Shown here piece by piece: positions 1 to 64,000 of a stretch of DNA of 64,000 nt (the stretch's first letter is position 1; each line of letters opens with the position of its first letter). The DNA lies in the NCBI RefSeq assembly GCF_000014285.2, contig NC_008343.2, positions 2,342,501 through 2,406,500 of the forward strand, read 5' to 3'. A program made the position numbers and the translations under genes. The DNA is from Granulibacter bethesdensis CGDNIH1 (GTDB lineage: Bacteria > Pseudomonadota > Alphaproteobacteria > Acetobacterales > Acetobacteraceae). Under the pieces are notes generated by a model. That model was not told where the DNA came from and searched no databases. It saw only the letters and a program-made list of their open reading frames with translations.

Positions 1-695
1 ATCTCGTGCAGGCGGCGATAGGTAATGGCGCGCGGGTTCATCCAGCTGCCGAACACCGCACCGATCGCGCCCCAAAGCTGTTCCTCAGGATCCTGTGGAA
101 AGGGTTTGCCGGTCTCGGACAGCACCATATCCTTGTAACCAGCCACGACCTTGCGCCAGTCGGCGGCATCGAGAGCCGTATCCTCGATCACGTTGCGATC
201 GAGCTTGATGTGCTCGATGATTTCCTCAAACCGGTGATGATCGACACCCAGCACGACACTGCCGAACATCTGGATGAAACGGCGATAGCTGTCCCATGCG
301 AACCGGTCATCCCCGGAAGCCCGTGCCAGCCCCTCGACCGTCTGATCGTTCAACCCGAGATTCAGCACCGTATCCATCATGCCCGGCATGGAAACCCGCG
401 CGCCGGAACGAACGGAGACCAGCAGCGGATTGGTCCGGTCACCGAAGGTCAGGCCGACGGCCTGTTCGACCCGCTGCAGCCCTTCCTTGACCTGAGCTGC
501 CAGATCGTCGGGGTAACGACGATCATTCCGGTAGAACTCGGTACACAGCTCCGTGGTGATGGTGAAGCCGGGGGGTACCGGCAGGCCGATACTGGCCATT
601 TCCGCGAGATTGGCACCCTTGCCACCCAGAAGGTTGCGCATATCCGCGCGTCCTTCATTGCGACCAGCACCAAAACCGTAAACCCATTGAGTCAT
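1..695 (-). CDS. ppdK: Pyruvate, phosphate dikinase, N-terminal part (runs off the left edge)
   Basis: Interconverts pyruvate, ATP and Pi with phosphoenolpyruvate, AMP and PPi in the cytoplasm. The start is the ATG at 695-693 (MTQWVYGFGAG), and about 231 N-terminal residues of a protein normally near 880 are present. The visible part is the ATP-grasp nucleotide-binding domain: 'LLGGKGANLAEM' near the N-terminus, 'GLPVPPGFTITTE', and 'VSVRSGARVSMPGMMDT' are typical of the family. It starts 13 bases after the glyS stop on the same strand, so it probably ends the glyQ-vapBC-glyS transcription unit. The catalytic His domain and PEP-binding domain are outside the window. Confidence 0.93.
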   Translation of the reverse strand, partial: MTQWVYGFGAGRNEGRADMRNLLGGKGANLAEMASIGLPVPPGFTITTELCTEFYRNDRRYPDDLAAQVKEGLQRVEQAVGLTFGDRTNPLLVSVRSGARVSMPGMMDTVLNLGLNDQTVEGLARASGDDRFAWDSYRRFIQMFGSVVLGVDHHRFEEIIEHIKLDRNVIEDTALDAADWRKVVAGYKDMVLSETGKPFPQDPEEQLWGAIGAVFGSWMNPRAITYRRLHE

Positions 696-708
696 GGATC
701 AGGCTCCT

Positions 709-2763
709 TCAGCCTTCGATACGGGAGAAGTCGGCGACACGATTCATCGTGTCACGCAAACGGGACAACAGGCGCAACCGGTTACGGCGGAGCGCAGGCT
801 CCTCCGCATTGACGGTGACCTGATCGAAAAACGCATCCAGGGGACCACGCAGGCGGGCCAGGGATGCCATGGCAGTGGCGTCATCTTCCGCGTCCAGCGC
901 GGCCATGACCGCTGGTTCCGCTTCCTGCAACGCTTCGGCCAGCGCACGCTCTTCCGGCACCTCAAGCAGGGACTCGTCCGGCGTGCCCTGATGAGGTCCA
1001 TCCTTGCGATCCTCAATGCGCAGAATATTCGCGGCGCGCTTGTAGGCGGCTAGAAGATTTGCGCCATCTTCACTGACCAACAAGGCAGCAACGGCATCGG
1101 CACGGGCCAGAAGACGGACGATATCGCCTGCTCCTTCCGCCGTATCATCGGCATGCACAGCAAACACCGCCGCCAGCACATCATGGCGCGCCCCTTCGGC
1201 GCGGAGCTGCACGCGCAGACGCTCGGCCATGAACGCCAGCAGATCGGCCACCGGCGCTTCATCGGAGGCAAAGGCGAACAGACGGCCCAACGGCAGCCGC
1301 AACCCGTTCTCACGAATAATGCGGATGATCCCCAGCGCCGCACGCCGCAGCGCGAACGGATCGCCCGAGCCGGTCGGAGCCTCCCCGATGGAAAAGAACA
1401 TCGCCAGCCGGTCGATCTTGTCCGCCAGCGCGACCGCGATCGAGACCGGCGCATCCGGCACCGGATCGGACGGGCCTTTCGGCGCGTAATGATCCCGGAT
1501 GGCATCGGCAATCCACGGCGATTCCCCGTCATGCAGCGCGTAATAGCGGCCCATCACGCCCTGCAGTTCCGGGAATTCCCCCACCATGCCGGTGGTCAGA
1601 TCGGCCTTCGCCAATAGCGCCGCCCCATCCGCATCGCGTGCATCTGCCCCGACCAGCGGCGCGATTTCCCGCGCCAGCCGCCGCAGACGCGCCACCAGAG
1701 CGGCCTGACTGCCAAGCTTCGCGTGATAGGTCACACGCTCCAGCACAGCCAGCCGGGAGGCCAGCGGTTCCTTCCGGTCCTGATCCCAGAAATGGCGGGC
1801 ATCGGCAAAGCGGGCGCGCAGCACACGCTCATTACCGGCCATAATGGCGCGGCCCTGATCGGTGGCCTCGATATTGGCGATGAAGGCAAAATAAGGGGCC
1901 GCTTTACCTTCGGCATCCCGCAAGGCGAAATAACGCTGGTTGACCCGCATGGAGACCTGCATCACCTCCGCGGGCAGAGACATGTACTGATCGTCGATCC
2001 GGCCCAGCAAAGGCACCGGCCATTCCACCAGCCCGGCCACCTCATCGACCAGCCCGGGATCATCCACCACGGTCAGGCCATGAGCAGCGGCGACGCGGGC
2101 GATACCCTCCGCCACGCGGCGGCGGCGCTCCTCGATATCCAGCACCACATGCCGGCCGGCCAATGCCGCCTGCCATTCGGCAATGCCACGGACCTTCACA
2201 GCACCGGGGGACAGGAAGCGATGCCCTTCCGTCTCATCGCCGGAGCGCAGGCCATGCCCGTCATCATCGCCCTGAGCGAGCGAAAAGGGTACCACTGCAC
2301 CATCCAGCTGGCAGAGAATGCGGCGCAACGGACGAACCCATGTGAACAGACTCGATCCCCCCCAACGCATGGATTTCGGCCAGGGAAATTTCCACAGCAG
2401 CGCCGGAATCACCTCGGCAATCAGCGCTGCCGCTTCACGGCCCGGACTGGACGTATCGAGTACCCAGTAATCGCCCTCTTCACGCAGGGCTGACCGATCG
2501 GCGCCATACTTGCGCAAGAACCCGGCCAGAGCCTGCTCCGGCGCACCGATCCGCGGGCCACGCTCATTGCCGGAGCGGGCAGGAACACCTGCCTCCACCG
2601 TGGCAGTCAGGGCAAGACGCCGGGGGCCGACATGCCAGCGCAGATCACGCGGCGACAGATCAGCCAGCGCCTCGCCGGCCAGCCGCACCAGATCCTCGCC
2701 GGCCTTGACCTGCATACGGGCGGGGATTTCCTCGCTGAACAATTCCAGCAGTAATTCGGGCAT
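709..2763 (-). CDS. glyS: Glycine--tRNA ligase beta subunit
   Basis: Beta subunit (684 aa) of the alpha2-beta2 bacterial glycyl-tRNA synthetase, which charges tRNA-Gly in the cytoplasm. The N-terminus 'MPELLLELFSEEIPARMQ' and the segment 'FPWPKSMRWG' are hallmarks of the family; the C-terminal ~100 residues form a DALR-type anticodon-binding domain ('AYKRAANILRIEDRKDG', 'NRLRLLSRLRDTMN'). Length is normal. Its start lies only 5 bases beyond the vapC stop, and its ribosome-binding site (AGGA) lies inside the end of vapC, so translation is probably coupled to vapC. The partner alpha subunit glyQ is upstream, separated by vapBC, whereas glyQ and glyS are usually adjacent. Confidence 0.97.
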   Translation of the reverse strand: MPELLLELFSEEIPARMQVKAGEDLVRLAGEALADLSPRDLRWHVGPRRLALTATVEAGVPARSGNERGPRIGAPEQALAGFLRKYGADRSALREEGDYWVLDTSSPGREAAALIAEVIPALLWKFPWPKSMRWGGSSLFTWVRPLRRILCQLDGAVVPFSLAQGDDDGHGLRSGDETEGHRFLSPGAVKVRGIAEWQAALAGRHVVLDIEERRRRVAEGIARVAAAHGLTVVDDPGLVDEVAGLVEWPVPLLGRIDDQYMSLPAEVMQVSMRVNQRYFALRDAEGKAAPYFAFIANIEATDQGRAIMAGNERVLRARFADARHFWDQDRKEPLASRLAVLERVTYHAKLGSQAALVARLRRLAREIAPLVGADARDADGAALLAKADLTTGMVGEFPELQGVMGRYYALHDGESPWIADAIRDHYAPKGPSDPVPDAPVSIAVALADKIDRLAMFFSIGEAPTGSGDPFALRRAALGIIRIIRENGLRLPLGRLFAFASDEAPVADLLAFMAERLRVQLRAEGARHDVLAAVFAVHADDTAEGAGDIVRLLARADAVAALLVSEDGANLLAAYKRAANILRIEDRKDGPHQGTPDESLLEVPEERALAEALQEAEPAVMAALDAEDDATAMASLARLRGPLDAFFDQVTVNAEEPALRRNRLRLLSRLRDTMNRVADFSRIEG

Positions 2764-2768
2764 CGGGA

Positions 2769-3194
2769 TCAGTCCTGGATTTCTTGCAACACGGTTTCTT
2801 CGGGCTGAATGGCTGGCTCGATGTCGGTATGATCGAAATCCCGCCCTTTGTAGAGCAGTCTGTCACTCTCGGTCTTGGCGAGAGCATAGGCCAGGCAATC
2901 ACCGTAATTCAGCCGGTGCGCATGACGGAATCGGCCGAAATAACGCCATGCGCCACGCGCCACCGTCGCCTGTTCGGCACTGACCGGTACGATCTCGATC
3001 CCGGCGGCACGGATAAATTCATCAAAGCGGAGACCGGCGAGGCGGCCGCCTTTTTCCTCGACCATCATACTCGCCTCCAGCCAGTTGGCGGCCGACATGC
3101 GGGGACGCTCGGCCGCGACCAGCGCCTCCAGATAGCGTGGGCCATCAGGCTCCCCCAGCACAATCGCCAGCAATGCGGAGGTATCGAGGATCAC
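2769..3194 (-). CDS. vapC: VapC-family PIN-domain ribonuclease toxin
   Basis: A 141-aa PIN-domain protein. It has the acidic residues expected of the metal-dependent RNase site: Asp4 in 'MILDTSAL', Glu40 in 'ANWLEASM', Asp99 in 'NYGDCLAYALA', and Asp119/Asp121 in 'KGRDFDHTD'. VapC toxins cleave specific RNAs, in several studied cases tRNA or rRNA; the target here cannot be read from sequence. Its ATG overlaps the vapB stop (ATGA), which is normal for a toxin-antitoxin pair. The unusual point is the position: the pair sits between glyQ and glyS, and vapC ends 5 bases before glyS. Confidence 0.9.
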   Translation of the reverse strand: MILDTSALLAIVLGEPDGPRYLEALVAAERPRMSAANWLEASMMVEEKGGRLAGLRFDEFIRAAGIEIVPVSAEQATVARGAWRYFGRFRHAHRLNYGDCLAYALAKTESDRLLYKGRDFDHTDIEPAIQPEETVLQEIQD

Positions 3195-3445
3195 AGCGGC
3201 AATCCGCCCTCGCCATACAGCGCGCTATGATCAGAACTGACCCGACCACGCATATGAGCGCGGATATCCGCCGCAAGGACAGTCAGGCGTTGAAGACGGG
3301 ACACATGGTCACGCAGGCGACGCTCACGCTCCAGACGTTCCCGAAGCGCCTCCGTCACCGCCATGGTCATGCTTTCGCCGGTCAAGGCAGCAAGCTCGGT
3401 TGCCAGAACGTAGGCATCCTCACTTTTGATGTTGAGCTGCGCCAT
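3191..3445 (-). CDS. vapB: VapB-family antitoxin (Rv0623-like)
   Basis: Small antitoxin of the Rv0623/PSK transcription-factor type, with 'LATELAALTGESMTMAVTEALRERLERER' matching the N-terminal DNA-binding part of the family. I start it at the ATG at 3445-3443 (MAQLNIKSEDAY, 84 aa). An upstream in-frame ATG at 3457 adds MSTI, but the gatggtaga half-site at 3446-3454 lies between the two, and family members start close to 'MALNIK'. The C-terminus should wrap the VapC active site. VapB-VapC complexes usually repress their own promoter; repeated half-sites lie just upstream. Confidence 0.85.
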   Translation of the reverse strand: MAQLNIKSEDAYVLATELAALTGESMTMAVTEALRERLERERRLRDHVSRLQRLTVLAADIRAHMRGRVSSDHSALYGEGGLPL

Positions 3446-3518
3446 GATGGTAGACATCCCGCCGTTTCAGGTAGACGCTACTTCACCTCATCTACCATCG
3501 TCCAGAGGGAATGGTAGA
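3446..3518. promoter_or_regulatory. Probable vapB operator/promoter region with repeated half-sites
   Basis: Between glyQ and vapB the 9-base sequence gatggtaga (3446-3454) recurs inverted as tctaccatc (3491-3499), and a third copy, atggtaga, lies at 3511-3518. A smaller gtag...ctac inverted pair sits between them (3471-3481). Antitoxins of this type bind inverted repeats in their own promoters, so this is the best candidate VapBC operator. Repression here would also affect the downstream glyS. The repeats are seen directly; their role is inferred. Confidence 0.55.
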
Positions 3519-3566
3519 AAATTTTTCAGCCATGGAAGAAAGTCGGCCATTCAGGGCTGAAACACC

Positions 3567-4424
3567 CTAACCTCCACCCGCCAGCCACGCTTCGGCACAG
3601 CTTTTCGCCAGACTGCGCACACGGGCGATATAGGCGGCCCGCTCCGTCACGCTGATGACACCGCGCGCATCCAGCAGATTGAACAGATGGCTGGCCTTGA
3701 TGCACTGGTCATAGGCTGGCAACGCCAACCCCTGGCCCACCAGCGCCGCACATTCCTTTTCCGCGTCGATGAAATGGCGGGACAGCATCTCGGTATTCGC
3801 ATGCTCGAAATTATGCGCGCTGTATTCGCGCTCCGCCCGCAGGAACACGTCACCATAAGTGACGCCCTGCCCGTTGAAGTCGAGATCGTAGACGTTCTCG
3901 ACATCCTGCACATACATGGCCAGACGCTCCAGCCCGTATGTCATCTCGAAACTGGGCAGATCGACCGGAATGCCGCCGACCTGCTGGAAATAGGTGAACT
4001 GGCCGACCTCCATCCCGTCACACCAGACTTCCCAGCCCAGCCCCCATGCGCCAAGCGTCGGACTTTCCCAGTCATCCTCGACAAAGCGGATATCATGAAG
4101 CGCCGGGTCGATCCCGATGGCGCGATAGCTGTCCAGCAGCATGGATTGCGCCGTCTCGGGGCTGGGCTTCATAATCACCTGATACTGGTAATAATGCTGA
4201 AGCCGGTTCGGATTTTCGCCATAACGACCATCGGTCGGGCGGCGGCTGGGCTGCACATAAGCGGCGCGCCAGGGCTTGCGGCCCAGCGAGCGCAGCGTTG
4301 TGGCTGGATGAAATGTGCCTGCACCCATCTCGACGTCGTAAGGCTGCAAGATAACGCAGCCTGCTTTCGACCAGAAAGCATGCAGGCGGAGGATCAGATC
4401 CTGGAAGCTGGGTTTGTCAGGCAT
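3567..4424 (-). CDS. glyQ: Glycine--tRNA ligase alpha subunit
   Basis: Catalytic alpha subunit (285 aa, normal length) of tetrameric glycyl-tRNA synthetase, which forms glycyl-adenylate and charges tRNA-Gly together with GlyS. Diagnostic segments are '[19 protein letters not shown]', '[16 protein letters not shown]', '[21 protein letters not shown]' and '[14 protein letters not shown]' (seen here as '[20 protein letters not shown]'). It is the first gene of the leftward unit glyQ-vapB-vapC-glyS-ppdK. About 110 bases separate its stop from vapB, and that gap carries the presumed vapB operator. Confidence 0.97.
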
Positions 4425-4511
4425 TGACGGGCACGGTTCCGAGAAGCGAGAAGCCGCGCACGCTATAAGCTGTCGCCGTCGGCGGCAATCCGTAACAAGT
4501 GAGGATCAACC

Positions 4512-4934
4512 ATGACCCAGAATGCCGACGCGCTGATCCGCGCGTATTACGAGGCTTTCAACGCCGGTGATGAAGCCGCTTTCCTGGCCCTGCTGACCGA
4601 TGACGTGGAGCACGATATCAGCCAGGGCGACAAGGAAGTCGGCAAGGAAGCCTTCTCCCGCTTCCTCGCCCATATGAACAACTGCTACCGCGAGCGGATC
4701 GAGCTGCTACGCGTGATGACCGAATCGACCGGCCGGTTCGCGGCCTCCGAATTCATCGTGCATGGTGAATATTTGAAGACGGATCCCGGCGTGCCGGAAG
4801 GCACCGCGCCGGCCCGTGGCCAGCGTTACACGCTGCCCGCCGGTGCTTTCTTCACCATCCGCGACGGCAAGGTGGCCCGCATTTCCAACCACTACAATCT
4901 CGGTGAGTGGATCCGTCAGGTGAACGAAGGCTGA
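4512..4934 (+). CDS. Ketosteroid isomerase-related NTF2-like protein
   Basis: A 140-aa SnoaL/NTF2-fold protein that I place in the 'ketosteroid isomerase-related' group. 'LIRAYYEAFNAGDEAAFLALLTDDVEHDIS' forms the first helices and strand, and 'AGAFFTIRDGKVARISNHYN' the C-terminal strands of the cone-shaped fold. The start ATG follows a GAGG ribosome-binding site with 8 bases between them. It is transcribed divergently from glyQ and stands alone. The fold is used by isomerases, cyclases and hydratases alike, so the substrate is unknown. Confidence 0.8.
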   Translation: MTQNADALIRAYYEAFNAGDEAAFLALLTDDVEHDISQGDKEVGKEAFSRFLAHMNNCYRERIELLRVMTESTGRFAASEFIVHGEYLKTDPGVPEGTAPARGQRYTLPAGAFFTIRDGKVARISNHYNLGEWIRQVNEG

Positions 4935-5074
4935 TGCAGCCTGTCCCGTCAGGGTGGCGCTTGTACCGGCTATCCTGACGGGGGCGTCTTGATCGCCGCC
5001 CGATGCCGCGCCATGTTTCGTCCAGCACCCTCATGCCGAGCATTGAGGGGACATCGCCAGGAGAGCGGCCGGAT

Positions 5075-5806
5075 ATGAACGACCAGGAACGCGAGATCAT
5101 CACCCGCTTCATCGAGCGGGTCAGCGGCGCACAGACCGCGCCGGGAACAGCGGTACAGACGCTGCCCCCCGTCGATCGCGACGCCGATGCGTTGATCGGC
5201 CAGCTTTTCACCCGCTATCCCGAAGCCCGCTACCGGCTGACCCAGACCGCCTATGTGCAGGATTACGCATTGGCCGAGGCCGGTAAAAAAATTCAGGCCC
5301 TCCAACAGCAGGTTCAGCAACTGCAACAACAGATGCAGGCGCTTCAGCAACAGAGCGGCCAGCCTCGTGGCGGATTTTTCAGCACTCTGTTTGGTGGCGG
5401 CCAACCCTCCGCGCCTCAGCAGCCAGCCTTCCAGCCTCCGCCCCAGCAGGGTTATCCCCAGCAGGGCTACGCCCAACCCGGATATGCCCAACCTCCCTTC
5501 CAACGCGGCGGAAGTGGATTCCTCGGCTCAGCCCTGACGACCGCCGCGGGCGTGGCGGGCGGTATGGTGGTCGGCAATATGCTGACCGGGCTGTTCTCCG
5601 GCCACGAGCATGCCGATCCGGGTGCCGGATTCGGGGCCGGTGGTGACAGCGGCGTCTGGGGCACGGGTGGCGATGCAGGTGGGGCAGCACCCGGCGGTAA
5701 TGACTGGGGCAATCTTCAGAACGACACGGGCCCTGATCAGGGCAGCTGGGGTGACAGCGGCGATTCAGGATGGTCCGATTCCGGTGGTGGATGGGACGAT
5801 CTTTAA
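5075..5806 (+). CDS. DUF2076 domain-containing protein
   Basis: A 243-aa protein of the DUF2076 family (COG3416). I start at the ATG at 5075 (MNDQEREIITRFIERV), preceded by CAGGAGAG; an in-frame upstream start at 5003 lacks such support. Residues 1-65 match the conserved helical N-terminus ('DADALIGQLFTRYPEARYRLTQTAYVQ'), 66-95 are a Gln-rich coiled coil ('QQQVQQLQQQMQALQQQ'), then a Pro/Gln/Tyr-rich stretch with repeated 'GYPQQGYAQPGYAQP', a hydrophobic Gly/Ala segment (about 148-175) and a long Gly/Asp/Ser/Trp-rich acidic tail. Function is unknown; the composition suggests an envelope-associated, partly disordered protein. Confidence 0.8.
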   Translation: MNDQEREIITRFIERVSGAQTAPGTAVQTLPPVDRDADALIGQLFTRYPEARYRLTQTAYVQDYALAEAGKKIQALQQQVQQLQQQMQALQQQSGQPRGGFFSTLFGGGQPSAPQQPAFQPPPQQGYPQQGYAQPGYAQPPFQRGGSGFLGSALTTAAGVAGGMVVGNMLTGLFSGHEHADPGAGFGAGGDSGVWGTGGDAGGAAPGGNDWGNLQNDTGPDQGSWGDSGDSGWSDSGGGWDDL

Positions 5807-5947
5807 GGCCATACCAGGCAAGAAAGATAAAATTTCCTGATTGACGCGGGTAGAATCATTTGTATTGCTCATGGTTCTATCCATCCTTCGCATCAGGCAG
5901 TTCTTTCTTCCTATCGGAAATCAGTGCTGCCGCAGGAGCAGCCTGAA

Positions 5948-6826
5948 GTGAATTATCCTGATCTCGATCTCGATCTGCTCCGCTGCTTCGCCTGCGTGGC
6001 GGCGGAACGGGGCTTTACCGCCGCCGGTCAGGTGATGGGTCTGACGCAATCCGCCATCAGCCTCAAAATCAAACGGCTGGAAGACCTGATCAATCGCCGG
6101 GTTTTCGACCGCTCCAGCCGTCACCTCGCCCTGACTCCGGATGGGGATATCCTGCTGGCTTACGCGCACCGGCTGTTATCCCTGAATGATGAGGCCGTGC
6201 GGCGTCTGGTGGCCAGCCCGATCAAAGGGCATTTACGGCTGGGCGTCGCGGATCATTTCCTGCCCCATCATCTCGCGCAGATTGTGGGGCGCTTTCAACG
6301 TACCTATCCCGCCGTCAGGCTGGAAATAGAGGTAGGCCGCTGCGCTGAACTCCGCACCGCCTGTGATGAAGGGCGATTCGATCTGGTGATCGGCAGACGC
6401 CGTGCCGGTGACACGATGGGGATGCCCATCTGGACCGAAACCATGGTCTGGGTCGCCGCCAACGATTTCCGGATGCCGGAGCGGGACAAGCCCCTGCCTT
6501 TGGCAACCCTCTCAACGGGATGCATGTTCCGGGAACGGGCACTGGATGTCTTGTCCCGCGCCCGTATTCCACATGAGCTGCGCTATACCTCAACCAGCCT
6601 GTTGGGCATCATTGCCTTTGCGCAGGAAGGGCTGTGCATTATTCCCATTGGTCGCTCCAATGTCCCAAGCGGGCTGAAAGAGATCGACTCGCTTCCTGTC
6701 CTCGGAAATTCCGAGATTGCCGTATTTGGTGATATCTCTGACGAGAATCTCGAACTGGCGCAGCCTCTGATTGACCTGTTCCGGGACGACCTTGGCTCGG
6801 GCCGTAAAAGCAGCACCTCACCCTGA
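5948..6826 (+). CDS. LysR-family transcriptional regulator
   Basis: A LysR-type regulator of about 292 aa. The N-terminal winged helix-turn-helix is clear ('LLRCFACVAAERGFTAAGQVMGLTQSAISLKIKRLEDL'), followed by a periplasmic-binding-protein-like effector domain from about residue 90. I choose the GTG at 5948 because AGGAG lies 9 bases ahead of it; a GTG at 5924 in the same frame would add eight residues. The hopanoid genes start about 70 bases downstream on the same strand, so it may regulate or be co-transcribed with hpnE-shc. The effector is not identifiable. Confidence 0.85.
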   Translation: MNYPDLDLDLLRCFACVAAERGFTAAGQVMGLTQSAISLKIKRLEDLINRRVFDRSSRHLALTPDGDILLAYAHRLLSLNDEAVRRLVASPIKGHLRLGVADHFLPHHLAQIVGRFQRTYPAVRLEIEVGRCAELRTACDEGRFDLVIGRRRAGDTMGMPIWTETMVWVAANDFRMPERDKPLPLATLSTGCMFRERALDVLSRARIPHELRYTSTSLLGIIAFAQEGLCIIPIGRSNVPSGLKEIDSLPVLGNSEIAVFGDISDENLELAQPLIDLFRDDLGSGRKSSTSP

Positions 6827-6892
6827 GACTTTACTTTACGCGTCTCTCCGCGCATCCGTGTGCGCGTGTCACATTCAATCTGTTCATCACCC

Positions 6893-8137
6893 ATGTTCCA
6901 TATTGTCGGCGGGGGTCTGGCCGGACTGTCCGCAGCCCTTGACCTCGCCGAGGGCGGTCAACGTGTCACGCTGTATGAATCAAGTCGTCAGGCAGGCGGC
7001 CGCTGCCGCTCCTATTTCGACAAGGAGCTTGGGTGCAGGATCGACAATGGCAACCATCTCCTGCTGTCCGGCAACCGGGCGGCGCATGGTTTCCTGCAAC
7101 GGATCGGCGCGAGTGACAGTCTCAGCGGGCCGGGGAAACCCCTGTTTCCCTTTGCCGATCTCACCGATGGATCATTCTGGAGCGTGCAGCCAGGTCTTGG
7201 CCGCCTGCCGCTATGGCTGCTGAAGCGTCAAGCCCGTGTCGCGGGCACAAAGGCACGAGACTATCTCTCCCTGCTGCGCATCCTGCGGGCGAAGAAAGAA
7301 GCAACAGTGCAGGATCTGGCCCTGCCGGAACCTCTGTTTCGGCGGTTGCTGGAGCCTCTTGCGGTGTCTGCGCTGAATACCCGCCCGCATGAAGCCAGTG
7401 CCAGCCTGTTCGGAGCCATCATCCACGAAACCCTCGCTGAAGGAGGGTCCGCCTGTATTCCCGCCATTCCGCGGGAAGGCATGTCGGAAAGTTTCGTTGA
7501 TCCCGCGCTGAGCCGTCTGTCCGCCTTGGGGGCGGAAATCCGGTTGGGCCACCGCATCGCATCCCTCACTATCGAGAACGGGCGCGTCGCCACGCTGGGG
7601 GATATCAGGCTGGGACCGGCCGACAAGGTCATCCTCGCTGTTCCGGCCTGGGTGGCTGCCGATTTGCTGCCTGGTCTGACCGTGCCGGATCAGCATGAAG
7701 CCATCATCAATCTGCATTTCCGCACGCCACACGCTTCCTCCACACATCCCGATTTCATCCAGGCGGGCTTCATTGGCGTGGTCGGCGGCACGGCAGAATG
7801 GATTTTCCGACGGCCCGAGGTGCTCTCCGTCACCATCAGCGCCGCCAATCATCTGTTGGACGATCCGGACGTACCAGAGCGCGTCTGGGACGACATCCGG
7901 CGCGCCACCGGTCAGCAGGGACAGATGCCCAAACTCCGCATTGTACGGGAAAAACGAGCCACTTTCCTTGCCTCCCCCGCACAGAATGCCCGACGCCCTC
8001 AAGCCGACTTCATGTTGCAATGCGGCATCACCAATCTGGCTCTCGCAGGGGACTGGACCGCAACCGGCTTGCCTGCAACAATCGAAGGTGCGATCAGGTC
8101 CGGTTCGATAGCTGTCAAAATGCTACTACCGGGCTGA
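6893..8137 (+). CDS. hpnE: Squalene-associated FAD-dependent desaturase HpnE
   Basis: Member of the phytoene-desaturase-like flavoprotein family associated with hopanoid synthesis. HpnE reduces or desaturates the squalene precursor hydroxysqualene to squalene in the HpnC-HpnD-HpnE route. The dinucleotide-binding motif 'IVGGGLAGLSAALDLAEGG' begins at residue 4 when the ATG at 6893 is used (414 aa), and the C-terminus has the usual FAD contact 'LALAGDWTATGLPATIEGAI'. A GTG at 6860 would add an unneeded extension. It is 4 bases ahead of shc, an obvious operon. hpnC and hpnD are not in the window. Confidence 0.92.
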   Translation: MFHIVGGGLAGLSAALDLAEGGQRVTLYESSRQAGGRCRSYFDKELGCRIDNGNHLLLSGNRAAHGFLQRIGASDSLSGPGKPLFPFADLTDGSFWSVQPGLGRLPLWLLKRQARVAGTKARDYLSLLRILRAKKEATVQDLALPEPLFRRLLEPLAVSALNTRPHEASASLFGAIIHETLAEGGSACIPAIPREGMSESFVDPALSRLSALGAEIRLGHRIASLTIENGRVATLGDIRLGPADKVILAVPAWVAADLLPGLTVPDQHEAIINLHFRTPHASSTHPDFIQAGFIGVVGGTAEWIFRRPEVLSVTISAANHLLDDPDVPERVWDDIRRATGQQGQMPKLRIVREKRATFLASPAQNARRPQADFMLQCGITNLALAGDWTATGLPATIEGAIRSGSIAVKMLLPG

Positions 8138-8141
8138 ACCA

Positions 8142-10097
8142 ATGCCAAAAGACATCCCTGCCGATCTGGCTTCTGAAGCCATCTCTGGCGATATGCTGGA
8201 ACAGGCCGTGCTGCGCGCCAGCATGGCTCTGCACCGGAAACAGCAGACGGACGGGCATTGGGTTTTCGAGCTGGAGGCCGATGCCACCATTCCGGCGGAA
8301 TATGTGCTGCTCGAACATTTTCTGGATCGGATCGACGACGATCTGGAGCGCAAGATCGGCGTCTATCTGCGGCGAATTCAGGGCGACCATGGCGGCTGGC
8401 CGCTGTTTCACGAAGGTGCTTTCAACCTTTCCGCCAGCGTCAAGGCGTACTACGCACTGAAAGCGATTGGGGACGATCCGGATGCGCCGCATATGCGCCG
8501 CGCCCGCGAAGCCATCCTGGCCGCAGGCGGGGCAGAGCGCAGCAATGTCTTCACCCGCATTCAACTGGCGCTGTTCGGGCAGATTCCCTGGCGCGGCGTA
8601 CCGGTCATGCCGGCTGAGCTGATGATCGCGCCCAAATGGTTTCCCATCAACATGTGGAAAGTCAGCTACTGGTCGCGCACCGTGATCGCACCGCTGCTGG
8701 TACTGATGGACCGCAAGCCGAAAGCACGCAATCCGCGCAACGTGCATGTGCGGGAGCTGTTCCTGCATGATCCCGACCGGATCAGGGACTGGATCCGTGG
8801 TCCATTCCGCTCCGGCTGGGGACATTTTTTCAAATATCTGGACAGCGTGCTGCGTGTTGTGGAGCCGGTGGCGCTGAAGCCCATGCGCCCGCGCAGCATC
8901 CGTCTGGCCGTGGATTTCGTGCGGGAGCGCCTGAATGGTGAGGACGGGCTGGGCGCAATTTATCCCGCCATGGCGAATAGCGTGATGATGTACGATGTGC
9001 TGGGCTACAGCCCCGATCATCCGGAGGCCGCGATTGCATGGGAAAGCGTCCGCAAGCTGCTGGTCATCAAGGAGGATGAGGCCTATTGCCAGCCCTGCCT
9101 CTCCCCCATCTGGGATACCGGCCTGTCGGGCCATGCCATGGCCGAAGCTGAGGGCGCTGTTTCCCCGGGTGTGGCAGCCGCCTGCGACTGGCTGCGGAAC
9201 CGTCAGATCACCGATGTGGTCGGCGACTGGGCTGAAATCCGTCCCGGTGTCCAGCCAGGTGGCTGGGCCTTCCAGTACAATAATGCCCATTACCCGGATG
9301 TGGACGATACCGCGGTCGTGGCCATGCTGCTGCACCGGCAGGGTGACCCGGCCCATGAGGAGAGCATCCGGAAAGCACGTGAGTGGATCATCGGGCTGCA
9401 ATGCCGCGACGGCGGCTGGGGGGCGTTCGATGCCGATAATGACAAGGATTATCTGAACCACATCCCCTTCGCCGATCATGGTGCGTTGCTGGATCCGCCG
9501 ACCGCCGATGTGACGGCACGCTGTATCTCCTTCCTCGCCCAGCTGGGTAATCCGGAAGACAAACCCGTGATCGACCGTGCCATGGCCTGGCTGCGCAAGG
9601 AGCAGGAGGCCGATGGAAGCTGGTTCGGCCGCTGGGGCACCAACTATATCTACGGCACATGGTCCGTATTGTGCGCCATGAATGTTGCCGGCATGCCGCA
9701 TGATGACCCCGCCATCCGGCGCGCGGTCAATTTTTTGGTGGCAACACAGCGCGAGGATGGCGGCTGGGGCGAGGATGAGGAAACCTATGACCCAGCCTCA
9801 GGCGCGCAGCCCGGTCGTTACAAGGAAAGCACCCCCAGCCAGACCGCCTGGGCGCTGATTGGTCTCATGGCCGCCGGGGAAGCCGAACATGAGGCGACAC
9901 GGCGCGGCATTGCCTATTTGCAGGCCACACAGAAGCCGGATGGGGAATGGGATGAAGCGGCCTATACGGCGGTTGGCTTCCCGCGGGTCTTCTACCTGAA
10001 ATATCACGGTTACAGACAGTTTTTCCCGTTGATGGCACTGTCCCGGTATAAAAATCTCCGTAGCAGCAATATGAAAAAAGTTTCGTTCGGATTCTGA
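8142..10097 (+). CDS. shc: Squalene--hopene cyclase
   Basis: Membrane-associated class II triterpene cyclase (651 aa, normal length) that converts squalene to hopene/diplopterol, the sterol-like lipids of these bacteria. The acid motif is seen in 'PDVDDTAVV' (DxDD type). Several QW-type repeats strengthen the double alpha-barrel, for example 'QTDGHWVFELEAD', 'GLQCRDGGWGAFDADND', 'QREDGGWGED' and 'QKPDGEWDEAAY'. 'STPSQTAWALIGLMAAG' is also conserved. It follows hpnE after 4 bases and completes squalene formation and cyclisation as one unit. Confidence 0.97.
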   Translation: MPKDIPADLASEAISGDMLEQAVLRASMALHRKQQTDGHWVFELEADATIPAEYVLLEHFLDRIDDDLERKIGVYLRRIQGDHGGWPLFHEGAFNLSASVKAYYALKAIGDDPDAPHMRRAREAILAAGGAERSNVFTRIQLALFGQIPWRGVPVMPAELMIAPKWFPINMWKVSYWSRTVIAPLLVLMDRKPKARNPRNVHVRELFLHDPDRIRDWIRGPFRSGWGHFFKYLDSVLRVVEPVALKPMRPRSIRLAVDFVRERLNGEDGLGAIYPAMANSVMMYDVLGYSPDHPEAAIAWESVRKLLVIKEDEAYCQPCLSPIWDTGLSGHAMAEAEGAVSPGVAAACDWLRNRQITDVVGDWAEIRPGVQPGGWAFQYNNAHYPDVDDTAVVAMLLHRQGDPAHEESIRKAREWIIGLQCRDGGWGAFDADNDKDYLNHIPFADHGALLDPPTADVTARCISFLAQLGNPEDKPVIDRAMAWLRKEQEADGSWFGRWGTNYIYGTWSVLCAMNVAGMPHDDPAIRRAVNFLVATQREDGGWGEDEETYDPASGAQPGRYKESTPSQTAWALIGLMAAGEAEHEATRRGIAYLQATQKPDGEWDEAAYTAVGFPRVFYLKYHGYRQFFPLMALSRYKNLRSSNMKKVSFGF

Positions 10098-10219
10098 TTT
10101 ATAAAGCTTTCGTTTCCGCGATGATGCGCTTATTCAGTCAGACGTCACAATAAGATTACCCATTATTCTTCTTATGATACGCTATGTTTTATAACAGGGC
10201 TTGAAGAAGGGTCTTTTTC

Positions 10220-13183
10220 CTGAACGTCATCGAGGGCACCTCATCCATTTCCGGTCTGAACCAGCAAGCATCCAATGAAGCAGCCATCAAGCCGGATCCG
10301 GAAGAACTGGCACCTGGGTGGCATGAAGGCTGCGCAGGCATTGCCAGACTGGCCGCACTGGCGTGCGATGCAGAGTGTGCGGTGCTCTATATCAACGCCG
10401 CCCCCGGTCAGTCCGCGTTTCTGGACATTCATGACGCAGGACAGGGGAAGTTGCCTTTTCTTCCTCCCACCTCTCTTTCTGCACTGGCAAAGGCCTTTAT
10501 GGCAGGCGAGGAACCGGTCATCCATATCCGGGATCAAGCGCTGCCAACGGAGGTGATCCGGCCTGTTTTTTTCGCCGCTCACCCCATTATAACGCCTTCT
10601 GGACGTAAGCAGGGCGCATTATGCGTCCTGGGGATGACAGCCCGGACGCTCTCCCCCGCACAGACCGATCGGCTGCTGGCCCTTGCCCGGCTGGCCGGCA
10701 TGCAGAGCGATCCCCCCGATGATCAATCCAACGATCAATCCGACCAGAACGGGCATGTCCCTGCGCAGAGCGACTTTCTGGAACTGCTGGGCACGTCTCC
10801 GGATTGTATGAAAATTCTGACGACAGACGGAAGGCTGCTGTTCATCAGCAATGCCGGCCTCAAGGCTCTGGGCATCGCCGATCCTTCCCATGTCATTGGC
10901 AAATCCTGGCCGCATTTATGGGACGAACCTGTGCGCTCCCAGGCCTTGGCGGCCGTTGCGAAAGCGCGATCAGGAGGGATCGGCCGTCTGGAAGGAACCA
11001 CCACCAACAGCCAGGGGGAATCCTCACATTGGGACATAATCATCACACCCCTGCTCGATCAAAAGGGCCGCATAACGCGCCTGATGGCCGTCTCCCGCGA
11101 CATTACCGAAGCACGGGAGGCCCAGCAGGCCCTTCAATACAGTGAAGCCCGTTTCCGGATGATGACGGAAAGCCTGCCACAGATCATCTGGATGACCGAT
11201 CAACAGGGAGATATTTTATACGTCAGCGAGAAATGGGAGCATTTCAGCGGTCGGTCGCCCCGGCATCTTCTTCAGAAAGGCCGCTGGATGAGTCTCGTCC
11301 ATCCGCATGACCGACAGACTCTCCGCACCGCCTGGGCGGCGGCAAGGCAGGAAGGCAGCCTGAAATGTGAATACCGCATGCGTCATCGCAGTGGGGGCTA
11401 TCGCTGGTTTCTGCTCACGGCACAACCGGAACCCGATCCCGCCACGGGGGAACCGCTTCGCTGGTTCGGCAGCTGCACGGATATCGATGTGGAGCGAAAC
11501 ATCCGGGAGGCCCTCGCCGCCCGCAGCCAGGGACTGGAACAGGAAATCGCCCACCATGTGCAGGAACTGGAACGCATCTGGTGCCTGTCCCGCGATCTTC
11601 TGGCCATCCTCCGGTACGATGGCCGCATTCTGAGCATCAATCCGGCCTGGCAAGCCATATTGGGGTGGGACAACGTCAAGGATATCGAAAATCCCATCGA
11701 TATCTTGTGTCACCCGGATGATCTGGCGGAAGTCGAACGCTCAATGGAACAGATGCGGCAAGGGCAGACAGTCGTCAGCCAACCTGTCCGTATTCTTCAT
11801 GTCGATGGCAGCTACCGATGGATTTCATGGAATGCTGTACCGTTTGACGGGTTGATCTATGCAACCGGACGCGATGTTACAGATCTCATCTCAGCCGAAG
11901 AACACCGCAAGGAACTGGAAGCACAGCTGCACCAGTCACAAAAAATGGAAGCGGTCGGGCAACTGACCGGTGGGATTGCGCATGACTTCAATAATTTGCT
12001 GACAGCCCTCCGCGGCAGTCTGGAACTGATACAGACCAATCTGGATCGCGGACGCCTGCAATCCCTGCCACGCTATATTGCCACCGCCCATCAAGCGGTG
12101 GAGCGAGGGGCATCCCTGACCCACCGTCTTCTGGCTTTCTCACGGCGTCAGACCTTGTCACCATGCATACTTGATCCGGCAAGCCTGATGACCGGCATGG
12201 CTGAACTGATCAAAAGTATTTGTGGCCCCTCCATTCAGGTTCAGACCAGTTTTCAGTCAATGCCTGCATTGATTCAATGTGATCCCAATCAACTGGAAAA
12301 CGGATTGCTGAATCTGGTGATCAATGCACGCGATGCCATGCCGCAGGGTGGAACCCTGATCATAGAGACAGGCATCATACAGATACCGGATCGACATGTC
12401 AGCGAAGTAAACGAAACATGGCTTGACAGCGCGCTTTCCAATTTCCAACCCGGTGATTACGTGGTCATCGCCGTGCAGGATACCGGTATAGGAATGACTG
12501 AGGATGTCATGAGGCGTGCTTTCGATCCGTTCTTCACGACAAAACCGATTGGTCAGGGAACCGGACTTGGCCTGTCGATGATTTACGGTTTCATCAAACA
12601 GACGGGCGGCCATATACGACTGAAATCATCTCTCGGATCAGGAACAACAATCCGTCTTTATTTTCCCTGTTATCATGGTGATCTTTCCACTGCCCACCAT
12701 ACCGGACAGATGACAGGTTTTTTTGCATCCACCTCCACTTCATCCTCTCATCCAGCCAGTGGTACAATTATGGTTGTGGATGATGAAGAGGCGATCCGCC
12801 ATTTGATCAAGGAAACCCTTCAGGATCAGGGATACAAAATCCTGTTGGCCGATCATGCCGCAGCAGCACTGAGGCTGCTGAAAAACACTTTGCAGAATGG
12901 ACACAGGATTGACGGTCTGATTACGGATATCGGCCTGCCCGGCAGCATGAACGGCCGGGAGCTGGCAGCAGAAGCCCTGTCACTTATTCCTGACCTGCCT
13001 GTCCTTTTGATGACGGGATATGACTGTACCCCTCACGCTGCAGACAGGCTGAGCACATATGTACAGGAAAATCTGGATATTCTGGCCAAGCCGTTCAGTA
13101 TGGATATGCTGTTGAAAAAACTAAGCTCAGTACTGGAGCCATCTTTTCAGCAGCGGACAAATCGACCGACTTTTAACAACTGA
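10220..13183 (+). CDS. Hybrid PAS-domain sensor histidine kinase with C-terminal receiver
   Basis: A large soluble hybrid kinase. The order is: GAF-like region ('ARLAALACDAECAVLYINA'), PAS near 'DCMKILTTDGRLLFISN', PAS with PAC ('IIWMTDQQGDILYVSEKWEHF'), PAS near 'DLLAILRYDGRILSINPAW', HisKA with the phospho-His in 'LTGGIAHDFNNLLT', ATPase ('NARDAMPQGG', 'DTGIGMTEDV', 'GTGLGLSMIYGF'), and a receiver with 'MVVDDEE' and Asp in 'ITDIGLPG'. The first canonical start, GTG at 10382, would cut the GAF domain. The frame stays open back to 10205, and a CTG at 10220 lies 8-9 bases after AGAAGGG, so I place the start there with caution. No partner regulator is nearby. Confidence 0.75.
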   Translation: MNVIEGTSSISGLNQQASNEAAIKPDPEELAPGWHEGCAGIARLAALACDAECAVLYINAAPGQSAFLDIHDAGQGKLPFLPPTSLSALAKAFMAGEEPVIHIRDQALPTEVIRPVFFAAHPIITPSGRKQGALCVLGMTARTLSPAQTDRLLALARLAGMQSDPPDDQSNDQSDQNGHVPAQSDFLELLGTSPDCMKILTTDGRLLFISNAGLKALGIADPSHVIGKSWPHLWDEPVRSQALAAVAKARSGGIGRLEGTTTNSQGESSHWDIIITPLLDQKGRITRLMAVSRDITEAREAQQALQYSEARFRMMTESLPQIIWMTDQQGDILYVSEKWEHFSGRSPRHLLQKGRWMSLVHPHDRQTLRTAWAAARQEGSLKCEYRMRHRSGGYRWFLLTAQPEPDPATGEPLRWFGSCTDIDVERNIREALAARSQGLEQEIAHHVQELERIWCLSRDLLAILRYDGRILSINPAWQAILGWDNVKDIENPIDILCHPDDLAEVERSMEQMRQGQTVVSQPVRILHVDGSYRWISWNAVPFDGLIYATGRDVTDLISAEEHRKELEAQLHQSQKMEAVGQLTGGIAHDFNNLLTALRGSLELIQTNLDRGRLQSLPRYIATAHQAVERGASLTHRLLAFSRRQTLSPCILDPASLMTGMAELIKSICGPSIQVQTSFQSMPALIQCDPNQLENGLLNLVINARDAMPQGGTLIIETGIIQIPDRHVSEVNETWLDSALSNFQPGDYVVIAVQDTGIGMTEDVMRRAFDPFFTTKPIGQGTGLGLSMIYGFIKQTGGHIRLKSSLGSGTTIRLYFPCYHGDLSTAHHTGQMTGFFASTSTSSSHPASGTIMVVDDEEAIRHLIKETLQDQGYKILLADHAAAALRLLKNTLQNGHRIDGLITDIGLPGSMNGRELAAEALSLIPDLPVLLMTGYDCTPHAADRLSTYVQENLDILAKPFSMDMLLKKLSSVLEPSFQQRTNRPTFNN

Positions 13184-13200
13184 AGTTTTTCAGGATTTTT

Positions 13201-14151
13201 ATGATCAAGAAGATTACGCCGCTGCTGATTACCCATAGCGGAAAATTCCATTGCGATGAGGTGTTCGCCTACGCCGTATTGCGTTTTGCTCTCGGTCTTT
13301 CCAGATCGGGTGAGGACCATGTGCTTCTACGCACCCGCAAGCCGGAGCTGATCGAAACCGGCGATATCGTTTTTGATGTCGGGCTGATCTCGGATCCTTC
13401 CAATAACCGGTTTGATCATCATCAGATCGGTGCACCTACGCGGGAGGATGGCACGCCTTTTTCCTCTGCCGGGCTGGTCTGGCAGATATATGGGGAACGT
13501 GCCGTCGCCTCCCTGCTCGCACCGCAGGATGCTGCCTTCGCCCCTGCCATCGCCACGGCTCTGGATGGAAAATTGGTGAAGCGCATTGACGAAATCGACA
13601 ATGGTGTTTCGGCTTCAGGCCCGGTTGTTCGTAACTCTCTTGATCTTGCAGCGCTCGTCGGCGATTTCAACCCGCCCTGGGACAGCCCCGATGCCAACGG
13701 CCCCACGGCCGGAGATGACGCCTTCCAGCATGCGACCGCCATGGTGGCCGGTGTACTGGCACGCCAGGTCGATATCCAGCGCTCCAAGCTTCAGGCTGAG
13801 GCACTGGTCCTGGCGGCGCATGCGGCGGCTGATGATAAACGCCTGCTGGTGCTGGAGACCGGCATGCCATGGAAAAATGTCGTGTTCAGCCACGATCTTC
13901 CGGTATTACTGGCGGTCTCCCCTGCCTCCAATGGCAACTGGATGGTCGATACCGTGCCGCCAGAACCCGGCTCCTTTGCCCAACGCCTGCCTTTGCCGGA
14001 AAGCTGGGCCGGCCTACAGGGTGCTGATCTCGCGGCCGTCAGCGGTGTGGCCGATGCCGTCTTCGTGCATGTGCGCCGCTTTGTAGGCGGTGCCAAAACC
14101 CGTGAAGGGGCTATTGCGCTGGCTCACAAGGCTTTGGCGCAGGCAGGCTGA
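13201..14151 (+). CDS. MYG1-family (UPF0160) metal-dependent hydrolase
   Basis: A 316-aa protein of the MYG1/UPF0160 family, DHH-like phosphoesterases; the eukaryotic member is a 3'-5' RNA exonuclease. The N-terminal signature 'THSGKFHCDEVFAYAVLR' and the metal site 'FDVGLISDPSNNRFDHHQIG' are present, as is the C-terminal 'GLQGADLAAVSGVADAVFVH'. The start ATG has AGGA upstream and lies 17 bases after the kinase stop. The bacterial role is not established; RNA processing is the inference from the family. Confidence 0.9.
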   Translation: MIKKITPLLITHSGKFHCDEVFAYAVLRFALGLSRSGEDHVLLRTRKPELIETGDIVFDVGLISDPSNNRFDHHQIGAPTREDGTPFSSAGLVWQIYGERAVASLLAPQDAAFAPAIATALDGKLVKRIDEIDNGVSASGPVVRNSLDLAALVGDFNPPWDSPDANGPTAGDDAFQHATAMVAGVLARQVDIQRSKLQAEALVLAAHAAADDKRLLVLETGMPWKNVVFSHDLPVLLAVSPASNGNWMVDTVPPEPGSFAQRLPLPESWAGLQGADLAAVSGVADAVFVHVRRFVGGAKTREGAIALAHKALAQAG

Positions 14152-14166
14152 CCGGGCTGCCGAAAA

Positions 14167-14188
14167 AAGGGGAGCCGAAGCTCCCCTT
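14167..14188 (-). terminator. Rho-independent terminator between convergent genes
   Basis: A perfect 9-bp stem, AAGGGGAGC / GCTCCCCTT, with a CGAA loop. An A-run on the + side becomes a U-run on the minus strand, so it mainly ends the leftward mgs-gmaS unit whose stop is at 14209. It may also limit read-through from the MYG1-like gene. Confidence 0.85.
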
Positions 14189-14208
14189 GATCTGCATCCG
14201 CTCAGGAC

Positions 14209-15516
14209 TCAGCAATCCAGTGTCTGCTGCCGTTCCCAATCGGTGAGATGATACATGTATTCATCCCATTCCCGCTGCCGCAGCTTGACGTAACTGTCCA
14301 CCACATCAGGACCGAATGCCGCACGGATGACTTCCGAACCTTTCAGGGCTCGCAACGCATCCAGCAGATTGCCCGGCAGCCTGCGCACATTGTCGAGCTT
14401 CGCGGCATCCCGATACATGTCGATATCCAACGGCTCTCCGGGATCGCCTTTCGTCTCGATCCCGTACAATCCAGCGGCCAGAATAGCGGCAGGCAGCAAA
14501 TAGGGATTGGCCGCATTATCAGGCAATCTGATTTCCATCCGTCCGCCTGCCGGCACACGAATCATGTGAGTACGGTTGTCACCGGCATAGGTCACCGTAT
14601 TCGGCGCCCAGGTCGAACCTGACAGGCCAGGCGGCGCAATAATCCGCTTGAAGGAATTGACCGTCGGATTGGTAATCGCACATAGCGCATCAGAACATTC
14701 CATCAGGCCGGAGATAAAATGATACCCCAGCGCAGACAGACCAAGCCCGCGTGAATCGGCTGGATCGTCCAGAAGATTACTCTCCCCGTTCCACAGCGAC
14801 ATATGCATATGGCAGCCGCTTCCGGTACGGTTCAGGAACGGTTTCGGCATGAAGGTCGCGCGCAGACCGTGCTTTTCCGCAATCGTACGCACCATATATT
14901 TAAAGAAAGTAGTACGGTCAGCCGTTATCAGAGCATCAGCATAATTCCAGTTCATTTCAAACTGGCCGTTTCCGTCCTCATGATCGTTCTGATATGGTCC
15001 CCAGCCCAGCGCCGTCATGTAATCGCATATCTCGCTGATCACATCATAACGGCGCATCAAAGCGCCCTGATCATAACAAGGTTTGCTGGAAGTATCGAGT
15101 GTATCGCCAATAGATGTGCCCGATGGATCCAGCAGGAAAAACTCAGGCTCCACACCGGTTTTCAGTGTAATTCCTTTTTCCGCAGCATCCTGTTTCATTT
15201 TCTTCAGAACGTTGCGTGGCCCCTGTGGCAGAATCTTGCCGCCCATATGCAAATCGGCCGCCAGCCAACCGACTTCCGGTTTCCATGGAAGCTGGATCAG
15301 GCTGTCCGGATCAGGCACCGCATTCACGTCAGGATGAGCAGGCGTCAAATCAAGCCAGCTTGCAAACCCCGCGAAACCCGCGCCTGATTTGACCATGCCA
15401 TCAATGGCCGCTGCTGGTACCAGCTTTGCACGGTTAGTACCAAAAAGATCTACATAGGATATGAGGAAATAGCGAATACCCCTTTTTTTCGCTTCCTCTG
15501 ACAAGATGGTCGCCAT
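14209..15516 (-). CDS. gmaS: Type III glutamine synthetase / gamma-glutamylmethylamide synthetase
   Basis: A 435-aa glutamine-synthetase-fold ligase of the GlnT/GmaS group. Start ATG at 15516 (MATILSEEAKKRGIRY) has GAGAGG 8 bases upstream; an ATG at 15549 does not. 'FLISYVDLFGTNRAKLVP' and 'FAGFASWLDL' are typical, with catalytic-site segments 'GVEPEFFLLD', 'NGQFEMNWNYADALITAD', 'GSGCHMHMSLW' and 'RVPAGGRMEIRLPDNAANPY'. Because it follows three glutamate-synthase-like subunits, the GmaS activity (glutamate + methylamine + ATP to gamma-glutamylmethylamide) is the attractive reading; plain glutamine synthesis (glnT) is the alternative. Confidence 0.85.
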   Translation of the reverse strand: MATILSEEAKKRGIRYFLISYVDLFGTNRAKLVPAAAIDGMVKSGAGFAGFASWLDLTPAHPDVNAVPDPDSLIQLPWKPEVGWLAADLHMGGKILPQGPRNVLKKMKQDAAEKGITLKTGVEPEFFLLDPSGTSIGDTLDTSSKPCYDQGALMRRYDVISEICDYMTALGWGPYQNDHEDGNGQFEMNWNYADALITADRTTFFKYMVRTIAEKHGLRATFMPKPFLNRTGSGCHMHMSLWNGESNLLDDPADSRGLGLSALGYHFISGLMECSDALCAITNPTVNSFKRIIAPPGLSGSTWAPNTVTYAGDNRTHMIRVPAGGRMEIRLPDNAANPYLLPAAILAAGLYGIETKGDPGEPLDIDMYRDAAKLDNVRRLPGNLLDALRALKGSEVIRAAFGPDVVDSYVKLRQREWDEYMYHLTDWERQQTLDC

Positions 15517-15702
15517 TGGCGTTTTCCTCTCCAGGACGGCCTGCTTCATGCGGCTGTCAATGCACCCGGGCCCGTTACCAATGATGATTTCACGCCCGCT
15601 TCATGCAGACAGCAAACGGGACTATGAAAGATGGCAGCGGGCGACATGATCAACCCTGTAATCGGCGTTTCCCGGCTGTTTTATACCGGTTATGATTTTG
15701 TT

Positions 15703-15732
15703 ATGGCTGGCACATCGAACTGTGCCAGCCAT
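15703..15732. other. Strong stem-loop between mgsC and gmaS
   Basis: A perfect 12-bp inverted repeat, ATGGCTGGCACA / TGTGCCAGCCAT, with a 6-base loop, located 19 bases beyond the mgsC stop. In the leftward direction it is followed by AACAAAATC rather than a U-run, so it looks less like a terminator than an mRNA-stabilising or processing hairpin that could set mgsC and gmaS at different levels. Confidence 0.6.
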
Positions 15733-15750
15733 TTTATCTGTCTTGGTGTC

Positions 15751-17097
15751 TCAGCCCGGCTGAAGCCCGGGAATCCAGTTCGTGCCAGCCAGCGGAACCC
15801 GTGCCATCGCAGCAGCCTCCATGGTCAGGGCAACGAGATCTTCCGGTTCCAGATTATGCACATGGCTCTTGCCGCAAGCCCGGGCAATCGTCTGTGCTTC
15901 CAGCGTCAGGACAGAAAGATAGTTGGCAATACGCCGACCGCCCAATACCGGGTCAAGCCGCGCCGACAGAACCGGATCCTGCGTGGTAATACCGGCCGGG
16001 TCACGCCCTTCATGCCAGTCATCATAAGCCCCCGCCGTCGTACCGAGCTTGGCATATTCTTCTTCCAGCGCAGGATCATTGTCACCCAGCGCAATCAGCG
16101 CACCGGTTCCAACCGCCACCGCATCAGCACCGAGTGCCAGCGCCTTCGCCACATCCGCCCCCATGCGAATACCGCCGGAGACGATCAGCTGCACCTTGCG
16201 ATGCATGCCCAGATCCTGCAACGCCTGCACCGCCGGACGAATAGCAGCGAGAATGGGGAGGCCGACATTTTCGATGAACACTTCCTGTGTCGCCGCCGTG
16301 CCGCCCTGCATACCATCCAGCACCACGACATCTGCACCAGCTTTCACAGCCAATGCCGTATCGTAATACGGACGGGACGCCCCAACCTTTACGTAAATCG
16401 GTTTTTCCCAACCGGTGATTTCGCGCAGTTCCAGAATCTTGATTTCCAGATCATCCGGGCCGGTCCAGTCGGGATGACGACAGGCCGAACGCTGATCAAT
16501 TCCGGGAGGCAGGCAGCGCATCTTCGCAACGCGCTCAGTAATTTTCTGGCCAAGCAGCATACCGCCACCACCCGGTTTGGCACCCTGACCAATCACAATC
16601 TCGATCGCATCGGCGCGCCGCAGATCATCGGGATTCATGCCATAGCGGCTGGGCAGATACTGATAGACCAGCGTCTGGCTATGTCCCCGCTCCTCCTGTG
16701 TCATGCCACCATCACCCGTGGTGGTGGAAGTGCCGACGGTTGTCGCACCCCGTCCCAAGGCTTCCTTCGCCGCACCGGACAGCGCGCCAAAGCTCATACC
16801 CGCGATGGTGACAGGAATTTTCAGATGAATCGGCTTTTTGGCATATCGCGTGCCAAGCCACACATCCGTACCGCATTTCTCGCGATACCCTTCCAGCGGA
16901 TAGCGGCTGATGGAAGCACCAACAAACAGCAGATCATCGAAATGCGGAACCCGGCGCTTCGCGCCACCACCACGTATGTCGTAGATGCCGGTTGCGGCGG
17001 CACGACGAATCTGGCCAATCGTATATTCATCGAATGTCGAGGACGCACGCGGCGGCGTCCACAGGGCGTCATCCTGTCTGGGCGGGGATGCGGTCAT
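15751..17097 (-). CDS. mgsC: Glutamate-synthase-like FMN subunit (MgsC/GlxD type)
   Basis: A 448-aa protein matching the FMN-binding synthase domain of glutamate synthase: 'IAGMSFGALSGAAKEALGRGA', 'GDGGMTQEER', 'AIEIVIGQGAKPGGGGMLLG', 'VVLDGMQGGTAATQEVF', 'LIVSGGIRMGADVAKALALGADAV'. The Cys-containing stretch 'MRCLPPGIDQRSACRHPDW' is typical of the stand-alone GlxD/MgsC group. Start ATG at 17097 lies one base after the mgsB stop. In N-methylglutamate synthase this subunit makes N-methylglutamate from methylamine and glutamate. Confidence 0.87.
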   Translation of the reverse strand: MTASPPRQDDALWTPPRASSTFDEYTIGQIRRAAATGIYDIRGGGAKRRVPHFDDLLFVGASISRYPLEGYREKCGTDVWLGTRYAKKPIHLKIPVTIAGMSFGALSGAAKEALGRGATTVGTSTTTGDGGMTQEERGHSQTLVYQYLPSRYGMNPDDLRRADAIEIVIGQGAKPGGGGMLLGQKITERVAKMRCLPPGIDQRSACRHPDWTGPDDLEIKILELREITGWEKPIYVKVGASRPYYDTALAVKAGADVVVLDGMQGGTAATQEVFIENVGLPILAAIRPAVQALQDLGMHRKVQLIVSGGIRMGADVAKALALGADAVAVGTGALIALGDNDPALEEEYAKLGTTAGAYDDWHEGRDPAGITTQDPVLSARLDPVLGGRRIANYLSVLTLEAQTIARACGKSHVHNLEPEDLVALTMEAAAMARVPLAGTNWIPGLQPG

Positions 17098-17098
17098 G

Positions 17099-17788
17099 TC
17101 AGTAAGCTCCCGCGTTATCGAGATGGAAATTATAAAGTCGGCGTGCCGATCCATAGCGACGGAATTCAGCAGGATCGACCTGACCTTCCAGTCCGGCACG
17201 CCTGAACAGGTCGAATAATTCCTGCTTGTGCTCGTCACGCATTTCTTTTTCGATACAGTCCGTGCCAAGGCTTTTCACTGATCCGCGCACGAACAGACGC
17301 GCCTCATACAGGCTGTCGCCCAACGCCTCTCCGGCATCACCGAATACGACCAGGCGACCGGCCTGTCCCATAAAGGCGCTCATATGGCCGATGCTGCCAC
17401 CGACAACAATCTCCACACCTTTCATGGAAATACCGCAGCGGGACGATGCATTACCGTCGATGCGCAGAATGCCGCCCCATGCTGTTGCGCCCGCCGAAGC
17501 CGAGGCGTCACCCTTTACATGCACAAAGCCGGACAGCATGTTTTCCGCTACACCTACGCCGACATTGCCGTTGACAACGACATGAGCCTGCTTGTTCATA
17601 CCCGCACAGTAATATCCGGCGTTACCGTCAATCTCTACAGAGACGGGTGCATCCAGACCAACGGCAATGGCATGCGCACCTTCCGGATTAACAACCGTCC
17701 AGTGACTTTCATTGGTGTTTTCATGCAGCGCATGCAATGCGCCGTTCAGATCGCGCAAGGGCGTGGTAGCCAGATCAAAGGACGGCAT
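17099..17788 (-). CDS. mgsB: Glutamate-synthase-like GXGXG subunit (MgsB/GlxC type)
   Basis: A 229-aa stand-alone version of the GXGXG right-handed beta-helix domain found at the C-terminus of glutamate synthase. The repeating pattern is visible in 'VEIDGNAGYYCAGMNKQAHVVVNGNVGVGVAENM', 'VHVKGDASASAGATAWGG' and 'IVVGGSIGHMSAFMGQAG'. I start at the ATG at 17788, which shares one base with the upstream stop (TGATG), indicating translational coupling; an upstream GTG would add 15 residues that overlap mgsA. Structural subunit of the three-part synthase. Confidence 0.87.
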   Translation of the reverse strand: MPSFDLATTPLRDLNGALHALHENTNESHWTVVNPEGAHAIAVGLDAPVSVEIDGNAGYYCAGMNKQAHVVVNGNVGVGVAENMLSGFVHVKGDASASAGATAWGGILRIDGNASSRCGISMKGVEIVVGGSIGHMSAFMGQAGRLVVFGDAGEALGDSLYEARLFVRGSVKSLGTDCIEKEMRDEHKQELFDLFRRAGLEGQVDPAEFRRYGSARRLYNFHLDNAGAY

Positions 17789-18681
17789 CACTGATGCTCC
17801 CAGAAATAGACGGTCGCTGGTTCCGGTTCCCACACGCGGGCCTGCTTGATGCCCGGCAGCCCGGCAAGAGCACGATACTCCGATCCGAATGCGACATACT
17901 GATCGGTTTCCGCCATCACGGCCGGCTTACAGGCCACCGGATCACGCAGAACCGCAAAGCCGTTTTCAGTGCCGACAACAAATGTGAAGAACCCGTCAAG
18001 ATCATTCAGAGATGATTTCAGCGCATCCCCGAGCGACAGACCCTGCCGCATACGCAGGCTGAGATAACCCGCCGCCACTTCCGAGTCATTCTCGGTCGTG
18101 ATGCGAATGCCTTCGCGCTTCAGCATACGACGCAGACCGGCATGGTTCGACAGGGAACCGTTATGCACCAGACATTGATCCATCCCGGTCGAAAAGGGAT
18201 GCGCACCACAGGTCGTTACGGCGGATTCTGTTGCCATACGGGTATGGCCGACCGCATGGGTGCCGGTCATATCGCCGATGCCGAAGCGCTGCGCGACACT
18301 GCGGGGCAGACCGACTTCCTTATACAGTTCGATCCGGTGTCCTTGTGCGAACACATCCACACCTGGAACATCGTGTAACCAGAGCGCGGCTGCCTCTCCG
18401 TACGCCGCGGGAACGATAAACACCGCATGCGTATCGTGGCGGCGCACATCCAGCGCCACGTTCAGCGCATCACGCATCTGCGTGGCCAGAGCGGCGAAAT
18501 CATATCCATCCTCGGCCCGGAGAGAAAATTTCACCGTCTCCGTACTGCCGCCACCATAGATCGCGATTCCGGCGCTGTCCGGGCCACGATCGGTCATGGT
18601 GCCCAGCATATCGGCTGTCATCCGCCCCAGAAGCGGTTGAAGCCCCTTATCCTTTAAAAAAAGCCCGACAATGCCACACAT
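17788..18681 (-). CDS. mgsA: Class II glutamine amidotransferase-like subunit (MgsA/GlxB type)
   Basis: A 297-aa protein with the Ntn-type glutaminase fold. The start at 18681 gives 'MCGIVGLFL', placing the nucleophile Cys directly after Met; a GTG at 18693 would bury it. Other site residues appear in 'TDRGPDSAGIAIYG', 'VGHTRMATES', 'CLVHNGSLSNH' and 'ENDSEVAAGYL'. It is the first gene of the mgsA-mgsB-mgsC-gmaS unit. A perfect inverted repeat lies 18 bases before its start. No N-methylglutamate dehydrogenase genes (mgdABCD) are present in the window. Confidence 0.87.
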   Translation of the reverse strand: MCGIVGLFLKDKGLQPLLGRMTADMLGTMTDRGPDSAGIAIYGGGSTETVKFSLRAEDGYDFAALATQMRDALNVALDVRRHDTHAVFIVPAAYGEAAALWLHDVPGVDVFAQGHRIELYKEVGLPRSVAQRFGIGDMTGTHAVGHTRMATESAVTTCGAHPFSTGMDQCLVHNGSLSNHAGLRRMLKREGIRITTENDSEVAAGYLSLRMRQGLSLGDALKSSLNDLDGFFTFVVGTENGFAVLRDPVACKPAVMAETDQYVAFGSEYRALAGLPGIKQARVWEPEPATVYFWEHQ

Positions 18682-18698
18682 CTTTCCATCCACCCGGC

Positions 18699-18718
18699 TT
18701 CATCCTGTCAAGGATGAA
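18699..18718. promoter_or_regulatory. Inverted repeat upstream of mgsA
   Basis: TTCATCCT-GTCA-AGGATGAA: 8-bp perfect arms around a 4-base spacer, 18 bases ahead of the mgsA start. On the minus strand it contains TTGACA. It could be an operator for methylamine or nitrogen control or a 5'-leader hairpin; no regulator gene is adjacent. Confidence 0.4.
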
Positions 18719-18794
18719 ACAGCATGGCGGATAAAATGTCAACTCATATGAAAATAAATATCATCAGAAGAAATTATGGCCAGTTATATCCGGC

Positions 18795-19625
18795 TTAATG
18801 CGTCACCACCTCATCAGGCAGCAGCCCCCACATCGTGGAGCGGCGCAGATAGCCGCGATAAGATTTCACCTGCACCTGACACCACTCGGATTTGGCTTCA
18901 CAGTTCTGTATCCGCCCCACCACACCGGGTTTCAGAATGGCGACGGCTGAGGATTCTTCATCAGCCCGGCGGCGCAGTGTGACAGGAGTCTGTCCGATGG
19001 TCAGGAAAGTGCGGCGGCCGGTGAGCGTCGCCTGATGCACCCAGCCCTTGACGCCTTCCTGATCCTGCACCAGACGCCAGACCTGAAATTCACGCACGAT
19101 CTCAACCGGCAGTTCGCGGCGTTTATAAACCCACTCGATCGGATAACGCGTATCCGGCCCAACGCGCATATTGACCTCATCGGCCCGCAACGCGGCAAAA
19201 CGCGGGATCGGCAGACCGGTGGCTGATCCTTTGTTCGGATCGGGTGGCGGCGGTTTGGGTTTGGCGTTCTTGTCCTCTGGCGCAGGGGCCGTTGCCGTAG
19301 CGGCAGCACCTGTCGCGGCTCCGGCCGCCGCAGCCGCGGCGGCAGCTTTGGGGACATGCTTGCCGGTCGCATGGGCATTGGCAGAAGGTGACGCTTTGGC
19401 CTTATCCCCAGCAGCACCATGATGCGGCGGAGACACCACCGGCGTTTTATGTGTCGTCGCCTTGTTATGATGGCTGGAGGAGTTGTGCTTCACCGCCGGA
19501 CTGGTCTGCGCATAGGCAGTCTCACCCGCACCCAGCACAGAACCGGCGCATAAGGCCGCCAGCAATACATCCCGCGCAGACCGCTTCAGAACGGGGAGAG
19601 CAAAATTCATCAAACGGCTGTGCAT
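18795..19625 (-). CDS. Secreted SH3-domain protein
   Basis: A protein of about 276 aa with an N-terminal signal peptide ('SARDVLLAALCAGSVLGAGETAYA'), a low-complexity Ala/Pro/His/Lys-rich linker to about residue 130, and a C-terminal bacterial SH3-like pair ('VNMRVGPDTRYPIEWVYKRRELPVEI', 'VTLRRRADEESSAVAILKPGVVGRI...WCQVQV'). GGAG lies 6 bases ahead of the ATG at 19625; an ATG at 19640 overlaps the previous stop as ATGA and is the alternative. SH3_3/SH3_4 proteins like this are periplasmic and often bind peptidoglycan. Confidence 0.82.
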   Translation of the reverse strand: MHSRLMNFALPVLKRSARDVLLAALCAGSVLGAGETAYAQTSPAVKHNSSSHHNKATTHKTPVVSPPHHGAAGDKAKASPSANAHATGKHVPKAAAAAAAAGAATGAAATATAPAPEDKNAKPKPPPPDPNKGSATGLPIPRFAALRADEVNMRVGPDTRYPIEWVYKRRELPVEIVREFQVWRLVQDQEGVKGWVHQATLTGRRTFLTIGQTPVTLRRRADEESSAVAILKPGVVGRIQNCEAKSEWCQVQVKSYRGYLRRSTMWGLLPDEVVTH

Positions 19626-19636
19626 GCAGTCTCCGT

Positions 19637-20035
19637 TCATATCGACACGATCTGGCAGCCCTGGCTGGCCTCCAGAAATCCGGCAATTCCGCCAATCCGC
19701 ACCCCGGGCAATACATCCTGCGGCATGAGATCAGCCATTTTCAGTCCCGCTTCGCACAGGATCATCGGGATGTCGAATAACGACAGCGCGTCCCGCAATT
19801 CCTCCAATCCCGCCACGCCTTTCGCACAAGCATCCTGATCGCGGCTCGCCCCTTCCAGAGCACTCCAGTCCCGCATGAGTGCAGGGCAGGCGGCCGCGCT
19901 GGCAAAGATCACCACCTTCCGCCCCAGCGCCGCCGCACCCGCGGCAAGGCTGAACCCGAAATGCACCCGTGCGTAATCGCCGGAGAGCAGGATCAAGCCG
20001 AGACCCTGCTTCTGCCGCGCTTCATCCACGGCCAT
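19637..20035 (-). CDS. DsrE/DsrF-like protein
   Basis: A 132-aa protein with a DsrE-like alpha/beta fold: 'LGLILLSGDYARVHFGFSLAAGAAALGRKVVIFAS' at the start, 'LEELRDALSLFDIPMILCEAGLKMADL' in the middle, and 'GGIAGFLEASQGCQIVSI' at the end. Two conserved Cys (in 'ILCEAG' and near the C-terminus) could carry sulfur. The ATG at 20035 has GGAGG 5 bases upstream, lying inside the end of the MoeB-like gene, which it overlaps by 14 bases. Being paired with an E1-like adenylyltransferase suggests a sulfur-transfer step, but this is inference. Confidence 0.75.
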   Translation of the reverse strand: MAVDEARQKQGLGLILLSGDYARVHFGFSLAAGAAALGRKVVIFASAAACPALMRDWSALEGASRDQDACAKGVAGLEELRDALSLFDIPMILCEAGLKMADLMPQDVLPGVRIGGIAGFLEASQGCQIVSI

Positions 20036-20801
20036 GCAGCCCTCCGCAGGACGGGCAATGAGGGTCACGCGGCAGGCGTATTGTGCGGAAACGACCGGCC
20101 AGAGCCTCCCAGATCAACAACCGGCCCGACAGGCTCTCCCCCATGCCACAAAGTTCCTTGATGACCTCTGTCGCCTGCAAACTGCCGAGAACACCGGTGA
20201 CGGCACCGAGAATCCCGGCCTCCGCACAGCTCGGCACTGCTCCACGCGGAGGGATCTCCGGCGTCAGGCAGCGATAGCACGGGCCTTCCGGATCGAGATG
20301 CGGGCGAAACGTGGAAAGCTGACCTTCGAAACGCAGCACCGCGGCAGAAACAAGAGTACGCCGGACATGCAACGCCGCATCCGCCACGATAAAACGGGTC
20401 TGGAAATTGTCGCTGCCATCGCAGACCAGATCATAGGCGCTGATCAACGAAGCCGCATTCGATTCGTCGAGACGGCCGACATGCGTTTCAATCCGGATCT
20501 CCGGATTGATCGCCTCTGCCGCCTGACGGGCCGAATCGACTTTCAGCATGCCGATCCGATCGGTACTGTGCGCGATCTGGCGTTGCAGGTTGGAGAGTTC
20601 GACCCGGTCATCGTCAATCACACCGATCGTACCGACCCCCGCCGCCGCCAGATACAGCAGCAGGGGCGATCCCAGCCCGCCAGCCCCGACAACCAGCACG
20701 CGGGCCGCTTTCAAGCGCCCCTGCCCTGTCGCCCCCATTTCAGGCAGCAGGATGTGCCGCGAATAGCGATGGATTTCCGGTTCAGTCAGATCAATCGTCA
20801 T
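20022..20801 (-). CDS. moeB: MoeB/ThiF-family adenylyltransferase
   Basis: E1-like enzyme (259 aa) that adenylates the C-terminal Gly-Gly of a small sulfur carrier such as MoaD or ThiS. '[20 protein letters not shown]' is the family N-terminus, '[23 protein letters not shown]' the nucleotide-binding loop, '[18 protein letters not shown]' the adjoining loop, '[11 protein letters not shown]' follows, and two CxxC zinc pairs are seen ('CYRC', 'CPSC'). The start at 20801 gives MTIDLTEPE. MoeB versus ThiF cannot be decided here; no carrier gene is adjacent, though a DsrE-like gene follows. Confidence 0.88.
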
Positions 20802-20841
20802 AATGCTTATCATAGGCACTGCAATCGGGCAGAGGGAGAGC

Positions 20842-21600
20842 ATGATCGAGACAAAACCGATTCCCGGCCTCGCCCTGCCCCGCCACGACCATGCGCTGGT
20901 GCTGTTTTCCGGCGGGCAGGATTCCACCACCTGCCTCGCCTGGGCGCTGGAGCGCTTCGCCCATGTGGAGACGATCGGCTTCACCTACGGCCAGCGCCAC
21001 AGTGTGGAAATGGAATGCCGGGGCAGGGTGCGGCAAGTGCTCGCGCACATGAGCGGCCGTTCCGGTGCAGATTGGGGCAGCCGACTGGGTGATGATCATG
21101 TGCTGGATCTGGGCAATGCTCTGCACCATGTCGGACAGAGTGCCTTGACCGGGCGCTCACCGATCGAGATTGGTCAGGGCGGTTTGCCGACCAGCTTCGT
21201 GCCGGGCCGCAACCTGATTTTCCTGACCTATGCCGCCGCTCTGGGCTGGCGGCGCGGACTGCGACGGATGGTGGGGGGTATGTGCGAAACGGATTACTCC
21301 GGCTATCCTGATTGCCGCGACGATACGATCAAGGCCATGCAACTGGCGCTGAATACCGGCATGGAGGCGCATTTCGTGCTGGAAACACCGCTGATGTGGC
21401 TGACCAAGGCCGAGACATGGGCCTTGGCGGACTCACTGGGCGGACCAGCCCTTGTCGCCCTGATCGAGGAAGAAACCCATACCTGCTATCTGGGGGATCG
21501 CAGCCAGCGCCATCCATGGGGTTATGGGTGCGGGGAATGCCCGGCCTGCTCGCTGAGAGCGGAAGGCTGGCGCGAATGGCAGACGGCTTCTTCTGCCTGA
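20842..21600 (+). CDS. queC: 7-cyano-7-deazaguanine synthase QueC
   Basis: ATP-dependent enzyme (252 aa) converting 7-carboxy-7-deazaguanine and ammonia to preQ0 in queuosine tRNA modification. The PP-loop '[18 protein letters not shown]' and '[12 protein letters not shown]' are diagnostic, and the zinc site is four Cys in 'CYLGD...[12 protein letters not shown]'. Start ATG at 20842 follows GAGGGAGAG; an ATG at 20803 is less likely. Divergent from moeB. Its last 79 bases overlap the end of the convergent AmpG-like gene. Confidence 0.93.
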
Positions 21601-22892
21601 TCCCCCCCATCCGGCCGGGTTGCCAGCCAGATCATGATGGCCATTGCCGGCAAGGCTGACAGCGTACACGCGGCATAGAAACCGTGCCAGCCTAACCAAA
21701 CCGCCAGAAATCCGGACGCACCCGCCACCGTATTCAACGGCAGGGCGGACAGTGAAGACAGCAGAGCATATTGCGTTGCGCTATGCCGGGGTGTGCACAG
21801 ACCGGACAAATAGGACAGGAAAGACGCGCTGGCCAGACCACCGACAAAGGCCTCCACCGCCACTGTACCGACCAAAGCCATCCGGCTGCCCTGCGCATAG
21901 CCAAGCGCCAGATAGATCAGGATCGCCAGGGTCTGGATACATCCGGTCAGGACCAGTGCCCGCATGGTGCCCATACGCTGCTGAAGCCAGCCTCCCGCCG
22001 CCACGCCCGCCAGACCGGCGAACAGGGAAGGCGTATTGGCAAAAGCCACATCCGCCTTCTGATACCCCATCGCCCGGTAATAAGGAGGCAACATCTTTCC
22101 TGCCAGCGCCTCCCCCAGATGGAACAGCGTCACGAAGCATAGCGCCGCGATGCTGTAAGGCTTGCGCAGCATGTCCGCCAGCGGCGCTTTCATGGCATGC
22201 AGACGCCGCTGCCAGCCGGTTTCCAGCGTGACGGTCTCGGGGATAGACGGGATCGCCGGTTCCGTCGCCAGCAGCGTCACCACCATGCCAAGCGCACTCA
22301 GCGCACCCACGGCAAGCAGGGCCACATGCCAGCCCGCGAGACTGGCCAGCCCGATCACCCCGGCATTGCCGATCAGCAGCGCCATGCGATAGCCCCAGAC
22401 ATAGCCAGCCAGAGCCGGCCCCTGCCCGCGACGACCGAAAGTCTCGATCCGCCATGCATCAATGACGATATCCTGGCTGGCAGAAAAAAACGCCATGGAG
22501 GCAGCCAGACCGATGGTGAGGAAAGGCGTCGCATGGGGATCGGTCATGGCCATGGCGAGGATGCTGGTTGTCAGCACCGCCTGCACGAACAACAGCCATC
22601 CACGCCGACGCCCCAGACGTCGCAATGGTCCAGGCGGGTGAACATAATCCGCTACCGGCGACCAGAGAAATTTGAGCGAATAGGCCAGCGTGATCAGCGA
22701 AGACAGGCCGATCGCCTGCAAGGACAGACCGCTATCGCTCATCCACTGGCCCAGCGTGAAGTGGCACAGCGGGAATGGCAGACCGCTTGCAAGACCGTAC
22801 AGACCGATCAACCAGAGGCGACGATCCGTCAGGGAAATCGTGGCAGCGCCGGGCGCGCCTGCCGCATCATCAGGAGGGGGCAATCCGGTCAT
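21522..22892 (-). CDS. AmpG-family muropeptide MFS transporter
   Basis: Inner-membrane MFS permease of about 456 aa, resembling AmpG, which imports GlcNAc-anhMurNAc peptides for cell-wall recycling. Matching segments are '[12 protein letters not shown]', '[25 protein letters not shown]', '[10 protein letters not shown]', '[18 protein letters not shown]' and '[12 protein letters not shown]'. At least ten hydrophobic segments are visible. The start (22892, MTGLPPPDD) is uncertain; an ATG at 22940 is possible. Its polar C-terminal tail is encoded opposite the end of queC. Confidence 0.82.
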
Positions 22893-23025
22893 CCCTGCGT
22901 CATGCCCTGCCTGGAAGAACACGGCAAGACGCGGGACCATCCTCCACCAATCCAGACGCCGTACAGCAAAACGCCGGCCCCGGTACAGGACCGGACCCGG
23001 CGTCGCCTGTCAGGAGAAGCGCGAA

Positions 23026-23277
23026 TTACTGCGCAGCAGCCGGAGCAGCGGCGTCAGAAGACTTCGCGGCCTTGCTGTGATGACCAGCGTGCTTGGCGTG
23101 GTGCTTCTTGCCATGGCCCTTCGCCGGAGCGGCGTCGGTGGTGGTGGCAGGAGCAGTAGCCGCAGGTGCCGCGGCGGCCGGAGCAGCGGTTTCGGCGGAC
23201 TGAGCGAAAGCAGGGGCGGCAAAAGCGAAACCAGCCAGCAGAGTGGCGGTCAGGATCACATGGCGCTGAATGGTCAT
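23026..23277 (-). CDS. Small secreted Ala/Lys/His-rich protein, acid-shock (Asr)-like
   Basis: An 83-aa protein with a clear signal peptide (MTIQRHVILTATLLAGFAFAAPAFA) and a mature part made almost entirely of Ala, Pro, Thr, Lys and His, including 'KGHGKKHHAKHAGHHSK'. GGAGA lies just upstream of the ATG at 23277; an ATG at 23289 would add four residues. The design resembles enterobacterial acid-shock protein Asr, a basic periplasmic protein induced by low pH, but such composition makes true homology hard to prove. Well separated from its neighbours, so it has its own promoter. Confidence 0.7.
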   Translation of the reverse strand: MTIQRHVILTATLLAGFAFAAPAFAQSAETAAPAAAAPAATAPATTTDAAPAKGHGKKHHAKHAGHHSKAAKSSDAAAPAAAQ

Positions 23278-23510
23278 GTCTGTCTCCATAGAAAACTGGA
23301 AAGAACGAAACATGCGGTACACCCGGTGGGAGCATATGAAGCCGACGCGTCCCTCACCGAGACTGACCGTCCGCACCGCACAGCCTGTAGGTTAAGCACA
23401 CAAGTTTTGTTCCGGCTATGGGAGGAAGCTTAACAGGAAGATGAAATTATGGTTAGAAATGCCTGCAAAACCAGCAGAAAAACAAATTTCTGTTACATTT
23501 TCGTAGTACG
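23278..23510. other. Intergenic stretch upstream of the Asr-like gene
   Basis: Between the small secreted protein and the typA terminator lie about 230 bases in which I see no convincing coding frame. It must hold the promoter of the Asr-like gene. The part near 23420-23520 is noticeably richer in A/T than its surroundings; I could not assign clear -35/-10 boxes. Confidence 0.4.
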
Positions 23511-23548
23511 GTCACAACAAAACACCCGCCCTGGTTAGGGCGGGTGTT
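23511..23548 (-). terminator. Rho-independent terminator of typA
   Basis: A perfect 12-bp stem AACACCCGCCCT / AGGGCGGGTGTT with a GGTT loop (23521-23548), followed in the leftward direction by TTGTTGTG. It lies about 40 bases past the typA stop. Confidence 0.85.
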
Positions 23549-23590
23549 CTTGGCCAAATGATGACAAATTGGACAGGTGGCGTGACCTGA

Positions 23591-25408
23591 TCAGGCCGCA
23601 TCACCCGAGCGCTGGGCTTTTTTGCGCTCATTCGGATCAAGATGGCGCTTGCGCAGACGCACGGCACTCGGCGTCACCTCGACCAGTTCATCATCCTCAA
23701 TATAGGCAATGGCCTGTTCCAGGCTCATCTTGCGCGGCGGAACCAGCAGCAGAGCCTCGTCCTTGCCGGCAGCACGGATGTTGGTCAGCTTCTTTTCCTT
23801 GATCGGATTCACATCCAGATCGTTCTCACGGGAATGCTCGCCTATGATCATGCCGACATAGACTTTCTCGCCGGGATCGACGAACAGCACGCCACGATCC
23901 TGTAGCGCGAACAGCGCATACTGCACGGCCTCGCCATCGGAATTGGAAATCAGCGAGCCATTGCGGCGGCCTTCCAGCGTACCCTTGTAAGGGCCATAGC
24001 CGGAGAACAGCCGGTTCATGATTCCGGTGCCACGCGTATCGGTCAGGAATTCACCATGATAACCGATCAGGCCACGGCTGGGGATCAGGAAGGTCAGACG
24101 AACCTTTCCACCACCGGAGGGACGCATCTCGCGCAGTTCGCCCTTGCGACGGGACATCTTCTCGACCACGACGCCGGAATAAGGCTCGTCCACATCGACC
24201 AGCACTTCTTCCATCGGCTCCTCGCGACCATTCTCGGTCTCCCGGAACAACACGCGGGGACGGCCGATCGCGAGTTCGAAGCCTTCGCGGCGCATGGTCT
24301 CGATCAACACACCGAGCTGAAGTTCACCACGGCCCGCGACCTCGAACGCATCGCTTTCCGAGCTTTCAGAAATGCGAATCGCGATATTACCTTCGGCCTC
24401 ACGCATCAGACGGTCACGAATCTGGCGGGAGGTCACCTTCTTGCCTTCGCGGCCCGCCAGAGGACCATCATTGACGCGGAAGGTCATCGCCAGTGTCGGC
24501 GGATCAACCGGGATCGCCACCAGCGGCGCTTCCAGTTCCGGCGCACCGATGGTTTCCGGCACCGTCGTATCGGACAGACCGGCAATGGCGATGATGTCGC
24601 CTGCCTCGGCTTCTTCCACCGGCACACGATCCAGACCGCGGAAGCTCATCAGCTTCGTCAGGCGACCGGTTTCCACCACCGAGCCATCAGCGCGGAGCGC
24701 CTTGACCGGCATGTTCAGCTTCGCGCGGCCCTGCTCGACACGACCGGTCAGGATACGGCCCAGGAAGTTGTCGTATTCCAGAATCGACGCGACCATGGCG
24801 AAGGGCGCTTCCTTGTCCAGCTGCGGCGCAGCCACATGACGCAGGATCAGGTCGAACATCGGGTTCAGGTTTTCCCGCGCGCCTTCCAGAGACTCGTCAG
24901 CCCAGCCCTGACGGCCCGACGCATACAGAACCGGGAAATCGAGCTGCTTTTCATCCGCGTCGAGAGAGGCGAACAGATCGAACACCTCGTTCAGCACTTC
25001 ATCCGGGCGGGCGTCGCCACGATCAACCTTGTTCACCACGACGATGGGACGCAGGCCGCGGGCCAGCGCCTTGCCGACCACGAACTTGGTCTGGGGCAGC
25101 ACGCTTTCCGCGGCATCGACCAGCACCAGCGCGCCATCCACCATGTTCAGGATACGCTCGACCTCACCGCCGAAATCGGCGTGGCCCGGGGTGTCGACGA
25201 TGTTGATGCGGACATCGTTCCACATCACGCTGGTGCATTTCGCGAGGATGGTGATCCCCCGCTCCCGCTCCAGATCATTGCTGTCCATGGCGCGTTCAGC
25301 GACCTGCTGGTTCTCACGGAAGGCGCCGGACTGCTTCAACAGCTGATCGACGAGGGTGGTCTTGCCATGGTCGACGTGCGCGATAATGGCGATATTACGG
25401 ATGTCCAT
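23591..25408 (-). CDS. typA: Translational GTPase TypA/BipA
   Basis: Ribosome-associated GTPase (605 aa, normal length) related to EF-G, involved in 50S assembly and stress adaptation. G1 'AHVDHGKTTL' lies at residues 10-19; 'ERGITILAK' carries the switch I Thr, 'DTPGHADFGGEVER' is G3, and 'VVVNKVDRGDARPDE' G4. The C-terminal TypA-specific part is seen in 'MRPSGGGKVRLTFLIPSRGLIGY' and 'MNRLFSGYGPYKG'. Single gene with its own terminator. A long open frame on the opposite strand is only its GC-driven shadow. Confidence 0.98.
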   Translation of the reverse strand: MDIRNIAIIAHVDHGKTTLVDQLLKQSGAFRENQQVAERAMDSNDLERERGITILAKCTSVMWNDVRINIVDTPGHADFGGEVERILNMVDGALVLVDAAESVLPQTKFVVGKALARGLRPIVVVNKVDRGDARPDEVLNEVFDLFASLDADEKQLDFPVLYASGRQGWADESLEGARENLNPMFDLILRHVAAPQLDKEAPFAMVASILEYDNFLGRILTGRVEQGRAKLNMPVKALRADGSVVETGRLTKLMSFRGLDRVPVEEAEAGDIIAIAGLSDTTVPETIGAPELEAPLVAIPVDPPTLAMTFRVNDGPLAGREGKKVTSRQIRDRLMREAEGNIAIRISESSESDAFEVAGRGELQLGVLIETMRREGFELAIGRPRVLFRETENGREEPMEEVLVDVDEPYSGVVVEKMSRRKGELREMRPSGGGKVRLTFLIPSRGLIGYHGEFLTDTRGTGIMNRLFSGYGPYKGTLEGRRNGSLISNSDGEAVQYALFALQDRGVLFVDPGEKVYVGMIIGEHSRENDLDVNPIKEKKLTNIRAAGKDEALLLVPPRKMSLEQAIAYIEDDELVEVTPSAVRLRKRHLDPNERKKAQRSGDAA

Positions 25409-25634
25409 GCATAATCCGAGGCTGAGCGCAGCCGATGGAGCCGCGCGGCGGCAAGGCAGAGGGCCATCCCCTTCCGCGTTTCAGCAGAAGAAAAGAACTG
25501 GCCACCCACCAGACCTGTTGCGTTGCGGCGCACAGATAAAGGCTTGTCCCGCCGGTTGCGAGACAAAAAGCCGCATAGCTCCCCTTCCCGACGTTTTTTT
25601 CATCCCGCCGGCGCATTCAGGTCACTGCCGCCCA

Positions 25635-26159
25635 TCACGGATGCCGGGTGGAAAGCACCTGTAATGCGGCGTCGACCTGGACCCTTGCTCCGGCAAAATC
25701 CTTTTGGGCCAGTGCCGTCAGGGCTGAGTTGATCGTCTGGATCACCGGCGATTGATCCACCGGATGCGTATCAGTCGCCAGCACGGAACGATCGAGCAGA
25801 CGGGTTTGGGCGCGCTCCATCGATTCCTGTGCCAGTCCACTCTGCTTCTGTTGCAGCGCCTTCAGCGCCACCCGCAGGAGAGCAACAGGCCCGTTCGCAT
25901 CCTCCGGCACCGGCAGGCTGGGCGCAATGGTCGAACGGGTATTGGCCGGATCAATATTGCTGGCCTTGTCGGAGCGCGGCAGGGAACTGCCGGTGCCGAT
26001 CACGTTCCCCGGACGGGCGCCGTCAGGCGTGCTGCTATCCGCATGCGCGCGCTGAACCGATCCCAGCAGCAGCATGGCGGCCACCAGCGCCGCAGCACCG
26101 GCGGAACGGTTATGAGACAGTCGATCTTGGATATGTTCGTGCATGGCCTCGTTCCCCAT
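25635..26159 (-). CDS. Hypothetical secreted helical protein
   Basis: A protein of about 174 aa that I do not recognise. 'SAGAAALVAAMLLLGSVQRAHADS' is a plausible signal peptide. A polar linker follows, then an Ala/Gln-rich helical region with a repeat-like pattern ('LLRVALKALQQKQSGLAQESMERAQTRLL' and 'INSALTALAQKDFAGARVQVDAALQVL'), suggesting two TPR-like hairpins. Start ATG at 26159 or 26144; the latter has GGGGA upstream. Periplasmic location is inferred. Confidence 0.65.
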   Translation of the reverse strand: MGNEAMHEHIQDRLSHNRSAGAAALVAAMLLLGSVQRAHADSSTPDGARPGNVIGTGSSLPRSDKASNIDPANTRSTIAPSLPVPEDANGPVALLRVALKALQQKQSGLAQESMERAQTRLLDRSVLATDTHPVDQSPVIQTINSALTALAQKDFAGARVQVDAALQVLSTRHP

Positions 26160-26298
26160 TTCATCGGCGCCCCCTCTGGCGGGCCGCTCCAGGTCACAAT
26201 CCAGAAACGTATTCAGTTTGCCGACACGATTATAGCGCAACCATGTCCGGATTCTGAACGTTTCGTATGATGTATGGGTTTATAAATAGGGGGTGACG

Positions 26299-26472
26299 AT
26301 GCTCAAGCTGGCGCTGTTTTTCCTTGTGGTTTCGCTGATTGCGGGCCTGTTCGGATTTACCGGGATCTCGGCGGCCTCCGCCGGGATTGCCAAAATCCTG
26401 TTCGTTATCTTCCTGATCGTGTTCGTGGTGCTGCTGGTCATGGCATTGGCCGCCGGAAAAGCCATTCTATAG
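26299..26472 (+). CDS. DUF1328-family small membrane protein
   Basis: A 57-aa protein of two hydrophobic helices ([20 protein letters not shown] and '[21 protein letters not shown]'), with '[14 protein letters not shown]' between them, the hallmark of the DUF1328/YtjA family. A purine-rich GGGGGTGA precedes the ATG, and a strong terminator follows 28 bases after the stop, so it is a complete monocistronic unit. The function of the family is unknown; members are abundant in proteobacterial envelopes. Confidence 0.85.
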
Positions 26473-26500
26473 CGATCTTTCCACATTCAGGCGAAACAAC

Positions 26501-26533
26501 GGCTCTCTGCCCCAACCGGCAGGGAGCCTTTTT
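26501..26533 (+). terminator. Rho-independent terminator after the DUF1328 gene
   Basis: Stem GGCTCTCTGCC / GGCAGGGAGCC (one G-T pair) around a CCAACC loop, followed directly by TTTTT. It ends rightward transcription before the convergent modC. Confidence 0.88.
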
Positions 26534-26547
26534 CGTGGCCGCCTCCA

Positions 26548-27651
26548 TCAGGGTCCCAACACATCCACCGCCACCGATTTGATCAGGGCCAGTACATGTC
26601 GACCGGGTTCAAGACCAAGCCGTTGAATCGCATCCCGAGTCACCCGGGCCAGCAAATGGCCACCGGGCAAAGCCAGCCTCACCAATGCTTCCTGTGTCGT
26701 TCCGGCCTTGCCCTGGAGATGGGCCGGCTGCCAGTCGGTCATCACAACGGGCAGAATATTGTGCAGGCTGATATGACCGGGTGACTCCGTCGCCACGATC
26801 ACATCGGCGGCCGGTATCCTTACCCGCAAGCCCGTTCCCGGCTTCAGGGCCTGTAACGGCACCAACACTTCGGTCCCGGCACAGGACAGGATGGTCAAGC
26901 CACGATCGGGCATATGGCCGGATACCACCGCTTCCAGAACCGCACCGGCCTCATGGCCGAAACCGCCGGACAATGCCGGATCGGATGAAATATGGCCCAG
27001 CGATCCGCTCGCCCGTACCCGGCCCGTTTCCAGCAGCACCACATCATCCGCCAGATACGCCATCTCCTGCAGAGCATGCGTCACGTACAGCATCGGCAAT
27101 CCTGCTGCTTTCAAACGGCGCAGGACCGGCAGAATGTCCTGCTTGCGCGCCTGATCCAGACTCGCCAGCGGCTCATCCATCACCAGCATATGGGGACGGG
27201 ACAACAACGCCCGACCAATCGCCACACGCTGACGCTCGCCGCCCGACAAGGTCGCGGGACGACGCTTCAGCAGAGCACCGATCCCGAGCATGGTCATGAT
27301 TTCTTCCCGCGACAGGGGAAAATCTCCCGACAGGGGAAAATCTCCGGGCGGGGCACGCCGCGCGCCGTATTCGAGATTGCCCAGCACCGAGAGATGCGGG
27401 AACAGGCGAGCATCCTGAAAAACGACTCCGATCCGGCGTCGTTCCGGCGGCAAGTCATGCAGATCAAGGCCACCGACACGCAGATGCAGATGGTCGGGCC
27501 GCATCAGACCGGCCACCGCCATGGCAATGGTCGACTTTCCCGCCCCGGAAGGCCCGAACAGGACAGTGCATCCTCTGCCTGCAAAACAGACGTCGATTTC
27601 TGTTCCGGGAAACCGGTGATTCAGCCGGACCTCCAGCGCGGCCGATGACAT
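26548..27651 (-). CDS. modC: Molybdate ABC transporter ATP-binding protein
   Basis: Cytoplasmic ATPase of the ModABC molybdate importer (367 aa). Walker A 'LFGPSGAGKSTIAMAVAG', signature 'LSGGERQRVAIGRALL', Walker B 'MLVMDEPLASLD', switch His in 'LYVTHALQEM', and a C-terminal MOP-type oxyanion-binding domain after about residue 290. The start at 27651 overlaps the modB stop (TGATG); a longer open frame upstream is a shadow within modB. A perfect 18-bp tandem duplication makes the loop 'GDFPLSGDFPLS' ahead of the signature region. Confidence 0.94.
   Translation of the reverse strand: MSSAALEVRLNHRFPGTEIDVCFAGRGCTVLFGPSGAGKSTIAMAVAGLMRPDHLHLRVGGLDLHDLPPERRRIGVVFQDARLFPHLSVLGNLEYGARRAPPGDFPLSGDFPLSREEIMTMLGIGALLKRRPATLSGGERQRVAIGRALLSRPHMLVMDEPLASLDQARKQDILPVLRRLKAAGLPMLYVTHALQEMAYLADDVVLLETGRVRASGSLGHISSDPALSGGFGHEAGAVLEAVVSGHMPDRGLTILSCAGTEVLVPLQALKPGTGLRVRIPAADVIVATESPGHISLHNILPVVMTDWQPAHLQGKAGTTQEALVRLALPGGHLLARVTRDAIQRLGLEPGRHVLALIKSVAVDVLGP
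27310..27345. repeat. 18-bp in-frame tandem duplication inside modC
   Basis: The unit cgacaggggaaaatctcc occurs twice head to tail (27310-27327 and 27328-27345), duplicating six residues (GDFPLS) in the ABC helical subdomain of ModC. Its perfect identity at DNA level suggests a recent slippage event. Confidence 0.9.
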
Positions 27652-28352
27652 CAGCTTCCCGACCACCGCCGCATCCGGCGGTTTACATATTCCGCCAGCC
27701 CCAGTCCGCCCAGCGCCAGCAGCAGCGACAACAGCGAGAGGCGCGCCGCAGTCGCGTCCCCCTCTGGCGACTGCAAGGCGCTGTAGATCGCCAGCGGTAA
27801 AGTCTGGGTCTGGCCGGGAATATTCGCCGCAAAGGTGATCACCGCTCCGAACTCCCCAAGGCAGGCCGCATAGGCGGTGATGGCCCCGCTCAATAATCCG
27901 GGGGCTGCCAGCGGCAAAATCACCGTCACGAACCGGTCCCATGCTCCGGCCCCCAAGGAACGGGCGGCCTGTTCCAGACCCGGATCAACCGCTTCCAGTG
28001 ACTGACGGATAGCCCGGACCAGAATGGGCAATGTCATAACCGCGCAGGCCAGGCTGGCACCCGCCGGAGTAAAAGCAAGCCGGATGCCGAACCAGTGATG
28101 CAAAAGGCTCCCGACCGGTCCCTGCACGCCGAATACCACCAGCAGCAACCAGCCGGTGACCACCGGAGGCAAAACCAGCGGCACATGCACCAGCAGATCC
28201 AGCATCGTACGGCCGGGAAACCGCCAGCGCGCCAATGCCGTCGCCAGCAGCAGCGCAACCGGCAACCCCATGCATAATGCCCGCGCCGCCACCGACAAGG
28301 TCAGCCGCAGCGCCACCCATTCATCACCGGAGAGCGGGAACGGCCAGATCAT
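27651..28352 (-). CDS. modB: Molybdate ABC transporter permease
   Basis: Inner-membrane permease (about 233 aa) with five to six transmembrane helices. It contains the conserved 'HVPLVLPPVVTGWLLL' of ModB and the EAA-type coupling loop 'QAARSLGAGAWDRFVTVILPLAAPGLLSG'. 'AYAACLGEFGAVITFAANIPG' near the C-terminus is also characteristic. Start at the ATG at 28352, or a GTG two codons earlier. Sits between modA and modC in the order modA-modB-modC, overlapping modC by one base. Confidence 0.94.
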   Translation of the reverse strand: MIWPFPLSGDEWVALRLTLSVAARALCMGLPVALLLATALARWRFPGRTMLDLLVHVPLVLPPVVTGWLLLVVFGVQGPVGSLLHHWFGIRLAFTPAGASLACAVMTLPILVRAIRQSLEAVDPGLEQAARSLGAGAWDRFVTVILPLAAPGLLSGAITAYAACLGEFGAVITFAANIPGQTQTLPLAIYSALQSPEGDATAARLSLLSLLLALGGLGLAEYVNRRMRRWSGS

Positions 28353-28385
28353 GCCCACCGCATCTGCGTAACAGCGATACCGGTC

Positions 28386-29177
28386 TCAAAGCCCCCGAAA
28401 GCCATAACGGGCAAAAATCGCCAGCGCCTGCTCTCCGCGCAACCAGTTCCATACGGCTTGCACGGCCGGTGTGTTGCCGTTGGCAAGAACAGCCATTGGA
28501 TAGATGATCGGATCATGGGTTTTCGCCGGAAATGTCGCCGCAACCGTTACGCCCTGAGCCGCTGACACATCGGTCGCATAGACGATCCCGGCCGCAGCCT
28601 CACCCCGCGCCACCAGTTGCAACGCCCCCCGCACATCCTCCGCCACCGCCAGTTGATCCGCCACACTATCCCACAATCCCAGACTGGTCAGAGCCTGACG
28701 GGCATAAATGCCGGCCGGCACATGGGATGGATCCCCCACCGCCAGCCGCCCATCTCCAAGCAGGGCCTTCAGGGCCTCTTTCCGGGTGAGATCAACCGCC
28801 TGTGCCTTCGCGCCCGGAACCACCAGCACCAGCGTATTGGCCAGAAGATCAACCCGCGTATTGCGGGCAAGCAGGTTTTTAGCCGCCAGCGCATCCATCC
28901 ATTTCTCATCGGCGGAGATGAAAATATTGGCAGGCGCACCTTTCTCGATCTGCCTTGCAAGAGTGGAGGAGGATGCAAAAGACAGGGTCAGACCGGTCTC
29001 TGCCTCCCGTCGGAGGACCACATCGGCCTCTTTCAGCGCGTCGGTCAGACTTGCCGCTGCGAAAACCGTCACGGGTGCATTCTCTGCCGACGCCCGCGAT
29101 GATTTCAGGATCATCGGCCAGAGGGCGGCACTCATGAGCAGACCAGTCCCCAGGCAACGGCGTGATATGAGCATCAT
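28386..29177 (-). CDS. modA: Molybdate ABC transporter substrate-binding protein
   Basis: Periplasmic molybdate-binding protein (263 aa) with an N-terminal signal peptide (MMLISRRCLGTGLLMSAALWP...ASA). Family segments: 'VTVFAAASLTDALKEA', 'LSFASSSTLARQIEKGAPANIFISAD', 'LAVGDPSHVPAGIYARQAL', 'AAGIVYATDV'. The Ser and Tyr residues that bind the oxyanion are expected in the first, second and last of these. First gene of modABC; a possible ModE-type site lies about 12 bases upstream of the start. Confidence 0.95.
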   Translation of the reverse strand: MMLISRRCLGTGLLMSAALWPMILKSSRASAENAPVTVFAAASLTDALKEADVVLRREAETGLTLSFASSSTLARQIEKGAPANIFISADEKWMDALAAKNLLARNTRVDLLANTLVLVVPGAKAQAVDLTRKEALKALLGDGRLAVGDPSHVPAGIYARQALTSLGLWDSVADQLAVAEDVRGALQLVARGEAAAGIVYATDVSAAQGVTVAATFPAKTHDPIIYPMAVLANGNTPAVQAVWNWLRGEQALAIFARYGFRGL

Positions 29178-29188
29178 ACGCTTCCCAT

Positions 29189-29213
29189 CGTTATGACCGT
29201 GTCAAATATATCG
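29189..29213. promoter_or_regulatory. Possible ModE-type operator upstream of modA
   Basis: On the minus strand CGATATA (29213-29207) and CATAACG (29195-29189) form an imperfect inverted repeat with the CGWTAT...ATAACG character of ModE boxes, and it overlaps a TATATT that could be the -10 box of modA. ModE represses mod operons when molybdate is plentiful. No modE gene is in the window, so this is tentative. Confidence 0.35.
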
Positions 29214-29252
29214 CCTTGTCATTGCTGCTGCCAGCCGACAAGAATACCTGCC

Positions 29253-30716
29253 TTAACGCTTGCCAGCCCCGGACATTTCCGCGCCTGCCGTACGCGCCAT
29301 ACCCAAAGCTGTCGGGGCAGCCAACAAGGCAATCGCGCCGATCAGCAGAAAAGCGACCGAAAAATCCGCAAGACCCGGTTGAGTACGGCCATGAATGGCC
29401 ATAGCCATTTCCAGTGCTCCCGCCCCGGCTGATACGCCGATTGTCAGGGAAAGCTGCTGGATCGTTGAATACAGGCTGGTCGCGGCACTCATCCGGCCCG
29501 GCCCGACCTCGGCATAGGCAAGTGCATTATAGGCGGTGAATTGCAATGACCGCAGAAACCCTGCCGGAACCAGCAAGCCATAGACCAGCACCAGCGGCCA
29601 GGAAGGTCGCAACGCCGCCACCAACGCCACCAGCACCGCCGAGCCAATCCCGTTCCAGAACAGTGTATCGCGAAAACCCCACTGCCGCAGCGCCCGCGCC
29701 GCCACCGCTTTCATCGCCAGAGCCCCCACGGCACTGGCCAGCGTAATGGCCCCGCTTTTCAGGGGTGTCATCTCGAAACCCACCTGAAGCATCAGCGGAA
29801 GCAGGAATGGAAAAGCACCCGCTGAAATCCTGAATAAAGTGCCGGAGATCACTGAAACCCGGAATGTCGGCAGACGCAGCAAGCCCGGATCCAACACCGG
29901 CCTCTGTCTGCCGCGCGCATGGCAAAGATAAACGACGGCACAAAGCAGGCCCGCCATGGCCAGCAACAACGTCACCCATGGCGGCACCACACCCCGCCCC
30001 ACCGTTTCCATACTCGCCATCAGCAATGCCACTGCACCACCGGACAGTATCAGACCGCGCGCATCGAACGGGCCGGGATCAGGGGCGCGTACATCCGGCA
30101 CATGCAGCGTCACCATGAGGATACCGAGCAGGCCAACCGGAATGTTGATATCGAACACCCATGGCCAGGAGGCATATTGCACGATCAGCCCGCCGAGCGG
30201 CGGCCCCACCACCGGTCCGACCAAAGCCGGGATCGTCACCCATGCCATGGCATTGACCAATTGTTGCTTGGGAACGGTACGCAGCAACACCAACCGCCCG
30301 ACCGGCACCATCATCGCACCCCCCAGCCCCTGCAGGACACGGGAAGCAACCAGCATACCGAGCGTGGTGGAATACCCGCACAGCACTGAGCCAAGCGTAA
30401 AAATTCCGATTGCCGCGCGAAACACATTGCGGGCCCCGAACCGGTCCGCCACCCAACCGGAAGCAGGGATAAAAACCGCAAGGCTCAACAGATAGGCCGT
30501 CAGGGCCATGCTCATATGAACCACCGGTACACCAAATTGCCGCGCCATGGCGGGCAGAGCGGTAGCAATCACGGTGCCATCGACATTCTGCATGAACAGC
30601 GCACAGGCAACGATCATCGCCGTCACGCGGCTGGACGTCGTCACCACCCGGTCCCCGCTACCCGCATCATTGCGGGCCCCATTGCGGGCCCCATTGCGGG
30701 CGCTGTCTTCAGTCAT
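29253..30716 (-). CDS. DHA2-family MFS drug exporter
   Basis: Inner-membrane exporter of about 487 aa with roughly 14 hydrophobic helices, as in the EmrB/QacA group. 'FMQNVDGTVIATALPAMARQFG' (helix 1 motif D1-like), 'GWVADRFGARNVFRAAIG' (motif A) and 'SRVLQGLGGAMMVPVGRLVLL' (motif B/C) support this. The start ATG at 30716 overlaps the ftsK stop by 8 bases, so the two are probably co-transcribed. The cytoplasmic N-terminus contains a small repeat, 'ARNGARNGARND', from a 12-bp DNA repeat. The substrate is unknown. Confidence 0.88.
   Translation of the reverse strand: MTEDSARNGARNGARNDAGSGDRVVTTSSRVTAMIVACALFMQNVDGTVIATALPAMARQFGVPVVHMSMALTAYLLSLAVFIPASGWVADRFGARNVFRAAIGIFTLGSVLCGYSTTLGMLVASRVLQGLGGAMMVPVGRLVLLRTVPKQQLVNAMAWVTIPALVGPVVGPPLGGLIVQYASWPWVFDINIPVGLLGILMVTLHVPDVRAPDPGPFDARGLILSGGAVALLMASMETVGRGVVPPWVTLLLAMAGLLCAVVYLCHARGRQRPVLDPGLLRLPTFRVSVISGTLFRISAGAFPFLLPLMLQVGFEMTPLKSGAITLASAVGALAMKAVAARALRQWGFRDTLFWNGIGSAVLVALVAALRPSWPLVLVYGLLVPAGFLRSLQFTAYNALAYAEVGPGRMSAATSLYSTIQQLSLTIGVSAGAGALEMAMAIHGRTQPGLADFSVAFLLIGAIALLAAPTALGMARTAGAEMSGAGKR
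30669..30701. repeat. 12-bp tandem repeat in the DHA2 exporter N-terminus
   Basis: The unit attgcgggcccc is present in about 2.75 copies, encoding repeated Ala-Arg-Asn-Gly before the first membrane helix. It is in frame, so copy-number change would alter only tail length. Confidence 0.85.
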
Positions 30717-33339
30717 CCTCACGCGGGGTACGGCGGACCAGCACCTCACGTTTGCCGACATGATTGGCGGGGCCGACGATGCCTTCTTTCTCCATCTGCT
30801 CGATCAGCTTCGCTGCACGGTTATAGCCGATGGACAGATGACGCTGGATGAAGCTGGTGCTGGCCTTGCCTTCCCGCGCCACCAGCGCAACGGCCTGATC
30901 GAACAGACCTTTCTCCCCGTCGCCCGCCCCGCCCATGCCGGGAATCATGGAGCCGCCATCCTCGTCACTACCCTCGGTGACTTCCTCGACATAATGAGGC
31001 TCGCCCTGCGCACGCAGGAAATCGACCACCTTCTCTACCTCACCATCCGAAACAAACGGGCCATGCGTGCGCAGAATGCGTCCCCCACCTGCCATGTAGA
31101 GCATGTCGCCCTGACCCAGAAGCTGCTCCGCGCCCTGCTCTCCCAGAATGGTGCGGCTGTCGAACTTGCTGATCACCTGGAAGGAAATACGGGTCGGGAA
31201 ATTGGCCTTGATGGTGCCCGTGATAACATCCACGGACGGGCGCTGTGTCGCCATGATGACATGAATACCGGCAGCGCGGGCCATCTGCGCCAGACGCTGC
31301 ACTGCGGCCTCGATCTCCTTGCCCGCGACCATCATCAGATCGGCCATTTCATCGATCACCACGACGATGAATGGCAGCGGCTCCAGCGCCAGCTGCTGCT
31401 CCTCGAAAGTCGGGCGGCCTGTTTCGGGGTCGAAGCCGGTCTGTACCCGGCGGGTCACGACCTCCCCCCGCGCACGGGCTTCAGCCACACGTTCATTATA
31501 GCCGGTGACGTTACGCACGCTGAGCTGGCTCATCGAGCGATAGCGGCGCTCCATTTCCCGCACGACCCATTTCAGCGCCGTCACCGCCTTGGCCGGTTCG
31601 GTCACCACGGGCGACATCAGATGCGGGATGCCATCATACACCGACAGTTCCAGCATTTTCGGATCGATCAGGATCAGGCGGCATTGATCCGGGGACAGGC
31701 GATACAGCAGCGACAGGATCATCGCATTGACGCCGACCGACTTGCCGGACCCCGTCGTGCCGGCAATCAGCAGATGCGGCATGCGGGCCAGATCGGCCAC
31801 CACTGGCGCACCGCCAATATCCTTGCCGAGCGCCAGTGCCAGACGGCCCGGATGGCGCATCGCCTCATCCGCGCCGAGCAATTCGGCGAGGTACACCGTC
31901 TCCCGTTTATCGTTAGGCACCTCGATCCCGATGACGTTTCGCCCCGGCACCGTGGCGATACGCACCGCGAGCACCGACAGGCTGCGGGCGACATCCTCCG
32001 CCAGGCCGATCACGCGAGCACTGCGGATGCCGGGGGCCGGTTCCAGCTCATACAACGTCACCACCGGACCGGGGCGGATATCGCGGATCGCTCCCTGCAC
32101 CCCGTATTCGCCCAGCACCGTTTCCAGCAACCGGGCATTTTCCTGCAACACCTCGTCACTCGGCCGGCTACCGCCACGGGGGGGAGGCTGCGTCAGCAGG
32201 TCGAGCGGCGGCAACTGCCAGCCCGGCTCTTCTTCCACAACCTGCCGTGCTGAACGACCATAAGAGGCAGCACTCTGCGCTGACAGGGACGATGCCCGCG
32301 CAGGCACAGCCACCGTGATGCGCGGATCAGGTCTGATCCGCGGCGGTGCAGGCACCCCGACCGCTTCGGAGGGCGGTGCTGCCTGAATCTGCCGCTCGTC
32401 AAAGTCTTCATCGGGGAAATAGGGATCGTCCCCATCATCCCGCATGGCACCATCGACAGGCCCACTCCCGGATGGCGTGCGTTCCTGCGCCTTCTGGCGG
32501 GCACGGGCAGTGCGGGAGGAACGGTTTTCCTCCCGCACCCCCTGTTCCATCACCGTCATATCATAGCGGAGATGCCCCTCCGCATCGTCCTCATCATCCA
32601 CCAGCCGGACCGCACGCTGTTTCAGCCGCCCCAGCAATCCGCCACCCCGACCGAACAGACCGCGTGAACGAGACATGGCGGGACCGATATGGTCACCATA
32701 AACCGATGACAGGGACGCCGCTCCACGCCCTGCAGCCCGCCACTCCCCCGCAGAAAGGCCAAACGCCAGAAAGACCAGCAGGATGGCCAGGCCAAGCCCT
32801 GCCACCCAGATCAATCCATCCCCCAGCGGTCCCAGCACTGCATGTCCGGCCTGGAGCGAAGCACCGGCCAGCAGATCGCCGCTCAATCCGCCCGGGCCGG
32901 CGGAACTTGGCCAGTTCCGATGCAAGGCAGGAACCAGTTGTCCCACAGCCGCCACCACGGCAGACACAACCGGCATGGCGACAAGCAGACTGCCGAACCG
33001 CAAGATCACACTGCCCAGTCCGCGATGGGACGAAATCCGCCATGCCCAGATCAGCATCGCCAGCACCGGCAGGATCGCCGCCACCCCAAATCCCTGCAAC
33101 AACACATCCGCCAGCATGGCCCCGGCACGGCCTGCCAGATTGGTTGGCTCCTGCCCGGTTGCGGTATCGAAGGAAGGATCGTGCGGGTTATAGGTTACCA
33201 GCGCGATCAGCAGTGCCAAAGCAACAAGGCCCAGCACCAATCCCCCCATCTCCGCCATACGGCGATGGGCAAGTGCTTTCAGGGCGGGGGACAGGAAACG
33301 TTTTGCCTGCCTCTGACGTGGCGAGGTCACGACGGCCAT
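30709..33339 (-). CDS. ftsK: DNA translocase FtsK
   Basis: Septal DNA pump (876 aa) that clears chromosome termini and activates XerCD at dif. Residues 1-200 contain four or five membrane helices, about 200-400 form a Pro/Arg-rich linker, and the motor follows: Walker A 'IAGTTGSGKSVGVNAMI', 'LILIDPKMLELSVYDGIPHL', Walker B 'PFIVVVIDEMADLMM', then 'RISFQVISKFDSRTILGEQGAEQLLG'. The C-terminal winged-helix gamma domain is 'ASTSFIQRHLSIGYNRAAKLIEQME'. GGAGA precedes the ATG at 33339; an upstream TTG is less likely. Confidence 0.96.
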   Translation of the reverse strand: MAVVTSPRQRQAKRFLSPALKALAHRRMAEMGGLVLGLVALALLIALVTYNPHDPSFDTATGQEPTNLAGRAGAMLADVLLQGFGVAAILPVLAMLIWAWRISSHRGLGSVILRFGSLLVAMPVVSAVVAAVGQLVPALHRNWPSSAGPGGLSGDLLAGASLQAGHAVLGPLGDGLIWVAGLGLAILLVFLAFGLSAGEWRAAGRGAASLSSVYGDHIGPAMSRSRGLFGRGGGLLGRLKQRAVRLVDDEDDAEGHLRYDMTVMEQGVREENRSSRTARARQKAQERTPSGSGPVDGAMRDDGDDPYFPDEDFDERQIQAAPPSEAVGVPAPPRIRPDPRITVAVPARASSLSAQSAASYGRSARQVVEEEPGWQLPPLDLLTQPPPRGGSRPSDEVLQENARLLETVLGEYGVQGAIRDIRPGPVVTLYELEPAPGIRSARVIGLAEDVARSLSVLAVRIATVPGRNVIGIEVPNDKRETVYLAELLGADEAMRHPGRLALALGKDIGGAPVVADLARMPHLLIAGTTGSGKSVGVNAMILSLLYRLSPDQCRLILIDPKMLELSVYDGIPHLMSPVVTEPAKAVTALKWVVREMERRYRSMSQLSVRNVTGYNERVAEARARGEVVTRRVQTGFDPETGRPTFEEQQLALEPLPFIVVVIDEMADLMMVAGKEIEAAVQRLAQMARAAGIHVIMATQRPSVDVITGTIKANFPTRISFQVISKFDSRTILGEQGAEQLLGQGDMLYMAGGGRILRTHGPFVSDGEVEKVVDFLRAQGEPHYVEEVTEGSDEDGGSMIPGMGGAGDGEKGLFDQAVALVAREGKASTSFIQRHLSIGYNRAAKLIEQMEKEGIVGPANHVGKREVLVRRTPREDD

Positions 33340-33616
33340 CTGGTCTCCACTGTTCAGCAAATGTTTCAACCTTACCCGATAAGTCCCTGATCAGCAAAGG
33401 CCCATACCGCATCTATCCATACCGTGATGACATGTGTGAGTGGAAAGCAGCCGCTTCGCACATGTTATCGAACCGGTCCATCATCAGAAACGTTCGCTCC
33501 GGACTTTCGCGGGGTTGCGAGCGGCAGACAGCATCCCAACTACCAACATGATTGCCCCATCAGGTCCCCAGCAGGGGCGCAGGCATTTTTTTCATGATCC
33601 GGAAGGATTTTTATCT

Positions 33617-34714
33617 ATGTCGTCCACAACCCTTTTCTCTGCTGGCCAGATTGGTGCCATACCGGTTGCAAACCGCGTTGCCATGGCTCCCCTGACACGC
33701 GCCCGTGCAGGCATGGACGGGGTGCATACGCCACTCGCAATCGCTTACTATCGCCAACGCGCCTCCGCCGGTTTGATCATCAGCGAAGCCACCAATATTT
33801 CGCGGCAGGGACGCGGTTATGCCTTCACGCCCGGGATATATACCGATGCCCATGTCGCCGCCTGGCGTCCGGTTGTCGATGCCGTGCATGAAGCAGGGGG
33901 GCGTATCGTTTTGCAGCTATGGCATGTCGGACGAATTTCCCACACCAGCCTGCAGGAAAACGGACAACCCCCTGTCGCGCCTTCCGCCATTCAGGCCGGG
34001 CAGACGACATTCACCGAATCTGGTCCAGCCCGTCCCTCCATGCCCCGTGCGCTGCATATCGATGAAATTCCCGGCATCATCGATGATTATCGCAATGCTG
34101 CACGCCGTGCCAAAGACGCCGGCTTTGATGGCGTGGAAGTGCATTCCGCCAATTGCTATCTGCTGGAACAATTCATCCGCGACAGCACCAATCATCGCGA
34201 CGACGCCTATGGTGGCTCGATCGAAAACAGAACCCGCCTGTCTTTCGAAGTCACACAGGCCGTTGCCGAAATATGGGGTGCAGACCGCGTCGGCATCCGT
34301 CTGTCTCCCATGACACATTCCGCAGGAGATACTCCGCTCGACAGCACGCCGGCGGAAACATACGGATTTCTGGCAGAGCGGCTCGGCACGTTGGGTCTGG
34401 CCTACCTGCACTGCATCGAAGGCAATACGCGTGAGACAAATGCCAAAGATGCTTTCGACTATCAGTCTCTGCATCGTGCGTTCGGGGGGGCCTATATCGC
34501 CAACAACAGTTATGATCGCGATCTGGCACTGGATGCAGTTGCATCCGGGCGGGCCGACATGGTGGCATTCGGGCGCCCCTTTATCGCCAATCCTGATCTG
34601 GTGGAACGGCTCCATCGCAATACACCGCTCGCCACAGCCTCTCAGGACGTTTTCTACGGTGGCGGCGCAGAAGGATACACGGATTTCCCGGCCATGACCG
34701 GTACCGGAGACTGA
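33617..34714 (+). CDS. Old Yellow Enzyme-family NADH:flavin oxidoreductase
   Basis: FMN-dependent ene-reductase (365 aa) of the NemA/xenobiotic reductase type, reducing activated C=C bonds or nitro compounds with NAD(P)H. The start ATG at 33617 follows AAGGA. 'NRVAMAPLTRARAG' (FMN site), 'QLWHVGRISH', 'GFDGVEVHSANCYLLEQF' (substrate-binding His and Asn of the HxxN motif), 'YGGSIENRTR' and 'VAFGRPFIANPDL' are family marks. Unlinked on the + strand. A potential partner is the neighbouring efflux operon for electrophilic or aromatic compounds, but nothing proves it. Confidence 0.92.
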   Translation: MSSTTLFSAGQIGAIPVANRVAMAPLTRARAGMDGVHTPLAIAYYRQRASAGLIISEATNISRQGRGYAFTPGIYTDAHVAAWRPVVDAVHEAGGRIVLQLWHVGRISHTSLQENGQPPVAPSAIQAGQTTFTESGPARPSMPRALHIDEIPGIIDDYRNAARRAKDAGFDGVEVHSANCYLLEQFIRDSTNHRDDAYGGSIENRTRLSFEVTQAVAEIWGADRVGIRLSPMTHSAGDTPLDSTPAETYGFLAERLGTLGLAYLHCIEGNTRETNAKDAFDYQSLHRAFGGAYIANNSYDRDLALDAVASGRADMVAFGRPFIANPDLVERLHRNTPLATASQDVFYGGGAEGYTDFPAMTGTGD

Positions 34715-34742
34715 CGGAGCAGCCTCATACTCTTTTTGAGTC

Positions 34743-36245
34743 TTAGTTCCGGGCTTTTTCTTCCTTGACCGGATTGTCCATTCCCAGCGGCAATCCGGTT
34801 CTTTGGAGTAAACGGGTTTCAATCTTCGGATCGTTGAAGGTCACGTTCTGCCAACCACCACCCAGCGCCTTGTAAAGCTGGATCGTATTACGGATACGGT
34901 CGAGTTTGCTGATGGCAACAGCATCTTCTGCGGCCAGTGCAGAACGCTGCGCATCCAGTACCCTCATATAGCCGGTCAAACCGTGTTCATAGAGAGTCCG
35001 GGACTGAGCAAGTGCCTTCTGGCTCTGGGCCTGCGCCTCCAGCAGATTTTTATCCCGCTCCTGTGCTGTGGAGAAATTGACCAGCGCATCCTCGACCTCA
35101 CGCAGCGCGATCAGCACCGACTCCTCATACGTGATCCGCGCCGCTTCAGCTTCGGCCTGGGCTGCCGTCAGGCGGGCATGACGACGGCCGCCGTCAAACA
35201 AAGGCTGTGCAATGCCGACACCCATCATCCAGGTCATACTCGCCGCACTGAACAACTGGTGCAGTGTCGAGCTCATCGGCTGCACCACAATCGGGATCAT
35301 GAAACGCGGATAAAGCTGTGCCTTTGCAACACCCACCTGGGCAAGGGCCATTGCGTAGTCCCGCTCCACCCGCCTGAGATCAGGGCGATCAGCGATTACC
35401 TGCGCCGGCAGCAGAACCGGCAAGGCAGGCGGCACCGGCAGAACAGGGGTAGGTTGCAACAGCTCGGCCTCCAGCGTGCCGCCGGGAGGCTTGCCAATCA
35501 GCACACCGATCGCATGCGCAGCCATGGCAATCATCGCATGCAAAGGTGGCTCGGTTGCCTTGATCGTCTCCAGCTCCGCCCGGGCCTGTGACAGATCGAG
35601 GGTTGAGCGTATCCCCTGACCGACCTCTTTGGATACCAGATCAACAATATGCTGTGCGGTAACTTCGTTTTTCCGCACGATCTCCAGCCGGAGCTGACTG
35701 GCCCGCAACACTGCATACTGGCTTGCCAGCTCGGAAATCAGGCTGACCAATATGGCACGTCTGCCCTCCACCAGCGCATCGGCACTGGCATTGGCAGCCT
35801 CCACCATCCGTCTTGTACCTCCGAAAATATCCAGCTCCCAACTGGAATCGAAAGTCGTATCCCAGTAACGGTACGCAATCTGCGGCAGGCCAGGCCATTG
35901 CATCGTACCTGAATATCCACGACTTTGCTTGGTAGCACTGAGATTGATCTGGGGATACCAACCAGCCACCGCATTTTCCCGCTCCGCACGGGCCATGATG
36001 ATGCGTTGCTGGGCAATGGCCAGACTCAGATTGTTGCCAATAGCATCATCAACCAGCCGATCCAGCACCGGATCATCAAATGAGCGCCACCATTCTGCCA
36101 GGCTGATACGATCCCGCGATGTCGCGTGCTCGTGCTTTTCCGTCCAGTCAGGCGGGATATCGGTTTTTGGTTTTCTGAAATCAGGACCGACTGTGCAAGC
36201 AGAAAAAAATACTGCAAGGCTCAGGGGAAAAACGACTGATCTCAC
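34743..36245 (-). CDS. NodT/OprM-family outer-membrane efflux lipoprotein
   Basis: Outer-membrane channel (500 aa) of a tripartite efflux system. A lipoprotein signal is visible ('FPLSLAVFFSACTVGPDFRKP', Cys in the lipobox), and two OEP repeats with long coiled-coil helices follow ('TLDLSQARAELETIKA', 'AEAEAARITYEESVLIALREVEDALVN'). I start at the GTG at 36245, which overlaps the adaptor-gene stop (GTGA); a GTG at 36263 is possible. Last gene of the MarR-AaeB-DUF1656-adaptor-NodT operon. Confidence 0.88.
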   Translation of the reverse strand: MRSVVFPLSLAVFFSACTVGPDFRKPKTDIPPDWTEKHEHATSRDRISLAEWWRSFDDPVLDRLVDDAIGNNLSLAIAQQRIIMARAERENAVAGWYPQINLSATKQSRGYSGTMQWPGLPQIAYRYWDTTFDSSWELDIFGGTRRMVEAANASADALVEGRRAILVSLISELASQYAVLRASQLRLEIVRKNEVTAQHIVDLVSKEVGQGIRSTLDLSQARAELETIKATEPPLHAMIAMAAHAIGVLIGKPPGGTLEAELLQPTPVLPVPPALPVLLPAQVIADRPDLRRVERDYAMALAQVGVAKAQLYPRFMIPIVVQPMSSTLHQLFSAASMTWMMGVGIAQPLFDGGRRHARLTAAQAEAEAARITYEESVLIALREVEDALVNFSTAQERDKNLLEAQAQSQKALAQSRTLYEHGLTGYMRVLDAQRSALAAEDAVAISKLDRIRNTIQLYKALGGGWQNVTFNDPKIETRLLQRTGLPLGMDNPVKEEKARN

Positions 36246-37162
36246 AGACGATCTTCCAACCACTGAACGGCACGTCCGGCAGCACTGTAGTCCTGATCAG
36301 CCTCATTGCCGAGTGCCACAGAGCAGGTCATACCAGCTGCCAGCGTAATTGATTTCGGAACCTTATCAATGTGAATCCTGACCGGAATACGTTGCGCCAG
36401 ACGGACCCAGGTGAACACGGGGTCCACATCCGGCAAACCAAGATTATCCAGGGACTGATTCTTGTCGTTGATGCCACGACCAATACTGTCGACGTGACCG
36501 GAAAGAAGCTCTGAATATCCCATCAGCTTGATACGCGCAGGATCACCAGCCTTGATATGATGGAGCTTTGTTTCTTCAAAATAGCCATAAATATAGAAGC
36601 TGTCGGCATCAATCATTGCGAGCAAAGCATGGCCCGCCGTTGCATAATCCCCAACCCGCAGCTGAAGATTCGTCACATAGCCATTGACCGGCGCATACAG
36701 AACCGACCGCTCAAGATTGAGCTTTGCAACATCCAGATCGGCTTTTGCTTTTTCCACTGCTGCTGCTGATACGGCGGCCGTGGTACGGAACTGTTCCTGT
36801 TCTTCAGGGGAAACAATCCCTGTCAGGCCCTGCCGCCTTTTTACATCCGCCTGATTGTTCCGATACCGCGCCTGAGCACTGTCCAGCGCAGCCTGAGCTT
36901 GCGCGATGGCCAGACGGAAACGGATCGGGTCGAGTTCGAACAGCACATCACCCTTATGCACAAACTGATTGTCTCTGACGGCGACCCTGGTCACATATCC
37001 CGGCACTTCGGGACCTACGGAAACGACATAAGCGCGAACACGCCCATCGCGTGTCCAGGGTGCCAGCATGTAGACATGCCACAGCATCGCGCCCAGCCAT
37101 AGTGCCACACCGACCATTACAAGCGTGATCATAATGCGAACGGCGTATTTCAGAAATCGCAT
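36242..37162 (-). CDS. aaeA: HlyD/EmrA-family periplasmic adaptor (AaeA-like)
   Basis: Membrane-fusion protein (306 aa): one N-terminal transmembrane helix (YAVRIMITLVMVGVALWLGAML), then the biotinyl-lipoyl motif 'GRVRAYVVSVGPEVPGYVTRVAV', a helical hairpin ('QAALDSAQARYRNNQADV') and the second lipoyl half 'LYAPVNGYVTNLQLRVGDYATAG'. It matches AaeA of the p-hydroxybenzoate efflux system in order and partners. Links the FUSC pump to the NodT channel. Confidence 0.87.
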   Translation of the reverse strand: MRFLKYAVRIMITLVMVGVALWLGAMLWHVYMLAPWTRDGRVRAYVVSVGPEVPGYVTRVAVRDNQFVHKGDVLFELDPIRFRLAIAQAQAALDSAQARYRNNQADVKRRQGLTGIVSPEEQEQFRTTAAVSAAAVEKAKADLDVAKLNLERSVLYAPVNGYVTNLQLRVGDYATAGHALLAMIDADSFYIYGYFEETKLHHIKAGDPARIKLMGYSELLSGHVDSIGRGINDKNQSLDNLGLPDVDPVFTWVRLAQRIPVRIHIDKVPKSITLAAGMTCSVALGNEADQDYSAAGRAVQWLEDRL

Positions 37163-37177
37163 GATCAGGACTTAATC

Positions 37178-37372
37178 CTATGCGTAAAGAACAAGCAGGG
37201 ACAGGATCGACACATACACCGCCAGCTCAAAAAGCGGTGGGTGCCAGATGAATTGCAACAGCCCCGTCAATCGCCAGAAACTGCGCAGGATCGCAAACAG
37301 CACCAGTGCCATCACGCCGTAAACACTAATGGGGGCCACCAGAACACCCCAGATATTGACTTCATGAATCAT
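37178..37372 (-). CDS. aaeX: DUF1656 small membrane protein (AaeX-like)
   Basis: A 64-aa protein with two hydrophobic helices and the typical opening 'MIHEVNIWGVLVAPISVYG'. DUF1656 proteins nearly always accompany FUSC-type pumps and HlyD adaptors, as here. Its ATG overlaps the stop of the pump gene (ATGA), and the adaptor gene starts 15 bases after its stop. Probably an accessory subunit of the pump. Confidence 0.88.
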   Translation of the reverse strand: MIHEVNIWGVLVAPISVYGVMALVLFAILRSFWRLTGLLQFIWHPPLFELAVYVSILSLLVLYA

Positions 37373-39390
37373 GACTGTGAAACTTGCCTGCCCCCTTCCA
37401 GCAAAAGCAAATGAAGCTCGGCCAGAGAGGCCGCAGTCCGGAGCAACTGCGGATCATGCACACCGGCTGCTACCACCTCCCTGCATGCATGGTCAGCAAA
37501 CTCGGCAGCACGCTGCGGCTGACGACGCAGGACGGCCAGCAGCCTTTGCACGGCAGGACGGGCGGAAACCGGAACAATGCCATGCTCGATAGCATGCCTG
37601 ATCTTGAATATCTCCCTCCCTGTCAGCACCAGTGCAGCCGATCCCCGGCCTATCCGCCGCCGCTCCGGTCCTGCGGGAGGTAACCGGGCGGAAATGCGCA
37701 TCAGTTTCTGGTATTGCGGATATTCCCATGTCAGGTTGGAGGCCGGCATTTTTTTACGGGCAGCATCCGATACTCCTCTCCATAGGGACAGGGTAGCCAG
37801 CCGAATGGACATCTCGAAACTGGGCGGCACCAAAATCATAAAGGCTATATTGGCCGCCAGAGCACCAATAATGCTGCTGAAGACAGAATTCAGAAATCCT
37901 GTCAGGTTATAATGAATGGGATTGGCAATCGGGCTCAGCACGGCATAAAACAGCATGATCGACATTGCGAGCGCGGGATTTCGTCCGCTTGCCTGCATAT
38001 AGCCACATAATATCACTATGGGCATATAGGCCATCAGCAGCAGTGGAAATCCGTCCATATGCACCAGAATGCCATAGACCAGCACGAATGACAGGACACT
38101 GGCGATCAACGTACCTTGCAGGAACGCTTTCATCATCCCCGAGGGATTATCACCCGTTGCCGCCAGAGCAACGATAATCGCGGTCATCACGATTGCGCTG
38201 CCCCCGCTGGGCCATTCGGTATAGATCCAGAATAATCCCAACAATTCAGCAGCCAGAAACGCCCGCAATCCACTGCGCAGAGCAGTCACATGATCACGCC
38301 ACAGCGGTAGCCTGACCCGGCGAATTTTCTGCACCCGCGGATCGGCAAGCCGTGCCATCATCCGCAACTGCCGTGCAGCGTCATCAAGAAGATTGACCAG
38401 CCCGAGCGATTTCAGACACTGCGTATGATTGGCAAAGTGCCGCAGCTCCACATGCATGTGGGAGGATGCGGCAACCAGGTGTCGCAGCTCCTGAACATTG
38501 TCTGGTATGTGCTGAATCAGATTTGACAATATCCGGCGCAAACGGGCTGCAGCCTCTGCGGTCTGCGGATCAGCCGACAATGCCTGCAACCTCTCCCCGA
38601 TCCGCATGCTGCTTGCCGTCACGGATGTCATGAGACCGAATAGCTGCCGGAACGCATTGGCGCGACGGGCAACCTCACTGCTCTCCGCCGCCCCGAACTC
38701 GACCGCCTGATCGTAGGAGGCAATGCGGAACAGCAGGCGACGACGCGTATCTAAAATCTTTTCTTCAGAGGCCCCATCCCTGACCATCGTCAGTAATTCC
38801 GACAGATCCCGCAGGGACTGCATGGAATCTGCTTGAAGCTTATTCTCAGAAGTAGCCGGCTGAAGCAGCATCGTCACCAATGCACTGCATACAATCCCCA
38901 GTGACACCACGGACAGCCGGTCCAACGCGACACTGAAAATCGTATCCGGATGGGCCAGCACGTCGCCGAAGCCTATCAAGGCGATGGTATATCCTGCCAG
39001 CGCCGCACTATAAGCACGAAAATAGCGCAGAAGGTTGGAGATATAGCTGCAACATCCCGTCCAGACAGCAAAAGCCGACAGATACAGCAAAGGCGACTGC
39101 ACAAACAGCGCAACCGCCATGATACTCGCTACACAGCCAAGGATCGTCCCCAGAAAACGCCACAGGCTTTTGGAAAGAATGGCCCCCCGCATCGGGCTTG
39201 CGACAATGATCGTCGTGACAAGGGCAGAAGAAGGATTCTGAAGCTGTAGAAAATAGGCGCAATACAGGGCAAGCGATCCACTCAGGGCCAGCCTCAGCGC
39301 ATAAAAAAAGGCCGCTGATCTCAGAAACCCCGGCAGCCAGGCTCCCATGTCAAACCCATCCTGACCGGCTGTATGCGATGCTACCGGCAT
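37369..39390 (-). CDS. aaeB: FUSC-family aromatic acid efflux pump (AaeB-like)
   Basis: Inner-membrane pump (673 aa) of the aromatic acid exporter family. Two blocks of hydrophobic helices (about residues 20-170 and 370-520) flank a cytoplasmic region, the arrangement of AaeB/YhcP. 'NPSSALVTTIIVASPMRGAILSKS' and 'WRFLGTILGCVASI' match the FUSC signature, repeated near 'WPSGGSAIVMTAIIVALAATGDNPSGMM'. In the AaeXAB context it likely expels aromatic or other weak acids; the exact substrate is unknown. Confidence 0.88.
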   Translation of the reverse strand: MPVASHTAGQDGFDMGAWLPGFLRSAAFFYALRLALSGSLALYCAYFLQLQNPSSALVTTIIVASPMRGAILSKSLWRFLGTILGCVASIMAVALFVQSPLLYLSAFAVWTGCCSYISNLLRYFRAYSAALAGYTIALIGFGDVLAHPDTIFSVALDRLSVVSLGIVCSALVTMLLQPATSENKLQADSMQSLRDLSELLTMVRDGASEEKILDTRRRLLFRIASYDQAVEFGAAESSEVARRANAFRQLFGLMTSVTASSMRIGERLQALSADPQTAEAAARLRRILSNLIQHIPDNVQELRHLVAASSHMHVELRHFANHTQCLKSLGLVNLLDDAARQLRMMARLADPRVQKIRRVRLPLWRDHVTALRSGLRAFLAAELLGLFWIYTEWPSGGSAIVMTAIIVALAATGDNPSGMMKAFLQGTLIASVLSFVLVYGILVHMDGFPLLLMAYMPIVILCGYMQASGRNPALAMSIMLFYAVLSPIANPIHYNLTGFLNSVFSSIIGALAANIAFMILVPPSFEMSIRLATLSLWRGVSDAARKKMPASNLTWEYPQYQKLMRISARLPPAGPERRRIGRGSAALVLTGREIFKIRHAIEHGIVPVSARPAVQRLLAVLRRQPQRAAEFADHACREVVAAGVHDPQLLRTAASLAELHLLLLEGGRQVSQS

Positions 39391-39397
39391 GACCGTC

Positions 39398-39874
39398 TCA
39401 GCCCTCTGTCACTTGCGGGAGACCGGCCGCCACATCCCACATCCTGTCTTCTGTCAAAACCTGTTCCAGATCAGAAAGGGTCTTTATGCAGGCAGTCAAC
39501 TGCTCTGGCTCTATCAGCGCCATCAGGGCCTGGTCGGTCCTGCAACAGATGATCAGGACCTGATCCAGGACGCGCCTTCCCTCCGCCGTCATGCGCAGGA
39601 GTTTGGATCGGCGATCTGCCGGATCTTCATAGCGTTCGATCAGGGATTGCCCTTCCAACAGATCGAGCAAGCGCACCAGAGAGGGGCTTTCTATATCCAG
39701 CATGCGTGCGAGTTCGACCTGACGTACCCCATCCCCGGCCCGGCCCAGATAAAAGAGCGGGCGCCAGCTTGCTTCGGTCAGTCCGAAATGGCTTACATTC
39801 CGCGTGATCTCACGCCGCCACGCAGTGGTGACACGATGCATCAGGCGGCAGAATTCTCCGGGTGGAATATCCAT
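39398..39874 (-). CDS. MarR-family transcriptional regulator
   Basis: A 158-aa winged-helix dimer-type regulator. 'GVRQVELARMLDIESPSLVRLLDLLEGQSLIERYEDPADRRSKLLRMTAEG' is the DNA-binding helix-turn-helix and wing of the family. It starts the efflux operon, 7 bases before the pump gene, so it very likely represses the operon and is released by a phenolic or other ligand. Two TAGAANNCTA boxes lie just upstream of its start and are candidate operators. Confidence 0.9.
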   Translation of the reverse strand: MDIPPGEFCRLMHRVTTAWRREITRNVSHFGLTEASWRPLFYLGRAGDGVRQVELARMLDIESPSLVRLLDLLEGQSLIERYEDPADRRSKLLRMTAEGRRVLDQVLIICCRTDQALMALIEPEQLTACIKTLSDLEQVLTEDRMWDVAAGLPQVTEG

Positions 39875-39884
39875 GGCAGTTCAT

Positions 39885-39909
39885 TAGAATACTATTTTTT
39901 AGAAGGCTA
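39885..39909. promoter_or_regulatory. Paired TAGAANNCTA boxes upstream of the MarR gene
   Basis: tagaatacta (39885-39894) and tagaaggcta (39900-39909) are near-identical boxes, each partly palindromic (TAG....CTA), with their starts 15 bases apart and only 11 bases from the regulator start. Position and symmetry suit autoregulation by the MarR protein. Inferred from sequence only. Confidence 0.45.
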
Positions 39910-39940
39910 TGAATATTATAATCTACTGACCACAAAAAAA

Positions 39941-39962
39941 GGGGGAAGCTGAAGCTTCCCCC
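39941..39962 (-). terminator. Rho-independent terminator of glnK-amtB
   Basis: Perfect stem GGGGGAAGC / GCTTCCCCC with a TGAA loop. On the minus strand it is followed by a run of U (the + strand has AAAAAAA). It lies 36 bases past the amtB stop. Confidence 0.9.
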
Positions 39963-39997
39963 GGAAAGTCGACATGATGAACGAGGTTTAAAGACGG

Positions 39998-41383
39998 TCA
40001 GCCCAGACGTTCGCCATGCAGCGTGACATCGAGACCTTCGACTTCCTCTTCCTGCGTTACGCGCAGGCCGATGACGACATCAATGATCTTGAGCAGGATG
40101 AAAGTCATCACGCCGCTCCAGACCAGAGTGATGCCAACCGCCTTGGCCTGAATGATCAGCTGCGGAATCCCCCCGACTACACCGGCGGGAGAGGCATCGG
40201 TCGCAGAAAGCGGACCGTAAGCGAAAATACCGGTCAGCAGAGCGCCGGTAATACCGCCGATACCATGGACGCCCCAGGCATCAAGACTGTCATCATAGCC
40301 GAGCATGTGCTTCAGGCTGGTCGCACCCCAGAAGCAGATGGCACCGGCGATCAGACCGATCAGCACAGCCGGTCCAGGCAGCACGAAACCGGCTGCCGGG
40401 GTGATAGCGACCAGACCAGCCACGGCACCGGAAAGTGCACCCAGCACGGTCGGTTTGCCACGGACCATCCATTCCACCACGATCCAGCCAATCGCCGCAC
40501 CGGCAGCACCCAGCTGGGTAGCGACAGCCGCCATCGCCGCACGACCACCGGCACTGCCGGCAGAACCGGCATTGAAGCCGAACCAGCCCACCCACAGCAG
40601 GGAGGCACCGATCAGAGCATAGGACAGGTCATGCGGTGACATATCATCCCGGCCATAGCCATAACGCTTGCCGAGCACGAGGGCACAGACCAGACCGGCC
40701 ACCCCGGCATTGATATGCACGACTGTGCCGCCGGCGAAGTCAGCGGCCCCCATACCGGCCAGCCAGCCATTCGACGCCCAGACCCAGTGTGCGACGGGGC
40801 TGTAGACGATCAGCGACCACAGGACGATGAACACCAGATAGGCGCTGAACTTCATACGATCAGCAAACGCACCGGCGATCAGCGCCGGCGTGATGATCGC
40901 GAAGGTCATCTGGAAGAACATGAAAAGAGATTCCGGGATCGTCATGCCCGCCATAGGCGCATCACTGCCCTTGACGATATGGTCGGCAATGCCGTTCAGC
41001 AGGAAGCGGGACATGTCGCCGACATAGGCATTGCCCGTCCCGAAAGCGAGGCTGTAGCCAGCCACCATCCATACGATGGACAGTACAGCGGCCGCGGAAA
41101 AGGCCTGCATCATCGTCGCCAGAATGTTCTTCTTGCGCACCATGCCGGCATAGAACAGGCCAAGGCCGGGAACGGTCATCATCAGCACGATCACACTGCT
41201 GATCAGCATCCACGCGGTATCACCGCTGTCGATCTTCGGCGTATCGGCCCAGGCGGGCATGGCCGCGAAAAGCGGCAGCGCCGCAGCGGCAGCACCCAGC
41301 CCCAGCTTGCGGCTCCCCATCTTGCGGCTTGGTAACCGCGCCTGTGCCCGGCAGTTTTCCGGGCAAGGAAGATCAGCTTTCAT
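39998..41383 (-). CDS. amtB: Ammonium transporter AmtB
   Basis: Trimeric inner-membrane ammonium channel (about 461 aa) with some 11 transmembrane helices after a cleavable signal ('LGLGAAAAALPLFAAMPAWA'). The paired pore histidines are in 'GGTVVHINAGVAGLV' and 'AWGVHGIGGITGALL', and 'GLGLFYAGMVRKKN' is a typical helix 1-2 segment. GGGGGA precedes the ATG at 41383; an ATG at 41320 gives a shorter signal. Lies downstream of glnK in the usual pair, where the PII protein blocks the channel when nitrogen is plentiful. Confidence 0.95.
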   Translation of the reverse strand: MKADLPCPENCRAQARLPSRKMGSRKLGLGAAAAALPLFAAMPAWADTPKIDSGDTAWMLISSVIVLMMTVPGLGLFYAGMVRKKNILATMMQAFSAAAVLSIVWMVAGYSLAFGTGNAYVGDMSRFLLNGIADHIVKGSDAPMAGMTIPESLFMFFQMTFAIITPALIAGAFADRMKFSAYLVFIVLWSLIVYSPVAHWVWASNGWLAGMGAADFAGGTVVHINAGVAGLVCALVLGKRYGYGRDDMSPHDLSYALIGASLLWVGWFGFNAGSAGSAGGRAAMAAVATQLGAAGAAIGWIVVEWMVRGKPTVLGALSGAVAGLVAITPAAGFVLPGPAVLIGLIAGAICFWGATSLKHMLGYDDSLDAWGVHGIGGITGALLTGIFAYGPLSATDASPAGVVGGIPQLIIQAKAVGITLVWSGVMTFILLKIIDVVIGLRVTQEEEVEGLDVTLHGERLG

Positions 41384-41503
41384 TCTTTGGTGTCCCCCAA
41401 TGAAACACATACGCTGCGCATGTACGGGCTCAGCATTCTTTGCATCCCCGCCACGTGGCGCTTTTTGACCGTTCCCGGCCTTCAGTGATGTGACGAAACG
41501 GCT

Positions 41504-41971
<468 letters not shown>

Positions 41972-42056
41972 TCATCCCTGCATTTACCGACGGATGAACC
42001 TATAATAATCAGAGAACTGCAACAGACTGCCCATTTTGTACGCAATTCAAGACCCT

Positions 42057-42079
42057 GATCGCTCGTTTTACGAACGATC
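42057..42079. promoter_or_regulatory. Inverted repeat upstream of the UbiH-like gene
   Basis: GATCGCTCG-TTTTA-CGAACGATC: 9-base arms with a single mismatch, 28 bases ahead of the start codon. It may be an operator or a leader hairpin. Confidence 0.35.
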
Positions 42080-42106
42080 CGGTTTGAACGGGAAACGATA
42101 TATCTG

Positions 42107-43372
42107 ATGGTCCACGCACTGCCTGACATCCCGCCTTCTTCTGAAAACACTTTGCTGGAAGCCGATCTCTGCATCGTAGGGGCGGGTCCGGTGGGTGGGA
42201 CTCTCGCCTGTCGGCTGGCGGCTGCGGGGCTGCGTGTTGCGATCATCGATAAGGCATCCTTGCCGCCCATGGAGCATCCGGCCTTCGATGGCAGGGCCTA
42301 TGCGATTGCTGCCGGGGTCAGGAATTTTCTGGCTGAGGCAGGCCTTTGGGATCTTCTGCCGGATATGCCCTGCCCCATTCACGGCATTCGTGTATCGGAT
42401 GGCAAGGTTGGACGCCCGGCCTCACCGCTGCATCTGCATTTCGACCATGCGGAGACGGGACAGGACAGTACCAGCGATCAGGCTTTCGGCTGGATGGTGG
42501 AAGCCCGCGCCCTGCGCCGTGCGCTGAATCAGCGGCTGCATGATGACCCGTCGATTCATTTGTTTGCCCCTGCCGACTATGACATACAGCGCATGGAAGA
42601 AGGTGTGATCATCCATATCCACCAGCACGGCCAAACGCCCGTGCAGCTTCGCTGTGCCCTGGTCATCGCCGCGGAAGGACGACAAAGTCCGCTGCGGAAG
42701 GAAGCCGGTATCCGGGTCACGAAGCTGGGATATGACCAGATCGGCATGGTCTGCGCCGTGGCACATGAGCATCCGCACAACAACATTGCTCTGGAGCATT
42801 TTCTGCCCGGTGGCCCCTTCGCCCAACTGCCGATGACCGGTATTCCCGGTTCTCCCCATATTTCGGCCATCGTCTGGACCGAACGGGGCGCCGTTGCACA
42901 GCGTCTCGCCACATTGGACGATGCGCGTTACACGAAAGAATTACAGCGCCGGCTGGGTGATCATCTGGGGGAGATCAGGTTGCTGGGCCGCCGCTGGAGC
43001 TATCCGCTCAGCGCGCTGCATGCACATCGCTATTATGATACACGCCTGCTGCTGGTGGGCGACGCCGCTCACGGTATTCATCCGATTGCCGGGCAGGGCC
43101 TGAATCTCGGTTTCCGGGATGCGATGACACTGGCCGATCTGTTGATCGAGGCGCATCACACCGGGCAGGATATGGGGAATACGCGACTGCTCACCACCTA
43201 TCAGGCGGCACGGCGCCCCGCCAATCTCGCCATGCTGCTGGCGACCGACGCGCTGGACCGGCTGTTCAGCACCGATCGCCGTTCTGTCAGACTGGCACGT
43301 GATCTCGGGATTGCGGCGGTACATCGCCTGCGCCCGCTGAAGCAATTTTTCATGCGTCAGGCGATGGGATAA
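42107..43372 (+). CDS. UbiH/UbiF/COQ6-family FAD monooxygenase
   Basis: Flavin hydroxylase (421 aa) of the ubiquinone pathway. The N-terminal FAD loop is 'CIVGAGPVGGTLACRLAAAGLRVAIID', the middle motif 'LVIAAEGRQSPLRKEAGI' (DG motif region, with Glu in place of the usual Asp), and the third 'LLLVGDAAHGIHPIAGQGLNLGFRDA' is diagnostic of UbiH/VisC. Which ring position it hydroxylates (UbiH, UbiI, UbiF or UbiL) cannot be told from sequence alone. Monocistronic. Confidence 0.88.
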   Translation: MVHALPDIPPSSENTLLEADLCIVGAGPVGGTLACRLAAAGLRVAIIDKASLPPMEHPAFDGRAYAIAAGVRNFLAEAGLWDLLPDMPCPIHGIRVSDGKVGRPASPLHLHFDHAETGQDSTSDQAFGWMVEARALRRALNQRLHDDPSIHLFAPADYDIQRMEEGVIIHIHQHGQTPVQLRCALVIAAEGRQSPLRKEAGIRVTKLGYDQIGMVCAVAHEHPHNNIALEHFLPGGPFAQLPMTGIPGSPHISAIVWTERGAVAQRLATLDDARYTKELQRRLGDHLGEIRLLGRRWSYPLSALHAHRYYDTRLLLVGDAAHGIHPIAGQGLNLGFRDAMTLADLLIEAHHTGQDMGNTRLLTTYQAARRPANLAMLLATDALDRLFSTDRRSVRLARDLGIAAVHRLRPLKQFFMRQAMG

Positions 43373-43399
43373 GCACCCAGCCGAACAGCCGGCAAGCCT

Positions 43400-43681
43400 T
43401 CAGGAGGAACGCAGAGCCTCCAGCTCCTGCCGCAGTTCAGCGACACAGCGTTCCAACTCCTCAATCCGCTGCTCCATTCGTGTACGGAGCTGGCTGCGTG
43501 GTCCCTGAACCGTGAACCAGGAGCGGCCCCCACTCATGGCCGCCTCCCCACAGACGCGGGGGGACAAGGCCTCCGAGCTGGTCGTGGGCGCAGGAACCGC
43601 CGAAGCGGCGCGGGCACGCTCGGCTGTGCGGTCCGTCACATGTCTTGAACGGCCCGGGCGACCAGATGGCACAGTCGTCAT
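43400..43681 (-). CDS. Small hypothetical protein with C-terminal coiled coil
   Basis: A 93-aa protein that I do not recognise. GGGAGG lies 8 bases ahead of the ATG, so it is probably real. The first 60 residues are basic, Ser/Ala/Pro-rich and probably disordered; residues 66-93 ('RTRMEQRIEELERCVAELRQELEALRSS') form a coiled coil with heptad leucines. The ending faintly recalls UbiK/BMFP proteins, and the convergent neighbour is a ubiquinone hydroxylase, but the rest does not match, so I give no name. Confidence 0.55.
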   Translation of the reverse strand: MTTVPSGRPGRSRHVTDRTAERARAASAVPAPTTSSEALSPRVCGEAAMSGGRSWFTVQGPRSQLRTRMEQRIEELERCVAELRQELEALRSS

Positions 43682-43988
43682 CGCTTATCCTCCCTTCCCG
43701 TCTGCATTGGAGACGGATCGAATTATTTTCGCTTGTGGCGCGTTTGGGAAGAGATTTTTTCATCCTCACCCATAAAATCTTTCTGAAAATTTCTTTATGG
43801 AACCATAACAGGAAATAAATACCTCTTATGGGGAGGCTACTTTTGCGCCGTTCTGCGGCCAAAAACGGTCACAGGCCATGTTTTTTCAACAGCTTGTGAC
43901 GAAGCCGCATTTACAGGAAGGTTGCGGCGACCGAGACTGTCCCTGTCCGGAGAGGTTTAAAACCCGTTATCCATGTCTGCCATCGCAT
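43682..43988. promoter_or_regulatory. Divergent promoter region with repeated TTATGG/CCATAA sites
   Basis: About 300 non-coding bases between the small coiled-coil gene and prkB, AT-rich near its middle. It holds a perfect split palindrome TTATGG-AA-CCATAA (43795-43808), another CCATAA at 43770-43775 and another TTATGG at 43826-43831. This clustering suggests a regulator binding site controlling prkB-cbbX-rpe. No cbbR gene is present in the window. Confidence 0.45.
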
Positions 43989-44864
43989 ATGTCTGAACGT
44001 CATCCCATCATTTCCGTCACCGGCTCCTCCGGTGCTGGCACGACCTCCGTGCGCAATATTTTCGACCATATTTTCCGTCGGGAAGGCATTCACGCGGCCT
44101 ATGTCGAGGGGGATGCGTTCCACCGTTACGACAGGGATGAAATGAAGCGGCAGGCAGACCGCGCCATGCGCCAGGGCAACCCGCATTTCAGCCATTTCGG
44201 CCCGGACGCTAACCTGCTGAAACAGCTTGAAAACCTGTTTCACCAATATGGTACGACCGGGACAGGGCAGACCCGGCACTATATTCATGATTTCGATGAG
44301 GCCGCCCAGTTCGGCCAGCCCCCCGGCACATTTACGGAATGGGAGCCACTGCCGGAAGACACCGATCTGCTGTTCTATGAAGGGCTGCATGGCGCGCTGG
44401 TGTCGGATGGCGTCAATACAGCTGCCCCCGCCGACCTCAAGATCGGCGTTGTACCGGTTATCAATCTGGAATGGATCCAGAAAATTCACCGCGACCGCTC
44501 GGCCCGGAAATATTCCACCGACCAGGTCATGGAGACGATCCTGCGACGCATGCCGGATTACGTGCATTATATCTGCCCGCAATTCACGCACACGGACATC
44601 AACTTTCAGCGGGTACCAACAGTCGATACCTCCAACCCGTTCATCGCCCGCGCCATTCCAAGCGCCGATGAATCCATCGTGGTCATTCGGTTCCGCGACC
44701 CGCGCGGAATCGACTTTCCCTATTTATTGTCGATGATCGCAGGCAGCTCCATGTCGCGGGCCAATTCCATCACCATTCCCGGCACCAAGCTGGAACTGGC
44801 GATGCAGTTGATTCTGACACCGATCATCCTGCAACTGGTGGATCGGGGTCGACAGGCGCGTTAA
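43989..44864 (+). CDS. prkB: Phosphoribulokinase (proteobacterial type)
   Basis: ATP-dependent kinase (291 aa) forming ribulose 1,5-bisphosphate from ribulose 5-phosphate, the Calvin-cycle step before RuBisCO. The P-loop 'VTGSSGAGTTSVRNIFDHIF', 'YVEGDAFHRYDRDEMKRQ', 'HFSHFGPDANLL' and 'LFYEGLHGALV' match class I enzymes of proteobacteria. The ATG at 43989 (MSERHPIISV) is chosen because the family starts there. It begins a rightward cluster with cbbX and rpe; no cbbL/cbbS is present. Confidence 0.93.
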   Translation: MSERHPIISVTGSSGAGTTSVRNIFDHIFRREGIHAAYVEGDAFHRYDRDEMKRQADRAMRQGNPHFSHFGPDANLLKQLENLFHQYGTTGTGQTRHYIHDFDEAAQFGQPPGTFTEWEPLPEDTDLLFYEGLHGALVSDGVNTAAPADLKIGVVPVINLEWIQKIHRDRSARKYSTDQVMETILRRMPDYVHYICPQFTHTDINFQRVPTVDTSNPFIARAIPSADESIVVIRFRDPRGIDFPYLLSMIAGSSMSRANSITIPGTKLELAMQLILTPIILQLVDRGRQAR

Positions 44865-44957
44865 GGCCGATTCCTGCAACAGGGGATTGCACTCAATGCC
44901 GCAAAGCTGTTGAAAAGGGCTGCCTGTTTCAAAGCCGGAGCAACCGCCATTTCATCC

Positions 44958-45863
44958 GTGTCCGATATCGAACCGATCATCGATCTACAAAAGGAACTGG
45001 AAAGCGCCGGGGTGAGGGAGGTGCTGGAGGCGCTCGATCATGAAATGATCGGGCTGGCGCCGGTGAAAAGTCGCCTGCGGGAAATCTGTGCTCTGCTGCT
45101 GGTCGATAACGTTCGTCGCCGCCACGGATTGATGAGCGAAGCACCGAGCCTGAACATGGCGTTTACCGGCAACCCCGGCACCGGCAAAACCACCGTCGCC
45201 GCCCGCATGGCGGGCGTGCTTTATCGTCTGGGTTTCACCAGCCGCGACCGTCTGGTCAGCGTGACACCGGATGATCTGCTGTCAGACACGATTGGTCAGA
45301 CCGCCCAGAGAACCAAGGATGCCATCGCCCGTGCATCGGGTGGGGTCCTGCTGATCGACCAGGCGCATTTCTTGCTGCGGGGTGATAACGGGTTCGGACA
45401 GGAAGCGCTGGAAATCCTGTTACAGGTCATGGAGCGCCCGGAAGCCGATGTGGTGTTCATCCTGACCGGATACACCAGAGAAATGCAGCATCTGTATTCC
45501 AGCATGGCGGGCATCCGCAGCCGTATCGCCCATCATATCGAATTCCCCGATTATAATGAGGAAGAATTACTGGACATCGCCGAAGCAATGCTGATGCGCC
45601 AGAATTACCGTTTCAGCGACAGCGGACGGGAGGCCATGATCCGCTTCATCGCTCAACGACGGACAGAACCGTTCTTCGGCAACGGCCGCACCATCCGTAA
45701 CGCGCTGGATATCGCCCGTCTGCGGCAAGCCAACCGTCTGGTTGCCATTGGCGGGCAGGTCACTCCAGCCCAGCTTCAGACCCTTGAAGCCCCGGACGTG
45801 CTGGGGGAACGGCTGTTTGCCCATCCTGCGCCTTCCCTCTCCGGATCCGATAACAGGGCCTGA
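44958..45863 (+). CDS. cbbX: CbbX-like AAA+ protein with altered Walker B and pore loop
   Basis: Matches red-type RuBisCO activase CbbX over its length (301 aa from the GTG at 44958; a TTG at 44910 is the alternative). Walker A 'GNPGTGKTT' is at residues 71-79, the arginine-finger region '[15 protein letters not shown]' is intact, and the C-terminal '[20 protein letters not shown]' is typical. Two key sites differ: Walker B reads 'LLIDQAH' (Gln135 where the family has the catalytic Glu, IDEA), and the pore loop reads 'DTIGQTA' (Thr111 where the family has Tyr, YIG). Hydrolysis and threading may therefore be impaired. Between prkB and rpe. Confidence 0.85.
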
Positions 45864-45901
45864 GAACGCTTCCCTTCCTTCCAGCCGCCGGACCCATAAC
45901 C

Positions 45902-46576
45902 ATGACGACCACTTCTTCCGAGATCATCATCGCTCCCTCGATCCTGTCCGCCGATTTCGCCCGGCTCGGGGCCGAGGTGAGCGATGTCATCGATGCAGGT
46001 GCCGACTGGATTCATGTGGATGTGATGGACGGGCATTTCGTGCCGAACATCACGATCGGCCCCGCGGTGGTGCAGGCATTGCGGCCATTGACCGATCGCG
46101 TGCTGGATACACATCTGATGATCACCCCCGCGGATCCGTATCTGGAAGCCTTTGCCAAGGCAGGCTCCGACATCATCACCATCCATGCCGAAGCCGGTCC
46201 GCATGTGGATCGTTCGCTGGCCCATATCCGCCAGCTCGGCAAGCAGGCCGGGGTTGCGATCTGCCCCGGCACACCGGAAAGCGCCATTGAATACGTGCTG
46301 GACCGGCTAGACCTGATTCTGGTGATGACAGTCGAACCCGGCTTCGGGGGACAGAGCTTCATCCCGGCCATGGTCGAGAAAATCCGCCGCGTCCGCGCCA
46401 TGATCGGCAACCGCCCGATCCGGCTGGAGGTTGATGGTGGCATCACCCCCGATACGATCCGCGCCTGTGTTGAGGCCGGTGCCGACACCTTCGTGGCCGG
46501 ATCGGCGGTATTCAAGGGCAACCGCGATGCGTATGAAAACGCCATCACCGCCTTGCGGACCAACGCACGGGGCTGA
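45902..46576 (+). CDS. rpe: Ribulose-phosphate 3-epimerase
   Basis: Zinc-dependent TIM-barrel enzyme (224 aa) interconverting ribulose 5-phosphate and xylulose 5-phosphate. '[16 protein letters not shown]', '[18 protein letters not shown]' (metal-binding His and Asp), '[13 protein letters not shown]' and '[12 protein letters not shown]' are all family signatures. It follows cbbX after 38 bases and feeds pentose phosphates to PrkB, but it also serves the ordinary pentose phosphate pathway, so its presence alone does not show a Calvin cycle. Confidence 0.97.
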
Positions 46577-46587
46577 TCCGCGCAGCG

Positions 46588-47265
46588 TTACTCCATCCGC
46601 CAGACCGGGTCTTTCAGCCGGTCGATAAAGGCTTCATGGGCCGCCAGCGTTGCCTCATCCGGCATAATCGGACGCGGCACACGACTGGCCGAATGTTCAT
46701 ATTCCGCCACAGCGGCCGCACGCTCGGCCTCCGTCAGCCCCAGCCCGCGCTGACGGCCTCCGGTCAGTTCTATGTAGACCTCCGCCAGCAGCTTGCAGTC
46801 GAGCAACGCGTTATGGGTGGTGCGCTGGGACAGGTCGATGCTGAAGCGACGGCAGAGCGCATCCAGACTGTTCGGCATGCCCGGAAAACGGGCTTTTGCC
46901 ATGACCAGCGTATCAATCATCCGGGCAGGATCGAGCTTCGGTTTCCCCAACCGCGCAAATTCCGCGTTCAGAAAGTTGAAGTCGAACGGTGCATTATGCG
47001 CAATCAAAGGATCACGACCGAAAAAAGCCAGCAGATCCTCCACGATATCAGCGAACAGAGGCTTTCCCCGCAGCATCTCCGCCGTAAAGCCATGCACCCG
47101 CGTCGCTTCCTCCGGCACGTCACGGCACGGATCGACCAGGGTATGGAAAGTGTTACCGGTCGGCAGATCATTGAACAGTTCCAGCGCGGCGATTTCCAGG
47201 ATGCGATCCCCGGTGAGAGGGTCGAACCCGGTCGTCTCCGTATCGAACAGAACGGAACGGCTCAT
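46588..47265 (-). CDS. dnaQ: DNA polymerase III epsilon subunit
   Basis: Proofreading 3'-5' exonuclease (225 aa) of the replicative polymerase. The DEDD residues appear in 'LFDTETTGFDP' (Asp8, Glu10), 'NAPFDFNFL' and 'THNALLDCKLLAEVYIEL' (His and Asp). The C-terminal tail should bind the alpha subunit. Its start lies 12 bases after the coaE stop in the leftward aroE-coaE-dnaQ order common in alphaproteobacteria. Its stop is 11 bases from the convergent rpe. Confidence 0.95.
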   Translation of the reverse strand: MSRSVLFDTETTGFDPLTGDRILEIAALELFNDLPTGNTFHTLVDPCRDVPEEATRVHGFTAEMLRGKPLFADIVEDLLAFFGRDPLIAHNAPFDFNFLNAEFARLGKPKLDPARMIDTLVMAKARFPGMPNSLDALCRRFSIDLSQRTTHNALLDCKLLAEVYIELTGGRQRGLGLTEAERAAAVAEYEHSASRVPRPIMPDEATLAAHEAFIDRLKDPVWRME

Positions 47266-47277
47266 GTCCTGTTTCCT

Positions 47278-47919
47278 TCAATCATGCGCTTTCATCTTTC
47301 TCAGGACAGATAGCAACTGGCGACGGGTTTCATGGCGATTCAGCCCGGTACGAATGACATGATCAGCGCGTCGGCGACGCTCCTGATCCGGCATCTGACG
47401 CCGCAGCAAGGCCCGCACTTCCTCCGCACTCATGGCACACCGCGCCCGGATGCGGGCAATTTGCACAGGGGGGGGCGCTGTGACCACGATCACCGCATCA
47501 CATAGCCGATCCCATCCGGCTTCGAACAGCAGGGGCACATCCAGCACCACGTGCCGTTTCTGCCGCCGCCGCGCCTGATGCAGAAAGTTGCGTGCCTGCC
47601 TCATCAGCAGCGGATGCATGATCGCTTCCAGTACTGAAAGCGCATCCGGAGAGGTCGAAACGATCCGCCGCAATACAGGCCGGTCCAGCACCCATCGGGC
47701 ATGACCGGCGGCACTATCCTGCCGTACTGCCTGAGGAAACCGGGCGGCAATCGCCGGCAGGGCGGCGCCTCCCGCTGCCTGAAGCCGATGCACGGCAGCA
47801 TCCGCATCGAAAACCGGTATTCCCATGCGGCGCATCATACAGGCAGCAGTCGATTTCCCGGCCCCCATACCGCCGGTCAGTCCTATCACCGTCATGCCCG
47901 TTGGCATGCCCATTGGCAT
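47278..47919 (-). CDS. coaE: Dephospho-CoA kinase
   Basis: Last step of coenzyme A synthesis (about 213 aa). P-loop 'VIGLTGGMGAGKSTAACMM', 'IPVFDADAAVHRL', 'VVLDVPLLFEAGWDRLCDAVIVV' and 'RRRADHVIRTGLNRHETRRQL' identify it. The start is uncertain: ATGs at 47919, 47913, 47907 and 47895 lie in frame within a short repeated segment (MPMGMPTGM); GAGGA stands 11 bases before the first, while the family usually starts at the last. Between aroE and dnaQ. Confidence 0.93.
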   Translation of the reverse strand: MPMGMPTGMTVIGLTGGMGAGKSTAACMMRRMGIPVFDADAAVHRLQAAGGAALPAIAARFPQAVRQDSAAGHARWVLDRPVLRRIVSTSPDALSVLEAIMHPLLMRQARNFLHQARRRQKRHVVLDVPLLFEAGWDRLCDAVIVVTAPPPVQIARIRARCAMSAEEVRALLRRQMPDQERRRRADHVIRTGLNRHETRRQLLSVLRKMKAHD

Positions 47920-47941
47920 ATCAGCAGGCTTCCTCATCAGC

Positions 47942-48796
47942 CTAGCCGGCCAGCACCGCCGTGCGGAGCGCATCATCGACCTCCGGTTCCACGCCGAACC
48001 AGGACCGGAAACCCGGCCTCGCCTGATGCAGCAGCATGCCCAGCCCCTCAGCGACAGGCAATCCACGCAAACGGGCCGCATGCAGCAAGGGCGTTTCCAG
48101 CGGCGTATAAACGATATCCGCAACGGCCAGCCCGTCCGGCGCGCGTGACAGATCAATCTCCAGCGCCGGATGTCCCTCCATACCCGCCGCGGTGGTATTC
48201 ACCACCAGCGCATGCTCTTTCAGCACGTCTTCCCGTCGGGACCACGGCACGGCAGAAACATTGGGCAGCAACGCCGCAAGTTCTGCCGCCGCCTCATCAC
48301 GGCGGGCGCAGAGCGTCACTGGCACCCATGCACTCAGGGCCGCGGCAATCCCGCGTGCCGCACCCCCGGCACCGAACAGCAGCACCGGCCCGGCGGACGG
48401 ATCGATACCGTGATCCCGCACATTGGCGATGAACCCGTCCCCGTCCGTATTACGGCCGATAATACGCTCATTCTCGAACACCAGCGTATTGACCGCACCG
48501 GCCAGAAGCGCCTGATCTTCCACCTCATCACACAGTGCAAGCGCCGCCTGCTTGTGAGGAATAGTGACATTGGCCCCGCGAAAACCACAGGCAACCAACC
48601 CCCGCACCGCGGTTTCAAACCGCTCCGGCGGCACGGCCAGCGGTACATAGGCTCCGTCAATGCGATAGCGCGCCAGCCAGTGACCATGCAGTTTCGGCGA
48701 CCGGCTGTGCTGGACCGGCCAGCCGATCACACCGGCCAGACGGGCAGCTCCGCTCAGGCCGGAGCAGAGAGGGGCTGAAACAATCGAGGATGTCAT
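47942..48796 (-). CDS. aroE: Shikimate dehydrogenase
   Basis: NADPH-dependent enzyme (284 aa from the ATG at 48796; an ATG five codons upstream is possible) reducing 3-dehydroshikimate in aromatic amino acid synthesis. 'GVIGWPVQHSRSPKLHGHW' binds substrate, 'NVTIPHKQAALALCDEV' carries the catalytic Lys, 'GRNTDGDGF' the catalytic Asp, and 'LLFGAGGAARGIAAAL' the nucleotide loop. First of the aroE-coaE-dnaQ series. Confidence 0.95.
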   Translation of the reverse strand: MTSSIVSAPLCSGLSGAARLAGVIGWPVQHSRSPKLHGHWLARYRIDGAYVPLAVPPERFETAVRGLVACGFRGANVTIPHKQAALALCDEVEDQALLAGAVNTLVFENERIIGRNTDGDGFIANVRDHGIDPSAGPVLLFGAGGAARGIAAALSAWVPVTLCARRDEAAAELAALLPNVSAVPWSRREDVLKEHALVVNTTAAGMEGHPALEIDLSRAPDGLAVADIVYTPLETPLLHAARLRGLPVAEGLGMLLHQARPGFRSWFGVEPEVDDALRTAVLAG

Positions 48797-48826
48797 TCCG
48801 TCAGAAACCATGCCTGCCGACCGCTT

Positions 48827-50098
48827 TCAAGCAACAGGTTTTGCAGAGGTCTGCGCATTGTTCCGTACCAGCTTTCCGGTTTCCGGCATGCCGAAACGTA
48901 CCAGCGCCGCACCGGCGGCACCAGCCAGTGATAGCACAAGAAAGGCTGCCGACAGGCCAAACCGGTCAGAAACCGCTCCCGCCATTGTGGTGCTGATCGT
49001 AGCACCGACCCCTCCGGCCAGCCCCACCATTCCAACGCTGAGATTAAACCGCCCCGATCCATAGGTGATATCCGCCACGATCAACGGCATCAGCACACCG
49101 AACACGGCGGCACTCACCCCGTCCAGCATCTGAAGTGGCACGATAAACCAGTCATGGCTGATCCCGGCGAATAACAGGGCGCGGATGGGCAGTGCCAGAA
49201 ATCCGATCAGCAGGACAGTCCGACGACCGATCCGGTCCGCCGCCCGTCCAACCCAAGGGGAAAACAGCGCCACTACGATCTGCGGTACCACGATACAGGC
49301 CGCAATGATCAGACTGGCATCAGGGCCACTGCGCTCCGTCGCCGCACCGCCGACCAGCGGTAACAAGGCAGCATTGGAAAGCTGAAACAAAGCCGAGCAA
49401 GCGGCGAAAATCAGCAACCGCCTGTCCGTGAACAGCACCCTCAACGGCACACCGGTTTTCTTTTGGGCAGCCTGTGCTCCATTCTCATGGTCCCGGGCGG
49501 GACGGATCATCAAAAGGGAGAACAAGGCAGGCAGGGTCAGCAATGCCGTCAGGATGAACACGGCGCGATTAGAGATATAGGTGCCAATCAGCCCCATCGC
49601 CCCCGCTGCCAGCCCGTTACCGATCGACCCCCAGCGGGCATTGCGCCCGAACCGCTCGCCGATCCGCGATGCAGGCACCAGCGCCAGCGACATTGCCGCA
49701 ATCGCAGGCACCAGCATACAGGTGGCAAAACCATGCAGCACCTCGGCCAGCATAATCGGCAAGCGTCCGGGAAAAAACGCGAACAACAAGGCGCAAAAGG
49801 TCATTGCGATGGTCGGCAGGAAGGCAGCCAGCCGTTTCTGCGGCATGGCATCCACCGCCCATCCCCCCGGCAACTGGCTGAGCATCGAGGCAAAGGTACC
49901 GACACTCAATGCCAGCCCGATATCAGTCTGGGTCCAGCGATGGGATGCTAGATACACGGCGACGAACGGTCCGAACCCGGTCTGGAGATTGGCCACGAAA
50001 AAAACAAACAGATCCAGGCCGATCCGGCTGCGCCGATCTGCCGGAGAGGATGCTCCGGCAACCTCCCTGTTCTCGGAGATATGCTGAAAAACCGTCAA
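48827..50098 (-). CDS. MFS transporter
   Basis: Inner-membrane permease (423 aa, 12 predicted helices) of the major facilitator superfamily. 'FVFFVANLQTGFGPFVAVYLASHRWTQTDIGLALSVG', the motif A-like 'GWAVDAMPQKRLAAF' and 'GVSAAVFGVLMPLIVADITYGSGRFN' are present. It is clearly similar to the second MFS gene near 53 kb in this window (same pattern DG..AA.FG.L.P..VAD.T.G.GRFN), so the two are paralogues. The substrate is unknown. Its stop is 30 bases before aroE; PRC-barrel gene lies upstream. Confidence 0.85.
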   Translation of the reverse strand: MTVFQHISENREVAGASSPADRRSRIGLDLFVFFVANLQTGFGPFVAVYLASHRWTQTDIGLALSVGTFASMLSQLPGGWAVDAMPQKRLAAFLPTIAMTFCALLFAFFPGRLPIMLAEVLHGFATCMLVPAIAAMSLALVPASRIGERFGRNARWGSIGNGLAAGAMGLIGTYISNRAVFILTALLTLPALFSLLMIRPARDHENGAQAAQKKTGVPLRVLFTDRRLLIFAACSALFQLSNAALLPLVGGAATERSGPDASLIIAACIVVPQIVVALFSPWVGRAADRIGRRTVLLIGFLALPIRALLFAGISHDWFIVPLQMLDGVSAAVFGVLMPLIVADITYGSGRFNLSVGMVGLAGGVGATISTTMAGAVSDRFGLSAAFLVLSLAGAAGAALVRFGMPETGKLVRNNAQTSAKPVA

Positions 50099-50118
50099 AA
50101 GATGCTGCTCTTGATCGT

Positions 50119-50829
50119 TCAGGGATGATCAGCTGCATCGCCCGTAGCAGGCGGTGGGGCCGCAGGCGATGTCTGGCCGGAACCATCGGAAGGATGCCCA
50201 TCCTGAGGGGGAGACACGTCATTTTGGCCGGATGAATGATCTTTCTGTGCAGCAGGCGGGACGGTTTCACTGGGCGTCAGCACCGCCCCACCTTCACCAT
50301 CCTTGTATTCCGGGGCGGACTTCAGCTCATCCGTCGTCATCTTCAACACGATGCTGCGCTGCGGATTATCCGGCGAAAAGGCAAGCTGCTTCCATTCAAT
50401 GGCAATCCGCCGGTCTCCCACCCCCAGAAATCCGCCGACATCAATCAGAGCTGCGACAGGCACGCCTTTCGCGTCGACAATCACATCCGCCATACGGCCA
50501 ATACTTTTGCCATCCGTGTCGTGCACCTCCTGCCCCAATACGCCCTGCGCCACTTTCGCGGGCACATGCCGGGTCGGCGCTTTCGGCATCACAAGGGCCT
50601 CCGGCGCAGGGGGCACCGGCTCTACAGGAGATAACACCAGCGCCTTCGGCTGCTCGGGCTGGGAATCGGGACGCGGCCACGGAGCAGAGGGCGAATCAAC
50701 CTGACCGGAACCCGGCTGAGCTGTGGCAGCGGGTGCGGGTGTCGCATCCGGCGTCGTCTCCGCCCGGACGGGGCCGGCCTGCCACAGCAGCACCATCACC
50801 CCCATGATCGCAGCTTTCAAACCCTTCAT
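50119..50829 (-). CDS. Periplasmic PRC-barrel domain protein
   Basis: A 236-aa protein. Signal peptide MKGLKAAIMGVMVLLWQAGPVRA; start ATG at 50829 is preceded by GAGGGTGGG. A Pro/Ala-rich linker runs to about residue 95, then one PRC-barrel ('VLGQEVHDTDGKSIGRMADVIVDAKGVPVAALIDVGGFLGVGDRRIAIEWKQL'-type pattern, residues 98-155), and a disordered Ser/Pro/Asp tail. PRC barrels occur in RNA processing (RimM) and in envelope proteins of alphaproteobacteria. Function unknown. Confidence 0.82.
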   Translation of the reverse strand: MKGLKAAIMGVMVLLWQAGPVRAETTPDATPAPAATAQPGSGQVDSPSAPWPRPDSQPEQPKALVLSPVEPVPPAPEALVMPKAPTRHVPAKVAQGVLGQEVHDTDGKSIGRMADVIVDAKGVPVAALIDVGGFLGVGDRRIAIEWKQLAFSPDNPQRSIVLKMTTDELKSAPEYKDGEGGAVLTPSETVPPAAQKDHSSGQNDVSPPQDGHPSDGSGQTSPAAPPPATGDAADHP

Positions 50830-50979
50830 CCCACCCTCGGACGACCTCAATTGACGATACCGGCCTGTGCGCCTTGCCGATCGCTTTTATCTGTTGAAGC
50901 AGGGTCTGGCCCGGATCGCAAATCCAGCCCGCTGCCATAACCCGCTGCCATCAGCACGGGTTTGTTGCCTCCGACAACG

Positions 50980-52239
50980 CTATCCAAGTGCCAGACGCAA
51001 CCCGAGCGCCACCGACAGCATCGCAGGCATCACCACCAGCCCCACCCGCAGAAAGGCGCCGAATGTGACTTCCTCCCCCTCGCGCCGGATTGCGTTGAGC
51101 CAAAGCAGACTGGCCAGGGAACCGGTGATCGCCAGACTCGGCCCAAGATCGCCCCCGATCAGCAATGCATCGGAGATCAGCTGTGGCGGCTGAGCCTGCA
51201 ATGCCGCCGTACCAGCGATCAGTCCGGCGGGCAGATTGTTGGTGACGTTGCTGATCAGGGCCAGCAACACAGATGAGATCATGGCCGTCGCCGATGTATT
51301 CGCCTGTGCTCCACGGCATAACAGATCAGCGATCGCTGCGACGGCTCCGATATGACCCAAGGCCTGCACCAGTACAAACAGCCCGGCGACCAGCAGAATG
51401 GCACTCCATGAGACATGCTTCAGAAAAGACAGGGGCGATGTGCCGGTGATGGCGGAAACCAGACCCATGCTTGCCAATCCCGCGATCAGGGTCGGCAGCC
51501 CCAGCGGCAGATCAAGCGCCGAGACCGTCACCAGCCCGAAAGCCGTCAGGATCAGGGCGCATAAAGCCGTCCGCCCGCCGGTCGATAAAGGCTCCTGCGG
51601 GACATTGCTTTCACTTTCAGCCTCGGCCAGCGTGCGGCGGAAAATAATATATAACCCGCCATATCCTGCCAGCACGGCCCCCAGAGCCGGCAGACCGAAA
51701 GAAGCCAGCCAGACCGACAATAACGGCATTGCGCCATTGAAAAACACCAGATTGGCGGGATTGGAAATCGGCAGCACGAAGCTCGCCGCGTTGGCCACCG
51801 TGACACAGCAGAACAACAGAGGCAACGGCCTGGCGCCCGCCCGCTTTGCCACCGCATAAACGGCGGGCGTCATCACCACCGCCGTCGCATCGTTGGAGAG
51901 AAAAGTCGTCACGATCACACCGGCGCCATACACCAGAGCAAACAACCTGACTGGTGATCCACGGGCATGATTGACGGCGTTGACGGCGATCCAGTCGAAC
52001 ACCCCTTCCCGCCGCGCCACTTCCGACAGCAGCATCATCCCGATCAGAAACCCGTAAACATCCGCCCCCCTGATCACGCCCTTCCCCACCTCAGACAGTG
52101 GCAGCAGACCCGTAACGGCGAGGATACATGCCCCCAGCAAGGCCCAGACTGCCTCCGGCAGGCGGAACGGTCGCACAACGATCCCTGCGGTCACTGCAAC
52201 GCACAGGACCAGCGTAGCCCAAACAGAACCGTTCATCAC
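50980..52239 (-). CDS. ArsB/CitMHS-type anion permease
   Basis: Inner-membrane permease (419 aa) of the ion-transporter superfamily, resembling ArsB arsenite exporters: 'YGFLIGMMLLSEVARREGVFDWIAV', 'VTTFLSNDATAVVMTPAVY' (the LSNDATA signature), 'VANAASFVLPISNPANLVFF', 'ISNVTNNLPAGLIAG' and 'LIGGDLGPSLAITGSLASLLW' all fit. Its start overlaps the upstream MFS stop (ATGA), so the two are translated together. No arsR or arsC is nearby, so arsenite is not proven; other oxyanions or dicarboxylates are possible. Confidence 0.82.
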   Translation of the reverse strand: MMNGSVWATLVLCVAVTAGIVVRPFRLPEAVWALLGACILAVTGLLPLSEVGKGVIRGADVYGFLIGMMLLSEVARREGVFDWIAVNAVNHARGSPVRLFALVYGAGVIVTTFLSNDATAVVMTPAVYAVAKRAGARPLPLLFCCVTVANAASFVLPISNPANLVFFNGAMPLLSVWLASFGLPALGAVLAGYGGLYIIFRRTLAEAESESNVPQEPLSTGGRTALCALILTAFGLVTVSALDLPLGLPTLIAGLASMGLVSAITGTSPLSFLKHVSWSAILLVAGLFVLVQALGHIGAVAAIADLLCRGAQANTSATAMISSVLLALISNVTNNLPAGLIAGTAALQAQPPQLISDALLIGGDLGPSLAITGSLASLLWLNAIRREGEEVTFGAFLRVGLVVMPAMLSVALGLRLALG

Positions 52240-53534
52240 AGGTGCCGGGTTTCAGGCATCAGCAGGGCGTACAGGACAAAGCCCAGTCCAGCCACACCAG
52301 CCAGCGAGAAAAACGCCACGGAATAACCGGCTTTGACGATAATCAGCCCCGCCACACCGGCACTCAGGGCAGCACCAATGCCCTGTGCCGTCGCCACGGC
52401 GCCCTGGCTGATATTGAACCGCCCGGTTCCCTTCGTCAGATCGGCTACCACCACCGGGAACAAGGCCCCGAATATCCCGGCGCCCACCCCATCCAGCAAT
52501 TGCACCCCCAATAGCCACCATGGATTACCTGAAAGCGGATACAGCATCCCACGCAGCGCCAGAATACCGAATGCCAACAGAAAGATCGGGCGCGTGCCGA
52601 TACGATCGACAAACCGCCCCACCAGCATCGCCACCGGCACCATCACCATCTGGGCGGCAACAATACAGGCTGCCGCCAGAGAGGTCGCCATATCCTTTCC
52701 GACCTCCCGCATCAGAAGCTGACTGACCGAGGTAAGCATGGCCGCATTGGCCAGATGGAACAAAAACACCAGCACGGCAAAGGTCATCAGGCCAGGATGA
52801 TCCGCCAGAATCCGCCATAGGCCTGGCGATGCCTGATCCTTCAGAGCGGCCCCATCCATTCCATTGGCTTCCCCCCCGTTGGCCAGATCATTGTCTATAT
52901 GCCGGTTATCAATCCTCAGCACCGTTACCAGTCCGGCAATGGCCAGTAGGCCCATCAGCCAGAACACCACGACCGGGCCGTAATGCCACGCCAGAAGCCC
53001 GGCAATTGCCGCCGAGACTGCATTCCCGAGATGATTGAAAGACTCGTTACGCCCGATCCGCCTGGCAAACCCATCCGTTCCCACCAGACCCAGCGTCATC
53101 GCCGCAATAACAGGGGCGAAAATCGCCCCCGCCACGGCGGCCATAGATTGGGTCAGCGTCACCAGCGGCAAACCGGACATAAAGGGCAGCAGCAAAGTGC
53201 TGAGCGTTACCAGCAAGATCGCGACAGCCAGCAGGCGGGGTTTGTTTCGACTGCGATCAACCAGTGCTCCGGCAGGGGTTTGCGCAACCAGCCCGACAAC
53301 ACCACTGATGGTCAGCACCAGCCCGACACTGGACTCGTCCCAGCGCCCGTCCCTGCCCGAAGCCGACAACAGGTACACGGCAAGGTAAGGCCCCAGACCA
53401 TCCCGCACATCAGCAAGAAAAAAATTCAACTTGTCGAGAAGAGCAGATTCTCCCTGCTTTTGTCGACTGTCAGAGGGGGGCTGACCATCTGACAAGACTG
53501 GACTAACCGCTATCGTCCCGCTCATTGCGTCCAT
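52236..53534 (-). CDS. MFS transporter, paralogue of the 49-kb gene
   Basis: Major facilitator permease of about 432 aa with 12 hydrophobic helices: 'LNFFLADVRDGLGPYLAVYLL', 'GLVAQTPAGALVDRSRNKPRLLA', 'GVGAGIFGALFPVVVADLTKGTGRFNISQG'. Similar MFS proteins are often labelled nitrate or sugar transporters, without proof. ATGs at 53546, 53534 and 53525 are all usable. Overlaps the ArsB-like gene by 4 bases; together they form a two-gene unit. Confidence 0.85.
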   Translation of the reverse strand: MDAMSGTIAVSPVLSDGQPPSDSRQKQGESALLDKLNFFLADVRDGLGPYLAVYLLSASGRDGRWDESSVGLVLTISGVVGLVAQTPAGALVDRSRNKPRLLAVAILLVTLSTLLLPFMSGLPLVTLTQSMAAVAGAIFAPVIAAMTLGLVGTDGFARRIGRNESFNHLGNAVSAAIAGLLAWHYGPVVVFWLMGLLAIAGLVTVLRIDNRHIDNDLANGGEANGMDGAALKDQASPGLWRILADHPGLMTFAVLVFLFHLANAAMLTSVSQLLMREVGKDMATSLAAACIVAAQMVMVPVAMLVGRFVDRIGTRPIFLLAFGILALRGMLYPLSGNPWWLLGVQLLDGVGAGIFGALFPVVVADLTKGTGRFNISQGAVATAQGIGAALSAGVAGLIIVKAGYSVAFFSLAGVAGLGFVLYALLMPETRHL

Positions 53535-53610
53535 ATCCAAAACCAATCCACCGCCTCACTCCCCCACTCATACCGGAAGCGCAAACGTCTGACTGAGTAT
53601 CTGGATACAC

Positions 53611-54474
53611 TCATTGTTCGGATTTTTTTGCGTCTGCCCGCAATTCAAGCACCCGATTCAACTCCGCACCCAGCAAAATCGCGTAAATAACGGACCAGAA
53701 CCATATCATGGTGCCGACAACCGCGCTTAACGGCCCATAAGTGGCATCATAAAGCGCCAGCCGGGCAATATACAGGCTCACCAGCAGAGAAACGATGACA
53801 AACAGCAAGGATGCAACCACCGACCCTGCCGTCATCCAGCGCCATGTCACCTTCCTCCGACAGGGGCCATACCGATAAAGCAGAGATATCGAGAACAGCA
53901 GAAACAGCAGCAGCAGGCCTATGCCTCCTGTTCTGGTCAGATACTCCCTATATCCTGACATGCCGGTAAAGGAGAGAATGGCAGGCAGTGCCACCAGAAA
54001 AGCCAATGAGACAGCCCCCGCCAGCAGCGCTGCCAGTGTCATTAGCAATCCGATCACCTGGACACGCAGGAACGAGCGGCTTTCTTTTTCCTCATACGCA
54101 ATGTTCAGGGCAGACATCATGGCTTTGATGCCGGTCGAGGACGACCAGAATGCAAAGCCCCCACTGAACAGAGCACCAAAACCAAGTGTCTTCCGAGGTT
54201 GAGCAACAAGCCAGTCGATCCGGTTTTCAACCAGCTCAAAGGCACCAGGGGGCAATAGTTCTGGCAGATGATCAAGTTGCGGCCTGATCGTGGCGGGATC
54301 GAGCAACAGACCATACACAAAAATCAACATGGTCATGGTCGGGAACAATGCCAGCGTGGCATAAAATGCGCAGCCAGCCGCGATCAGCGACATCTGGTCA
54401 CCAATCATTTTGCGCCCTGTTCCAATCATAACAGTGCGCCAGTCACTCCAGAAAGCACGAGGCGGTCTTGTCAC
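53611..54474 (-). CDS. YihY/BrkB-family inner-membrane protein
   Basis: Integral membrane protein (287 aa, six helices) of the YihY/virulence factor BrkB family, formerly misnamed RNase BN. 'DQMSLIAAGCAFYATLALFPTMTMLIFVYGL' starts the conserved core, and 'LYDATYGPLSAVVGTMIWFWSVIYAILLGAELNRVLE' ends it. GTG start at 54474; an internal ATG 15 codons later is possible. Function unresolved. It borders the AT-rich edge of the glycosylation region. Confidence 0.9.
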   Translation of the reverse strand: MTRPPRAFWSDWRTVMIGTGRKMIGDQMSLIAAGCAFYATLALFPTMTMLIFVYGLLLDPATIRPQLDHLPELLPPGAFELVENRIDWLVAQPRKTLGFGALFSGGFAFWSSSTGIKAMMSALNIAYEEKESRSFLRVQVIGLLMTLAALLAGAVSLAFLVALPAILSFTGMSGYREYLTRTGGIGLLLLFLLFSISLLYRYGPCRRKVTWRWMTAGSVVASLLFVIVSLLVSLYIARLALYDATYGPLSAVVGTMIWFWSVIYAILLGAELNRVLELRADAKKSEQ

Positions 54475-54599
54475 CTGGCCACTTCCATTCCCACCACATG
54501 ATCCAGAGTGCTGCCGGATAGCAGATTTCTGGATCTTTTATGTATATCCTTCCTCCCAAAAAATCACACGGCATCACCCCCACCTGCCAGGCAACAGTC

Positions 54600-54737
54600 G
54601 TGGTGGCTGATCATAACCAAGATGGGTTGGAAATTTTCGTGAAACAAAATATAAAATAAAAGAAAATACAAAAATTTCTTTTAGATTTTATAAAATAAAA
54701 TAGAATTTTCTCATTTTAATATTGAATTTTAAGGTGC
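54600..54737. other. AT-rich intergenic stretch, left boundary of the glycosylation locus
   Basis: Roughly 100 of these bases (54640-54737) are almost only A and T, in sharp contrast to the GC-rich genome around them. No coding frame is convincing. It separates the BrkB gene from the 3' end of the regulator gene; it may contain terminators but I see no GC-rich stem. Confidence 0.6.
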
Positions 54738-54739
54738 CG

Positions 54740-55462
54740 TCAGGCTGCAGCTTCTTCTTTTTGCTCTGCAACCAGACGATAGCCCTGCTTTCTGACAGAA
54801 AAAATTGCCAGACCAGAATGAACGGCTGACAGTTTCTGTCGCAAACGGCAAACATTGACCCGCACCAAAGTAGGATCACGTACCGTGGTATTAGGGCTGA
54901 GATGTCTCATGATCAATGCAATGGAGCAGGCATCACCTGCGTTCTGCGCAAGTATATGCAGCAATGAGAATTCCTGCGGCGTCAGAGTAAGGTATTCCTG
55001 TCCAACCCTGGCTGTACGACGCTGCACATCCAGCAGAACCTGCCCGACCTGTAATTCCCGGTGCAAAGTCCACCGGCTGGGAACTTTCATACGCACCATG
55101 ATGCGTGCTTGAAGCTCCTTCGCGATTACATCCTTCGGAAAGACCTCATCAGCCCCTTCCGTCAGACACCTTACTCTTACCTCAACATCTCCCACACCCA
55201 GCACAATAATGGGAATTGTCTCGTCTATGAGTCGTACCTGACCTACTGCAACATCCGGAGGCAAAGATAAACCAGCCCCCTCAATGATAACCAGATTACA
55301 ATCATTATCCTGAAGGTTCTTGACCAGCTCTGGAGAATCCTGTGTTGAAGAAATATCCCACCTGCCCCCAGGCATGCTGTTAAGCAATTCATTGACCAAA
55401 TTGCTTACATGTCCAAGGACAAGCGCTTTCATTGCAACAATCTCGCCAGAGTAAGAAGTCAT
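54740..55462 (-). CDS. OmpR/PhoB-type regulator with a degenerate receiver
   Basis: A 240-aa protein: receiver-like domain (residues 11-125) and winged-helix DNA-binding domain (135-232, with 'LTLTPQEFSLLHILAQNAGDACS', 'DPTLVRVNVCRLRQKL', 'FSVRKQGYRLV'). The phosphorylation pocket is lost: the early acidic pair is replaced ('MKALVLGHV') and the acceptor Asp by Glu61 in 'NLVIIEGAGLSLP', though the Lys (110) remains. It should therefore act without phosphorylation. Start at 55462 or the ATG at 55432. No kinase neighbour. It follows the glycosyltransferase gene by 14 bases and may regulate the locus. Confidence 0.82.
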   Translation of the reverse strand: MTSYSGEIVAMKALVLGHVSNLVNELLNSMPGGRWDISSTQDSPELVKNLQDNDCNLVIIEGAGLSLPPDVAVGQVRLIDETIPIIVLGVGDVEVRVRCLTEGADEVFPKDVIAKELQARIMVRMKVPSRWTLHRELQVGQVLLDVQRRTARVGQEYLTLTPQEFSLLHILAQNAGDACSIALIMRHLSPNTTVRDPTLVRVNVCRLRQKLSAVHSGLAIFSVRKQGYRLVAEQKEEAAA

Positions 55463-55476
55463 TGTCCGGACCCAAA

Positions 55477-58041
55477 CTAAATATTAATCACAATTTTAGA
55501 GTCATCAGAGAGAACAGAGCGTTTTTTCAGAATATCTCTGGCTGAAATACTCTCCAGCCAGTGCCAGATCACAGGTTCCGGATCATTAAGTGCATGAAAG
55601 GGCTGCATGCTGGTCGAAAAGTGCGGATTAAAGAACGGATCATGACTTAACACCTCCCCCCACCTTTCCAGCATGATTTGGGTTTCCTTGAAAAATCTGC
55701 GCTCCTGAGCTGGGCGCACATCATCCCCTCGGCTCAGGGACTCATGGTGCTCTGCAAAAAATTCAGGGGTGTAGATAATTGTATATCCGGCCGCCCTTAA
55801 TCTCAGGCAGAGATCAATATCATTAAACGCAACAGCCAACTTTGATTCATCAAAACAGCCAATTTCATGAAATGCCTTGGCCCTTACCAGCATACCGGCT
55901 GCTGTCACGGCCGACATTTCCTGTGTAAAATTGGCCCTTCCTCCATATCCACCTTCATCGCCAGGTAAGCCGGTATGCACATGCCCAGCCACCCCACCTA
56001 TACCCAATATAACGCCGCCGTGTTGAATGGTGCCATTCGGATAAACAAATTTTCCACCAACTGCCCCGACCCGAGGATCAACCTCTGCCTCTGCAACAAG
56101 ACGATATAGCCAATCAGAAGTAAGGACAAATAAATCGTTGTTTAAAAATACATAATAGTCTGCAGGATAAGAAGCACAGGCAATATTATTGAGAAGAGAA
56201 TAATTAAACGGTATTTCTTGTCGGATTATTTTAATATTGGAATGTGCTGCGACATAATCCTGCAAAAGCGACATATTCGGATCGGTAGACCAATTATCAA
56301 CCAACACAATCTGATAATTGGTATAATGAGTTTTTTCGATAATATTTTTGATACAATTCAGTGTAACGTCAATCTGATCCTTGAAAGGAATGACAATACT
56401 GACACTCGGGCTGTTATTCGTTTCCCAATCAATTTTGTAAAGTGTCATTCCATATCTGGTTGACACATCTGCCTTAAGACCGCGGCGCTCCAGATGCCGC
56501 GACACACATTGAAGCCCGGCTTCAATCGCATATGGCTTTGCACCGATATCGCCCGCAGTTGAACCGGGTGTAATACGCCAATGGTACAGAATTTCAGGAA
56601 CATGGAATACTTCCGATGGTTCCAGACGTTCCGCAATCCGCAACAGCATGTCATGGTCCTGCGCACCATCGAACTGCTTGTTGAAAGGACCTGCACTATT
56701 GATGACATCCCGCTGCACAAGAACGAAATGACAGATATAGTTTACCTCAAGTAAAAGACGATAGTTCCAGTCCGGCTTGAAGGCCGGATCTCTGAAAAAC
56801 CCGCTATCGTCAATTTTATCTTCGTCGCTGTAAAGCAGTTTCGCACCAGTGGCCTCTGCGGCGGCAATCATGATATCCAGTGCGCTGGCCTCAAGAAGAT
56901 CATCATGGTCAAGAAATGCGATCCAGCTGCCATTCGCAGCTTTGAGGCCCAGATTACTGGCTTCGCTGATACCACTGTTCTTTCGAGTGGTCAGATGCTT
57001 GATACGGGAATCAGCCTGCGCAAACTGTTGCAGCAGATTCTTTAAATTTGCTTCTTCGCTGCAATCATCAATCAGTATCAGTTCCCAGTTCTGATATGTC
57101 TGCGCGATGACAGACTCGACAGCCAGAGCAAAATCAGACAGGCGCGGTTTGTAGACAGGACAAATTATACTGACCAGTTGAGCAGTTTTACGCCGTGAAT
57201 CCAGACGGATCATCGAAGAATCATTAAGAGCCTTCGTATATTTTCTTGCCCAGGTATCATAATCATCAATATTATATCGATACGTTGGCAGCAGATCTTC
57301 AATCTGGGTTCGTAATGCCGTCAGCTGACGGTGCAAAGTTGCAACCATATCAGATATTTCGACAATACTTGCTTCCTGCTTATCGGTCAGAATAGACGTC
57401 ACATATGGACTGCCATCCAGCTCGATATTTTCCGGCATTTTAAAAAAACGGAATGTCTGACTGAATGGTTTGGCAACTGGAAAGACAGGCCTGTATTCGA
57501 AACCACAGCGTGGATCCGCACTGAGCGCACGTCCGACATCACTGCGATAACGATTGGCACGCAGCAGAGCGACTGTCTGTCCCTCACATTCCACGCGCAG
57601 CTGGGAATTACCAACGAATTGTTTCGGATCTTCCGCTGTATTTTCCAAAATCCAGCCCCGGAAAGCACCACGCTGATAACCATCAATGGAACTTCTAAAT
57701 TCGGGAACCCAACTCATCTGAAAAGAAACAGAAGCGTTCAGTACATTATTCGACAAAAGCGGGACGGAGATCCCTCCTTCTGTCATCATTTCAAAATAAT
57801 GAGTTTCTCCGTCTCTAAAACGGCCAGGGACACTAATCGTGAAGCCGACCAGTGCGTGAGGGAAACCCGCAGCAGAAACGTCGGGACGCGATTCATCACA
57901 GGTAATACGCTGTATTTCCTGCCCATCCAAAACAATAATAGCCTTCAATGAAGAATTCGGGGCGGCCGGATCATGAGCCCACCCCTTTACAAGGCCCCCT
58001 TCAATAGAATCTATAATACAGCACAGATTATTCTTGATCAT
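55477..58041 (-). CDS. Large glycosyltransferase with two GT2 domains
   Basis: An 854-aa protein. The N-terminus holds two copies of a beta-rich module (about 8-95 and 115-215) sharing G-x-x-x-G-W, R-x-D-V and G-F ('GGLVKGWAHDP...RPDVSA...VGF'; 'GAFRGWILEN...RSDVGR...CGF'). Then GT2 domain A ('VSIICPVYKP', 'AFLDHDDLLE', 'DGAQDHDMLLR') and GT2 domain B ('VSIVIPFKDQ', 'VFLNNDLFVL', 'AFNDIDLCLRLRAAGY', 'EHHESLSRGDD'). Both keep DxD-type residues. Such double GT2 proteins build O-antigen or protein glycans. AT-rich relative to the housekeeping genes. Confidence 0.87.
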   Translation of the reverse strand: MIKNNLCCIIDSIEGGLVKGWAHDPAAPNSSLKAIIVLDGQEIQRITCDESRPDVSAAGFPHALVGFTISVPGRFRDGETHYFEMMTEGGISVPLLSNNVLNASVSFQMSWVPEFRSSIDGYQRGAFRGWILENTAEDPKQFVGNSQLRVECEGQTVALLRANRYRSDVGRALSADPRCGFEYRPVFPVAKPFSQTFRFFKMPENIELDGSPYVTSILTDKQEASIVEISDMVATLHRQLTALRTQIEDLLPTYRYNIDDYDTWARKYTKALNDSSMIRLDSRRKTAQLVSIICPVYKPRLSDFALAVESVIAQTYQNWELILIDDCSEEANLKNLLQQFAQADSRIKHLTTRKNSGISEASNLGLKAANGSWIAFLDHDDLLEASALDIMIAAAEATGAKLLYSDEDKIDDSGFFRDPAFKPDWNYRLLLEVNYICHFVLVQRDVINSAGPFNKQFDGAQDHDMLLRIAERLEPSEVFHVPEILYHWRITPGSTAGDIGAKPYAIEAGLQCVSRHLERRGLKADVSTRYGMTLYKIDWETNNSPSVSIVIPFKDQIDVTLNCIKNIIEKTHYTNYQIVLVDNWSTDPNMSLLQDYVAAHSNIKIIRQEIPFNYSLLNNIACASYPADYYVFLNNDLFVLTSDWLYRLVAEAEVDPRVGAVGGKFVYPNGTIQHGGVILGIGGVAGHVHTGLPGDEGGYGGRANFTQEMSAVTAAGMLVRAKAFHEIGCFDESKLAVAFNDIDLCLRLRAAGYTIIYTPEFFAEHHESLSRGDDVRPAQERRFFKETQIMLERWGEVLSHDPFFNPHFSTSMQPFHALNDPEPVIWHWLESISARDILKKRSVLSDDSKIVINI

Positions 58042-58068
58042 AAAATCTTGCTTTTTGATATGGTTGTA

Positions 58069-59478
58069 TTACGATTTTCTTTGCAGCGAACCAAGTTCAA
58101 GGCGCATTTGTTCAAAAACACTTTTCCAGTCGCCACAATCTGACTGACGAAACAGACGCGCAGTCGGATACCAAGGGGATGTATCCCGACCAATCAACCA
58201 TCTCCACTCAGCGATATGAGGTAATATCAACCATAAAGGTACACCGATCGCACCAGCCAGATGCGCCACCGAGGTGTCGATACTAATGACCAGATCCAAC
58301 CCGGCCATAATCGCCATGGTATCTTCAAAGCTTTTGACTTCGAGACTGAGATGCACCACAGGCGCAACCCCATAAAATTCACCCACCTGCGACTGCGATG
58401 GCCCCTTCTGCAAAATTACAAAGGCAACATCAGGGCAGTTAGCAAGAGCCTCGAATTCCTTCAGCTGTACAGAACGCTTCCAGTCATTTTTATGTGTTGG
58501 TCGGCCAGCCCATACAATGCCAATTCTTTTGAAACGACGGGGCAGTATTTTATCCAGCTTTGCCGACCAGGCTGCTTTTTTTTCCTCATCGACATACAGA
58601 TAGGGAACACGATCTGGAATATTATCAAGCGTGATATCAAAAATACGTGGCAGTCCTGTAATAGGTAGCCACGCCTTATAGTCACCGGTGTCATTCCAGT
58701 TAACGAAACAACGTGCTTCCGGGCATATCATTTGCAACAGAGGCTTGAGCTCCGGACTGCACCCTACAGATACTTTCGAGCACCTTTCCAGAACACGGGG
58801 AATGAGCCGACCAAACTGGATGGCATCACCGAATCCCTGATCTGCGACCAGTAAAAGTGTCTCATCCGCTTCGAGCTTCGATCCATCCCATTGAGGTTTA
58901 TCTGTATAAGGAATAGGGGGTGCCGCATCAGGAATACGGAATCTCCATTCGTATTCTTCCCATCCTTCCCTGAACTCTCCATTCTGAAGCAGGGCTTCAG
59001 AAAGGCCGAAATGGGCACCTGCCATATCAGGCACAATTGACAATGCCGCTCGAAAGCTCCTCTGCGCCTCTGCATTTAGCCCGGCATCCATTTCCACAAT
59101 CGCCAGATTATGAAGTGCTTCGCCATCTCCCGGATTCAGTTCGACTGCCCGCCGGGCGGTTACCAGCGCCTCATCCAGCTTTCCGCAGAGCCGGTAGAAT
59201 TCGCATATATTGCGAATATAAAGAGGGGTATTAACCCCGCAGAGAATGGACTGCTCCGCATAAGCCAATGCTTGCTGCATATCTCCTTTTTTATAGGAAA
59301 TAACAGCCATCAGATGCAGGGCATCCGCATGGTGCGGATGCTGCTTCAGAATTGTCTGCAAAAGGCTTTCGGCCCTGTCAATCCGCCCGGCTTCATCATG
59401 CCGGATTGCAGCCTCGAAAATCTCGGCAACGCCCAGCGAAACCTGATCTGGCGCTATGGATAAATCAGACATTGGCAT
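58069..59478 (-). CDS. TPR protein with GT9-like glycosyltransferase domain
   Basis: A 469-aa protein. Residues about 10-180 are tetratricopeptide repeats ('ALHLMAVISYKKGDMQQALAYAEQSI', 'ALHNLAIVEMDAGLNAEAQRSFRAAL'); the rest resembles heptosyltransferase-like GT9 domains ('LLVADQGFGDAIQFGRLIPRV', 'RIGIVWAGRPTHKNDWKRSV', 'LVISIDTSVAHLAGAIGVPLWLILP', 'RDTSPWYPTARLFRQ'). TPR-GT9 fusions are known in flagellin- and surface-glycan loci of alphaproteobacteria. It overlaps the upstream gene's end by 14 bases. Start MPMSDLS or MSDLS two codons later. Confidence 0.82.
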   Translation of the reverse strand: MPMSDLSIAPDQVSLGVAEIFEAAIRHDEAGRIDRAESLLQTILKQHPHHADALHLMAVISYKKGDMQQALAYAEQSILCGVNTPLYIRNICEFYRLCGKLDEALVTARRAVELNPGDGEALHNLAIVEMDAGLNAEAQRSFRAALSIVPDMAGAHFGLSEALLQNGEFREGWEEYEWRFRIPDAAPPIPYTDKPQWDGSKLEADETLLLVADQGFGDAIQFGRLIPRVLERCSKVSVGCSPELKPLLQMICPEARCFVNWNDTGDYKAWLPITGLPRIFDITLDNIPDRVPYLYVDEEKKAAWSAKLDKILPRRFKRIGIVWAGRPTHKNDWKRSVQLKEFEALANCPDVAFVILQKGPSQSQVGEFYGVAPVVHLSLEVKSFEDTMAIMAGLDLVISIDTSVAHLAGAIGVPLWLILPHIAEWRWLIGRDTSPWYPTARLFRQSDCGDWKSVFEQMRLELGSLQRKS

Positions 59479-61261
59479 TTGCAGTGCTGGGTTCGCTCAC
59501 GACGGCCTCAAACCCTCTTGCCTGGATCAGGGTGGAAAGGATTTTAGAGGCTTCCGCAAGATGAGCAGAAAATGGCTCATATCCCATGATCGGAGGCAGA
59601 GTAAGGGGATGCTGTCGGCCGTAGACAGGTTCGAAGCTGACGAAATTAGTGATCCGCTCACAAGCCATGGATTGGTTCTGCAGCAGATCCGAAATTTTGA
59701 CCGGCAGATATTTCAGGACGAAATTGCTGCGCATATGTTCAGCAATGTCTGACATTGCTTTTACATATTCAGCCGCACCTTCAATCGTCCCATCATATTC
59801 CAGCAACACCGGCGTGCTGGAAGCAAATTTCCGCACCGCAGAAGACAGAGGGTGATCAATAAGATGAATGATCGGCGCATATGGGAAAAGAAGAGCGATC
59901 AGGCCGATTTGTGTTTCATCAAGGGGATCAATATTCACGATCCAATTGCTCTTGTCCTGTCCCTGTGCCTGGACTGAGCGGAAATGGTCCTGCAGCTTTT
60001 CCCTGAGCGTTCTCAGGCTTGAAACACGATCAGCCATCCAGAGATCAGCCAAGGCCTCCGGATAGGCATACGGCGATGCCACCATTTCCGGCAGACGCTC
60101 TATCAGGCTGGAGAGCAGCGGCCCCAATGCAATGGTGGGCGCAGAAATAGTTGAGGCAATCCATTTTCCGAACGGAGCTGTTATTTGAGAAGAAGCTCCG
60201 ACAACAAAGATCGGCTGTATACCGCCGTCGAATTCTTTCGCAGCAGCACTGATCAATCCAAGTTTGGTTGCGGTAAAGAAGCTTTTAAGACGCTCGACAT
60301 AACCACCCAACCCGACAGGCCCGACCCCCAGCGGCGCATCCGGAGCACGCCCACCTTCCTGCCATGCTGCAAAAGCGTCTTCATAACGACCCAACCCGTA
60401 AAGAATGTTACCGCGCTCCTTCCACTCAAAGAAGCTGCGGGTGATATCTTCCCCGGGAAGGGCATTCACAATATCCAGAGCCTGGGCCGCAAGACCGAGT
60501 TCATTGAGAACAGCCGCATATTGAACGGCCAGAAAGCGGTTTTCGCCTGCTTTTTCATACGCCTGGGACAGGATGTCCCGAGCTTTTTCCAGTCGTCCAG
60601 CTTTTCTTTCCAGCAGGGCATGACCGATGACAGTCTGCGGAACATCAGGAGCAAGGCTGAGAGATTGCTCATAGGAACTGGCAGCTTCCTCAAAACGCCC
60701 CTGCAACGTCAGATTCCATGCGAGGTTGGCCAGAATGATCGCATCAGGCTGGTCGATCATGGCGATCGTATGCCGATAGCATGCCTCCCCCCCGATCAAT
60801 TCACCTGCTTCACTCAGGATCATCCCCAGCACATTATGAGCGTCAGCAAGAGTGGGATCCGCACGGATCGCCATGCGTGCAACCCGCTCCGCATCTTTCA
60901 GTTCACGGACTTCCATATGCAGCCTGGCCAGCTGTGTCAGCTGAACGGCCAGATTAGGATTGGCCTTCACCAGACGTGAAAGCAGCGCCTTGGCAGCGCT
61001 ATGATTATTCTGCGCCAGACGGATCTGGCTTAACATTAACAGCGCATCCGGGTCATAAGGGGACAAATCCAGAACGGCCAGGCTGAGCTCTTCAGCAACG
61101 GCGGCATTGCCTATTTTAAATGCCTGACGTGCCCGCTCGGTCGTGGGGGCCAGATAAACCGCGCTATTGGCTGCCACCATTGAAACCGGCTCAACCAAAC
61201 AACAGCGGACTGCGCGCAACCCACTACCACAATGGCACATAACAGAAGGATCAATCGACAT
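59465..61261 (-). CDS. SEC-C motif, TPR and sulfotransferase-like protein
   Basis: A 598-aa protein opening the locus. Residues 9-21 'CHCGSGLRAVRCC' match the SEC-C zinc motif (CxCxSGx5CC). About 35-310 are TPR-type repeats ('LLMLSQIRLAQNNHSAAKALLSRL', 'HNVLGMILSEAGELIGGEACYRH'). From about 345 the domain follows the layout of TPR-linked sulfotransferases ('IQPIFVVGASSQITAPFGKWIAS'), but the usual PAPS loop P-R-S-G-T-T is replaced by A-S-S-Q-I-T, so sulfotransfer is doubtful. Start ATG at 61261 has GAGG 8 bases upstream. Confidence 0.72.
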   Translation of the reverse strand: MSIDPSVMCHCGSGLRAVRCCLVEPVSMVAANSAVYLAPTTERARQAFKIGNAAVAEELSLAVLDLSPYDPDALLMLSQIRLAQNNHSAAKALLSRLVKANPNLAVQLTQLARLHMEVRELKDAERVARMAIRADPTLADAHNVLGMILSEAGELIGGEACYRHTIAMIDQPDAIILANLAWNLTLQGRFEEAASSYEQSLSLAPDVPQTVIGHALLERKAGRLEKARDILSQAYEKAGENRFLAVQYAAVLNELGLAAQALDIVNALPGEDITRSFFEWKERGNILYGLGRYEDAFAAWQEGGRAPDAPLGVGPVGLGGYVERLKSFFTATKLGLISAAAKEFDGGIQPIFVVGASSQITAPFGKWIASTISAPTIALGPLLSSLIERLPEMVASPYAYPEALADLWMADRVSSLRTLREKLQDHFRSVQAQGQDKSNWIVNIDPLDETQIGLIALLFPYAPIIHLIDHPLSSAVRKFASSTPVLLEYDGTIEGAAEYVKAMSDIAEHMRSNFVLKYLPVKISDLLQNQSMACERITNFVSFEPVYGRQHPLTLPPIMGYEPFSAHLAEASKILSTLIQARGFEAVVSEPSTANANV

Positions 61262-61720
61262 AGCAATACCTCAAAAAAATAAAATCTTCATCGTGTTTGT
61301 TTATGTAGAATTTTTTGCGAATACACCCAACCGTTTTAAAACTATAAATTTATTTATTTTTATAATTATAGTAATTATTTAAAACGAGGAAAAATTATTT
61401 ACTTTGACATATAATATCCTGGCAGGAAAATGACCACAGTACGATGGTTTTAGGGTTAACCTGTAACCGCATTTGATATTCCGATTAAAGGAAACATAAT
61501 AGCTTTTGCAACCTTAAATTGAATTTTGTTAGGTAAATTGATTTTTATCATAATTAATTATATTTGTTACTTTAATCACATTTTTTAAAATTAGGTTTTT
61601 ATTCCATCAACAATAACTTTATCTGAAAAAAGCCTGACAAAATATTATTTAAATAGATAAAATTTTTATATTTGTAGGAAAATAGTTTTAAAATCGATAA
61701 CCAACAAAATCTAAAAAAAT
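61262..61720. other. Long AT-rich intergenic region, right boundary of the glycosylation locus
   Basis: About 460 bases of very AT-rich sequence without a credible coding frame or RNA gene. It must carry the promoter of the four-gene leftward unit; several A/T runs such as those near 61340-61380 and 61500-61600 would suit UP-elements or xenogeneic-silencer binding. I could not place -35/-10 boxes with confidence. Confidence 0.6.
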
Positions 61721-61768
61721 TGGCCCTGCTGAATAATTTTATATTCCTTCGGGATCGACACAGGGCCA
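61721..61768 (-). terminator. Probable terminator of the 73-aa gene
   Basis: Arms TGGCCCTG (61721-61728) and CAGGGCCA (61761-61768) pair perfectly over 8 bp with a 32-base AT-rich loop. In the leftward direction ATTTTTTTAG follows, giving a U-run. It lies 11 bases past the stop at 61779. Confidence 0.6.
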
Positions 61769-61778
61769 TCAAAGGCTT

Positions 61779-62000
61779 TTAACGAACGACTTCCCGCTCC
61801 CCTCGAATATGCCGCGCAGCCCGCTCAAGCCCGGCCGCAATTGATCCACGGGTGCCGACATTATCTTCCCGGGCACCCTGCGCCAGCACACGTCCCAGAT
61901 CAGCGAGGCATTCCCCGATCTCACGGACGGCCAGACGGAGATAATCGTCCTGAAGATGGGGGGGTAAGGGTTCAAGGGTCAGTTCGGGGGATGACGCCAT
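61779..62000 (-). CDS. Hypothetical 73-aa protein
   Basis: A small acidic/basic mixed protein that I do not recognise, predicted mostly helical ('HLQDDYLRLAVREIGECLADLGRVLAQGAR', 'GLERAARHIRGEREVV'). CAGGAG stands about 10 bases ahead of the ATG and a terminator follows, which supports it being a real gene. No membrane segment or signal peptide is seen. GC-rich, unlike the AT-rich region next to it. Confidence 0.6.
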   Translation of the reverse strand: MASSPELTLEPLPPHLQDDYLRLAVREIGECLADLGRVLAQGAREDNVGTRGSIAAGLERAARHIRGEREVVR

Positions 62001-62079
62001 GATTTTGCACTCCTGGTGAGGGATCGGTTGAAGTCAGAATCATACAGGGTTCACGCTTGGCGGAAACTGTTCTTAGAGT

Positions 62080-62742
62080 TTAGGGCTTCTGTTTTTCCTG
62101 AAGCCCGTACCCTTGGAAACGAGCGCGGGTTTCTGCCAGTTCTCGCGGAGAAAGCAGAACCGGTCCCCCAATCTGAAGGCTGTGCCAGTATTGCCTGGCC
62201 AGCGTTTCCAGTTCCACCCCCAGCCACAATGCCTGACGCAGATCAGTGCCACAGACCACCATGCCATGATTGGCCAGCAGGCAGGCCTTGCGCCCCTCCA
62301 GTGCGGATAGGGCCAGATCAGCCAATTCTGCCGTGCCGAACGTGGCATAGGGAGCACACCGTATATCGTCGCCGCCGAAGCATGTGATCATATAATGACA
62401 GGGTGGAATAGACCGTCGCGCCATAGCCAGCGCGGTGCAGAACACCGGATGCGCATGCAGGACGGCCCCGACTTCCGGCCGTGAGCACAGGATGCCATGA
62501 TGGAAACGCCATTCTGTCGATGGCTTGCAGGGGCCCTCCCACCCGCCACTGTCATCATCCAGCGGCATGGAAGCGACCATATCGGGCGTCATTTCGTCAT
62601 AAGGAATCGCGGAGGGAGAAATCAGCATCCGGTTTCCCCAACGCAGGCTGATATTCCCGGCCGTTCCCTGATTGATTCCCAGAGACGTCATGGTTCGGCA
62701 CGCCTCCACCAGCGCGCGCCGGGCTGAGGATTCCTCATCCAT
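62080..62742 (-). CDS. Class II aldolase/adducin-family protein
   Basis: A 220-aa zinc enzyme of the fuculose-phosphate aldolase type. 'GINQGTAGNISLRWGNRMLISPSAIPYDEM' binds phosphate and substrate, Glu of 'STEWRFHHGIL' is the catalytic acid, and the zinc histidines are in 'VLHAHPVFCTALA' and 'LLANHGMVVCG'. AGGAG lies about 8 bases ahead of the ATG at 62742. The substrate (fuculose-P, rhamnulose-P, methylthioribulose-P or a hydroxyketone) cannot be read from context. It starts 22 bases after the glycosidase gene and is probably co-transcribed with it. Confidence 0.87.
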   Translation of the reverse strand: MDEESSARRALVEACRTMTSLGINQGTAGNISLRWGNRMLISPSAIPYDEMTPDMVASMPLDDDSGGWEGPCKPSTEWRFHHGILCSRPEVGAVLHAHPVFCTALAMARRSIPPCHYMITCFGGDDIRCAPYATFGTAELADLALSALEGRKACLLANHGMVVCGTDLRQALWLGVELETLARQYWHSLQIGGPVLLSPRELAETRARFQGYGLQEKQKP

Positions 62743-62764
62743 TCCGCATGCTCCTGCCACCCTG

Positions 62765-64000
62765 TTATCGGGTCACGATGCTGACGACAGCGCGGCTGTT
62801 TGCACCCGGCAGACAAACCACGCGATCACCTACCCGCTGGAAGGTCAGATCGACGAAGCTGTCCCCCAGTTGCAAACGCTTCAGGTGCAGGACATCAAGA
62901 CCATAGGGCAGAGTGGGCCGGTCCACCGTAATTTCCCTCTTCCAGCCATTGATCCGCAGCCCGAGACAAGCCTGCAACATCATGAACACCGATCCCGCCG
63001 CCCAGGCCTGGGGCAGGCAGGCCACCGGATAGCTGATGGGCGCTTCTCCGGGGCTGCGGGGGAAACCACAGTACAATTCCGGCAGCCGCATTCCCAGATG
63101 AACGGCAGATTCGAACATATCGCGCGTGATGTGGGAAACAACGTCACGTTCGCCATAAGAGGCCATCCCGGCCACACACAACGCCGTATCATGCGGCCAG
63201 ACCGAACCATTGTGATAGGACATGGGATTATATCGCGGCGCCGTCGTGCCGAGGGTGCGGATACCCCAGCCGCTGTTAAAAGAAGGCGAGGACAGCAAGC
63301 GGGTCAGCCGGGCCGCCCGCTCGGGCGATGGAACCCCCGTGTACAGCAGATGCCCGGCATTGGAGGCCGGAACCCGGCACAACTCCCCATTCCCATCCAA
63401 AGCGATGCCGTAGCAGCCGAGATCCTCCATCCAGAATTTGTCTTCAATGGCTGCCCGCAGACGGGTCGCCTTGGTGCGCCAGCGCACGGCGTCCTCGGTC
63501 AGACCACGCCGTTCGCTCAGGCTGGCAAGGGCGAGATAGGCGGCATGCACATAGCCCTGCACCTCCACCAATGCCACCGGCCCCTGGGGGAATTTGGCAT
63601 CAGCCCCGAACACGCTGTCGAAACTGTCTTTCCAGCCCTGATTGGCCAGTCCGCTTTCCTCACCGCGGGCATAGTCCAGGAACCCGTCGCCATTGGAATC
63701 TCCCGGCCCTTCAACCCAGGCAATGGCCGCCATCAGCGCGGGCCACAAAGTGTCGATCAGCGCCATATCTCCGGTCCGATCGGCATAGGAACCTGCCAGC
63801 ACCACGAACAGGGGCGTGGTATCGACACCGCCATAATACTGACCAAACGGTATTTCCTTGAGCGCGGTCATCTCTCCATGCCGCATCTCGTGCACGATCT
63901 TGCCCGGCGCGGAATCCTGAAAACTGGATGTCTCTGTTGCCTGATGGCTGGCCAGAAAAGTCAGCACACCCCGCGCCATGCCCGGATCAAGCCAAAGTCT
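62765..64000 (-). CDS. Amylo-alpha-1,6-glucosidase-type glycogen debranching protein, C-terminal part
   Basis: The open frame runs through the right edge, so only the C-terminal ~410 residues are seen. It is an (alpha/alpha)6-barrel glycosidase related to glycogen debranching enzymes. 'KEIPFGQYYGGVDTTPLFVVLAG', 'WVEGPGDSNGDGFLDYARG', 'GLANQGWKDSFDSV' and 'NPMSYHNGSVWPHDTALCVAGM' are characteristic, with acidic residues in 'GWKDS' among those expected at the active site. Proteins of this kind hydrolyse alpha-1,6 branches or related alpha-glucosides. The N-terminal domain is outside the window. Confidence 0.87.
   Translation of the reverse strand, partial: RLWLDPGMARGVLTFLASHQATETSSFQDSAPGKIVHEMRHGEMTALKEIPFGQYYGGVDTTPLFVVLAGSYADRTGDMALIDTLWPALMAAIAWVEGPGDSNGDGFLDYARGEESGLANQGWKDSFDSVFGADAKFPQGPVALVEVQGYVHAAYLALASLSERRGLTEDAVRWRTKATRLRAAIEDKFWMEDLGCYGIALDGNGELCRVPASNAGHLLYTGVPSPERAARLTRLLSSPSFNSGWGIRTLGTTAPRYNPMSYHNGSVWPHDTALCVAGMASYGERDVVSHITRDMFESAVHLGMRLPELYCGFPRSPGEAPISYPVACLPQAWAAGSVFMMLQACLGLRINGWKREITVDRPTLPYGLDVLHLKRLQLGDSFVDLTFQRVGDRVVCLPGANSRAVVSIVTR

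Follow-up and report, generated by a model that had tools for sequence, protein, structure and literature searches.

A cbbX-derived AAA+ gene with altered motor residues, retained without RuBisCO in Granulibacter

A reduced Calvin operon around cbbX

The window discussed here is a stretch of 64,000 nucleotides from Granulibacter bethesdensis CGDNIH1 (contig NC_008343.2, positions 2,342,501 to 2,406,500), whose genome comprises 2,708,434 bases in one contig and is 99.99% complete. Three genes of the window adjoin on the forward strand (Table 1): cbbP, encoding phosphoribulokinase (PRK), a gene of the cbbX type, and rpe, which starts 38 bases after the end of cbbX. The PRK keeps 112 of 113 near-invariant columns (columns defined on 23 relative sequences, a set in which one gene occurs twice), and PRK is found in all three genomes of the genus.

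Table 1. Features of the remnant cbb operon (window positions; Rs, R. sphaeroides CbbX numbering)
Feature	Position	Strand	Remarks
cbbP, phosphoribulokinase (PRK), intact	43989..44864	+	frame opens at 43878; NF011997 511.9 bits against a cut-off of 362
cbbP-cbbX junction	44865..44957	+	place of cbbA, cbbL and cbbS in the closest relatives
cbbX-derived AAA+ gene (putative pseudo-activase)	44958..45863	+	GTG start; alternative TTG start at 44910
Walker A GNPGTGKT, intact	45168..45191	+	13/13 near-invariant columns of Rs 70-97 kept
pore-loop-1 Thr (ACG) replacing Tyr114	45288..45290	+	from the alignment; canonical stretch VGQYIGHTAP
Walker B LLIDQ	45348..45362	+	Gln (CAG, 45360-45362) replaces catalytic Glu138
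Arg-Ser-Arg (Rs 192-194)	45516..45524	+	both arginines kept; shortly before them, Met stands in for Rs Asn188
rpe (cbbE), ribulose-phosphate 3-epimerase	45902..46576	+	TIGR01163 288.6 bits; last gene of the remnant operon

The gene order in the closest relatives (loci L049, L054, and L057) is cbbF-cbbP-cbbA-cbbL-cbbS-cbbX-rpe, where cbbF and cbbA are labeled by resemblance (the FBPase is Pfam-confirmed for the homologue in genome G526 only). In the window, cbbA, cbbL, and cbbS are missing between cbbP and cbbX, and cbbF is missing before cbbP. All 16 relatives fetched, from a total of 44, have cbbP about 3 to 5 kb upstream of cbbX on the same strand, and 11 of the 16 have rpe behind cbbX (incomplete in one of these; among the remaining five, one locus is cut off by the end of its contig). 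Coordinates for all 44 put cbbP ahead of cbbX in 30 and, with another operon order, behind it in 12; for two, cbbP has no placement on the contig of cbbX. In the PRK tree the genus sits beside relatives with an upstream cbbP (support 95/91). Searches with the models for the large (PF00016) and small (PF00101) RuBisCO subunits gave no match in any of the three genus genomes, which disposes of a RuBisCO elsewhere in the window's genome; as a control, the PF00101 search recovered the small-subunit gene in two RuBisCO-bearing relatives. As read from gene content and order, a red-type Calvin operon was reduced to cbbP-cbbX-rpe in the ancestor of the genus, and RuBisCO was removed with it.

A scan for promoters and terminators gave nothing useful. 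Ammonium transporter and P-II genes lie near the remnant operon (39998-41953, reverse strand). This proximity may be due to chance; in R. sphaeroides, nitrogen metabolism has been linked to PRK, according to the available part of PMC4806589. A small ORF before cbbP (93 aa; 43400-43681, reverse strand) has no NCBIfam match and may not be a gene.

The altered residues of the CbbX-type protein

The cbbX reading frame is open from the alternative TTG to the stop codon ending at 45863, and it is open in all three genus genomes. A match to CbbX along the whole length, claimed in the preliminary description, is borne out by the alignment of R. sphaeroides CbbX (3syk) to the window protein (chain residues 10-294, E 2.6e-92), but the TIGR02880 score falls short of the equivalog cut-off of 459.25 bits. 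The three genus proteins score 364, 362.5, and 362.8 bits, and that of G526, discussed below, 440.9 bits and hence also below the cut-off, compared with 503-520 bits for four canonical CbbX proteins (G049's included). An AlphaFold model of the window protein, based on an alignment of four sequences, has a mean pLDDT of 81, with residues 277-301 below 50, and chains of 3syk, 3syl, and 3zuh occupy ranks 1-4 in the fold match of this predicted model (query TM 0.73-0.80). By orthology and synteny, the gene can be taken to descend from cbbX. Given the residues that define its product, however, the name "activase" should not be carried over to the predicted protein.

The pore-loop Tyr and the Walker B Glu correspond to R. 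sphaeroides Y114 and E138 in the alignment to 3syk, and they are replaced by Thr111 and Gln135, respectively (numbers counted from the GTG start). Exchange of the Walker B Glu for Gln is a usual change for blocking ATP hydrolysis. Both substitutions had been pointed out in the preliminary description, together with the question of whether they are conserved in a clade; both are present in 3/3 genus genomes. A base-calling or sequencing error is unlikely, since the three genomes agree at the two positions. The interval to which both changes had been assigned, 45331-45375, contains the CAG codon, while the ACG codon falls outside it. Walker A is intact, as had been noted. The same was said of the arginine-finger region, which is correct for the arginines at Rs 192 and 194 but not for Asn188, four residues upstream of Rs 192, which is invariant among other CbbX proteins except that of G526 and is Met in all three genus genomes. 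The SpoVK-EccA-CbbX clade is marked by GY in sensor 1 and by an Asn placed four positions ahead of the first arginine finger (PMC10659427, in the part available), and in our reading Rs Asn188 and Arg192 are this Asn and this finger. The sensor-1 GY is kept in the window protein (ILTGY). In addition, the protein carries a two-residue deletion at Rs 148-149. It keeps Arg239, Arg249, and Arg252 and has Ile in place of Arg257, a residue that is invariant in 62/62 other sequences with a residue there; one of the arginines at 249, 252, and 257 is presumably the sensor-2 Arg or second arginine finger of the clade.

How the changes are distributed along the protein was assessed in two ways. Columns with at least 97% agreement among 63 other sequences were defined as near-invariant, and 81 of 115 such columns are kept in the genus. 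The changed ones amount to 1/14 in Rs 10-69, 0/13 in Rs 70-97 (Walker A), 9/19 in Rs 98-130 (pore loop 1), 9/25 in Rs 131-163 (Walker B), 9/17 in Rs 164-196, and 6/27 in Rs 197-294 (helical subdomain). Pooling Rs 98-163 against all other near-invariant columns gives a Fisher p of 0.057, which is not significant. The stronger form of the regional test uses the spread of 60 canonical CbbX sequences, relative to which consensus retention in the genus has z values of -9.5 (98-130), -14.3 (131-163), and -6.6 (164-196), compared with -3.8 (10-69), -1.9 (the Walker A region), and -1.8 (the helical subdomain). On this measure the changes cluster in three places, namely pore loop 1, Walker B, and the segment with sensor 1 and the Arg finger, while Walker A and the helical subdomain appear near normal. 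The value for the N-terminal part, also below normal, counts against this regional picture.

CbbX in other genomes and a second lineage

Outside the genus, 95 of the 96 CbbX-bearing genomes read at these positions have Glu at 138 together with an aromatic residue at 114 (Tyr in 94, Phe in one), i.e., 45/45 in the family, 16/17 in the class, 24/24 in the further phylum sample, and 10/10 in a further family, f131. The family sample, 397 genomes drawn from a larger group, gave 54 CbbX matches at E <= 1e-40 and 47 at E <= 1e-80, three of which belong to the genus. At most five first-look candidates were scored per genome in these surveys, a procedure by which a second CbbX could be missed. A PF00016 match accompanies CbbX in 44/44 of the other family genomes at E <= 1e-80, in G049 as a fragment only. 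In the class sample, CbbX at E <= 1e-60 is found in 17 of 384 other genomes, and RuBisCO in all 17 (a different RuBisCO in G526). Matches to cbbL and/or cbbS by tblastn, not sorted by RuBisCO form, flank cbbX in 27/27 family, 16/17 class, and 24/24 further phylum loci, and in 11/11 f131 loci besides that of G526, with genome G627 counted twice, once for the class and once for f131. The remaining 18 family genomes were compared by coordinates: 16 have a RuBisCO match near cbbX on one contig, G314 has it on another contig, and G049 has the fragment. The contig scan gave only three distant loci, and near records may be missing from it.

The large-subunit fragment of G049 (L100:6330-6602, forward strand) lies shortly before a normal cbbX that keeps YIG and IDEA, and no small subunit was found there. 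G049 may represent an early step, a lineage now losing RuBisCO. Weaker CbbX-like matches occur in seven genomes, four of which have no RuBisCO match (G189, G068, G209, and G048; 35-39% identical); these four proteins are probably other members of the clade. Two incomplete genomes also touch on the pairing of PRK with RuBisCO: G381 has a PRK over the cut-off and no match to the large or small subunit, an uncertain absence in a genome that is 88% complete, and G281 (86% complete) has PRK and a weak RuBisCO-like match only. Cupriavidus metallidurans was considered as a parallel case and set aside, as its authors found no cbbX according to the available text of PMC2864759.

G526 is the sole class genome without cbbLS adjoining cbbX (1/17). 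Its operon reads cbbF-cbbP-transketolase-cbbA-cbbX-rpe and lacks the cbbLS pair that would separate cbbA from cbbX; its cbbX (L109:5193-6143, reverse strand) encodes Y114P, E138Q, and N188D. The RuBisCO of this genome (L108:6351-7772) lies about 10 kb away, beside the carboxysome genes for CsoS2 and CsoSCA, and is 57% identical to the red-type protein. The congeners G797 and G798 have kept cbbLS and a normal CbbX; three more genomes of the genus gave no CbbX match. In a three-way residue comparison, G526 has 18 unique changes in Rs 98-163 and its sisters none and none. The corresponding counts are 5 against 1 and 1 in Rs 164-196, and 10 against 6 (G798) and 9 (G797) in Rs 10-97 and 197-294 taken together, the helical subdomain contributing 5 in G526 against 4 and 5. 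Within G526, the difference between 18/66 and 10/186 sites has a Fisher p of 7e-6. The change is thus regional, since the motor parts are altered whereas evolution of the N-terminal and helical parts proceeds at roughly the usual pace. The CbbX branch of G526 is long (0.35 vs 0.04 and 0.13 for the congeners), its PRK branch is ordinary (0.023 vs 0.022 and 0.046), and the dN/dS of its cbbX is 0.209 and 0.107 against the two congeners, compared with 0.054 between them. G526 CbbX looks to be under relaxed constraint.

By these comparisons, G526 lost cbbLS independently of the window's genus and repeats the pattern at the same two positions; such full losses number two, a small sample. G526 supports the loss of the motor and not a role connected with PRK, because RuBP there still has a RuBisCO. 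In the window's genus, the order of events that the genomes point to is that the loss of the two residues followed the loss of the RuBisCO client, a cause absent from the preliminary description, which missed the missing client, the collapse of the operon to cbbP-cbbX-rpe, and the repeat in a second lineage.

Selection, possible functions, and known systems

Pairwise dN/dS of cbbX within the genus is 0.044-0.054, which rules out pseudogene status there; the comparison genes give 0.023-0.059 (rpe), 0.033-0.041 (dnaQ), and 0.013-0.030 (cbbP). The altered stretch Rs 98-163 taken alone has a dN/dS of 0.031-0.037. Between G000 and G100, cbbX (Rs 10-294) has accumulated 7 nonsynonymous and 46 synonymous changes (binomial p ~5e-21). 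These ratios mark cbbX in the window's genus as a gene under purifying selection and not one in decay. Rs 164-196 is not clearly constrained: the pair G157-G100 gives a dN/dS of 0.296, and G000 differs from G100 there by 2 nonsynonymous changes and no synonymous one. Synonymous divergence between G000 and G100 falls from Rs 164 on (5/93 vs 41/119 sites; about 45432-45820 of the window, compared with L047), possibly the trace of a recombination tract between species. Conservation of the helical subdomain within the genus was dropped as evidence because synonymous divergence to G100 is low there as well.

The branch leading to the genus measures 2.31 on its side of the midpoint root of the CbbX tree (3.32 in all), compared with 0.59 in the PRK tree; between members of the genus, branches are short (0.003-0.022). 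Rapid change following the loss of the client, and then renewed constraint, would fit both the tree and the dN/dS values. Part of the CbbX branch length is perhaps nonspecific, since Granulibacter proteins are reported to form long branches generally (PMC10715153, in the part available) and PRK is the sole control.

In R. sphaeroides CbbX, binding of RuBP to the helical subdomain turns the protein into a hexamer, and residues of the pore loop use ATP hydrolysis to pull on the C-tail of RuBisCO (PMC5385338, in the part available). The Y114A change abolishes the activase function and leaves the ATPase, while E138Q inactivates the complex when placed in red-algal CmN and is tolerated in CmP, where the hetero-oligomer still works (both from the available text of PMC5437159). 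Loss of both residues would leave ATP binding, possibly with RuBP binding and assembly, and no threading, and the pattern of conservation in the window protein suggests the same. As regards RuBP, the retained helical subdomain only suggests binding, and the Arg257 to Ile change and the altered near-invariant columns of that subdomain count against RuBP sensing. Between the two outcomes offered in the preliminary description, a non-hydrolyzing regulator or a relic, the intact Walker A, the low dN/dS, and the identical residues in 3/3 genus genomes favor the former.

We give about an even chance to a retained pseudo-activase, i.e., a protein that binds ATP and probably RuBP, does not thread or hydrolyze normally, and likely acts on or with PRK. 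Collapse of the operon in the ancestor of the genus would have freed the activase from threading the RuBisCO C-tail. The comparisons show a protein that has given up the Tyr of the pore loop and the Glu used for hydrolysis, retains the ATP pocket, the arginines, and the larger part of the helical subdomain, where RuBP binds in CbbX, and is now held by purifying selection. Most likely an ATP-bound ring or oligomer forms that performs no threading and little or no ATP hydrolysis and that may respond to RuBP made by the neighboring PRK. PRK is proposed as the partner because it neighbors cbbX and supplies RuBP. The likeliest job, and the weakest step of the model, would be to bind and adjust PRK or to report the RuBP level, such that RuBP without a consumer is kept from accumulating. 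Control of PRK through protein binding is known elsewhere, as in the case of CP12 (PMC4806589, in the part available). A broader idea, which we put forward tentatively, is that RuBP is a regulatory metabolite in cells without RuBisCO: PRK would make RuBP, the ATP-locked ring of the former activase would sense it and control PRK, and loss of the client may repeatedly yield non-motor RuBP sensors.

The purifying selection would also fit a re-tooled motor, a chaperone still hydrolyzing ATP by another route and dedicated to remodeling a new client, be it PRK or some other enzyme. The SpoVK/EccA/CbbX clade indeed comprises chaperones with narrow and differing clients (available part of PMC10659427). 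However, none of the Walker B Glu, the pore-loop Tyr, and the Asn of the clade is left, and Glu138 to Gln is a change used to block hydrolysis in CbbX (PMC5437159, in part), which makes this reading unlikely. Still more doubtful is a relic that drifts out after the loss of RuBisCO. The client is gone and the branch to the genus is long, and the raised dN/dS of G526 fits relaxation in that lineage, but cbbX has an open frame in all three genomes of the window's genus, and its dN/dS is as low as that of rpe and dnaQ, also across Rs 98-163; moreover, general decay should not leave Walker A and the helical subdomain near normal. The tolerance of CmP for E138Q offers a precedent for a subunit of mixed rings with another AAA+ protein, after the manner of that red-algal plastid isoform (PMC5437159, in part), and other AAA proteins are present in the window's genome. 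With every first-look candidate scored, each of the three genus genomes has a single CbbX-type match at E <= 0.001 and no second, normal CbbX, and a partner role is improbable. That the frame is kept only to couple transcription or translation to rpe, a gene probably needed by the cell and only a short spacer away, is the least credible proposal, as coupling would constrain length and frame and not amino acids, and dN/dS is low.

A pseudo-activase retained in this way would make the locus a natural experiment on what becomes of a dedicated chaperone once its only known client is lost, in two lineages. A CbbX kept under selection without RuBisCO is also a conserved counter-example, and it raises the question of why an intact RuBP-making enzyme is kept without RuBisCO. 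Among the open-access matches listed, there was no description of a RuBisCO-less CbbX and no paper with both "Granulibacter bethesdensis" and "CbbX".

Among known systems, R. sphaeroides CbbX/CfxQ (3syk, 3syl, and 3zuh) is the closest. The window protein shares its predicted fold (53-54% identity in the fold match) and its place in the operon before rpe with cbbP upstream, so that orthology is supported by synteny, and it keeps Walker A, Arg192/Arg194, Arg239/249/252, and most of the helical subdomain. It differs by Y114T, E138Q, N188M, the deletion at Rs 148-149, a score below the TIGR02880 cut-off, and the want of RuBisCO in its genome, hence of any linkage to cbbLS. SpoVK, a MurG chaperone, and EccA belong to the same higher-order AAA+ clade (PMC10659427, in part), and the sensor-1 GY is kept. 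Unlike in that clade, the clade Asn is Met in 3/3 genus genomes and Asp in G526, and the window protein scores 216.8 and 143 bits, under the SpoVK and EccA cut-offs, in a different context. The E. coli control genome likewise gave a match to the PRK model but none to that for RuBisCO; its PRK-family protein is, we assume, PrkB, presumably with no CbbX beside it. Red-algal CmN/CmP offer the nearest biochemical parallel, as E138Q or Y114A was engineered there at the same two positions (PMC5437159, in part). The positions that biochemists mutate deliberately have here been changed in nature, both together, in a single-copy gene of a genome without RuBisCO.
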